Shown piece by piece: positions 1 through 34,751 of a DNA stretch of 34,751 nt. Origin of the DNA: Bdellovibrionales bacterium GWB1_55_8. GTDB lineage: Bacteria > Bdellovibrionota > UBA1018. The stretch lies in contig MEPR01000089.1 in assembly GCA_001769835.1 (NCBI GenBank), positions 1 through 34,751 on the forward strand, written 5' to 3'. Every line of letters begins with the position of its first letter. Positions within the stretch are counted from its first letter, which is position 1. Both the position numbers and the translations under genes were made by a program. A model generated the notes under the pieces. It searched no databases, was not told where the DNA came from, and saw only the letters and a list, made by a program, of their open reading frames with translations.

Positions 1-2
1 CA

Positions 3-1478
3 ATGATCAGATCAGCGCTTCTATTTCTTGTTGTATCGTACTGCCTCATTAATGTGGGATGCAGTCGTGTTAACCAGTCCAGTGTTCAAATATGGGTGCC
101 AGGAGCTCCTTTTTCGGCGGATCCACTTCAGTCAAATTACGTGGTTCATCAAATTGTCTTTCGTTCGATTTTGGCAACCTTGATTAGTAAGCATCGAATT
201 GGCGAGTATGCGCATCTGTTGGTAGACAGCTGGCGCGTTTCGCCTGATCACCGCGAGTGGATATTTGTGCCGCGAAAAGGATTGTTGTTCGATAATGGTG
301 ACCCGATTGATGCGAAGGCAATCGTTTCGTCGTTTAAACGAATTGCCTTTGTGTCCAAGGCTGGCAAGTTCAGGCCATCGCTGTTCTCTAAGTTGGTTGG
401 AGTGGAGAATCTAAAGTCGCCAACAACCGAGTTTTCCGGAATAAGCGTCTCAAAGGACGAGAATATAGTTTTCCGATTTACTGCACCAGTTCCTGATTTG
501 CTCGAGATTATTTCTGCTAGCGCTTATGCAGTTTCACATCCCGCAAATTATGATCTTAAAACGGGTGCCTGGTTGGATCGACTTAAAGTCGTGGCAAGTG
601 GCCCTTATCGTTTGGTGGAGTGGGGCAATGAGCGGGTTACATTAAAGCGAAGAGACAACTTTAGTATTCAAGGTGGCCACGATAGGCCAATTGACAAATT
701 TGAAATTGTCTGGAGAGCGGACCAACAATCGACTTCAGATTTAAGGCTTGGGCATTCATCGTCTGCACCTCAAGTCGGCTACGAGTTTTTTGGTGGCCCT
801 GTGTCAGGTATCGCTTACGTTCGTTGCCATTCCTGGACAAATGCTGATAGGATTTGTGGTCAGAAGCTCGACCGTTTAACGCTAAGAGAGCGATTCTATT
901 CTTCTCTGAGGAGGCGCGGGTTAAGTCCGTCCGGTTCCTTTTTTCCTGATACTCGATCGCAGACTGATGTTACGTCTTTCCGAAACGATGGTGTACGAGC
1001 CAAAGGCAACGTTACGGGGTACTTTCTTCCATCTAAATCTAGTTTGAACCCATTTTTTTCCGCGTACGGAGCTGCTCTTGTCGAAGCGGGTGGAGCAATT
1101 GGCATAAGTATGTTGCCGAAAGAGATAACTCCGCAGCAAGCCGTGCGTGAGAATGCGCCGAATCTGAAGGCCTATCTAGTAGACTTCTCGGTGCGAGCAA
1201 CCGAGGTGGATTTTGGGTCCATTCAGCGGGAATTGTATAACATGTTTATCGACCCCTCTGGTTTGCAATTGCCTGATCCAGACGAAACAATTAGACGTTA
1301 TCTCCTTCGGGGCGGGTTGAGCCTCGAGTATATCAATCATAAGATCGCCGATCAGGGCGCAATTTGGCCCTTAATGCATTTCGCGCAAGGATTTTACGCA
1401 CGCAAAGGGTTGTTTGATTTTTCGTTACTTAACCCAATGGCCACGCCAATAGAGCTTGTCTGGTTGGGATTTGAATGA
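3..1478 (+). CDS. ABC-type peptide/solute-binding lipoprotein (SBP_bac_5 family)
   Basis: This is a periplasmic solute-binding protein of the oligopeptide/nickel-binding family, which normally captures a ligand for an ABC importer. The N-terminus is a lipoprotein signal: a hydrophobic stretch at residues 5-18 and a lipobox ending at Cys20. The family's early pattern is seen around residues 80-115 (LLVDSWRVSPD, then FDNGDPIDAKAIVSSF), and SGPYRLVEW lies near residue 200. At 491 residues the length is normal to slightly short. The ATG at 3 is chosen because it starts the signal peptide; only two upstream bases are visible. The stop overlaps the start of the histidine kinase gene (ATGA). No permease or ATPase gene lies downstream, so it may serve as a ligand sensor for the kinase rather than for import. 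Base composition is more AT-rich than most of the window. The family call is firm; the ligand is unknown. Confidence 0.85.
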   Translation: MIRSALLFLVVSYCLINVGCSRVNQSSVQIWVPGAPFSADPLQSNYVVHQIVFRSILATLISKHRIGEYAHLLVDSWRVSPDHREWIFVPRKGLLFDNGDPIDAKAIVSSFKRIAFVSKAGKFRPSLFSKLVGVENLKSPTTEFSGISVSKDENIVFRFTAPVPDLLEIISASAYAVSHPANYDLKTGAWLDRLKVVASGPYRLVEWGNERVTLKRRDNFSIQGGHDRPIDKFEIVWRADQQSTSDLRLGHSSSAPQVGYEFFGGPVSGIAYVRCHSWTNADRICGQKLDRLTLRERFYSSLRRRGLSPSGSFFPDTRSQTDVTSFRNDGVRAKGNVTGYFLPSKSSLNPFFSAYGAALVEAGGAIGISMLPKEITPQQAVRENAPNLKAYLVDFSVRATEVDFGSIQRELYNMFIDPSGLQLPDPDETIRRYLLRGGLSLEYINHKIADQGAIWPLMHFAQGFYARKGLFDFSLLNPMATPIELVWLGFE

Positions 1479-2638
1479 ATGGAAGTGTGATCAGATCGTT
1501 AAAAAATAGCCCCTGGAGTGTTACACTGGCGGTGATCCTTGTGCTCGGATCTACTCTGGGATACATGGGGCTTCTTCGCTCGTACTTGTCACATAGTGCA
1601 TCTCAGTTTGCTGAAAGCTTTTACTCGCAAAATTATCCGGAAATTGAGTCAGCAGATATTGCTTCGATATCTCATCGCCTTAGTCGTATCGGAAATCCGG
1701 TAAACTGGGAGTGTATCAGGGGTAGCTATTCAGGCCGCGTGTTTTTTGAGCGGAATCCGACGAATTGTCGAGAGCGCTTTTTCCGCGATATCGTTGAGGT
1801 CCGGGGAAAGGGTAACGACGGTATATCGATCATTTTTGCGGTCCGCTTGCCGGTCGTGGTCGAACACTTTGCGTTGATGTTCGTGGTCGTACATGCCGCA
1901 TTGTTTGCGCTGCTATTTCTTACCGGTCGACGTTTTGAGCGTGTTCGTACCGAGGCCGCCTTGCGGATATCTGAAATAACTTCGCAAGTGGCTCATGATA
2001 TTCGATCTCCTTTGGCAGCCCTTCAAGTCGCGTTAAGATCGGCGGAAGGATGGACCTCGGAAAGCAAAGAGCTTGTTGGATCCGCAGCGAGTCGAATTAG
2101 AAGTATTGCTGAAGATCTGTTGAGATTGGATCGGGATCGCAAGCTGCCTCCTTCAGTAGTTAGCGACTTGGGTCCGATTTTATCCGCGCGCTCGCTCGAT
2201 GTGGTGCTGCGCGATCTTTTTGAGGAGAAGCGACGCGAGTACATAGATAGGTCTGGATTGTCATTCTTTCTAGAGTTGGATTCTGATTTTGGCAGTGCAG
2301 TGACCAATATTGAAGAACATGCGTTTGCGCGAATGTTCTCTAATTTGATCAATAACGCTGTGGAGTCAATCTCTGGAGTGGGCCGTGTAGTAGTTGCGGC
2401 AAAGCAAACAGACAAGTCAGTTGACATCCAGATAGTTGATAACGGTTGTGGTATTCCGGCTGAACTCATATCAACAATTGGAAAAACACCATTTACGCGC
2501 AAGTCGAATGGAAACGGATTGGGTGCAGTGTCGGCCATGCGCACCGTTGAGAGGTGGGCTGGGTCGATAACCTGGCAACGAAATCATAGTCGTGGAATCA
2601 CAGTCACGATTTCAATTCCACGAGTTTGCTCACGGTAA
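1475..2638 (+). CDS. Membrane sensor histidine kinase
   Basis: This is a two-component sensor kinase of 387 residues. Two membrane segments (about 15-35 and 128-150) flank a periplasmic sensor region of about 90 residues that contains two cysteines (Cys80 and Cys98). No HAMP domain is evident: the second helix runs almost directly into the DHp helix, whose H-box has the phosphoacceptor His174 in VAHDIRSPLAAL. The ATPase domain follows, with an N-box (NLINNAVESI), a G1 box (VDNGCGIP) and a G2 box (NGNGLG). The start overlaps the binding-protein stop by four bases, which implies translational coupling. No response regulator lies downstream; one could lie upstream of the window. The likely arrangement is that the binding lipoprotein presents a ligand to the periplasmic loop. 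The kinase call is firm; the partner and signal are inference. Confidence 0.9.
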   Translation: MNGSVIRSLKNSPWSVTLAVILVLGSTLGYMGLLRSYLSHSASQFAESFYSQNYPEIESADIASISHRLSRIGNPVNWECIRGSYSGRVFFERNPTNCRERFFRDIVEVRGKGNDGISIIFAVRLPVVVEHFALMFVVVHAALFALLFLTGRRFERVRTEAALRISEITSQVAHDIRSPLAALQVALRSAEGWTSESKELVGSAASRIRSIAEDLLRLDRDRKLPPSVVSDLGPILSARSLDVVLRDLFEEKRREYIDRSGLSFFLELDSDFGSAVTNIEEHAFARMFSNLINNAVESISGVGRVVVAAKQTDKSVDIQIVDNGCGIPAELISTIGKTPFTRKSNGNGLGAVSAMRTVERWAGSITWQRNHSRGITVTISIPRVCSR

Positions 2639-2642
2639 GGCC

Positions 2643-3752
2643 ATGTGGACTGAAATCGTGAGGAGTAGTTTAAGAACAGTCTTGGTGTTGGCAACCTTTA
2701 TGGCCTGTGTGGTGGATTTCGTTTTCGCCGGACTTACTGGCGACGGAATTGCGCTGACCAGCATGGAAAAGGCGAGGCATTGGAAAAGCCTACCGATTCG
2801 AATTTGCACAACTCAGGGCTTATCTGCTGAAATCGTTGCAGCTCTTGGTTCGGCCGTCGCTGTGTGGAATTCATCTTTTGGTCACATTATCTTTGAGGTC
2901 AGTTGCCAGGCAAAAAATCAGAATCATGTGGTGAGCGATCTTGCCGAGCATTCAGTGTTTTACATAACTCAGGGGTTTGGAAGAACCGGTGATCCGCTTG
3001 CTTTAGCGCGAACGTTATCGAGCTTCGATGAAGACACCGGAGAGATGCTGGATGCTGACATTCTCCTGAATGCTGATAGTTTTAATTGGAGTGAGCTCAA
3101 ATTAGACTTGAAGTCTATTCTGATTCACGAACTCGGCCACATGCTGGGATTGCAACATTTATGGATTTCTAGCTCTTCCGTTATGCACCAATATCCTTAT
3201 CAGTCTGGAATTGTGCGCCATCGGCTGGGGCTCTACGAATTGACAGCCATAAAAAGAAAATACTTTGGTGGGCAAGATCAGCAACCCCTTTATATTGATG
3301 CGTTCTTTTCTGGGAATCTGTTTCTCGGCATTCGTTATTTGCGACAGGTCGCCAATCCTGGGTCGGATCACTACTATGCTATTGGCATGATTGAGTTGAA
3401 GTTGGAGAACTATGCCTCGGCAATTGTAGCGTTTAAAACTTGCCTTGCTCATGATCCTGGAAATGTATTGGCCAGATACCGCCTTGCAGATGCCATGAAC
3501 CGATCGGAAAAAATATCAGAGGCAGAATCGGTTTTTAAGGCTCTTCTAAACGACAACCCAAGATTCTATGAGGCGTTGGCTGACTTGGCTCTTATTTATA
3601 AAAATAAGGGGAACAAGGCCGAGGCTCGTCGCCTGTTCCAAAAAACGCTCGAAGTTAATCCGGTTCATTATCCCGCGTGCTACTTTCTGCTGGAACTAAC
3701 CGGGGACAAGAAATACGAGGAATGCCTGAAAATGTTTGCTCCAACAGATTGA
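2643..3752 (+). CDS. Secreted matrixin-like zinc metalloprotease with C-terminal TPR repeats
   Basis: The predicted product is an exported zinc protease of 369 residues. An N-terminal hydrophobic signal or anchor lies at residues 10-29. The metzincin zinc site HELGHMLGLQH is at 162-172, followed by a Met-turn-like SVMH at 179-182, typical of matrixins (peptidase M10). The C-terminal part (about 230-365) reads as three tetratricopeptide-like helical pairs, with phrases such as YYAIGMIELKLENYASAIVAF and ARYRLADAMNRSEKISEAES. An in-frame GTG at 2592 exists inside the kinase gene, but the ATG at 2643 has a GGTAAGG just upstream and begins a proper signal peptide, so it is preferred. It lies four bases after the kinase stop and is probably co-transcribed with it. 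The TPR part may bind a partner or substrate. The protease fold is well supported; the target is unknown. Confidence 0.85.
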   Translation: MWTEIVRSSLRTVLVLATFMACVVDFVFAGLTGDGIALTSMEKARHWKSLPIRICTTQGLSAEIVAALGSAVAVWNSSFGHIIFEVSCQAKNQNHVVSDLAEHSVFYITQGFGRTGDPLALARTLSSFDEDTGEMLDADILLNADSFNWSELKLDLKSILIHELGHMLGLQHLWISSSSVMHQYPYQSGIVRHRLGLYELTAIKRKYFGGQDQQPLYIDAFFSGNLFLGIRYLRQVANPGSDHYYAIGMIELKLENYASAIVAFKTCLAHDPGNVLARYRLADAMNRSEKISEAESVFKALLNDNPRFYEALADLALIYKNKGNKAEARRLFQKTLEVNPVHYPACYFLLELTGDKKYEECLKMFAPTD

Positions 3753-3798
3753 GGGGGCCCACCACTTATCAACCCCCCTCAACCCCGCTATCATAGCG
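3749..3798 (+). terminator. Possible terminator hairpins after the protease gene
   Basis: A nine-base-pair inverted repeat (TTGAGGGGG at 3749-3757 and CCCCCTCAA at 3774-3782, 16-base loop) starts at the protease stop codon. A second small hairpin, CGCTA-tca-TAGCG, follows at 3786-3798, and a TTTTT run lies near 3815. There is no T-run immediately after either stem, so intrinsic termination is plausible but not certain. The position, between an operon end and a gene with its own strong ribosome site, supports it. Confidence 0.4.
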
Positions 3799-3905
3799 GC
3801 CCGGGCAAGCTCCGTTTTTCGCATAAACCGCACCGACAACTAGCTGATTTTGAACGCCAAGTTTCCATTCTTGAAGAAATCATCAAGAAGGAGGATAATT
3901 GGATA

Positions 3906-4823
3906 ATGGCGCACGTTGTACGTTTGCACTTTGCCAAATATGCACAGATTGCTTTGTCAGTCGCTGCGGCGATGATGGCGATCATCGTCCCGTCTGTGGA
4001 CGCCGCTGAGTCTTATCAAATCAACGCTTCACAAGAAGTCACGGTGGATGAACACGGCGTTTGCAAGAAAGTGACGAACAATCATAGCTCGGCCATTTTT
4101 GTTCCCACGAAAACGGATACCGAATGGGGCGCTTTCCGCACAAACGCAACGTTGATCGCGCTTGCCGATTGCGCCGCGGGCGTATGCACGCCGGGAAGCC
4201 AGGTATTCAATACAGGTGATAACCAGAACTTTGTTGTGCCGGCGAACTGCACTTCCGTTTCCGTGAAGGCGTGGGGCGCCGGTGGTGATTTCGGCGATGC
4301 AGATGGGGTTGGTGGCGACGGAGGCGGCGGCGGTTATGCGGGCGCCACTCTCACGGTAACGCCAAGTGAAACTCTGAAGGTTCGTGTGGGTTCGCCCGGC
4401 GGTGGCCAGTATGCATCCGATTATGGTTGGGGCGGAAACGGCGGCGGCTCGAGTTCCGTACTTCGCGGCACGACAGTTTTAATCGAAGCAGGCGGAGGCG
4501 GCGGAGCTGCAGCGCAGGGGCCTGGTGGAGCAGGCGGTGGCATTCGTGCCTGTGCCTCTCCGGGAAATCAAGCGGGTCAAAACGCCACTCCGGGATCGGA
4601 ATGCGGGGGCGGTGGAGCAGGGTATTGCCGTGGAAGTACCGTGGCCTGCGGGGGCGAGGGCGGCTCGAGCTATGTCCCCGCTGGTGGCGTCGAACTACCT
4701 GGCTCAGGCTCGACGCCTGGGAATGCGGGAGATCCTGATCGAGGAACAGCAGGGGATGGTTCGATCTGGATCAACATGGCTGGAACGCCTTTAGGCGCCG
4801 GTAAGGTCAAGATCAGCTGGTAA
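3906..4823 (+). CDS. Secreted glycine-rich protein (ALK/LTK-type Gly-rich domain-like)
   Basis: This is an exported protein of 305 residues. It has a signal peptide (residues 1-34, ending around VDAAE) and an N-terminal module of about 35-95 containing GVCKKVTNNHSSAIFVPTKT. From about residue 100 it is very glycine-rich, opening with FNTGDNQNFVVPANCTSVSV and KAWGAGGD. That opening matches the usual start of the bacterial 'glycine-rich' family related to the ALK/LTK glycine-rich region, whose glycine blocks pack as polyglycine II helices. Several cysteines (near 93, 115, 216, 233, 241 and 248) could form disulfides. A strong AAGGAGG at 3888-3894 fixes the ATG. The gene stands alone. A surface or adhesive role is inference from fold and export; no enzyme motif is visible. 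Confidence 0.8.
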   Translation: MAHVVRLHFAKYAQIALSVAAAMMAIIVPSVDAAESYQINASQEVTVDEHGVCKKVTNNHSSAIFVPTKTDTEWGAFRTNATLIALADCAAGVCTPGSQVFNTGDNQNFVVPANCTSVSVKAWGAGGDFGDADGVGGDGGGGGYAGATLTVTPSETLKVRVGSPGGGQYASDYGWGGNGGGSSSVLRGTTVLIEAGGGGGAAAQGPGGAGGGIRACASPGNQAGQNATPGSECGGGGAGYCRGSTVACGGEGGSSYVPAGGVELPGSGSTPGNAGDPDRGTAGDGSIWINMAGTPLGAGKVKISW

Positions 4824-4863
4824 CATCAGCTGCGCTTCACCACGTACATGAAGTCTTCCGGAC

Positions 4864-5436
4864 TTACCTCACCAACCCCAAATCATTGCACTTGATCACC
4901 ATCGTCGCCCGTCCGGCGGAGACGTAGAACTGTCTGAATTTGTAGCCGTCGCGTGCGAGGGGTTCGAAGTCAAGGACGAGTTTGACCATGAAGTCACCTT
5001 CGCTCGCTTTTTCAGAGTAGAGCTCGATGATGTGATCGCGGCCGGGATGTTCCATCAGCTTTTCGCCATCGCCGACGAAGACGAGCGCTTTTCCTGATTC
5101 GCTGAGAACGATCGAGCTGCGGTAGTTGCGAGCAAATTCTTTCACGAGTGACTTGCTCGAGACTTCAAATGTCATCTGCTCGAAGCCTTCGGGGCTGATC
5201 CGCTTTTCTACGGCGAGAGTGCAGGCCTCAGGCGACAGCCCGGCGATATCGCCAGCGTATGCATTGCCATCATAAAACAGAGCGCCAAGTCGCTCAGGAT
5301 TGTCGGCCACCATCGCAGGAGCTCTGCTGGGCGCGGCCGCGTCGTTCTTTGCCGTTCTGACAGCGAACACTGAGCAGCCCGAAGCGGCAAAGAGCGTAAA
5401 CGCCAGTGCGAGGTAACCAGTACGGATAATCATCAT
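4864..5436 (-). CDS. Putative lipoprotein of unknown function
   Basis: I do not recognise the family. The product, about 190 residues from the chosen start, begins with two basic-hydrophobic Met codons and a lipoprotein signal (GYLALAFTLFAASGC, lipobox Cys near residue 21). The mature part is mixed alpha/beta, with alternating hydrophobic strands such as SSIVLSESGKALVFVGDG and FMVKLVLDFEPL; two cysteines remain near residues 74 and 182. An in-frame ATG at 5520 would add 28 residues before the signal. A GGGGGAT run next to the ATG pair at 5433-5436 and the clean signal peptide argue for the shorter form. The gene converges with the glycine-rich protein gene, leaving a 40-base gap. The existence of the gene and its export are likely; the function is unknown. 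Confidence 0.7.
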   Translation of the reverse strand: MMIIRTGYLALAFTLFAASGCSVFAVRTAKNDAAAPSRAPAMVADNPERLGALFYDGNAYAGDIAGLSPEACTLAVEKRISPEGFEQMTFEVSSKSLVKEFARNYRSSIVLSESGKALVFVGDGEKLMEHPGRDHIIELYSEKASEGDFMVKLVLDFEPLARDGYKFRQFYVSAGRATMVIKCNDLGLVR

Positions 5437-5573
5437 CAATCCCCCATGATCATGATCGCATTGCACAAGGTTCTCTCGCAAATTGAAATAGAGAGTGGAA
5501 TTTGCTGCAGCAGTCCGCACACTTGGCGCTGCGCGCCTACAGGTTTGTGAACGTCTGAGGTAATCTCGCCGCC

Positions 5574-5984
5574 ATGGCGGACACCCATCAGCTCATCAAA
5601 GAGGTCCTGACCCGGTACAAGAAAATCGCCGTCGTGGGCCTCAGTTCAGACGCAAACAGACCCAGCTTCGGAGTCACGCGCTACCTGATCGAAAAAGGCT
5701 ATGACGTTGTCGGCGTGAACCCGGCTGAGAAGACAATTCTGGAACGCCCCTGTTATGAGTCGATCGATAAAGTTCCCGCTCCTCTTGAAATCGTGGATGT
5801 GTTTCGAAACCCCAAGTTCGTGCCCGACCTCGTCGAGCGGCTTATTTCACTTCGCCCTAAGGTGCTTTGGCTTCAGGAGGGTGTTGGCCACCCGGAGGCT
5901 GAGAAAAAGGCGAGAGACGCCGGAATAGAAGTCATCTCTAACCGTTGCATCCTGAAAGAGCACATGCGTCTGATCCGTGACTGA
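5574..5984 (+). CDS. CoA-binding domain protein (YccU-like)
   Basis: This is a small cytosolic protein of 136 residues that consists of a single Rossmann-like CoA-binding domain. This fold is shared with succinyl-CoA ligase alpha and with stand-alone YccU proteins. Visible landmarks are KKIAVVGLSSDANRPSFGV near residues 17-36 (the nucleotide-binding loop), YDVVGVNPAE, the EIVDVFRNP strand-loop, and VLWLQEGVGHPEAEKKA with the family's conserved 'W-Q-G' region. NRCILKEH near the C-terminus is also characteristic. Length matches the family. The ATG at 5574 has only a distant TGAGG upstream. The gene overlaps the following SDR gene by eight bases if that gene uses its GTG. The biochemical role of stand-alone members is poorly known. 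Confidence 0.85.
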   Translation: MADTHQLIKEVLTRYKKIAVVGLSSDANRPSFGVTRYLIEKGYDVVGVNPAEKTILERPCYESIDKVPAPLEIVDVFRNPKFVPDLVERLISLRPKVLWLQEGVGHPEAEKKARDAGIEVISNRCILKEHMRLIRD

Positions 5985-7107
5985 AGCCGCGGGCACTCGG
6001 TTTGCTTTTCCTGCGGGAATGGAAAAGTTCGAAGTTGCTCGACTACTGGATCAGGATAAGCCGCTTCAGCGCTCTTTCGCGCCTGAGCTGCTCGCTGCTG
6101 GAGGGCTGCTGATGATGATCACTCGCATGATACGACGGGGAAGACGCGAAGGTTTTCGTGATGCCTCTGTGTTGATTACCGGGGGCTCGCGAGGACTGGG
6201 ACTTGAGATGGCGCGCGTGTTCGTGAAAGAGGGCGCGCGAGTCACAATCATGGCGCGAAGTGAAGATGAGCTTGAAGCCGCCCGTCAGGAGCTTCTTTCC
6301 AGGGGCGCCGATATCGCCACCATTCAATGCGATCTCACGGATCCGCGGGAAATTCATTCGGCGATCGCGCGGGTGCTCGAGCTGCGAGGGCGTGTGGATG
6401 TTCTGGTGAATAACGCCGGCATCATTCAGGTGGGGCCGGAAGAGAACATGAACCTCAGGGACTACGAGAACGCGATGAAGATTCACGCGTGGGCTCCACT
6501 TCATCTGATCCGTGCTTTGGCGCCGAGGATGAAAAAGCAGGGAGGCGGCAGGATCGTGAACATCACTTCGATTGGCGGCCTGGTTTCAGTGCCCCACCTT
6601 CTTCCCTATGACATGAGCAAGTTCGCGTTGGTTGGTCTTTCTGATGGGATGCGCGCGGAACTTGCCAAAGATGGAATTTCCGTTACCACGATTGCCCCGG
6701 GGCTGATGCGAACCGGATCGCATATTCGCGCACAGATGAAAGGCCAACATGAAAAGGAGTTCGCATGGTTCGCCGCCTCAGCCGCGTTTCCATTGATTTC
6801 GATGAACTCCGCACGAGCGGCGCGCCTGATCGTGGAGGCCTGCAAAGATAAAAGATCTCGAGTGATTCTGGGCTGGCAGGCGCGGACGCTTCACACGGTA
6901 AATGCCCTGTTTCCGGGCGCTCTTTCGGCCGCCATGAGGCTGGTCGTGCGAGCATTGCCTGCCCCCGCAGAGCCCGAAGAGGCGCTTATGGAACGGCCAG
7001 GATACAAAGCTCGTCCCAGCTGGATGCCTTCGATCCTGACTCGTCTCGCGGACAAAGCCAGTTTACGGAACAAAGAAACAGAGGAGCGGGAGAAAAAAGC
7101 GGCCTGA
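5977..7107 (+). CDS. Short-chain dehydrogenase/reductase with long N-terminal extension
   Basis: This is a classical SDR oxidoreductase. The nucleotide-binding motif TGGSRGLG is at residues 68-75 and NNAG at 145-148. The catalytic set is Ser198 in NITSIGG with Tyr211 and Lys215 in PYDMSKFA. About 60 residues precede the Rossmann core, including a short hydrophobic patch (LLAAGGLLMMITRMI), and about 80 residues follow it, with a hydrophobic helix near VNALFPGALSAAMRLVVRAL. These additions suggest membrane association. The GTG at 5977 overlaps the upstream stop, which suggests coupling; ATGs at 6019 and 6112-6115 are possible alternatives. The substrate cannot be read from sequence. The SDR call is firm; the start is uncertain. 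Confidence 0.85.
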   Translation: MTEAAGTRFAFPAGMEKFEVARLLDQDKPLQRSFAPELLAAGGLLMMITRMIRRGRREGFRDASVLITGGSRGLGLEMARVFVKEGARVTIMARSEDELEAARQELLSRGADIATIQCDLTDPREIHSAIARVLELRGRVDVLVNNAGIIQVGPEENMNLRDYENAMKIHAWAPLHLIRALAPRMKKQGGGRIVNITSIGGLVSVPHLLPYDMSKFALVGLSDGMRAELAKDGISVTTIAPGLMRTGSHIRAQMKGQHEKEFAWFAASAAFPLISMNSARAARLIVEACKDKRSRVILGWQARTLHTVNALFPGALSAAMRLVVRALPAPAEPEEALMERPGYKARPSWMPSILTRLADKASLRNKETEEREKKAA

Positions 7108-7197
7108 CGCAGTGTGCTAGTTTCATGAATCCCAAATCTCCCTCTACCCAAACCCGTCTGGGTGAGTTATAGAAATGAGCCTGTCTACAGCTTTAGT

Positions 7198-7284
7198 GCG
7201 GATGTGGTGGAATTGGTAGACACGCACGATTCAGGGTCGTGTGCCCGCAAGGGCGTGGAGGTTCAAGTCCTCTCATCCGCACCA
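7198..7284 (+). tRNA. tRNA-Leu (anticodon CAG)
   Basis: A full class II tRNA can be folded by eye. The acceptor stem is GCGGATG (7198-7204) with CATCCGC (7274-7280), followed by discriminator A and an encoded CCA (7282-7284). The anticodon stem CACGA/TCGTG encloses the loop TTCAGGG, giving anticodon CAG at 7232-7234, which reads CUG leucine codons. The long variable arm GCCCGCAAGGGC and the T-arm GTTCAAGTC are present. The 87-base length and the long variable arm are as expected for tRNA-Leu. Open reading frames crossing it are fortuitous. Confidence 0.97.
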
Positions 7285-7301
7285 AATAAGAAGCAATCAT
7301 C

Positions 7302-7337
7302 AAAAAAAAGGGCAAAAAGCCTCTCAGCTCTTTGCCC
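7302..7337 (-). terminator. Intrinsic terminator of the cytochrome gene
   Basis: Read on the minus strand, an 11-base-pair stem with one mismatch (7327-7337 with 7310-7320, six-base loop) is followed directly by eight Ts (7302-7309). It lies 28 bases beyond the cytochrome stop and also separates that gene from the tRNA-Leu gene on the opposite strand. This is a textbook rho-independent terminator. Confidence 0.85.
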
Positions 7338-7364
7338 CAAGTTCCATCCAAAAAGAAAACGAAC

Positions 7365-7571
7365 TTATTCAGCAGCGCCGACTTTTTTCAGGTCGCCGCC
7401 GGCTTCCTTAACTTTGGTGCCATAGGCATTCAGCTCTTTGCCTTTGGTGTGGCAGGTTTTGCAGCTGACATCTTTGCCCGGGAAGGCTTCTTTGTATTTT
7501 TTCACATCGGCCGGTTTGGCAACAGCTACTGATGACATCACAAATGCAGCAAGTACGATCAACGTTTTCAT
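7365..7571 (-). CDS. Small periplasmic c-type cytochrome, one heme
   Basis: The product is a 68-residue exported protein with a signal peptide cleaved around AVA-K19, leaving about 50 residues. One heme-attachment motif CKTCH is at 37-41. After export it has a single histidine (the proximal ligand in CKTCH) and no methionine, so the usual distal ligand of class I cytochromes is absent. The ATG at 7571 is preferred over one six codons earlier because AGGAGA sits just upstream of it. A perfect six-base-pair hairpin (7594-7608) lies in its leader. The gene is monocistronic with its own terminator. It may be a small electron carrier or a heme sensor; the class is secure, the role is not. Confidence 0.85.
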   Translation of the reverse strand: MKTLIVLAAFVMSSVAVAKPADVKKYKEAFPGKDVSCKTCHTKGKELNAYGTKVKEAGGDLKKVGAAE

Positions 7572-7699
7572 TGTTTTCTCCTGAAACATCTTTCCGCGAC
7601 TTTCGCGGTTTAATTGAAAAGCCTATTCTGCCATGGCCGTTCGGCGAGCCAATGCAATTAAGGACCTTTGCAGCTAATTGGAAATGTTCTCACAATTCC

Positions 7700-8185
7700 T
7701 TAGCGTTTTTCGCGCTGCAGTATGATGAACTCATGAGCGGGGCTGCCATCGCCCGGTGTTCTGGAAATTTCCTTGAACGCGCCGGCAGGCCAGTCGGGAA
7801 AGAAGGCGTCGCCGTCCACGTGTAAGTCGATCTCAGTGAGGTAGAGCCGGTCTGCGTGGGGCAGGGCTTCGCGATAGATTTCGGCGCCTCCGATGATGAA
7901 AATTTCTTCCGCCCCGGGCTGCCCTTCGCAAAGGGCGATTGCTTGAGCAAGTGAAGAAGCGATCGCCACCCCTGGAATTTCCAGACGAGCATCACGCGAG
8001 ACCACGACATTGAAACGCTTGGGAAGCGGTCGTCCGATCGACTGGAAGGTTTTTCTTCCCATGATGACCGGATGACCCGACGTCGTGGCGCGGAAGTATT
8101 TCAGGTCTTCTGGAAGATGCCAGGGCAACTGGTTGCCTTTTCCGATGGCGCGGTTTTTTGAAAGTGCCGCGATGAGCGAGATCAT
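7700..8185 (-). CDS. folA: Dihydrofolate reductase
   Basis: This enzyme reduces dihydrofolate to tetrahydrofolate with NADPH and regenerates the cofactor consumed by thymidylate synthase. The 161-residue product starts ISLIAALSKNRAIGKGNQLPW and keeps the catalytic acid at Asp27 (LPEDLKYFR). It also shows the NADPH-binding stretch VIMGRKTFQSIGRPLP, the IFIIGGAEIYREAL loop and the YLTEID strand. Length and order match E. coli FolA. The start at 8185 gives the correct N-terminus; upstream in-frame starts would add an arginine-rich tail that is really thyA sequence. It lies one base after the thyA stop, so the two genes form a thyA-folA operon read leftward. Very high confidence. Confidence 0.97.
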   Translation of the reverse strand: MISLIAALSKNRAIGKGNQLPWHLPEDLKYFRATTSGHPVIMGRKTFQSIGRPLPKRFNVVVSRDARLEIPGVAIASSLAQAIALCEGQPGAEEIFIIGGAEIYREALPHADRLYLTEIDLHVDGDAFFPDWPAGAFKEISRTPGDGSPAHEFIILQREKR

Positions 8186-8186
8186 G

Positions 8187-8981
8187 TCAGATCGCGACCG
8201 GCGCCTTGATCGCCGGATGAGGTTGATAGTTTTCGAGCGTGAAATCCTCATATTTGAAATCAAAAAGGGAAGTCACGGAAGGATTGAGCTTCATCCGCGG
8301 AAGCGGAAGAGGGTCGCGCGAGAGTTGAATCTTCGTCTGCTCCAGATGATTTTTGTAAAGATGCGCGTCTCCGAACGTGTGGACGAAATCTCCGGGCTTC
8401 AAGCCGGTCACTTGCGCGATCATCAGAGTGAGCAGCGCGTAGCTTGCGATATTGAAGGGAACGCCCAGGAAGATATCGGCACTCCGTTGGTAAAGCTGAC
8501 AGGAGAGGCGACCCTCGGCGACATAGAACTGAAAAAATGCGTGACAAGGGGCAAGCGCCATCTTGTCGAGTTCGCCGACGTTCCAGGCGCTCACGATCAG
8601 GCGCCTCGAATCCGGGTTACGTTTGATCTCGTGCAGAATCTGCTCGATCTGATCGATCTGTCTGCCGCCAGCGGCCGGCCAGGAGCGCCATTGAGCCCCG
8701 TAGACCGGGCCGAGATCACCCTTTTCATTGGCCCACTCGTCCCAGATCGTGACGCCGTTTTCGCGAAGATAACGCGTGTTGGTGTCGCCCTTCAAGAACC
8801 AGAGAAGCTCGTGAACGATCGACTTGAGATGAACTTTTTTCGTCGTGACAAGGGGAAACCCGTCTTCGAGATTGAACCGCATCTGGTGGCCGAACAGGCT
8901 CAAGGTGCCGGTTCCCGTGCGGTCCTGTTTTTCAGTGCCGTGCGCGAGCACGTGTTTCATGAGATCCAGATAGGGGCGCAT
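8187..8981 (-). CDS. thyA: Thymidylate synthase
   Basis: ThyA methylates dUMP to dTMP using methylene-tetrahydrofolate, producing the dihydrofolate that FolA recycles. At 264 residues it has the same length as the E. coli enzyme and collinear motifs: [17 protein letters not shown] near the N-terminus, the catalytic Cys146 in [12 protein letters not shown], the substrate-binding [20 protein letters not shown] stretch and HLYKNHLEQ. The ATG at 8981 is fixed by this alignment but has no Shine-Dalgarno sequence; a promoter-like sequence ends seven bases upstream. It leads the thyA-folA unit and is separated from the pilin gene by that gene's terminator. With dut at 15.3 kb, the window carries three dTMP-supply genes. 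Very high confidence. Confidence 0.98.
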
Positions 8982-8988
8982 GAGAAAT

Positions 8989-9017
8989 ATCTAACAGAGG
9001 GGTGGGAGGAAGGGCAA
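8989..9017 (-). promoter_or_regulatory. Candidate leaderless promoter of thyA
   Basis: On the minus strand a TTGCCC (9012-9017) is followed after 17 bases by TTAGAT (8989-8994), and the thyA ATG begins seven bases later. The -10 match to consensus is modest. The same TTAGAT placement occurs before hisS, and thyA has no ribosome-binding site, so transcription may start at or next to the start codon. Confidence 0.4.
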
Positions 9018-9049
9018 AAAAAATGCCGCCCATTTGGAAATGGGCGGCA
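9015..9049 (-). terminator. Intrinsic terminator of the pilin gene
   Basis: A perfect 12-base-pair stem (9038-9049 with 9024-9035, tiny GG-centred loop), GC-rich at its base, is followed on the minus strand by a run of eight Ts. It begins 26 bases beyond the pilin stop and partly overlaps the proposed thyA -35 element. Confidence 0.92.
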
Positions 9050-9074
9050 AATAAAGAATCAAAAACGAGATGGC

Positions 9075-9638
9075 TTACAAGCCGATCACCGTGTTTCTCA
9101 TGTTTCGGGTCTGGTCAATGAGCCAGGCATCGTTTGCGGCGCCACCGATGTTTCCCTGTGCGCCAGCAGTAAACGTAGACTGGGAGATAGCAGTTCCTCC
9201 GGGAACGACAGCTGCAATGGCTCCAGCGCCCACTTTCGCGTTAGCGGGAACGAAGATATTACCGGCCCCGCAAGGCGTAGCGCAGAGGTTGGTACCCGCG
9301 TTCCAGGAAAGACAGTTACAAGCCGTAGTTCCGCCCGGTCCACAGCCGCCACCTGCCGCCGCGAAGCCGTAGCGGTAATACCGCTGGCCCAAGGTACTGC
9401 CGGCGATGTCGACCACGCAGCTTGTGAAGCTGCTGTTTTCCACTGTAAAAGCCTGTTCAGCCGTGTAAACGGCCGAAAGTGCGATCTTGGCTTCACTCTG
9501 CCTGGCGCGCGCCTGATACTTGCTATATTGCGGAACCGCAATCGCGGAAAGAATGCCGATGATGGCCACGACGACCATCAGCTCGACCAGTGTAAAACCC
9601 GTTGTATCTATACCTAACTTTAATTTGAATTTGTTCAT
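9075..9638 (-). CDS. Type IV pilin-like major subunit (PilA family)
   Basis: This is a class III-signal pilin. A short basic leader ends in Gly14, followed by the prepilin peptidase site [20 protein letters not shown], with Glu5 of the mature protein and a long hydrophobic helix. The 187-residue length suits a pilin. The C-terminal half is rich in Gly, Ala and Cys: seven cysteines lie between about residues 74 and 124, including closely spaced pairs, so the globular head may be disulfide-stabilised. AGGAGT and AAGGGGC lie before the ATG. It is a single-gene unit with a strong terminator and a candidate promoter. Pseudopilin is an alternative, but the length and stand-alone expression fit a fibre subunit better. 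Confidence 0.9.
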
Positions 9639-9714
9639 AAGCCCCTTACTCCTGTTCCTTCCTGATGCGCAAAAGCGCTCTGCGTGATAGAAGAAAATTG
9701 AATGCGTTTTATAT

Positions 9715-9742
9715 ATTGTAGCTCAGGTTTTGAGGGCAGCAA
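9715..9742 (-). promoter_or_regulatory. Candidate promoter of the pilin gene
   Basis: On the minus strand TTGCTG (9737-9742) and TACAAT (9715-9720) are separated by 16 bases, about 76 bases before the pilin ATG. The -10 matches five of six consensus positions. The leader carries a GCGC-aaaa-GCGC hairpin. I looked for a sigma-54 GG/GC element, common for pilA, and did not see one. Confidence 0.45.
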
Positions 9743-9798
9743 TACATTTTGAGAGTGGTCACCTTCAGTTGGCAGTAATTGGACTCGGATATCCTGAT

Positions 9799-10155
9799 AT
9801 GACTCGACTTTTAATTCTCGGAATCGGATTGACGATCGCGCATGCAGCTGAATTCATGGCACCGGATTTCCAGGTTCAAACAAAGCACGGGAATACAATG
9901 GTCAACCTAGATGCCACTCCGCCGCCCAGGCATCATTTCAATGCAAAAGCCCCTATGAATGTGCTGTTTGGTAAAAAGAAGATTTTGCCTAGTGAAAGCA
10001 GTGAGCAGAGAGTTCGGTTCAATATTCAAGTGAAACAGTTGCCGGACTCTTCATCCGACGGAATTGTTTCCCTCTATCTTTGCGATGATGCAAACACGTA
10101 TTGCGAGCGGCATGAGGTTCCGGTGAGCGTGAATCCGAACTCGAGATCGAGATGA
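9799..10155 (+). CDS. Small secreted protein of unknown function, coupled to ade
   Basis: I do not recognise this protein of 118 residues. It has a signal peptide (MTRLLILGIGLTIAHAAEF) and a mature domain with strand-like segments, including the pair RFNIQVKQLPDSSSDGIV and SLYLCDDANTYCERHEVPV, whose two cysteines lie seven residues apart and could form a disulfide. The ATG at 9799 is chosen over an upstream in-frame TTG because it starts the signal peptide; GGAT eight bases upstream is a weak ribosome site. Its stop overlaps the adenine deaminase start as ATGA, so the two are probably translationally coupled, which is surprising for an exported protein and a cytosolic purine enzyme. The gene is probably real; the role is unknown. 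Confidence 0.65.
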   Translation: MTRLLILGIGLTIAHAAEFMAPDFQVQTKHGNTMVNLDATPPPRHHFNAKAPMNVLFGKKKILPSESSEQRVRFNIQVKQLPDSSSDGIVSLYLCDDANTYCERHEVPVSVNPNSRSR

Positions 10156-11849
10156 GGCGGAACACTTCCGAAGTCTTATCGCGACGAATCTCGGCGGCTA
10201 TGGGTCGCATCGAATGTGATCTTCTACTGAAAAACGTGACGTACCTCGATGTCTTCACCTGCACCTGGAAGACGGGCGAGCTTGCGATCGCCGACGGTGC
10301 TCTTGTGGCGCTGGAATCAGGTCTGAGAGCCCGGCGTGAAATGGACCTTTCCGGGAAATTCGTTGTTCCCGGGTTTATCGATGCTCACGTTCATATTGAA
10401 AGTTCGCTGATGGTTCCCCGCGAGTTCCAGCGGGCCGTGCTTCCGCGCGGGACCACGGCTGCCATTTGCGATCCACATGAACTCGCAAATGTGCAGGGAG
10501 TGGCCGGGATCGAGTTTTTTCTGAAGGCCGCCGAGACCCTTCAGCTCGACCTTCGGGTCATGCTGAGTTCCTGCGTTCCTGCCACCCACATGGAAACAAA
10601 CGGTGGCGGGACGATTTCAAACGCGGAGCTTGCGCCGCTCGCTCGGCATCCGCGTGCGCTTGGACTCGCGGAGATGATGAATTTCCCCGGTGTGCTTGCG
10701 GGAGATCCTTCCATCCTTGAGAAGCTCACATCGTTTGCCGGCCGCTCCATTGACGGTCATGCTCCTTTGCTTTCCGGCAGAGAGCTCTCAGCGTATGTGT
10801 CGGCCGGAATTTCGAGCTGCCATGAATGTTCGGAGAAGACGGAAGCTCTCGAGAAAATTTCCAAAGGGATGTCCGTGTGGATGCGCGAGGGAAGCGTCGC
10901 CAAGGATCTTGCGGAGCTGGTACCGCTGTTAACCCTGCAGACTTCGACCAGCATGGGCTTTTGCACGGACGATCGGAATCCCCTGGATATCGCGACTGAG
11001 GGACATATTGATTTTCTGATACGCGAAGCCATTCGTCTGGGGGTTCCCTCGGAAGTGGCCTATCGCACGGCCTCCTGGTCGCCCGCTCGCCATTATGGCC
11101 TGACTTCCGGCCTCTTGCGTCAGGGCGCGATTGCTCCGGGCTTCCTGGCGGATCTTGTGATCCTGGATGACCGCGAGTCGTGCGCGATTCAAGCTGTTTT
11201 GAAGTCAGGCGAATGGGTTTCCGAGATGGGACTTGAGCGGTCCGTACCACCATCGACGAGTACCTGGAATTCGATTCGAGCGGTGACACCTGCGGAAGAA
11301 GAGCTGAGAGGGCCTTCCGGCAGAGTGCACGTCATCGGTGTTCAGCACGGAAGAATTCTGACGGACCACTTGATCATGAATCACGATGATCCTGGCGTGG
11401 CGCGGATTTCGGTGCTTGAACGCTACGGCGGGGGAAGAAAGCCTGCCAACGGGTATACGTTTGGATTTGGCCGCCTGCAGGGCGCGATTGCGTCGAGCGT
11501 GGGGCATGACAGCCACAATCTGGCGGTTGTCGGGACCAATACCGCTGCTATGCGGTGCGCTCTTGCCGCCTTGATTGAAGTCGGGGGCGGATTCTGTGTG
11601 GTACAGGGGAATCGTGTTGCGGCACGTCTTCCTTTGCCATTGGGCGGACTGATGTCCGATCGTGCAGCGGAGGAGATTCAGGCTGAGATGATCCGATTGA
11701 AAGAAGCCGCGCGCGAAATTGGATGCGTTCTCCCGGAGCCCTTTCTACAGCTCGCATTTCTGAGCCTGCCTGTGATTCCGAAGCTGAAGCTGACGGATCA
11801 TGGCCTCGTCGATGTCGATGCTTTCCGTCTGATCGATGTGCGAGTTTAG
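10152..11849 (+). CDS. ade: Adenine deaminase (amidohydrolase superfamily)
   Basis: The enzyme hydrolyses adenine to hypoxanthine and ammonia for purine salvage. At 565 residues the length is typical. It shows the metal-binding opening GFIDAHVHIESSLM, then ICDPHELANV, SIDGHAPLLSG and CTDDRNP, and the C-terminal adenine-deaminase signature around GRLQGAIASSVGHDSHNLAV. The chosen ATG overlaps the upstream stop; an ATG at 10200 is an alternative and would start just before the conserved domain. No purine riboswitch is possible in the usual place because the gene begins inside the preceding one. It converges with the Hpt-like gene, sharing four bases (TTAG). The family assignment is strong; distant members can act on other purines. 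Confidence 0.93.
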   Translation: MRRNTSEVLSRRISAAMGRIECDLLLKNVTYLDVFTCTWKTGELAIADGALVALESGLRARREMDLSGKFVVPGFIDAHVHIESSLMVPREFQRAVLPRGTTAAICDPHELANVQGVAGIEFFLKAAETLQLDLRVMLSSCVPATHMETNGGGTISNAELAPLARHPRALGLAEMMNFPGVLAGDPSILEKLTSFAGRSIDGHAPLLSGRELSAYVSAGISSCHECSEKTEALEKISKGMSVWMREGSVAKDLAELVPLLTLQTSTSMGFCTDDRNPLDIATEGHIDFLIREAIRLGVPSEVAYRTASWSPARHYGLTSGLLRQGAIAPGFLADLVILDDRESCAIQAVLKSGEWVSEMGLERSVPPSTSTWNSIRAVTPAEEELRGPSGRVHVIGVQHGRILTDHLIMNHDDPGVARISVLERYGGGRKPANGYTFGFGRLQGAIASSVGHDSHNLAVVGTNTAAMRCALAALIEVGGGFCVVQGNRVAARLPLPLGGLMSDRAAEEIQAEMIRLKEAAREIGCVLPEPFLQLAFLSLPVIPKLKLTDHGLVDVDAFRLIDVRV

Positions 11850-12370
11850 ACGCCGAGGCTTTTGAGCAGCTTTCGGGCTTCCTCGGCTTTCTGGTCAAAG
11901 GGCTGCTGTTGGGTGGCTGTCGCGTTCGTCCGCGAAAGAAGCCATTCCAGTCTTTTTTGAAGGACGGGAGGAAATGACCGGACGATTTCGTCCGTTTTTC
12001 GCGGATCCGAGATCGCGTTCACGAGGTTTTGAGTGACCTCAATCGTGTCGCTCCAGAATGCGGCGAAGATCGGCAACAGCTGAGCCGATTGTGTTTCAGC
12101 GGCCTTGTAACCGATGATTTTGCAGATCTCGGCCAACCGGCCGATTCTGATGAATCCGGGGTGCTGAGGCGCGACCATCGAGATCGTCTTGGCGGCCCCC
12201 ATGATTCGGTCAATTCGTTGGGAAAAGTCTGACATGAGTTCGACCGGAAATTTGCCGGGTTGATGGTTCGCCAGTTCCAGATTTTCCACAATGGTGGTGA
12301 GTTCCTCGAGCAACTGATTCGTTTCTTCAACGAAAGTGTTCAGAATTTCCTTATCAATGACCATTTCCAT
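11846..12370 (-). CDS. Hpt-like helical protein lacking the phospho-histidine
   Basis: The 174-residue, mostly helical protein begins DKEILNTFVEETNQLLEELT, the typical first helix of histidine phosphotransfer (Hpt) domains of CheA-like proteins. The next helix, where Hpt domains carry a His-x-x-Lys-Gly motif, instead reads RIDRIMGAAKTISM, with no histidine. The remainder (about 75-150) continues with amphipathic helices, and the tail is Gln/Lys/Glu-rich. AGGAGAG precedes the ATG. It is divergent from the HD-GYP gene with only 16 bases between starts. It may be a non-phosphorylatable regulatory or docking protein; the Hpt resemblance is by eye and should be treated as moderate. Confidence 0.7.
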   Translation of the reverse strand: MEMVIDKEILNTFVEETNQLLEELTTIVENLELANHQPGKFPVELMSDFSQRIDRIMGAAKTISMVAPQHPGFIRIGRLAEICKIIGYKAAETQSAQLLPIFAAFWSDTIEVTQNLVNAISDPRKTDEIVRSFPPVLQKRLEWLLSRTNATATQQQPFDQKAEEARKLLKSLGV

Positions 12371-12379
12371 TCCTATACT
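12351..12379 (+). promoter_or_regulatory. Candidate leaderless promoter of the HD-GYP gene
   Basis: TTATCA (12351-12356) and TATACT (12374-12379, five of six consensus) are spaced by 17 bases. The GTG start lies seven bases after the -10, so the expected transcript begins at or one base before the start codon. The element lies partly inside the start of the divergent Hpt-like gene. Confidence 0.55.
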
Positions 12380-12386
12380 CTCCTGA

Positions 12387-13313
12387 GTGGAAAACTATCT
12401 GCCCGTTCGAATCGGAACCCTGCGCCCAGGAGATGTCGTGAGTTTCGACATTTTCATTCTGGTTGCGGAAAAGTACGTTCATTATATCAGAACTTCCGAT
12501 CCGTTCGACCCCGATCGAATCGAACGCCTGCGATCCAAGGGCGTCAAAAAGCTGTACATACCGGAGCACGCTGAACAGGCATATCTGGGATACCTGGACC
12601 GTGGCCTCGGGGAGCTCCAGAATCAGAGTATCAGCGTTCAGGACCGTTCAGCCCTTGTCAGCAGCGCGATCACGACCGAGGCTGAAAACGTCATCCATAA
12701 CGTTCAGACGGCACAGGGTTACCATCATACCGAGTCTCGCATCGAGAAGGTTGTCAATTTCCTCACGTCGGAATCCGGAGCCCTGAAGACAATTCTTGGA
12801 ACCACGGGCGCGGCGCTCGATAACTTCCAACACGCTACGAATGTGACCAGCCTTGCGATCGGTCTGGCGAACCATCTGGGGGTTACGAACCCCCGCGATT
12901 TGCTGGACCTCGGCCTGGCGGGTTTGCTTCATGACGCCGCCCTCACCCGATTGGGATTCCGCTCAGACGTGGATCCGAAGACGCTTACGGGTGAAGATTT
13001 GAAGAGATACGAGGAGCATCCGACCGCGGTGGCTTATGATCTGGCGGACAAGCCCTATGTCAACAAGAGTGTGCTCGATCTGATAGCGAACCATGAGGAG
13101 ATGGGCGACGGGGCCGGCTATCCAAATCGAAAACGGATTTCGACTCTGCCTCTGACCTCTCAGATTCTGAACCTCTGCAACGCATTCGATAAATTTTGGA
13201 GCAAGAGCGACATGTCAATGGCGGATGCCTCGAAGCTCTTTTTCAAACAAAAAATCGGGTTATTCGAGCTCTCTCACATGCAATCGCTTTCGCAAGTGAT
13301 TCAGGCTAAATAA
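12387..13313 (+). CDS. HD-GYP domain protein, putative c-di-GMP phosphodiesterase
   Basis: HD-GYP proteins hydrolyse the second messenger cyclic di-GMP using a metal centre. This 308-residue protein has an N-terminal module (1-75, LPVRIGTLRPGDVVSFDIFI) and a linker helix. The catalytic domain follows, with His149, the HD pair His182-Asp183 (LLHDAALTRLG), His211-Pro212, then His236-Glu237 and GDGAGYP ending at Pro246. The usual HHE is NHE here; the other ligands look intact, so activity is plausible. The GTG at 12387 is needed to include the N-terminal module but has no ribosome site. An internal GTG at 12438 has AGGAG upstream and is an alternative. It is divergent from the Hpt-like gene, suggesting a small signalling pair. 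Domain call strong; activity inferred. Confidence 0.9.
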   Translation: MENYLPVRIGTLRPGDVVSFDIFILVAEKYVHYIRTSDPFDPDRIERLRSKGVKKLYIPEHAEQAYLGYLDRGLGELQNQSISVQDRSALVSSAITTEAENVIHNVQTAQGYHHTESRIEKVVNFLTSESGALKTILGTTGAALDNFQHATNVTSLAIGLANHLGVTNPRDLLDLGLAGLLHDAALTRLGFRSDVDPKTLTGEDLKRYEEHPTAVAYDLADKPYVNKSVLDLIANHEEMGDGAGYPNRKRISTLPLTSQILNLCNAFDKFWSKSDMSMADASKLFFKQKIGLFELSHMQSLSQVIQAK

Positions 13314-13314
13314 G

Positions 13315-14022
13315 TCATTTGTCTGATGCGGAGCTGAGCATCGCGTTGGCGCGTTCGATGACGGCTTCCACGCGTGAATCCTGACCACAGCGCAGGGCGC
13401 GAACCGCGGCTTCAGCCAGGTCGCGACGAGGCGAGGTCTGTAGAAAACGTTCAAGCATGCTGAGCGCGACCATTTGAGGATAGGCAAGCGTGATTGATTC
13501 GCCTGACTCTGCGTGAAAGTCCTCTTTGGAGGCGCTGGCGGGGGTTCCCTGGCAATCGGCAAGACTGAAGCACGGGGGTTCGCGGAGCACTTCGCAGATG
13601 AATGAGAGATCGTTCTCATCAGTGATATTGCGGCCGATCAAAAAGACGACTGTTCCGCGTTCATTCCGTTTTTCGGCAGCCATGGAGCGGTATTTTTTGC
13701 GGAAAAGATCTTTGGTCGCCTGATCGAGGACGCGGAGTTCCGTGTCCATCCGTGGATCATTGTCATTACGGGAGGCGAGTATCTGGTCGAGAAGTTGCGC
13801 TTTCGCCTGGACGCCATCTTTTGCGATGACGGGAGAAGGCTCCGTGTTTGAACCACCGTTTATCGGAGATGGAGCGGGCTTGGATGCCTGAAGGTCGGAG
13901 TCAGGCGAGGAGGTGACGGAGAGAGTGCCGGCACCGGGCAGCGGTGGCGATTTTCGGACGAAAAAAAAGGCGGTTGCGAGGAGGACGAGAAATACGCCTG
14001 CTGCAACCGCCTTGCGAGTCAT
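13315..14022 (-). CDS. Membrane-anchored protein of unknown function
   Basis: The family is not recognised. The 235-residue product has one N-terminal membrane segment (residues 6-22), then a Ser/Pro-rich linker (about 25-65) and a helical, charged C-terminal domain with repeated motifs such as MVALSMLERFL and LAEAAVRALRCG that resemble HEAT-like helices. Three cysteines lie in the globular part near residues 148-165. No ribosome site is visible; the ATG overlaps the stop of the upstream gene (TAATG), so it is probably translated by coupling. The pair probably acts in the periplasm. It ends one base from the convergent HD-GYP stop. The gene is real by coding character; the function is unknown. 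Confidence 0.7.
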   Translation of the reverse strand: MTRKAVAAGVFLVLLATAFFFVRKSPPLPGAGTLSVTSSPDSDLQASKPAPSPINGGSNTEPSPVIAKDGVQAKAQLLDQILASRNDNDPRMDTELRVLDQATKDLFRKKYRSMAAEKRNERGTVVFLIGRNITDENDLSFICEVLREPPCFSLADCQGTPASASKEDFHAESGESITLAYPQMVALSMLERFLQTSPRRDLAEAAVRALRCGQDSRVEAVIERANAMLSSASDK

Positions 14023-14717
14023 TAGAGCCGGATGAGAGAATAAAGGTCACGTTTGATCGCGTCGATGGCGCGAGCGTCGGTGACGCGTTTGAATTGATCA
14101 TCCGCGTAGATGCCGGCGTCCATCCGGACCTTTTCCGAGCAGTTTTTGCAGAACTTCTGGATGTTCTTCAGCATGATCATGGAAGAACCATAGGATCCAT
14201 ACGGAGTGCTGTCACAGGCGGGCTCGCCGGCGAGCTCCGCGCCCGTCCAGATGCTCTTCATGTCCTTGCCGTCCGCATCGCGGAAAGGAATGGGGCAGGT
14301 TGCATGAGGGAAATTCCTGTTTTTGCGCTCAGTGTGGCGGGCTTCGTGGAAAACCACCATCGTTCGTGCAATTTGCGGATGGCTGAACTTCACGAAGTTC
14401 TGGGTGAGCCACATTTTAGACGAATCATACATGGGAATCACGCAAGCGACGGCGTTTCCACCACCGCAGCTGTTCATTCCGACGCCGGTCACCCGGGTTT
14501 CGAAAAACTTGGTGTAGATCGGGCCGCTTACCGCACCGAAGATCTCCTGATGCAATGCTGACCTCTGATCGGCTTCGATCGTGTTGATAAATGCAAGGTC
14601 GTCTACGAACTGAGTCTTGATCTTCTCCGGTACGTTCGAGTCGAATTTGTACGCCCAGGCGGCCGGTGCCGTCGCGAGCAATAGAATGAGACAAAGGAAA
14701 AAGTTATTTGATTTCAT
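14022..14717 (-). CDS. Secreted HExxH-motif protein, putative metallopeptidase
   Basis: The 231-residue product has a clear signal peptide (residues 1-22, ending PAAWA) and a zinc-protease-like motif HEARH at 124-128 within TMVVFHEARHTE. Possible third metal ligands are Glu161 or Glu165 in GAELAGEPACD, about 35 residues downstream. Six cysteines, including the pairs near 84/92, 141/168 and 190/193, suggest disulfides in the periplasm. A GGGGGG run precedes the ATG at 14717. The reading frame stays open upstream to 15191, but the signal peptide and the ribosome site place the start here. It is coupled to the anchored protein gene downstream. I do not recognise the family. Catalysis is inference from one short motif. 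Confidence 0.75.
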   Translation of the reverse strand: MKSNNFFLCLILLLATAPAAWAYKFDSNVPEKIKTQFVDDLAFINTIEADQRSALHQEIFGAVSGPIYTKFFETRVTGVGMNSCGGGNAVACVIPMYDSSKMWLTQNFVKFSHPQIARTMVVFHEARHTERKNRNFPHATCPIPFRDADGKDMKSIWTGAELAGEPACDSTPYGSYGSSMIMLKNIQKFCKNCSEKVRMDAGIYADDQFKRVTDARAIDAIKRDLYSLIRL

Positions 14718-15172
14718 GGATCCCCCCTTGGTTCGCAGTCGTTCTTCCTTGATTCCCTCAGTTGTAAGCGATTGGCCGGCTGTTTGGAAAGCGATTTGTT
14801 TCGGGTTACGGCTCAGCGCCGAAGAGCTAGCACCTATATTGCATTTCGGCAGAATCAGGTGTCGAAATACAAGGAGCTCAGGTCTGCTGCAGAGAGCGCT
14901 AAGGGTGGTGACCAACTGCTTTGGACAGGCTTTGTATTGCTTGTCCTCCTGTTTCTCGCGCTCCAATATCCGATAGCCCCGCGCGGCAATCCAGAACCAG
15001 CAGAACGGCTCGTCGCGACGCGAGTCGAACAGAACGGACGTAACGCCGCCGGAATCGCCGCTCCAACCGATCGCGCACCTGGCTCCATGTTTCTCAAGGA
15101 TGCAGAACCTGTCGTCGTGTTCCGATATCGTTCGGACGAGTGACCGGCCCATCGTTTGCAAAAATACGCAGC
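14718..15172 (-). other. Stretch without a confident gene; open frame upstream of the HExxH gene
   Basis: About 455 bases hold no convincing gene. The minus-strand frame of the HExxH gene stays open up to 15191 and includes a Met at 15152, followed by about 65 codons of gene-like composition (for example VRTISEHDDRFCILEK and RGYRILEREKQEDK). It lacks a ribosome site and reads straight into the signal peptide of the next gene, so it could be a decayed or misassembled remnant, or chance. Plus-strand frames here look like shadows. The stretch may also carry the promoter of the 14717 gene. Confidence 0.3.
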
Positions 15173-15265
15173 GTGGAACTGGGTTCCACAAGTGGCCCGG
15201 AGGTTAACAGGTTCGCCCTTCGGGCCACACTTTTGTATGGCTTATGACAACGGCCCTACCGGGCC
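15173..15265. other. Cluster of hairpins downstream of dut (structured RNA or terminator)
   Basis: Three inverted repeats lie within 95 bases: a perfect seven-base-pair hairpin with a three-base loop (15173-15189), a perfect eight-base-pair stem GTGGCCCG/CGGGCCAC enclosing 21 bases (15192-15228), and GGCCC/GGGCC near 15252-15265. Inside the second loop, GGGC and GCCC can form a competing hairpin. On the minus strand a TTTTT run follows the first stem by about seven bases, so part of this may terminate hisS-dut. It matches no RNA family I can recognise. Confidence 0.4.
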
Positions 15266-15274
15266 TGCCGCAAG

Positions 15275-15697
15275 CTAGTTGCCTGTGCTGCCGAAGCCGC
15301 CGCTTCCGCGGTGCGTATCTTCCAAAGACGTCACTTCTTCTACTGCCGAGAGCGCAACGGGGATGACCAGGAGCTGAGCGATGCGATCGCCCTTTGCGAC
15401 CGAATGGGTTTCACGAGACAGATTCCAGAGCACGATCCGGATTTCTCCGCGGTATCCCGAATCAATGATTCCTCCCGCCGTCTTTAAGCCTTTTTTTGCC
15501 ATCGACGAGCGGTCTGCGATCATCCCGACGAAGCCATGGGGAATTGCGGCGGCGATTCCGGTTGCGGCCGTCACGCCTTCGCCAGGAGCGATGGTGATCG
15601 GTTCGAGCAGATAAAGATCAAGACCTGCGTCATCCGGATGCGCGCGTGTGGGGAGGATCGCATCATGGCTCAGCCTTCGTACCTGGAGCTTGCTCAT
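15275..15697 (-). CDS. dut: Deoxyuridine 5'-triphosphate nucleotidohydrolase (dUTPase)
   Basis: The trimeric enzyme converts dUTP to dUMP and pyrophosphate, keeping uracil out of DNA and supplying ThyA. All five dUTPase motifs appear in order in 140 residues: AGLDLY (motif 1, about 24-29), DRSSMAKKG (motif 2), GIIDSGYRGEI (motif 3), GDRIAQLL (motif 4), and the C-terminal arm RGSGGFGSTG (motif 5), which carries the phenylalanine that closes over the base. Length is normal. AAGGGA at the end of hisS serves as the ribosome site, and only six bases separate the two genes, so dut is the second gene of a hisS-dut operon. Very high confidence. Confidence 0.98.
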   Translation of the reverse strand: MSKLQVRRLSHDAILPTRAHPDDAGLDLYLLEPITIAPGEGVTAATGIAAAIPHGFVGMIADRSSMAKKGLKTAGGIIDSGYRGEIRIVLWNLSRETHSVAKGDRIAQLLVIPVALSAVEEVTSLEDTHRGSGGFGSTGN

Positions 15698-15703
15698 AAG
15701 TAT

Positions 15704-16999
15704 TCAAGTTCCCTTGATGACCTGGTGAATGCGGGGTGCCAGTTCCGCGAGACCCACGGTGACCTGTTCTCCCGTAGAGAGGTCTTTCAGCATCGCCTGG
15801 CCTTGCGCGATTTCCGTATCGCCGAAAAGAACGGCAAAACGAGCTCCATGTTTGGAGGCCTGCTTCAGCTGGGCCCCGAATCCCTCACTCGAAAGCGGTG
15901 TAATGACCCGGAGTCCGAGGGATCGGCAGGATTGAGCCACTTTCTCCGCATGCAGGCGAAGCTCGGGGCGCGGAAGGCTGACGAACACGTCCACCGCTGA
16001 CCCGAACGAGGGCAAGAGCTGATGAGTTTCGAGGAAATTCCGCAGCGTCACGTCGCCCATTCCGAAGCCGACACCGGAGAGTTTATAGTTGCCGAAAAGC
16101 GCGAGCAGATTGTCATACCGTCCGCCGCCGAAAATCGCGCGACGGTTGTCGGGTGAGGTGTCATACATTTCGAAGACCGTGCCCGTGTAATAATCCAGTC
16201 CGCGAAGAACGGTCGGATCAAATTGCACGCTTCCGGCCGCTCCGGACTGTTCGAGGAGCTCAAAAAGTGAGCGAAGCTCGGTCACGCCTTCGCAAGGAAG
16301 GTTTTTGGCCGTTTCTTCAAAGCCGGACTGGAAGAATCGCTCCATGACGTCGCGTTTCTGGGAGTCCACCCCGAGGTCTCCGAGCCATTTTGCGTAGGCC
16401 TCCTCGCCGACCTTGGCGCGAGCGTCGAGAGCTTTGGTGACCTGAAGCGCCGTTTCGGCATTCAACCCCATTTTTTCACGGAAGAGATGATCCATCAGAC
16501 GCCGGTTGTTCACGCGAATGGAAACGTGTTTCTCACCGCCGAACCCACGCAAAACATCGAGGGCGAGCGAGAGAATCTCGGCATCGGCGAGCAGGGGGTC
16601 CCCGCCCAGTACGTCCACGTTCAGCTGCCAGTGTTCGCGCAACCGTCCGCGCTGCGGGCGCTCATAGCGCCACAGGTTCGGCGTGCTGAACCAGCGGACC
16701 GGGCGCGGCAGCTCATGAAATTTGGCCGCCACCATCCGGGCGAGCGTAGGTGTCATTTCAGGGCGGATCGCCAGCTTGCGCTCGCCGCGGTCCATCAGCC
16801 AGTAAAGCTGCTGGTTCACGATCTCCTCGCCCGTTTTGGCCGCGTAGAGCTCAAACGGCTCCAGCATCGGGCCGTCGTATTCGCGGTAGCCGTACCGTTC
16901 CACGACCTCGCGCATTCTATTGAACATCCAGCGTTGGATGCGCATGTCTTCAGGATAGAAATCCCGGGTACCTTTGTAGGGCTGAGTTGAGAGCGCCAT
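15704..16999 (-). CDS. hisS: Histidyl-tRNA synthetase
   Basis: This class II synthetase charges tRNA-His. The 431-residue product opens with PYKGTRDFYPEDMR, has class II motif 2 as RYERPQRGRLREHWQLN (about 111-127), the histidine-binding RGLDYYTGTVFE near residue 265, motif 3 with GGGRYDNLL, and a C-terminal anticodon-binding domain from about 335. A frame extension to 17086 exists, but its residues do not resemble HisRS, and the ATG at 16999 matches the family N-terminus. That ATG lacks a usable Shine-Dalgarno (a GGGG run ends one base away), and a -10-like hexamer lies six bases upstream. It is followed by dut. Very high confidence on function, good confidence on start. Confidence 0.97.
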   Translation of the reverse strand: MALSTQPYKGTRDFYPEDMRIQRWMFNRMREVVERYGYREYDGPMLEPFELYAAKTGEEIVNQQLYWLMDRGERKLAIRPEMTPTLARMVAAKFHELPRPVRWFSTPNLWRYERPQRGRLREHWQLNVDVLGGDPLLADAEILSLALDVLRGFGGEKHVSIRVNNRRLMDHLFREKMGLNAETALQVTKALDARAKVGEEAYAKWLGDLGVDSQKRDVMERFFQSGFEETAKNLPCEGVTELRSLFELLEQSGAAGSVQFDPTVLRGLDYYTGTVFEMYDTSPDNRRAIFGGGRYDNLLALFGNYKLSGVGFGMGDVTLRNFLETHQLLPSFGSAVDVFVSLPRPELRLHAEKVAQSCRSLGLRVITPLSSEGFGAQLKQASKHGARFAVLFGDTEIAQGQAMLKDLSTGEQVTVGLAELAPRIHQVIKGT

Positions 17000-17005
17000 G
17001 CCCCG

Positions 17006-17034
17006 ATCTAATCGAAGCTCAACGTATGCGTCAA
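17006..17034 (-). promoter_or_regulatory. Candidate leaderless promoter of hisS-dut
   Basis: On the minus strand TTGACG (17029-17034, five of six consensus) is followed after exactly 17 bases by TTAGAT (17006-17011). The hisS ATG begins six bases further on. The -10 is weak by consensus, but its placement mirrors that before thyA. The predicted transcript begins at or one base before the start codon. Confidence 0.45.
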
Positions 17035-17091
17035 ATACTTTGGTATTTTGGCGCATGCCCTGCAACCGGCCCTCCTTGGAGGCCATGCTTT

Positions 17092-18033
17092 ATGATTTCC
17101 GCCAAACTGGGCTATGATCGAGACTTGTTCATCCTTCCTTTTGACCACCGTGCTTCCTTTCTGGAGAAGCTGTTCGGGATCAAGGGGCGCGTTCCGACAG
17201 ACCCGGAAGCGGCCGAAGTCTCCTCTTACAAGTTCATCATTTATGAAGGCTTCAAAAAAGCCCTGGAGCGGGGTGTGCCCTACGAGTCGGCTGGCATCCT
17301 TGTCGATGAGCAGTTCGGGAGCGCTATTCTGCGGGACGCGCAGCTCAGGCGGATAATCACCGCCTATCCTGTTGAACGCTCGGGCCAGGACGAGTTTGAT
17401 TTCGAATATGGCACCCGATTCGCTGAGCATGCGGAGCGGTTCAATCCCACGTTCGTGAAATGTCTCGTTCGCTACAACCCGGAAGGGGACGTTGAAATGA
17501 ACCGCCGGCAGCTCAGTCGTCTGAAGCAGCTTTCAGACAGCTGCAAGAAGGTCGCTCGCAAGTTCATGTTCGAGCTTCTTGTCCCGGCTACATCAGACCA
17601 GCTGAAACGGTTCGGTGGTCGAGTGGAGAAGTACGATCGCGACCTCAGGCCTGAGCTCATGATGCGTGCCATGGCGGCGCTCCAGGAGGGCGGTGTCGAG
17701 CCGGACGTCTGGAAGCTCGAGGGAATCGAGAATGTGGAGGACTCCGAAAGGGTCTTGCTTCAGGCCCGAGCGGGCAGTGGAAGAGACCGGGTCGGGGTGA
17801 TTGTGCTCGGCCGAGGCGAAAACGAGGAAAAGGTCCGGCAATGGCTTTCAGTCGCCGCAGGCGTCAAAGGCGTGATCGGCTTTGCTGTCGGGCGGACCGT
17901 GTTCTGGGACGCGCTGAAAGCGGCCAAAAGCGGCTCGATTTCGGGCGAAGAGGCTTCCGAGCGTATTGCCCGGAATTACAAAGCCTTCTGCGATCTTTGG
18001 ATCTCCGCCCGGCAGTCGCGCAAGGTGGCCTGA
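17092..18033 (+). CDS. Stand-alone DUF2090 / IolC C-terminal-domain-like protein
   Basis: The 313-residue protein resembles the DUF2090 domain found at the C-terminus of some myo-inositol catabolic IolC kinases, an aldolase-like barrel. Supporting phrases are RDLFILPFDHRASFLEKLFG at the N-terminus, SAGILVDEQFGSAI, KFMFELLVPAT, DVWKLEGIENVED and IGFAVGRTVFWDAL near the end. Buried charged residues (Asp and Lys on predicted strands) suggest a catalytic barrel. The ATG at 17092 is preferred because TTGGAGG lies nine bases upstream; an in-frame ATG at 16987 is inside the hisS start region. No kinase domain or other iol catabolic gene is nearby, although inositol-phosphate synthase lies 6 kb away. 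The family is likely; the reaction is unknown. Confidence 0.8.
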   Translation: MISAKLGYDRDLFILPFDHRASFLEKLFGIKGRVPTDPEAAEVSSYKFIIYEGFKKALERGVPYESAGILVDEQFGSAILRDAQLRRIITAYPVERSGQDEFDFEYGTRFAEHAERFNPTFVKCLVRYNPEGDVEMNRRQLSRLKQLSDSCKKVARKFMFELLVPATSDQLKRFGGRVEKYDRDLRPELMMRAMAALQEGGVEPDVWKLEGIENVEDSERVLLQARAGSGRDRVGVIVLGRGENEEKVRQWLSVAAGVKGVIGFAVGRTVFWDALKAAKSGSISGEEASERIARNYKAFCDLWISARQSRKVA

Positions 18034-18092
18034 TCCTGAACCGTAGCTCGAACTCTTGGTTTTTTGCGCGATCGAGTGGATGATGGACCTCG

Positions 18093-18971
18093 ATGAGCGC
18101 TGAAGCCGAAAAAATTCATTTGAACTGGATCGGCCCTTCCGAGGGACAAGACGCAATGCTTACGCGTGCCGGGTTCGAGGTGCATCACCGGGAATCCAAG
18201 TCCCTCGAAAACCGGCACTATACCGAGCTCGAAGTCAGGTACCTGGGTTCTGAATCCATAAAGGACGCAAGAGCTGCGCTCTTTGCGGAAACTTCCAGGA
18301 TCGGCGTCGATGTGATTTTCCGAAGACAAACCGGGCTTCCCAAAAAAGCGGGTCTGCTGGTACTTGATGTCGATTCCACCCTGATTCAAAACGAGGTCAT
18401 AGACGAACTTGGGCGCGAGCATGGCGTTTATGAGGAAATCCGCGAGATCACCGAGCGCGCCATGCGTGGAGAACTTGATTTCAAGCAGAGCCTGACCTTA
18501 CGTTGTCAAAAGCTGAAGGGTTTGAGCGAGGCTGATTTGCGCTCAACTCTTGCGCGGATCAGGCTATCAAACGGTGCAAAGGAACTCATGGAAGGTGCCA
18601 GACGCCTGGGCTGCAGGACAGCTCTGATCAGCGGCGGTTTCCGTTTTGTCGTGAATCAACTTCAGCGCGAGCTGGGCGTTGACTCCGCTCACGCCAATGA
18701 ACTCGAATTCCGAGAGGGGCTTTTCACGGGAAACCTCGTCGGCACGCTGATCGATGCTGAAGGTAAAGCCATTCTTCTTGAGAAAACCGCCGCCCAATGG
18801 GGTGTACCGCTCGATCAGGTGGTAGCCGTCGGTGACGGCGCCAACGATATCGCCATGCTGCTTCGGGCTGGTCTCGGCATCGGATTTCAGCCGAAGCCTG
18901 TTCTCTGGCGATCGGTCGATGGCTTGATCTCCGCTGGAGACTTGCGATCCGTCTTGTCCGTTCTGGCCTGA
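18093..18971 (+). CDS. serB: Phosphoserine phosphatase
   Basis: SerB dephosphorylates phosphoserine in the last step of serine biosynthesis. The HAD-family catalytic motifs are intact: DVDST with nucleophile Asp92 and acid Asp94, motif II Ser180-Gly-Gly, Lys231, and motif III GDGAND with Asp248 and Asp252. Specificity loop residues around NEVIDELGREHGVYEEI (100-116) match SerB rather than other HAD enzymes. An N-terminal region of about 80 residues lies where E. coli SerB has its ACT-like domain but is poorly conserved. The total of 292 residues is typical. The ATG at 18093 has only a weak GGA upstream. It follows the DUF2090 gene by 59 bases and may be co-transcribed. It converges with the MCE gene. 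Confidence 0.93.
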   Translation: MSAEAEKIHLNWIGPSEGQDAMLTRAGFEVHHRESKSLENRHYTELEVRYLGSESIKDARAALFAETSRIGVDVIFRRQTGLPKKAGLLVLDVDSTLIQNEVIDELGREHGVYEEIREITERAMRGELDFKQSLTLRCQKLKGLSEADLRSTLARIRLSNGAKELMEGARRLGCRTALISGGFRFVVNQLQRELGVDSAHANELEFREGLFTGNLVGTLIDAEGKAILLEKTAAQWGVPLDQVVAVGDGANDIAMLLRAGLGIGFQPKPVLWRSVDGLISAGDLRSVLSVLA

Positions 18972-18981
18972 TTGCTGCGAA

Positions 18982-20394
18982 TCAGCGCAGGGCGAAGAGC
19001 AGCTTGATATCCTCGTCCTCGAATCGGACGCCCGCTCCCACGAAATAGGACATCTCACCTTCGATTGTACGGAAGGACTCAATGCCGCCCTTGACATAAA
19101 GCGCTTTGAAGGGCCGCACAATCGCCGTCAAGCGGCTGTTCAGTTTCGATTCACCGGAGTAGATATCGTTCCGAACCTGAATCCGCGTTTCGTTGTCCTT
19201 GGGACCGAGGTTCAACTGCATGGACAAGGCGCCATCACCAAAGAGCGCTCCGATGGACAAATCGACGCGTTTCCACCACACCTCTCCGACCATAGCGGTG
19301 ACGAGAAGCCCTGTTCTTTCGAACTCCACTGTCTTCACGGATTGGGGCGGCAATCCGTCAACAGTGGTGGTGGTCACGATTTCCTTCCGGCGACCACGGG
19401 GATCCACGGAAACTCCAAGAAGGTAATAGCGCTCGGGCTTCGGCCAAATGCTGAGCTGAAACCAGGCGCGGCCATCTTCGAAATTAGTGAACTGTTCACC
19501 GCCGATATCGACGAAGAAACGGACTTTCCGAGCGCCGCCAACCAGCTGGTTCAGGTTCCTGAGCGTATCGCGAATTTCGTCGGCATAGGACGGATCATTC
19601 AACAGCATGCCGACCGAGCCCTCGCCCTGATTCACGCGAGTCATCAGCGCACGGAGTTGTTCAATGGAGTCTTCCAGTTTGCCAAGGGTTCTCTGGGCGG
19701 TTTGCGTCAGTCCACCCTGAGGTGAAAGGGTCTTGGACGCGTTTTCGAGCGTCTGATTCAGCTGGCGCATGGTTTCCTTGAGCTGAATCGGGTTGATCGA
19801 GGACTTCAAATTGGTCGTCAGATCCGTCATTTCCTCGACGAGTTCGTCCACGCGGTTCACAAGCTGCTGAACATCCTGGGTTTGCGAACCGACCGGAATT
19901 TCCCGGCCTGCTTTCCCTGGCGCTTGAGCGGTCTGCGCGTGAGCGGATGGAATGAGCCGGTCGATGGTCCATTGCGCCACTGTGAGCGCACCGTTTTTCA
20001 GATTTTGGAGCTGAACGGCTTTAATAGCGCCGCCAATGTATTTCACCGGTTTCAATTCCACGAACTTATCGCCGAGGAATCCTTCCCCGCGCAAATAGGC
20101 GCGAGTCGTCGGGAGTACTTCAACGGGGGCGGTGATGCAGATTCCGAGCGTGACGTGGCTTTCCGTGAGTTCGACGGTTTTCAGATAACCGATTTCAAGT
20201 CCGAGCGAACGAACGGGTGATTTCGCCCTCAGGCCCGTGGCATCTTCGACGTTGATTCGAACGAGCTGGCACGGGCGGTACCAATAAGGTTTGTCGTTTA
20301 CATAGACAGTCAGAATCCCGATGAAAATCAAACCGGTCAGTGTGAACAAACCGACTTTGAGGCGGGTTGAGCTGCTTGTTTCTGTCGTGTTCAT
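18982..20394 (-). CDS. MCE-domain protein (MlaD-like) with beta-rich C-terminal domain
   Basis: MCE proteins form rings that carry lipids between inner and outer membranes. This 470-residue protein has one N-terminal membrane helix (about 15-31), an MCE domain at about 36-125 (ATGLRAKSPVRSLGLEIGYL and the RGEGFLGDKFVELKP end are diagnostic), then a long helical coiled-coil stretch (about 160-270). A C-terminal domain (about 290-470) follows, rich in alternating aromatic and polar strands (GRAWFQLSIWPKPERYYLLG; VGAGVRFEDEDIKLLFALR). MlaD of E. coli lacks this last part. It may be an outer-membrane-facing barrel or beta domain. The start directly abuts the MlaE-like stop, so the two are one operon. 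The MCE call is strong; barrel formation is a guess. Confidence 0.9.
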   Translation of the reverse strand: MNTTETSSSTRLKVGLFTLTGLIFIGILTVYVNDKPYWYRPCQLVRINVEDATGLRAKSPVRSLGLEIGYLKTVELTESHVTLGICITAPVEVLPTTRAYLRGEGFLGDKFVELKPVKYIGGAIKAVQLQNLKNGALTVAQWTIDRLIPSAHAQTAQAPGKAGREIPVGSQTQDVQQLVNRVDELVEEMTDLTTNLKSSINPIQLKETMRQLNQTLENASKTLSPQGGLTQTAQRTLGKLEDSIEQLRALMTRVNQGEGSVGMLLNDPSYADEIRDTLRNLNQLVGGARKVRFFVDIGGEQFTNFEDGRAWFQLSIWPKPERYYLLGVSVDPRGRRKEIVTTTTVDGLPPQSVKTVEFERTGLLVTAMVGEVWWKRVDLSIGALFGDGALSMQLNLGPKDNETRIQVRNDIYSGESKLNSRLTAIVRPFKALYVKGGIESFRTIEGEMSYFVGAGVRFEDEDIKLLFALR

Positions 20395-21198
20395 TTAAAA
20401 AGCCCTCAATTTCTGAAATCCGAACGGCAGGAAGGATGTCAGAAGAAAATCTGTGAGAAGAATTGTGAGTGTCGCCACCACGACCGTGCTGCGCGTGGCG
20501 AATCCGACGGCGCTTGCGCCCCCTCGTGCGCGGAACCCGTAAAAACACCCCACCGAAGTCAGAACCAACCCGAAAACGGCGGACTTTGTCACACAATGCG
20601 TGAGTTCCAGCGGGTCTACCACTTTGGCATACTGTGTCCAGAAGATTACCGGCTCCAGACCCATGATCCCGCAGGCCACGGCAGCTCCCGCCCAGGAAGC
20701 CACGACGCAAAAGAAAACGCCGAGAAGTGGCAGCATCAACAGGCCGGCGAGAACCCTGGGTGCGACAAGATATTCCAAGGGGTCTACGGCCATGACTTCC
20801 AGTGCATCGATCTGTTCGGAAATTCGCATACTTGCAAGCTCAGCGGCCATGGCGGAGCCGGCGCGTCCGGTGACCATGATGGATGCCATCACGGGGCCTA
20901 GTTCACGATAGAGAGAAACGCCAATGCTCCCACCGAGCAGCGCTTCCGCACTGAAAAGGTGGAAGGAAACATAAAGTTGGTAGCCTAAAACGCCGCCCAG
21001 AAAAAGTGCGGCGACGATCACCACGCCCAACGAGGTGACGCCGATGAATTCGCAGTGCCGTAAAAAGAGCCCGCGTCGCCTCCAGAGGCCCCGCGAGGAG
21101 CGAAGGATTTCCACGCTAAACAGTGAAAAATCCCCGAGAGTGATGATAAATGATTTTGCTAGTTCCTTTACGCGCACGATTGGACTAGTTAAGACCAT
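20395..21198 (-). CDS. mlaE: MlaE-family lipid ABC transporter permease
   Basis: MlaE permeases are the inner-membrane part of MCE lipid transporters. The 267-residue protein has an amphipathic N-terminus and about five membrane segments. It also has the family signature ELGPVMASIMVTGRAGSAMAAELASMRISEQIDALEVM around residues 122-160, including the conserved E-Q-I-D-A-L elbow-helix segment. The length matches the family. The stop abuts the MCE gene start (TAAATG). No MlaF-like ATPase gene is in the window, so the motor must be encoded elsewhere. No ribosome site is visible; the leader contains a tandem TTTTTATTG repeat (minus strand, 21207-21224). The gene is divergent from the RND exporter gene with 45 A-rich bases between them. 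Confidence 0.93.
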   Translation of the reverse strand: MVLTSPIVRVKELAKSFIITLGDFSLFSVEILRSSRGLWRRRGLFLRHCEFIGVTSLGVVIVAALFLGGVLGYQLYVSFHLFSAEALLGGSIGVSLYRELGPVMASIMVTGRAGSAMAAELASMRISEQIDALEVMAVDPLEYLVAPRVLAGLLMLPLLGVFFCVVASWAGAAVACGIMGLEPVIFWTQYAKVVDPLELTHCVTKSAVFGLVLTSVGCFYGFRARGGASAVGFATRSTVVVATLTILLTDFLLTSFLPFGFQKLRAF

Positions 21199-21243
21199 AA
21201 GAGCAATAAAAACAATAAAAACAAGGGATAGGGCGGGTTTTCG

Positions 21244-23703
21244 TTGAAAGGGTTTTCCAAGTTCATCTTGCGCCGGGCCGGGTGGGTGGCCTTTGTCGGA
21301 ACATTGGTTTCGATCGTGGCGGCGTATTATTCCGTCCAGCTCTACAAGAATCTGCGAACGGACATTTCGGAACTTTTACCTAACACCGCACGTAGCGTAT
21401 TGGACCTCGATGAGGTCAGCCGCAGGCTCGAGTCCATCGACAATCTGGCGATTCTGATCTTTTCTGAAAACGCCGACGCGGCAAAGAAGTTTCAATCCGA
21501 CCTGGCCAGGAAGCTGGAACAGGTGCCCAAGAATGTGCTCGCGAGCGTGGAATACAAGATCGACCGCGAACTCAAGTTTTTTGAGGATCGCAAGGCGCTC
21601 TACATCGATCTCCCGGATCTGATTCGGGTCCGGAACTACATCGAGGATCGAATTGAATATGAACGGGAACTCTATAATCCGCTGAACATCTTCAGGGAGG
21701 ATGAGATTCCGGAACCGGCACTCGACTTCAACGCCCTTCGCGGCAAATACGACGCGAGACTCGGGGCGTACACACGGCTTCCGGGCGGCTATTATTCCAC
21801 TGCGGCTGGCACGCTTCGCGTGATCCTGGCCTACATGCCTGGGAAAACCTCGAGCATCAAGAACGTCCACGCCCTGAAAGACGCCGTCCTGCAGGCGGTG
21901 GAAGAGCTGAACCCGGTTTCCTACTCAGAAGATCTTCGCGTGCGTTACGCCGGCGGCGTTCAGGATATCCTGGAAGAGCACCTGTCACTGATCGCCGATC
22001 TCGAACTTTCGACCGTGATCGTCACTGCCGTCGTGACTCTTTCGCTTTTCGTTTTCTTCCGGAGCTGGGTGGCCACGATCGCGCTGACCATCAGCCTTAT
22101 TTTCGGGACCTTCTGGACGTTCGGTTTTTCCTACTTCGTAGTGGGGTATCTGAACGCGAATACCGCGTTTCTGGGCAGTATCGTCCTCGGTAACGGAATT
22201 AATTTCGGGATCATGATGATGGCTCGCTATTTCGAGGAGCGACGCGCATTCCGGAGTCATGGCCGGGCCATGCAGGTTGCGATGACTCATACCGCAACAG
22301 CGACCGGGGCTGCGGCACTTGCCGCCGGCTTGGCCTATGGGTCTTTGATGTTAACCCAGTTCCGCGGTTTCAATCAGTTCGGAGTGATCGGATTGGTCGG
22401 GATGATTTTCTGCTGGATCAGCGCCTTCACGCTTTTGCCCGCGTTCCTTACCATATGGAATCGGTTTTGGCCCATCGTTCCGCGATCCAGCCAGAGTCGG
22501 GTCGGTCCTGAGCGGCGAGCTTTGTTGACCGATGGTCTTGCGAAGACGGTGGAGGCTTACCCGGGCACGATCACGATTGCCTCGCTTGCTCTGACTCTGA
22601 TCGCAGCCACGACGTTTATCGGGATCACTCCCGACAGCATTCTTGAAACCGATATGTCGCGTTTGAGGAACAAGGAAAGCATGACGACGGGTTCGGGTTC
22701 AATGAACGTGCACCTGAACGCCATTTTCAATCGTTACCTCTCTCCTCTTGTTTTTCTTCCTGACAAGCGCGAGGACGCGCGAGAGATAGCGGAAAAGCTC
22801 AAGCAGAAGAAGGCGGAGCAGGGAGCCGACAGCATGATCGCTTCCGTTCAGATGCTGGATGATTTCGTGCCGCGTGATCAGCTGAGGAAAATCGAGATTC
22901 TTCGGGACATTCGCAGGACGCTGCCTCAGAAAATCGTACAAAGGCTTTCAGAGCATGATCAAAAGCTGGTTTCACAGTTTCTTTCGCCTGCGGCGATGCG
23001 GCCCATTCACGAAAAGGACCTGCCGCCGCTTGTTTTGAACAAGTTCACGGAAAAAGACAAAACGATCGGAAAGATGGTTCTTATCGAGCCTCCCCTGGGC
23101 AGCTCGACCTGGAAAGGTGCGAGGCTGGTGGGTTTCATCGATGATCTGCGGGAGGTCGCGGATTCCGTGGGTGAAGGAATTCCGCTAGCCGGAACTCTCG
23201 CGATCACCTCGGACATGATCCGTGCGATTTCGCGGGACGGTCCGCGCGCGACATTGTTCGCCTTTCTGGCGGTCGTGGGCCTTATTTTCATTTTGTTCCG
23301 TGATCTGAAGACGGTTTCGCTGGTCCTGTTTGCCCTGGTCCTCGGCTCAGGTTGGCTCGCGGGCCTCATGCTGGGCTTCGAGTTGAAGGTGAATTTTCTC
23401 AACTTCATCGCGCTCCCGATCACGTTCGGGATTGGTGTCGATTACGGCGTGAACATGTTCCAGCGCTACAAGCTCGAGGGCGGGGGGAGCATCCTGAAAG
23501 TGATTCGCAATACGGGTGGCCCGGTAGGGCTTTGCAGCTTCACTACCGCCGTCGGCTATGGATCGCTCCTTCTTGCCGGAAATCAGGGTTTCGTCAGCTT
23601 CGGCACGCTTGCAGTTGCAGGGGAGGTGACCTGTGTTATTGCGGCGGTCGTCTCACTGCCTGCGTTTTTATACTGGCAGTACAAACGCGGTTTGCAGAAA
23701 TAA
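21244..23703 (+). CDS. RND/MMPL-family exporter (HpnN-like), probable lipid transporter
   Basis: This is a large inner-membrane exporter of 819 residues with the two-fold RND architecture: TM1 near 12-30, a periplasmic domain of about 210 residues, TM2-6 (about 248-400), TM7 near 440-460, a second periplasmic domain, and TM8-12 (about 665-812). Conserved transmembrane motif GIGVDYGVNMFQRYK in the second half carries the proton-relay-type Asp. The equivalent first-half site reads GNGINFGIMMMARYF, with Asn instead. The start must be TTG at 21244: an in-frame TAG lies at 21229 and no ATG or GTG lies between. Hopanoid and other lipid exporters share this form. The divergent mlaE suggests envelope-lipid transport. 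Family secure; cargo unknown. Confidence 0.88.
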   Translation: MKGFSKFILRRAGWVAFVGTLVSIVAAYYSVQLYKNLRTDISELLPNTARSVLDLDEVSRRLESIDNLAILIFSENADAAKKFQSDLARKLEQVPKNVLASVEYKIDRELKFFEDRKALYIDLPDLIRVRNYIEDRIEYERELYNPLNIFREDEIPEPALDFNALRGKYDARLGAYTRLPGGYYSTAAGTLRVILAYMPGKTSSIKNVHALKDAVLQAVEELNPVSYSEDLRVRYAGGVQDILEEHLSLIADLELSTVIVTAVVTLSLFVFFRSWVATIALTISLIFGTFWTFGFSYFVVGYLNANTAFLGSIVLGNGINFGIMMMARYFEERRAFRSHGRAMQVAMTHTATATGAAALAAGLAYGSLMLTQFRGFNQFGVIGLVGMIFCWISAFTLLPAFLTIWNRFWPIVPRSSQSRVGPERRALLTDGLAKTVEAYPGTITIASLALTLIAATTFIGITPDSILETDMSRLRNKESMTTGSGSMNVHLNAIFNRYLSPLVFLPDKREDAREIAEKLKQKKAEQGADSMIASVQMLDDFVPRDQLRKIEILRDIRRTLPQKIVQRLSEHDQKLVSQFLSPAAMRPIHEKDLPPLVLNKFTEKDKTIGKMVLIEPPLGSSTWKGARLVGFIDDLREVADSVGEGIPLAGTLAITSDMIRAISRDGPRATLFAFLAVVGLIFILFRDLKTVSLVLFALVLGSGWLAGLMLGFELKVNFLNFIALPITFGIGVDYGVNMFQRYKLEGGGSILKVIRNTGGPVGLCSFTTAVGYGSLLLAGNQGFVSFGTLAVAGEVTCVIAAVVSLPAFLYWQYKRGLQK

Positions 23704-23734
23704 AAAAGCCGCGGCGCCAGCGGCGCCACGGCTT
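23702..23734 (-). terminator. Intrinsic terminator of the inositol-phosphate synthase gene
   Basis: A GC-rich stem with one internal mismatch (AAGCCG and GGCGCC arms at 23706-23718 with 23722-23734, three-base loop) is followed on the minus strand by a run of six or more Ts (23702-23707). It lies 24 bases after the synthase stop and touches the stop codon of the convergent RND gene. Confidence 0.88.
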
Positions 23735-23758
23735 CAAACGAGACATTCGATTCAGCTA

Positions 23759-25105
23759 TTAATCGTCTTTACCTTCGTCCACGCCGTAATAGGTGAGACC
23801 GAGATGGTTGATCAGTTCTTCGTTCGTGAAGAAACGGAGAGTGTTCTCGAGCTTCAGGAGTTGAACGGAAAGATCGTGCTCTGGAGTGAGGCCCGGTTTC
23901 ACAACCGGAGCTTTCAGGTAGAAAGACAGCCATTCCTGAAGGCCGCGCATATTCGCGCGACCGGCCAGGTCCATGAACAGCGCCAGATCGAGAGCGACGG
24001 GAGCAGCCAGGATTGAATCACGGCAGAGGAAGTTGATCTTGATCTGCATCGGGTAGCCGAGCCAACCGAAGATATCGATGTTGTCCCAGCCCTCTTTGTT
24101 ATCGCCGCGAGGAGGATAGTAGTTGATCCTGACCACGTGAGAGATATCGCTATAGAGATCCGGATACATTTCAGGCGAGAAGATGTCCGTCAGAACGCCG
24201 GTCTTTGAAACTTCCTTGGACTTGAAGGAGCCCGGATCGTCAAGCACTTCACCGTCACGGTTTCCAAGGATGTTCGTGCTGTACCATCCCGCAACGCCGA
24301 GCTGACGATTGCGCAGACCGGGGGCGATGATCGTTTTGATCAAGGTCTGGCCGGTTTTGAAGTCAGAGCCACAGATCGGAACGTTCAGTTCCTGGGCGAG
24401 TTCCTGAATGCACGGCATTTCAACCGATACGTTCGGAGAGCCGTTGGCGTAGGGAACGCGTTCCTTGATCGCCGCGTACGTGTAGATCTGGGACGGAGAA
24501 ATGCTCGGGTCGTTGTTCCGCAGGCCTTCCTCGAACAGTTTGATGTTCTGATGGACGGCCGACGGAGGCGTGTAAACTTCAGTCGAAGCGCACCACACCA
24601 TCACGGCACGGCTGCAGCCGTTCTCTTTCATGAAATTGCGGATATCAGCGCGGAGCTGATCGGCAAGATCCATCTTGGTTTTGCCCGTCTTCACGTTCGG
24701 GCCATCAAGGCGTTTCACGAAGTTGCGATCGAAAACCGCGGGCATCGGCTTGATTTTCGAGAGCGGTTCCTTGAGTCTCTCTACCAGGTCTTTCTCCAGA
24801 ACCTGCGCGTGCTTGGCAGCATCATAAGCGCTGTCGGGGAAAATATCCCAGCCACCAAAGACCACCTGGTCCAATGAGGCGAGCGGAACAAGATCTTTCA
24901 CGTTCACAAAACGTTTTTCGGTGCGCTTGCCGAGGCGCATCTTGCCCATCTGAGTGTACGAGCCGATGGGTTTGGCAAGCCCCAGTTTAACGGCTTCGAC
25001 ACCGGCATAGAGTGTGGTTGCCACGGCACCCATTCCGGGTGTGAGAATGGCGAGTTTGCCTTCAGCAGGCGCGATAGAAATAGTCTTCTTTTTGTTCGGT
25101 GTCAT
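23759..25105 (-). CDS. Inositol-3-phosphate synthase
   Basis: The enzyme converts glucose-6-phosphate to myo-inositol-phosphate using NAD, the first step toward inositol lipids or solutes. The 448-residue protein has the NAD-binding loop TPGMGAVATTLYAGVEAVK near the N-terminus. It also has the family signatures VFGGWDIF, MVWCASTEVY, GSDFKTGQTLIKT near the middle, GWYSTNILGNRDGEVLDDP, and the C-terminal SHVVRINYYPPRGDNKEGWDN and DSILAAPVALDLALF. It lies between the short actinobacterial and the long eukaryotic forms in size. AAGGAGT precedes the ATG at 25105. It is monocistronic with a strong terminator. Nearby lipid-transport genes hint at inositol-lipid use, but nothing here proves it. Confidence 0.95.
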   Translation of the reverse strand: MTPNKKKTISIAPAEGKLAILTPGMGAVATTLYAGVEAVKLGLAKPIGSYTQMGKMRLGKRTEKRFVNVKDLVPLASLDQVVFGGWDIFPDSAYDAAKHAQVLEKDLVERLKEPLSKIKPMPAVFDRNFVKRLDGPNVKTGKTKMDLADQLRADIRNFMKENGCSRAVMVWCASTEVYTPPSAVHQNIKLFEEGLRNNDPSISPSQIYTYAAIKERVPYANGSPNVSVEMPCIQELAQELNVPICGSDFKTGQTLIKTIIAPGLRNRQLGVAGWYSTNILGNRDGEVLDDPGSFKSKEVSKTGVLTDIFSPEMYPDLYSDISHVVRINYYPPRGDNKEGWDNIDIFGWLGYPMQIKINFLCRDSILAAPVALDLALFMDLAGRANMRGLQEWLSFYLKAPVVKPGLTPEHDLSVQLLKLENTLRFFTNEELINHLGLTYYGVDEGKDD

Positions 25106-25229
25106 TGCATCGACTCCTTGTATTTCGGCTTTTCTAATGCAGTTTCCCTAATTACGCAAACCTTCTGGATCTTCTTGTTCGTGAATTTGCAGAAAGGCAG
25201 CGAATCCAGGCGGATTTCTCTTATTCCGG

Positions 25230-25238
25230 TGCTATAGA
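25230..25238 (+). promoter_or_regulatory. Candidate extended -10 promoter of the DUF971 gene, leaderless
   Basis: TG-c-TATAGA (25230-25238) is an extended -10 element. The ATG begins seven bases after it and no ribosome site is visible, so the transcript would begin at or next to the start codon. No clear -35 is present, as is common for extended -10 promoters. Confidence 0.45.
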
Positions 25239-25245
25239 TACTGTC

Positions 25246-25563
25246 ATGAATGTCACGCCCACTCAGATTGGCCCTTATAGTTCAACAGAGATGCTTGTGA
25301 GCTGGAATACGGGTGAGAAATACGCGGTCCCGTACATAGAGCTGCGATATTACTGCCCATGCGCGAGTTGTGTGGATGAGCATACGGGCGAGCGGACGAT
25401 TCAAAGGACTTCGATATCCCCGGATATCCGGCCCACTGATGTGCAGCTCGTTGGACGCTACGCGGTGCAGATATACTGGAGCGACCAGCATAGCACTGGC
25501 ATGTACCATTACGATCGCCTGCATGAGCTCTGTCGCAAGCAGGGCCGCGCGCTCGCTCAGTGA
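25246..25563 (+). CDS. DUF971 protein (gamma-butyrobetaine hydroxylase N-terminal-like)
   Basis: This is a small protein of 105 residues of the DUF971 family, the domain found at the N-terminus of gamma-butyrobetaine hydroxylase and as a stand-alone bacterial protein. It shows the family's core order: an early strand SSTEMLVSWNTGEKYAVPY, then LRYYCPCASCVDEHTGE with Cys37, Cys39 and Cys42, then VQLVGRYAVQIYWSDQHSTG and YHYDRLHELCRKQG. The cysteine cluster can bind metal. Stand-alone members have been linked to iron-sulfur protein maturation, but that is not provable here. The gene converges with and overlaps the transporter gene at its 3' end by seven bases. Family strong; role uncertain. Confidence 0.88.
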   Translation: MNVTPTQIGPYSSTEMLVSWNTGEKYAVPYIELRYYCPCASCVDEHTGERTIQRTSISPDIRPTDVQLVGRYAVQIYWSDQHSTGMYHYDRLHELCRKQGRALAQ

Positions 25564-26177
25564 CTCAGATTCAGTAAGAACGCGATACCCAGAGCCACAC
25601 TCGCCAAAGCGGGAACGGCCGCCATTTTACGGCGAGCCAGGCTGACACCCTGAGGAAGCCAGAACGGGTTGTCGCAGCGACGACGCCCCGAAATGATCGC
25701 AGGGAGTCCGGCTACCAGCGTTCCTCCCAGAAATGCCGCAAACGGTACGATGTATCCAACTCCGAGCTGAGCGGATTTCGCGAAGATCGGGATGACCGAC
25801 TCGCAGGGGCCCAGCAGTGAGAGCACGGCCCAGAGTTGCCAGGAGCTTCGGGGTCCGGCGCTGAGCACCTCGCGGATTCGTGAAAACCGAAGAGCGCGCA
25901 CGATCATCACGGAGGTCATCAGGAGCAAGGCGACGACAAAAAGCATGTCGGACGGGAGCTGAATGATGAAGCTTTCTATCGTCCAAAAAATAAGGAAACC
26001 CGCCAGGACGTGTGCGGAAAGCGCAATCAGTGCGAACAGAGCCGTCCTTTTGAAGGTCCAACCGCGTTGCCAGGCGATGATGGAGCCAGGAAGCCAGTGA
26101 TCGGGAGCCAGGACGTGGGCTGCGCCCGCCAAGGCGCAAAGTACTACCAGAGCCTCTTCGACCTGAATTTGAAACAT
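25557..26177 (-). CDS. NicO-like multi-pass metal transporter, paralog B
   Basis: This is an integral membrane protein of 206 residues with about six hydrophobic segments. The first helix ends in AAHVLAPDHWLPGSIIAW, resembling the His-x4-Pro-x-His motif of NicO/RcnA-type nickel-cobalt transporters and UreH-like proteins; a helix carrying LSLLGPCESVIPIFAKS fits the second conserved region with its Pro-Cys. It is the same length as the next gene upstream and shares its HxLAPxHWLP motif, so the two are paralogs. It lacks that gene's His-rich loop. A promoter-like TTGACC / TATCCG pair precedes its ATG, so it may also be transcribed alone. No ribosome site is visible. Metal specificity is inference. 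Confidence 0.75.
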   Translation of the reverse strand: MFQIQVEEALVVLCALAGAAHVLAPDHWLPGSIIAWQRGWTFKRTALFALIALSAHVLAGFLIFWTIESFIIQLPSDMLFVVALLLMTSVMIVRALRFSRIREVLSAGPRSSWQLWAVLSLLGPCESVIPIFAKSAQLGVGYIVPFAAFLGGTLVAGLPAIISGRRRCDNPFWLPQGVSLARRKMAAVPALASVALGIAFLLNLSH

Positions 26178-26183
26178 AATTGT

Positions 26184-26212
26184 CGGATATCAAGCCGTGC
26201 AGGAACGGTCAA
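26184..26212 (-). promoter_or_regulatory. Candidate leaderless promoter of transporter B
   Basis: On the minus strand TTGACC (26207-26212, five of six) is followed after exactly 17 bases by TATCCG (26184-26189), and the ATG begins six bases later. The -10 is poor, but the spacing repeats the pattern seen before hisS, thyA and the RRM gene. Confidence 0.35.
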
Positions 26213-26265
26213 TACCCCCAGCCGACATATTCAAATTCTGTGTATCGAGCTGAGCTATGTGCTTA

Positions 26266-26886
26266 TTAATGCGGGAAAAAAAGAACAATAACGCCCATCA
26301 GTGCGACGCCCATTCCGGTCAGGACATCGCCGTAATGTTCGAAAATAGGATGATCGAGCTTCATCAATCCCAGAGTGGTAGCGGCTGTTGCGCCAATCAG
26401 TGCGGTGAGCACTCCTATAGAAAATGAGCCCATCGCGATCAGGATTGCGGCGGTACCTTTTGTGGCAGCTGTGGCGATAATCGGGACGACCGCCACGCAG
26501 GGTATGAAGCCGAGTGAAAACAGGAAAAGAAGTGGAGCTGTTTTGCTGTCCGGATTCGGTCCGTGGTGGGTGTGGCCATGGCAACCTGAGTGACGGAAGT
26601 AGGATAAACCGGCGTAGATCAATCCGAACCCGATCAGGATGATTCCCGAGTAGCGTTCGACGTCATGTTCGTATTCCGGCAAAAAGGTCCAGCCCACCAG
26701 CACCGAAAGAAAGCCAAGGCCGTTTGAAACCAGGATGTGTCCCGATGCTGCGGCAATCGCTCCAAGCATGGCCGTGCGAATGCCCCATTTTCGTGTCTTC
26801 GCAAGAAGCACGACAGGAAGCCAATGGCCGGGAGCTAAGGAATGGATCAATCCGACAAAAGCAGCTGAAGTCGCTAATAAGATCAT
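26266..26886 (-). CDS. NicO-like multi-pass metal transporter, paralog A, with His-rich loop
   Basis: This is a multi-pass membrane protein of 206 residues. The N-terminal helix carries GLIHSLAPGHWLPVVLLAK, again the His-x4-Pro-x-His pattern. A cytosolic or periplasmic loop near residue 100 is His-rich (FRHSGCHGHTHHGPNPDS), typical of nickel, cobalt or zinc handling, and LGFIPCVAVVPII is the second conserved region. The ATG at 26886 forms an ATGA overlap with the stop of the matrixin lipoprotein gene, which is stronger support than the upstream in-frame GTG at 26901, so the two are translationally coupled. It is paralogous to the next gene downstream. It most likely moves a divalent cation, direction unknown. 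Confidence 0.78.
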   Translation of the reverse strand: MILLATSAAFVGLIHSLAPGHWLPVVLLAKTRKWGIRTAMLGAIAAASGHILVSNGLGFLSVLVGWTFLPEYEHDVERYSGIILIGFGLIYAGLSYFRHSGCHGHTHHGPNPDSKTAPLLFLFSLGFIPCVAVVPIIATAATKGTAAILIAMGSFSIGVLTALIGATAATTLGLMKLDHPIFEHYGDVLTGMGVALMGVIVLFFPH

Positions 26887-27647
26887 TTCGTGTACAAGCA
26901 CTGGGTGCGTTGCGCATCATTGCGCCGGACGGAATCGCGGGTCTCCGCGGTGCTGCTAGTGCTTGCTCTTGTGATGGTAGGATACATCACTGCGATTCGA
27001 TAGGGATGGTTTTCCGAAAGTTTTGCGCAACCCGCGTAATCAGGACGACCCGCGCCCTCTATACAGCTATGGTCCAATCCAAGCGTGTGACCAAATTCGT
27101 GCAGCGCCACTGTAGCGAACTGTTCCGGTTCCACCAGCGTCGGATTCATGAAAATCACCTGTTGAATCAGCTGTGTGCCACTCGTGCAACGCACTGTCGC
27201 TCCGGGGATCATTTCGTTGAATCCCAGGTCCGTCCATTTCGCCTCGTCCGTTTCCTTGACGACGTAGAAGCGCGTGGTTCCACCGATCGATTCCTTGCAG
27301 TTGCGAGGGTCGGCGGTACGTACCTTCTGGGGAATAAGCGCCACTGATGAATGAAAGAAGGGAGCGCGCCCGAGTTTCTCGGCTGTCGAGTTCCATTGCT
27401 GGACGGTGGCCTCGATAGAGGCCTTTTCGTAGTTCGTGAACCGATTATCCAGAACAACCTCGACGATCGGCTCATCGATAGGTGCCATGAAACTTGATTT
27501 TTGGTCGTCCGCGATCCGGCAGGATTGGCCCGGCGTAACGCTCACGTTCTCCGGAGCGCAAGCTGAGAAAGTACCCATGACCGCAGCGGCAACGAAAGTG
27601 ATGAAACCGATGTGCGACGTGCTCATAGCCGGCGCCTGTTTCATCAT
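26883..27647 (-). CDS. Matrixin-like zinc metalloprotease lipoprotein
   Basis: This is an exported zinc protease. The zinc site HEFGHTLGLDH is followed by a Met-turn AVMYPTI about 35 residues later, the matrixin hallmark. The N-terminus ends in a lipobox (TFSAC), so the mature protein is probably membrane-attached. Between the zinc site and the Met-turn lies a cysteine pair (CIEGAGRPDYAGC), an insertion that may form a disulfide loop. The ATG at 27647 gives 254 residues; an ATG at 27626 would shorten the signal by seven and neither has a clear ribosome site. The stop overlaps the start of transporter A. It shares the zinc-site type with the protease at 2643-3752 but has no TPR domain. Fold strong; substrate unknown. 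Confidence 0.87.
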   Translation of the reverse strand: MMKQAPAMSTSHIGFITFVAAAVMGTFSACAPENVSVTPGQSCRIADDQKSSFMAPIDEPIVEVVLDNRFTNYEKASIEATVQQWNSTAEKLGRAPFFHSSVALIPQKVRTADPRNCKESIGGTTRFYVVKETDEAKWTDLGFNEMIPGATVRCTSGTQLIQQVIFMNPTLVEPEQFATVALHEFGHTLGLDHSCIEGAGRPDYAGCAKLSENHPYRIAVMYPTITRASTSSTAETRDSVRRNDAQRTQCLYTK

Positions 27648-27672
27648 TTTTTACAAAATTAGTCAACTACTC

Positions 27673-27685
27673 GCCGTGTCACGGC
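27673..27685. promoter_or_regulatory. Perfect palindrome upstream of the matrixin operon
   Basis: GCCGTG-t-CACGGC forms a perfect six-base-pair palindrome in the 64-base gap between the RRM gene end and the matrixin start, about 26-38 bases before that start. It could be an operator or a weak terminator stem for the RRM gene; no T-run follows directly. Confidence 0.3.
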
Positions 27686-27711
27686 TAACGCGTTGAATTA
27701 TGGCCGCTTTT

Positions 27712-28065
27712 TTAATTCCTGGGAGGGTGTTTTTTGCCGCTGCGATCCTGAAATGCTCCCTGGTCGCCCCCTTGTGCGTCCCGGTTTTCTTCTCTGGCTT
27801 CGCTCACGACCAGCGGCCGTCCGAGGAAGCTGTGCCCATTCAAGGCATCGATGGCTTCCCGTGCGTCCCCTGCTGAACCCATTTCAACAAAACCAAAGCC
27901 TTTGGACCGACCGGACTTTCTGTCCCGCGGGATTTGGACAGAGAAAACCTTTCTCCCGTTTTCTCCAAATAGGGCCACCAGTTGATGGTCCTCGACTACA
28001 AATGGGAGATTGCCGACATAGAGCCTGATTCTTGAATTCAGAACGGGGAAAGGCAGGGGAGTCAT
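27712..28065 (-). CDS. Single-RRM RNA-binding protein
   Basis: This is a small RNA-binding protein of 117 residues with one RNA-recognition motif. RNP2 is RLYVGNLP (about 14-21) and RNP1 is KGFGFVEM (about 55-62), with the SKGFGFVEM and AIDALNGHSFLGRPLVVSEA phrases typical of bacterial and cyanobacterial RRM proteins. The C-terminus is a charged, Gly/Gln/Lys-rich tail that could add nonspecific RNA contact. The ATG at 28065 is the only start before RNP2. It has no ribosome site, and a near-consensus -10 ends six bases upstream, so it is the best leaderless candidate here. It may be a cold-response or post-transcriptional regulator, but only RNA binding is supported. Confidence 0.93.
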   Translation of the reverse strand: MTPLPFPVLNSRIRLYVGNLPFVVEDHQLVALFGENGRKVFSVQIPRDRKSGRSKGFGFVEMGSAGDAREAIDALNGHSFLGRPLVVSEAREENRDAQGGDQGAFQDRSGKKHPPRN

Positions 28066-28071
28066 AGGGCC

Positions 28072-28099
28072 ATAATAACAGTCACACTGAATTCAGCAA
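28072..28099 (-). promoter_or_regulatory. Candidate leaderless promoter of the RRM gene
   Basis: On the minus strand TTGCTG (28094-28099) and TATTAT (28072-28077, five of six consensus) are spaced by 16 bases, and the ATG begins six bases after the -10, which puts the predicted first base on the start codon. The same TTGCTG-16 arrangement precedes the pilin gene. Confidence 0.55.
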
Positions 28100-28119
28100 C
28101 CAGCCGGTTTTCTTGCTTA

Positions 28120-30855
28120 ATGCCGTGCGGTAGACCCAAGATGTCTTACACTATGACTATGCGGAAACATCCCAGACAGAATGCACCCTTTTCGCTCCTT
28201 GGAGCCCCGGAAGAGACAAAGCTCAGCAACGGCATACCGGTCATATTTCAGCACTATGACGGTCCGGTTGCCGCCAGCTACTGGTGGGTGAAAACAGGCA
28301 GCGCGGATGAGAGCCCAGCTGAGGCGGGATTCGCGCATTTTCTCGAACATATGCTCTTCAAGGACGCGGCGGCAAAAGAGACCGGGCGGGCGTCTTCTGG
28401 CAAAACCGCGCGAACAATCGAGGGGCTCGGTGGCGACATCAATGCGTATACAGGTTTTGATCAGACGGTTTACCACGTCACCTGCGCCGCTCACCATTGG
28501 GAAAAGGTGCTCGACGCATTCGGGTCCATGGCGGCTCCGCAACGGTTTTTGCGGCAGGATTTCGAGCGGGAGCGTGAAGTCATCCTCGAGGAGCTGAAAA
28601 AGAACGAAGATTCACCCGGGCGCCAGCTCTTTCAGAATCTATTTGCCCTTACTTACCGCAAGCATCCGTATGGCCGCCCGGTAATCGGCACTTTGAAAAG
28701 CCTGAAGAACGCCGGCGTACGAGATCTGGAAGCTTTTTATCGGCGAAATTACGTCAGCGCCAAAATGGGCATTGTGTTGGTCGGGCCTTTCGCGGGGAAT
28801 GGTTCGCGTCAAAAGGCGCTTCTCAAGGTGCTTGAACGGCGCTTCGGAAGCGCCGTTCTTGCCTCACGCCCCGCGCCTGGAGGCGTGCGTCCGGTTGAGC
28901 CTGCCATTCGCGATAAAGCTGCATTCAAAGTCGTATCGTTCGATGTGAAAACTCCCTCGATAGGAATTTCCTTTCGAGTGCCTGAATTGCAACATCCGGA
29001 TATTCCCGCGCTTGATCTTCTTGCGGGCATTCTGGGCATGGGCGAGTTGTCCCGGGTTTATCAGCGACTTTTTTACCAAACCTCACTCGCAACCGAGGTT
29101 TCGGGGGGGCTCTACGTTCCGGGTGACAGCGGAATGCTCTACGCACAAGCGGAACTTGATTCGATCGAGAAAGCGCAACCCGCGCTGGAGACGTTGTTGG
29201 GCGAATGCAGGAGGCTGCGCGAAGAGGGTCCGACGCGGGAGGAGCTTTCGCGCGTAATCGTGAACGCGGAGAGCGAGCGTCTTTACGCCACGCAGACCGC
29301 GGATGGAATGGCAGGCCGGCTTGGCTTCACGAGGTTCGTGCTGGGAGATCTCGGTTTCGATGAAAAATACCTGGCGCAACTGCGCGCCGTTGATGCCGAG
29401 TCGGTGAGGGAAGTCGCGCGGAAGTATTTCGATCATCGAAGGTTGAGCGGGATTGTGCTGATGCCTAAGGATTCGGCGTCCGCTTACGATGTAAATGAAT
29501 CGGTTGAGCTTTCTTCACGCATCCTCGATTCTCAGGTCGAATCCCTGCTCGCCCCGCGAACTCGCGCGCCTGCGGTGAAAAAAACGTCACTCCCCATCGA
29601 GATGATCACGCTGAATTCCGGCGCCAAGGTGGCCTTTTTTTCCCGCCCTGATTCACAGGTTTTCAGCGTCCATACCTCGATGCTGGGAGGGGTGCGCTCC
29701 GAGGTCAGCCACCCTGTTGAAAACCAGGAAAAGGATTGGGGCACCAGTAATCTGATGGCCCTCACGTGGACCAAGGGGACCTCGTCGAAAACCGGCAAAG
29801 AGATTTCGGCGCTTGTCGAGGGTCATGCTGCTGGAATGGAGGGCTTTTCAGGGCGCAACAGCGTCGGTCTGCAGATGACCGGTCTTGCGCGGGACTGGGA
29901 GCTTCTTTCGGGCCTGTTCCAGGAAGTTCTCGTGGATTGCTCGTTTCCGGAAGAGGAGATCGAACATTCCAGGCGAGTTGCCGAAGATTCGTTGCGAAGC
30001 ATTGACGACCATTCTGCGCAGCTTTGTTCGCGGCTGTTCCTGGAAACACTCTTTGAGCATCACCCCTATGGGAAAACAGTGCATGGCTCGCTGGAAAGTG
30101 TTCCAGGAATAGACGGCGACAAGATAAGGGCCTTTCATCGCGCCTGGCTTCGCCCCGAGCATCTGGTTGTTTCGGTGAGCGGAGCGGTGCCGCGCCAAAA
30201 GCTGGAGACCTGGTTATTGAACCTGGATCGCACGATCAGTGACTTCGCGACGAGCCATTCACCCCAGACAACGGCTCCGCGGACGCTGCCCGACGAGCCG
30301 GTTTTGAAGGGACCGCGCTGGGTCGAGCGACGGCTGGGACGCGAGCAGGTGCACCTGCTGGTGGGCGGCCTGGGGACGCGGGTAACGGCCGAAGATCGGC
30401 ACGCAATCCGGCTGATGCAGACGATCCTGGGTGGGCAAAGCGGGAGGCTTTTTATCGAACTGCGCGAGAAAAAGAGCCTGGCTTACTCGGTCGCGCCATT
30501 GAGCTTCGAAGGTATTGAGCGCGGTTATGTCGGTACCTACATTGCCACCGCGCCCGAGAAGCAGGAGCAAGCCGTGGCTGGAATACGGGCCGTACTCGAG
30601 AAGCTCGCCGAGCGCGGACCGACGGCGGGAGAGATGAAGCGAGCCAAGGAATTTTTCCTCGGACGCCGTGCGATGGACCTTCAGGGGGACTCAGCCATCG
30701 CGGCTCATTTCGGACTCGAGCTACTCTATGGAATACCGTATTTCACGGAGGCTAAAGTCGCCGAACGTATTTCACGTATCCATGCTGAAGACATAAAACG
30801 GGTCTGTCGGAACTATCTAGTACGCCCCCATATGGTAACCAGCACGGTGGGTTAA
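28120..30855 (+). CDS. M16 family zinc peptidase (pitrilysin-like), two fused halves
   Basis: This is a large metallopeptidase of 911 residues. The N-terminal half has the inverted zinc motif His73-x-x-Glu76-His77 (FAHFLEHMLFKD) and, about 75 residues on, the downstream helix EREREVILEELKKNEDSPG carrying the third ligand glutamate. The C-terminal half (about 490-911) repeats the fold but has no HxxEH, as usual for the inactive half that closes the chamber; GQSGRLFIELREKKSLAYSV is its typical signature. No signal peptide is visible, so it may be cytosolic or use an unrecognised route. Starts at 28120 and 28141 are both possible; neither has a ribosome site. It precedes marC by four bases. Family very likely; substrate unknown. 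Confidence 0.94.
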   Translation: MPCGRPKMSYTMTMRKHPRQNAPFSLLGAPEETKLSNGIPVIFQHYDGPVAASYWWVKTGSADESPAEAGFAHFLEHMLFKDAAAKETGRASSGKTARTIEGLGGDINAYTGFDQTVYHVTCAAHHWEKVLDAFGSMAAPQRFLRQDFEREREVILEELKKNEDSPGRQLFQNLFALTYRKHPYGRPVIGTLKSLKNAGVRDLEAFYRRNYVSAKMGIVLVGPFAGNGSRQKALLKVLERRFGSAVLASRPAPGGVRPVEPAIRDKAAFKVVSFDVKTPSIGISFRVPELQHPDIPALDLLAGILGMGELSRVYQRLFYQTSLATEVSGGLYVPGDSGMLYAQAELDSIEKAQPALETLLGECRRLREEGPTREELSRVIVNAESERLYATQTADGMAGRLGFTRFVLGDLGFDEKYLAQLRAVDAESVREVARKYFDHRRLSGIVLMPKDSASAYDVNESVELSSRILDSQVESLLAPRTRAPAVKKTSLPIEMITLNSGAKVAFFSRPDSQVFSVHTSMLGGVRSEVSHPVENQEKDWGTSNLMALTWTKGTSSKTGKEISALVEGHAAGMEGFSGRNSVGLQMTGLARDWELLSGLFQEVLVDCSFPEEEIEHSRRVAEDSLRSIDDHSAQLCSRLFLETLFEHHPYGKTVHGSLESVPGIDGDKIRAFHRAWLRPEHLVVSVSGAVPRQKLETWLLNLDRTISDFATSHSPQTTAPRTLPDEPVLKGPRWVERRLGREQVHLLVGGLGTRVTAEDRHAIRLMQTILGGQSGRLFIELREKKSLAYSVAPLSFEGIERGYVGTYIATAPEKQEQAVAGIRAVLEKLAERGPTAGEMKRAKEFFLGRRAMDLQGDSAIAAHFGLELLYGIPYFTEAKVAERISRIHAEDIKRVCRNYLVRPHMVTSTVG

Positions 30856-30859
30856 GATC

Positions 30860-31450
30860 ATGTTGAATAGTTTTGCGCTCACTTTTGTCGCGTTGTTCGT
30901 CGCGCTCGATATCCTGGGCACGCTTCCTCTCTATATCGGGATGACCCATCATCTCGAGCCCCGTGTGCGCAACCGCGTGCTGAATACGTCATTGTTGGTG
31001 GCGCTGGTCGTAGCGATCATTTTTCTGTTCATTGGTGAAGCGATTTTTCGGGCCATTGGAATCACCGTCTACGATTTCAAAATAGGCGGCGGTCTGGTGC
31101 TTCTGCTTATTTCCCTTGCGGATCTGGTGGGTCAGCATGAAGCCAGGGAAAGGGCTTCTGGATCGAGCGGCATTGTTCCGCTGGCCGTGCCTCTCATCAC
31201 CGGGCCCGGGGTGCTCACCACTTTGATCCTGCAGGTGCGTGCGGCTGGTCTGATAACAACTGTTTCCGCGCTTCTGGTGAATTTTCTCTTTGCCTGGGTT
31301 GTTCTTCGTCATTCCGGCTGGATCGTTCGGATGATCGGAAAGGATGGAGCGACCGTTTTCTCGAAAATAGCCGCACTTCTTCTCACGGCAATCGCGGTAG
31401 CCATGATTCGCAGCGGGATATTTGAGGCTATCCAGGCTGCGGGCCTCTAG
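30860..31450 (+). CDS. MarC-family integral membrane protein
   Basis: This is a six-helix membrane protein of 196 residues in the MarC/UPF0056 family. It contains the signature around ALDILGTLPLYIGMT in the first helix, VYDFKIGGGLVLLLISLADL in the third, and PLAVPLITGPGVLTTLIL in the fourth, with a final helix near IAALLLTAIAVAMIRSGI. Length matches the family. Its ATG lies four bases after the M16 stop, so the two are likely one operon. Its 3' end overlaps the convergent barrel-protein gene by four bases. Molecular function of MarC is not established; a transport role is only suggested by topology. Confidence 0.93.
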   Translation: MLNSFALTFVALFVALDILGTLPLYIGMTHHLEPRVRNRVLNTSLLVALVVAIIFLFIGEAIFRAIGITVYDFKIGGGLVLLLISLADLVGQHEARERASGSSGIVPLAVPLITGPGVLTTLILQVRAAGLITTVSALLVNFLFAWVVLRHSGWIVRMIGKDGATVFSKIAALLLTAIAVAMIRSGIFEAIQAAGL

Positions 31451-32022
31451 AACAGCATTCCTAAATGGATCGTCGTGGCCCGATACGACTCGCCTTCGAT
31501 ATAGTTGAGCGAATGGCCCAGTCCCGCTATGACGAGTTTCCCGGACCCGAACAAAGCGTAACGATAACCCAGGCTCGCGCCGACGGAAGCTCCGGGATTG
31601 CTCCAGGTTGAGCGATCGCTCGAATTCGCGGCGTGCGCCAGCGCAAGCCCCATGTTGAGTTCGCCGTAGAGATGGCGTCCGGCGAATGATCTCAGGATGC
31701 TGGTGCAAAGGGTATATTGCGAGATCCGCGCAGAGATCTCGTCATTGGAATAGGAGTCGACAGTTGTGCTCGAGCTGAGGCCCCAGAGAGTTTGGCTCCA
31801 GATCGCGGGAACATAGGCGCCAATTTTCCCCGATAGCGCCATTCGGCTTGAGCCGGCCTCGGTGGAACTCTTGTCTACCGCGGCCTGGAGCAAACCCGGA
31901 TAAGTCGGAAAAGAGTAGGCAAGAGACGCAAACAAGCGCAAGTCCGGGGCTGAAAGCGCGGTCTCAGGAAAAGATAAAAGACCGACTGCGAGCCAGAGCG
32001 AAAGGGTCCGGACGCGTTTCAT
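31447..32022 (-). CDS. Putative outer-membrane beta-barrel protein
   Basis: The 191-residue product has a signal peptide (about residues 1-24, ending TALSA) and a mature part made of alternating polar/hydrophobic strands with many Gly, Tyr and Ser (for example ASLAYSFPTYPG, ISARISQYTL, GASVGASLGYRYALFG). It ends in HLGMLF, a terminal phenylalanine as in the C-terminal beta-signal recognised by the BAM machinery. One cysteine is seen. Its start overlaps the stop of the upstream secreted protein (ATGA), so the two genes are coupled. An eight-strand-size barrel is plausible. I do not recognise a specific family. Confidence 0.7.
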   Translation of the reverse strand: MKRVRTLSLWLAVGLLSFPETALSAPDLRLFASLAYSFPTYPGLLQAAVDKSSTEAGSSRMALSGKIGAYVPAIWSQTLWGLSSSTTVDSYSNDEISARISQYTLCTSILRSFAGRHLYGELNMGLALAHAANSSDRSTWSNPGASVGASLGYRYALFGSGKLVIAGLGHSLNYIEGESYRATTIHLGMLF

Positions 32023-32735
32023 TGCCCGTCACTTCGGCCAGATCGGGATGTGTTTGAGGTCTCTTCCGCAGTTTCGACCTCTTCGTCTTCTCCTGCCGAG
32101 ATCTCGTCAGCAAAGACGCAGGTGTATTGAACGTTGAGTTTCTGAATTGCCCTGTGAAATTCCTCTTCAGGATCCGACTCGACCACGTCCAGAAGCAGTT
32201 CCAGCAACTGACTTGCGTTTTCGGCGCCGACAGAGCCTGCAAAGTCAGTCTTCCTCAGTAGTGCGTCGAATTCCTGCGTCCGCTTTCCGGCGGTAAATTT
32301 TGAAATGCTTGCGAGAAGCGGTCCTGACTTATGTGCCTTTTTCGCGGCAGCCAAGCCATCCAGAAACGCGAGTTGCGCTTCGAGCCTTTTGAGCAGCTTC
32401 TCGCGGTATCGATCCAAAGCAGGCGGAATACCCTGGGTAGCTTTGAGTTTTTCGAAAGACCTTTTCACGGGTTCCGCATTCAGGTCCGATGCTTCGGCAG
32501 GGAATATCTGCTCCGGGCTGATCGAATGAATTTCCTTGAGAACGGACTTGTTCAGGGGACCCGCGATCAGGCAGGGCTGTCCGAACAATGTCACGGTGAT
32601 TTCCTGAGAAGGAGAACTGGAGGGGCGGGGCGGTGCAGCGTTGGCAGCCGCTGGATAGGCCTGTGCCACGATGGCCGTCGCGCTCAACGCGCTCAAGAGG
32701 GTGAGTAGTTTCGATCTCAAAATTGCGCTATTCAC
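32019..32735 (-). CDS. Secreted charged protein of unknown function
   Basis: I do not recognise this family. From the GTG at 32735 the product is 238 residues with a good signal peptide (about 1-26, ending AIVAQA), a Pro/Ser-rich stretch, a helical Lys/Ala-rich central region, and an acidic tail (AGEDEEVETAEETSN). Two cysteines remain. The same frame is open to an ATG at 32846 (275 residues) and one at 32780, but those starts would push the hydrophobic segment too far from the N-terminus. A TGGACG / TAGACT pair (17-base spacing, 32746-32774) lies just upstream of the GTG. It is coupled to the barrel-like gene. Start uncertain; the gene itself is probable. Confidence 0.62.
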   Translation of the reverse strand: MNSAILRSKLLTLLSALSATAIVAQAYPAAANAAPPRPSSSPSQEITVTLFGQPCLIAGPLNKSVLKEIHSISPEQIFPAEASDLNAEPVKRSFEKLKATQGIPPALDRYREKLLKRLEAQLAFLDGLAAAKKAHKSGPLLASISKFTAGKRTQEFDALLRKTDFAGSVGAENASQLLELLLDVVESDPEEEFHRAIQKLNVQYTCVFADEISAGEDEEVETAEETSNTSRSGRSDGQ

Positions 32736-32815
32736 AAGTGATTTCAGTCTACTTCTATCCGAGCCCGTCGTCCATGACATCCCCGGAGCGCTATACCGCT
32801 TTTCGCGGGGCTGAT

Positions 32816-32843
32816 TTGACAGTTTCAGCCAGGGGGCTAAACT
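32816..32843 (+). promoter_or_regulatory. Candidate sigma-70 promoter for the conserved hypothetical at 32931
   Basis: A full-consensus TTGACA (32816-32821) and TAAACT (32838-32843) are spaced by 16 bases. The predicted start near 32850 would leave a leader of about 80 bases ending in a strong AGGAGG ribosome site. Confidence 0.6.
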
Positions 32844-32930
32844 CATAGATAGGGGTCGCGTAAGTCGGCTATATCGGATTTGTTTAGTCGGAAAAGCCGG
32901 CCTCTGTTTACGGTTTCAGGAGGTGTAGTG

Positions 32931-33542
32931 ATGAGCCAGAAGCCGCAGCTCGCTTTGATTTCTCAGCCGCAGGCGTTTTTTCATGAGCTTGTGACAAGTG
33001 CGCTTGGCAGCCTGCGTATCAGGGTCCGGCCGGAAACTGAGTTTTACCTCGTCAATCTTCTCAACCAATTCATGAGTGCGGACCAGCTGTTCCCCAGGGA
33101 CGACAAAGGTGCCGCACAGGATGAGCCGCTTGCGCTCCTGATGAAAGACGCGATCGAGCAGGTTCAACCCAACGCTCAAAGTGCGATGTTCAGACGTGTT
33201 GGTGATATTTCACTGTATAAGGCCGGTTTCTTTCAGGACAGCCTGAATCGAAAATTGGTCGATGTGGATTACTACATCGGCATCGGGGGGGCGGCTTATC
33301 AGCAGGTGGCCGTTCGTGCGGGCGAAGAGGTTCAGAAATCCATCTATCGCGAGCTGGCCCAGAAGTTCTCGAAGTTCGTCGATGCATTGGCTGAAATCAG
33401 CGACAAAACAGCTCAGAGGACCGAAAAAGACCTGCTTCGGATCTACGAACTCTGGGTGCGCACCAAAAGCGATCGGGCGGCACGCGCTCTTCAGGAAGCC
33501 GGGATCGTGCCGAATGAGAATATTCGTAAGGACTGGCAGTAG
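32931..33542 (+). CDS. Conserved-looking protein of unknown function
   Basis: This is a cytosolic helical protein of 203 residues with no signal peptide or membrane segment. I do not recognise the family. Notable phrases are ISQPQAFFHELVTSALGSL and ETEFYLVNLLNQFM at the N-terminus, then SLYKAGFFQDSLNRKLVDVDYYIGIGG in the middle and a helical C-terminus with RTEKDLLRIYELWVRTKSDRAARALQ. The regular helix pattern and even coding character suggest a well-conserved housekeeping or regulatory protein. AGGAGG at 32919-32924, six bases before the ATG at 32931, fixes this start over an in-frame ATG at 32880. It has its own strong promoter and converges with the cyclophilin gene. Confidence 0.75.
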   Translation: MSQKPQLALISQPQAFFHELVTSALGSLRIRVRPETEFYLVNLLNQFMSADQLFPRDDKGAAQDEPLALLMKDAIEQVQPNAQSAMFRRVGDISLYKAGFFQDSLNRKLVDVDYYIGIGGAAYQQVAVRAGEEVQKSIYRELAQKFSKFVDALAEISDKTAQRTEKDLLRIYELWVRTKSDRAARALQEAGIVPNENIRKDWQ

Positions 33543-33557
33543 CTGTAACTGATTAGA

Positions 33558-34256
33558 TCACTGGATGCGGACAGAGGTCATCTTGTCCCCTGGTTGTATC
33601 TGTCTGGCTGCGTCCATTCCCTCGATTACCTGCCCGAATACGGTGTAGTTGTTATCCAGATGGGGATGGCGGCCCAGAGAGATATAGAATTGGGAATCCG
33701 CCGAGTCGGGATCCGCTGCGCGCGCCATGGCAACCGCGCCTTCGACGTGCTGGCGGCTGTTGAACTCGGCTTTCAGCTTGCGTCCGCTGCCGCCGGTTCC
33801 ATTCCCGAGCGGGTCCCCGCCCTGAATCACGAATCCCGGGACCACGCGATGAAACGTGAGACCGTTGTAGAAACCCTGCTGAATCAGCTCAGCGATCCGT
33901 TGAACGGTCTGGGGTGCATCGCTCGGATAGAACTTGAATTTGATTTGACCGCGTTCTGTCTCGATAATGACCGACGATTTTGACAGACCTTGGGAATCAA
34001 CGGCGAGATCGAGGACTCCAGGTGAGGAGGAAGTCGCGGGATCGGAAAGAGCGGCGTCGCTCGGAACTGCCGAGACGTCCGGTGACGGAATCGTGGCGAC
34101 GTCCTCGCCAGTAACGGGGAAGGTAGTTTCTCCGGTTGCTGCAGTATCTGAATTTTGCATTCCACCGGAGCGGGTATAGAAGAAGGCTCCGGCCAGTAAT
34201 ACCGCGGCAATGACGACCAACAAAACGGGCAGCATCCAGGACTTGCGTTGACTCAT
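33558..34256 (-). CDS. Membrane-anchored cyclophilin-type peptidyl-prolyl isomerase
   Basis: The enzyme speeds cis-trans isomerisation of proline bonds in exported proteins. The 232-residue protein has one N-terminal membrane helix (about 7-29), a Ser/Ala/Asp-rich linker, and a cyclophilin domain from about residue 95 with the active-site phrase FHRVVPGFVIQGGD (Arg and Phe typical), EFNSRQHVEGAVAMARA, DSADSQFYISLG and VFGQVIEGMDAARQIQPGD. GAGGAGT before the ATG at 34256 supports that start over an in-frame one at 34322. The catalytic domain probably faces the periplasm. It is divergent from tatC, a fitting neighbour for envelope protein biogenesis. High confidence. Confidence 0.95.
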   Translation of the reverse strand: MSQRKSWMLPVLLVVIAAVLLAGAFFYTRSGGMQNSDTAATGETTFPVTGEDVATIPSPDVSAVPSDAALSDPATSSSPGVLDLAVDSQGLSKSSVIIETERGQIKFKFYPSDAPQTVQRIAELIQQGFYNGLTFHRVVPGFVIQGGDPLGNGTGGSGRKLKAEFNSRQHVEGAVAMARAADPDSADSQFYISLGRHPHLDNNYTVFGQVIEGMDAARQIQPGDKMTSVRIQ

Positions 34257-34257
34257 G

Positions 34258-34287
34258 TTGACAACTCCTCTTTGTAGGCGAAATAGT
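34258..34287 (+). promoter_or_regulatory. Candidate tatC promoter, short leader
   Basis: A consensus TTGACA (34258-34263) is followed after 18 bases by AATAGT (34282-34287, four of six). The ATG at 34301 would then have a leader of only about seven bases, too short for a ribosome site, and none is seen. Confidence 0.4.
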
Positions 34288-34300
34288 ACCTCAAGCTCGA

Positions 34301-34751
34301 ATGTCTCAACAGAATTTTCCACCTAATACGCCGCCTCGCGGGAAACAGATGCCTTTCTTCGATCACCTGGACGAATTACGGGTCAGGGTAACACGCTGTC
34401 TCCTGGTCTTCTTCCTGGGGTTCATTCTTGTGTATTTCACGGCTGCGGAGCAGATTCTGGGCTTCCTGAGGGAACCTCTGTTCAAGGTCCTGGCGCCGGA
34501 CCAAAGAAAACTCTATTTCACGAGCCTGTTTGAGAACTTCCTCACGCACCTGAAAATTTCCGGTTATGGGGCGGTTTTCATCTTTTCGCCTTATTTCTTT
34601 TACGAACTCTGGAAGTTTATTGCGCCGGGACTTTACGAGCGGGAGCGAAAAATGGTCGTGCCATTCATCTCGGCGGCGAGCGCATTTTTCGTCGGCGGGG
34701 CGGCTTTTGCCTATTACGTGCTCTTTCCGGTCGGTTTCCAATATTTCGTCA
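34301..34751 (+). CDS. tatC: Twin-arginine translocase subunit TatC, N-terminal part (cut by window end)
   Basis: TatC is the membrane receptor of the twin-arginine pathway for folded proteins. Translation from 34301 gives 150 residues before the window ends. The start reads SQQNFPPNTPPRGKQMPFF, then DHLDELRVRVTRCLLVFFLG, the family's conserved cytosolic 'HLxELRxR' entry into TM1. TM1 (about 34-52), then LYFTSLFENFLTHLKISG, TM2 with IFSPYFFYELWKFIAPGLYERER and TM3 (about 122-142) follow. The P-x-x-x-Y-x-x-W-x-F-x-x-P-G-L-Y segment is diagnostic. An ATG at 34349 would remove the Pro-rich extension and is an alternative start. No ribosome site precedes either. Identity very likely; the C-terminus is outside the window. 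Confidence 0.95.
   Translation, partial: MSQQNFPPNTPPRGKQMPFFDHLDELRVRVTRCLLVFFLGFILVYFTAAEQILGFLREPLFKVLAPDQRKLYFTSLFENFLTHLKISGYGAVFIFSPYFFYELWKFIAPGLYERERKMVVPFISAASAFFVGGAAFAYYVLFPVGFQYFV

What the first reader, a model, noticed from the sequence alone, without database searches (positions are those of the whole stretch)
3..3752. Binding lipoprotein, histidine kinase and matrixin-TPR protease fused into one tight operon
Three genes are joined by a four-base overlap and a four-base gap: a peptide-type binding lipoprotein without its ABC transporter, a kinase without HAMP or response regulator, and an exported zinc protease with TPRs. The block is visibly more AT-rich than the rest of the window. 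One reading is a ligand-sensing module in which the binding protein gates the kinase and the protease is an output or produces the peptide ligand. That reading is inference; the gene order and motifs are seen.
Basis: partly seen in the sequence, partly recalled or inferred. Interest (0 to 1): 0.5.

Follow-up and report, generated by a model that had tools for sequence, protein, structure and literature searches.

The report
Binding protein paired with sensor kinase
In a relative of predatory bacteria, a binding protein of the nutrient-uptake type stands beside a sensor kinase with no transporter in sight; related genomes hold the same pair, usually with a peptide-modifying type of enzyme (YcaO) where this one has a secreted protease, which points to a little-known family of chemical sensors.

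Summary
The three genes are real: solute-binding protein (SBP) 3-1478, histidine kinase (HK) 1475-2638, matrixin-TPR protease 2643-3752. The block is AT-rich (GC 0.473; 0 of 113 background stretches as low). It starts at a contig edge, so upstream is invisible. The SBP-HK half of the reading is well supported: in 368 phylum genomes the kinase's sensor region occurs in 16 and the SBP subfamily in 20, 15 having both; the SBP is within 3 kb at 15 of 17 kinase places. Opp permease or ATPase matches: 0 of 25 related loci, 41 of 45 control loci. Relatives usually carry a short YcaO: of 40 further YcaO loci, 31 have both SBP and HK nearby. This assembly has no YcaO match; a protease stands there instead. 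Protease linkage is weak: 2 of 6 loci, the second beside an SBP-HK fusion. Best explanation: a three-component sensor with the SBP as the kinase's ligand receptor. The kind is known; the YcaO-linked family and protease variant were not found in the papers searched.

The parts
1..3752 (+). AT-rich three-gene block, probably horizontally acquired (inference)
   Evidence: GC 0.473 vs mean 0.553 (sd 0.014), 0 of 113 background stretches as low
3..1478 (+). solute-binding protein, SBP_bac_5 type, 491 aa, N-terminal hydrophobic signal with Cys20 (possible lipoprotein)
   Evidence: Pfam SBP_bac_5 E 1.8e-23; hydrophobic 1-23; 387 bits with the subfamily HMM left-one-out vs 92 with the ABC-type HMM
1209..1211 (+). 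codon of Asp403, aligned by MAFFT to the OppA Asp of WCADYNEP; other residues in the rest of the subfamily
   Evidence: a pairwise alignment with OppA places another window residue there
1475..1478 (+). 4-base overlap of SBP stop and HK start
1475..2638 (+). histidine kinase, 387 aa, two hydrophobic segments, HisKA and HATPase_c, no HAMP listed, no receiver tail
1580..1852 (+). predicted extracytoplasmic sensor region, residues 36-126, with Trp78-x-Cys80 and Cys98
   Evidence: Trp78, Cys80, Cys98 invariant in 5 of 5 closest, the Cys pair in 18 of 19; AlphaFold2 block means 76-91 over residues 21-150; no PDB sequence match at E 10
1994..1996 (+). phosphoacceptor His174
   Evidence: invariant in 19 of 19 aligned family kinases
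2643..3752 (+). matrixin-type zinc protease with C-terminal TPRs and an N-terminal hydrophobic (signal-like) stretch, 369 aa
   Evidence: Pfam Peptidase_M10 2.4e-6 and TPRs; hydrophobic N-terminus
3126..3158 (+). zinc motif HELGHMLGLQH (HExxHxxGxxH), residues 162-172
   Evidence: metal-binding residues the same in the window and two close homologues, 3 of 3 rows
3372..3662 (+). TPR region

Best explanation
The block encodes a three-component-type sensor. The SBP, exported and with no transporter in sight, binds a small ligand (probably a peptide or peptide-like molecule, from its OppA-type family) and docks on the roughly 90-residue periplasmic domain of the kinase, which then changes the phosphorylation of a response regulator encoded elsewhere. 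It is a derived member of a Bdellovibrionota family whose usual form is SBP, YcaO and HK; here no YcaO is found and a secreted matrixin-TPR protease follows the kinase by 4 bases. Shown: gene anatomy, subfamily membership of SBP and kinase, recurrent linkage, absence of Opp-type transporter matches in relatives, intact kinase and zinc motifs. Inferred: SBP-kinase contact, ligand class, co-transcription, role of the protease (ligand maker or output), horizontal acquisition.
For: The three best kinase matches outside this genome, the ones that cover the sensor region, were found without using the SBP and all lie beside a homologue of this SBP. In 368 phylum genomes 15 of 16 genomes with the sensor region also have the SBP subfamily, which 20 have (hypergeometric 1.4e-21, no correction for relatedness); of the 11 genomes not used to build the sensor profile, 10 do (one of these, G055, helped to build the SBP profile). 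SBP within 3 kb at 15 of 17 kinase places, window included. Opp permease or ATPase matches: 0 of 25 loci vs 41 of 45 controls. Two SBP-HK single chains. All 19 aligned kinases keep the H, N and G-box residues; 18 of 19 keep the Cys pair.
Against: No physical interaction tested; no response regulator assigned; adjacency may reflect co-inheritance. The upstream end is cut, so a transporter or YcaO there is not strictly excluded (YcaO was sought in the whole assembly, 95.9% complete, and not found). The Cys pair is not a mark of the wider family: of 28 triad kinases that could be measured 7 have it and 21 have no Cys between the membrane segments. The two fusion proteins lack a membrane segment (G002 by hydropathy; G351 by eye) and the G002 SBP part is remote, so they are analogues rather than clear orthologues. 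The SBP model was too poor to use (pLDDT 40.7). At G055 the SBP lies on another contig. A published test of SBP-kinase pairs encoded side by side found no binding for AgtS with PA0602 or AgtB (PMC11113362).
Confidence: 0.7

Rival explanations
1. Ordinary peptide importer operon cut by the contig edge: the SBP feeds an ABC transporter upstream, and the kinase and protease are neighbours.
For: SBP_bac_5 proteins usually serve ABC importers (41 of 45 control loci); upstream is unseen.
Against: 0 of 25 related loci hold Opp-like permease or ATPase matches; the SBP subfamily scores far higher with its own profile than with an ABC-type one. Several of the 25 loci are short contigs, and four genomes contribute two loci each. 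In 40 further YcaO loci four had OppD/F-like ATPase matches, none OppB/C.
Confidence: 0.08
2. The protease is the regulated output: SBP and kinase sense a nutrient or protein-derived signal and switch on a secreted protease, as a scavenging unit.
For: A protease homologue (46%) follows an SBP-HK fusion by 13 bases in G002; here it is 4 bases downstream.
Against: The other 4 of 6 protease loci have no SBP match; one of them (G314) has an unrelated-looking kinase and response-regulator pair about 2.6 kb away, the other three no kinase match. Only 2 of the SBP-HK loci examined have the protease.
Confidence: 0.3
3. The protease makes the ligand: it releases peptides that the SBP binds by their free amino terminus, in place of a YcaO that in relatives makes or modifies a ligand without one.
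For: Both protease-linked SBPs (window, G002 fusion) have Asp at the OppA column that 6 of 7 ABC-type controls also have as Asp; only 2 of 53 other subfamily and triad SBPs do.
Against: Only two cases; a pairwise alignment of the window SBP with OppA puts another residue (still an Asp, in VDFSV) there; the role of this Asp in OppA is recalled; the 53 are not independent; no substrate is known.
Confidence: 0.2
4. Decaying or chance cluster in an acquired island, no joint function.
For: AT-rich island; protease otherwise unlinked.
Against: Three intact reading frames with their catalytic motifs, overlapping or nearly touching genes, and SBP-HK linkage over many genera.
Confidence: 0.1

Closest known systems
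CuaD-CuaS-CuaR three-component system, Ruminiclostridium cellulolyticum (PMC10384115; abstract and passages seen)
   Same: a second SBP dedicated to sensing (CuaD, distinct from the transporter's CuaA), encoded beside a two-TM histidine kinase
   Different: Family 1 sugar SBP; 627-residue kinase with HAMP and adjacent response regulator; transporter genes lie downstream of the sensing genes; no YcaO or protease mentioned in the passages seen
SBP-associated sensor kinases of Pseudomonas aeruginosa, AruS and AgtS (PMC11113362; abstract and passages seen)
   Same: kinases encoded near SBP genes; small periplasmic domain in AruS (residues 31-141)
   Different: SBP_bac_8 proteins for GABA and 5-aminovalerate; no binding reported for AgtS with PA0602 or AgtB
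OppA-type periplasmic peptide-binding proteins
   Same: SBP_bac_5; best PDB match OppA3 9pv8, E 7e-17, N-terminal part 24-223
   Different: no OppBCDF matches in 25 related loci; distinct subfamily
YcaO enzymes (E. coli YcaO; archaeal YcaO-TfuA, PMC5589413, passages seen)
   Same: the short YcaOs of related loci keep E75, E78, R79, E199, E202, R203, E290 of E. coli YcaO in 51-53 of 53; 2 of 5 scanned pass the Pfam YcaO cut-off
   Different: about 290 residues; operon with SBP and kinase; no match in this assembly

Membership tests
SBP-gated (three-component) histidine kinase system | SBP gene linked to kinase gene, conserved across genomes | tested here: met
   15 of 17 kinase places have the SBP within 3 kb
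SBP-gated (three-component) histidine kinase system | kinase with periplasmic domain between two TM segments | tested here: met
   hydropathy and AlphaFold2 prediction
SBP-gated (three-component) histidine kinase system | SBP binds the kinase domain | not testable with these tools
   no complex prediction or assay available
SBP-gated (three-component) histidine kinase system | cognate response regulator encoded with the pair | tested here: inconclusive
   none among the five ORFs of 3-5520 scanned with Pfam; upstream unseen; the genome was not searched for response regulators
ABC peptide importer operon | permease and ATPase genes beside the SBP | tested here: not met
   no Opp match in the window, 0 of 25 related loci, 41 of 45 controls; the window's upstream side cannot be tested
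Bdellovibrionota SBP-YcaO-HK module (described here) | SBP and kinase sensor region of the family | tested here: met
Bdellovibrionota SBP-YcaO-HK module (described here) | short YcaO gene | tested here: not met
   no match in this assembly
Matrixin (Peptidase_M10) | HExxHxxGxxH and Met-turn | tested here: met
   HELGHMLGLQH and SSVMH in the sequence; SVM in 3 of 3 aligned rows
Matrixin (Peptidase_M10) | proteolytic activity | not testable with these tools
   needs an assay

The most novel reading that the evidence does not exclude
Bdellovibrionota carry a family of peptide-signal receptors in which a transporter-free OppA-type protein is the receptor for a histidine kinase, and the third gene handles the signal: a YcaO that modifies a peptide (or a signalling partner) in most of the loci seen, and a secreted matrixin protease that releases an unmodified peptide in this one. 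The exchange of YcaO for protease would go with the amino-terminus-binding Asp in the SBP.
Probability: 0.2. Interest if true: 0.85.

Novelty: new variant of a known kind. Interest (0 to 1): 0.6.

Why it matters
SBP-gated kinases have been worked out one system at a time. Here one phylum, which includes predatory bacteria (recalled), shows an OppA-type SBP wired to a kinase in at least three layouts: with a YcaO, as a pair, and as a single chain. YcaO enzymes are known from peptide natural products and a few protein modifications; a YcaO placed between a receptor and its kinase has no explanation in the papers searched and gives a direct way to ask what it modifies. The single-chain fusions make the SBP-kinase link testable with one protein.

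Tried and rejected
HK core tree with 42 rows, to place the G002 fusion: unresolved, 30 of 38 inner branches open, long branches meeting, and one kinase (L098) entered twice by mistake, as module and as general row; not used. SBP structure prediction: pLDDT 40.7 from 3 sequences, not used. Fold search with the kinase model: the 50 of 565 rows shown were kinases, LOV-kinase chimeras and phytochromes, nothing on the sensor domain alone. Boundary of the island: one tRNA-Leu at 7198-7284, not at the edge; no terminator-like site in 3650-3950 and two promoter-like sites (0.3 expected); repeats at the edge were not searched. A regular expression for the SBP C-lobe (of the kind MF.S..GI.LPD) fits 17 of 21 module SBPs but only 6 of 33 triad SBPs, so it is no family mark. 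Distribution outside the phylum: not obtained (searches failed; the one genome-contig scan gave 48 loci of which three, all already known from this phylum, belong to the subfamily by score). Flank scan by Pfam showed only 25 of 75 families for 93 flanking ORFs, no ABC transporter family among those shown; the OppBCDF test with control loci was used instead. Genome searches score only the top candidates in each genome (4 to 10 for the profile searches), so counts of places are lower bounds.

Paper searches that showed no description of this system: (open-licence PMC only; listings and starts of abstracts, plus passages of the four papers named).
Full report
What is there. The window is the entire contig C89 of a 96-contig, 3.78 Mb assembly. 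The first 3752 bases hold three complete reading frames on the + strand: an SBP_bac_5 protein (3-1478), a histidine kinase (1475-2638) and a matrixin-type protease with TPRs (2643-3752). The SBP begins 2 bases from the contig end, so upstream genes are unknown. The block is AT-rich beyond anything else sampled from the genome: GC 0.473 against a mean of 0.553 (sd 0.014) in 113 stretches of the same length, none as low; GC3 of each of the three genes lies below all 173 sampled ORFs of 300 aa or more. Recent horizontal acquisition is the simplest reading (inference).

Taxon. G014 and G027 are in the window's own family. I take the phylum to be Bdellovibrionota (the phylum name is recalled).

SBP and kinase travel together. 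A search of 97 relatives with the kinase gave three matches outside this genome that cover the sensor region: G014, G022, G027. Each lies beside a homologue of the window's SBP. Over 368 phylum genomes, a profile of the kinase's N-terminal sensor region matched 17 places in 16 genomes, and a profile of the SBP subfamily (E 1e-40 or better) matched in 20 genomes; 15 genomes have both. Five of the 16 served to build the sensor profile; of the other 11, 10 have the SBP (one of these, G055, helped to build the SBP profile). The SBP lies within 3 kb at 15 of 17 kinase places, window included; in G078 another ORF lies between. The exceptions are G055, whose kinase sits beside a YcaO with the SBP on another contig, and G345, a 39-residue match that I hold to be spurious. 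The hypergeometric figure of 1.4e-21 ignores relatedness.

No transporter. E. coli OppB, OppC, OppD and OppF found nothing at E 1e-5 in 25 SBP or HK loci of this kind or in the window, but matched in 41 of 45 loci around other SBP_bac_5 genes picked up by the genome scan. Several of the 25 loci are short contigs, and four genomes contribute two loci each. In the 40 further YcaO loci described next, four had OppD/F-like ATPase matches and none OppB/C. The SBP subfamily is distinct: left-one-out HMM scores are 378-629 bits for its 15 core members against 43-92 with an ABC-type profile.

The usual third gene. At 14 of the 17 kinase places the genome has a short YcaO (about 290 residues) beside the SBP or the kinase; in G022 and G331 it lies with an SBP piece on a separate contig, and in G027 it is split. 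Pfam YcaO E-values for five of these proteins run from 7e-7 to 0.02, two of five over the curated cut-off. A profile of them matched 62 places in 52 of 368 genomes. I had 20 of these in hand, fetched 40 more and left two unexamined (G291, G111:C32). Of the 40, 35 have an SBP within three ORFs, 33 a kinase and 31 both. In these loci 33 SBP genes stand directly upstream of the YcaO on the same strand and 32 kinase genes directly downstream; 25 of 33 and 29 of 32 overlap it when ORFs are taken from the first possible start. Some of these loci are near-copies (shared protein starts), so they are not all independent. In 53 short YcaOs the equivalents of E. coli YcaO E75, E78, R79, E199, E202, R203 and E290 are kept in 51-53; that these are ATP- and magnesium-binding residues is recalled. 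This assembly has no YcaO match. The window is thus a YcaO-less relative of a conserved SBP, YcaO and HK module. G101 also has an SBP-HK pair without YcaO beside it, and keeps a separate SBP-YcaO-HK set elsewhere.

The kinase. The window's kinase and 18 related ones have two hydrophobic segments about 75-125 residues apart. In 28 of 32 triad kinases that could be measured the distance is 89-108 residues. Cys80 and Cys98 are kept in 18 of 19 of the close family, but of the 28 triad kinases only 7 have two Cys there and 21 none, so the Cys pair is not general. AlphaFold2 from 4 sequences gives the sensor region as two short helices and four strands between two long helices, block means 76-91 over residues 21-150; the whole model is poor (pTM 0.39). 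No PDB sequence matches the region at E 10. By length and sequence 13 of 19 kinases have a receiver-like tail with an acidic cluster; Pfam Response_reg is below cut-off in the two scanned that have one. The window's kinase has no tail.

The protease. It carries HELGHMLGLQH and a Met-turn, kept in two close homologues, both in G002. Homologues at E 1e-20 or better occur at 6 places in 5 of 368 genomes. Two of the 6 are the window and G002:C44, where the gene 13 bases upstream is one 710-residue chain with SBP_bac_5 (E 3.7e-9) and HATPase_c (E 3.9e-13). The other four (G002:C7, G107, G200, G314) have no SBP match in the stretches read; G314 has a kinase-like ORF (E 3e-7) next to a response-regulator-like ORF about 2.6 kb away. 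The 710-residue chain has no hydrophobic segment, and its SBP part is remote from the reference groups (3.2 and 18.9 bits; 22.7 with a triad profile). A second such chain of 740 residues exists in G351, and in G219 and G281 an SBP gene overlaps a kinase gene with no YcaO between them. So SBP_bac_5 is tied to kinases in several layouts.

Ligand. At the column of the OppA Asp in WCADYNEP, 6 of 7 ABC-type controls have Asp; of 53 other SBPs of the subfamily and the triads 2 have it; the window and the G002 fusion, the two protease-linked ones, both have it (four MAFFT modes agree). Asp403 of the window stands where its nearest relatives (G014) have Leu, with no gap from the conserved Thr400. Whether it equals the OppA Asp is less sure, since a pairwise alignment places another window residue, also an Asp, there. 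The role of that Asp in binding the peptide amino terminus is recalled. This is a lead for the ligand-maker idea, not proof.

Mechanism. Most likely the SBP is the ligand receptor of the kinase, as reported for CuaDSR (PMC10384115, abstract and passages) and for some Pseudomonas SBP-kinase pairs (PMC11113362, abstract and passages, which also reports pairs that did not bind; general background PMC9602780, passages). The response regulator and regulon are unknown. The protease may be a regulated product or may make the ligand; the evidence does not decide.

Verdict. The pair fits a known kind of sensor by layout, but its SBP class, the YcaO partner of the family and the protease variant were not found described in the papers searched.

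Noticed in passing
window 3906-4823: Glycine-rich protein (Pfam Gly_rich_2, E 2.6e-6) with a signal-like start follows the AT-rich block; GC reaches 0.685 in its repeat region.
   Followed up: no
L065:3110-12805 and L069:267-8913: Several different SBP_bac_5 genes stand in one cluster (four matches in each locus), some remote from the others, with a single kinase of this family.
   Followed up: no
L291:1492-3714 (G351): Second single-chain SBP_bac_5-histidine kinase fusion; no signal or membrane segment obvious by eye.
   Followed up: partly
L290, L292, L295: SBP genes followed closely or with overlap by a conserved protein (start like MK..SLFKHVNSSLNPYRWA); in L290 and L292 it matches the kinase core (E 9e-12, 5e-10), in L295 it is cut: a further SBP-kinase layout without YcaO between.
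   Followed up: partly
L067:6432-8915 (G027): The SBP gene of G027 is interrupted and its YcaO is split, while the kinase frame is open; G009 of the same genus also has pieces.
   Followed up: no
L190:4021-5881 (G314): A kinase-like ORF next to a response-regulator-like ORF lies about 2.6 kb from a homologue of the protease, with no SBP match.
   Followed up: no
window 7198-7284: tRNA-Leu (CAG).
   Followed up: no
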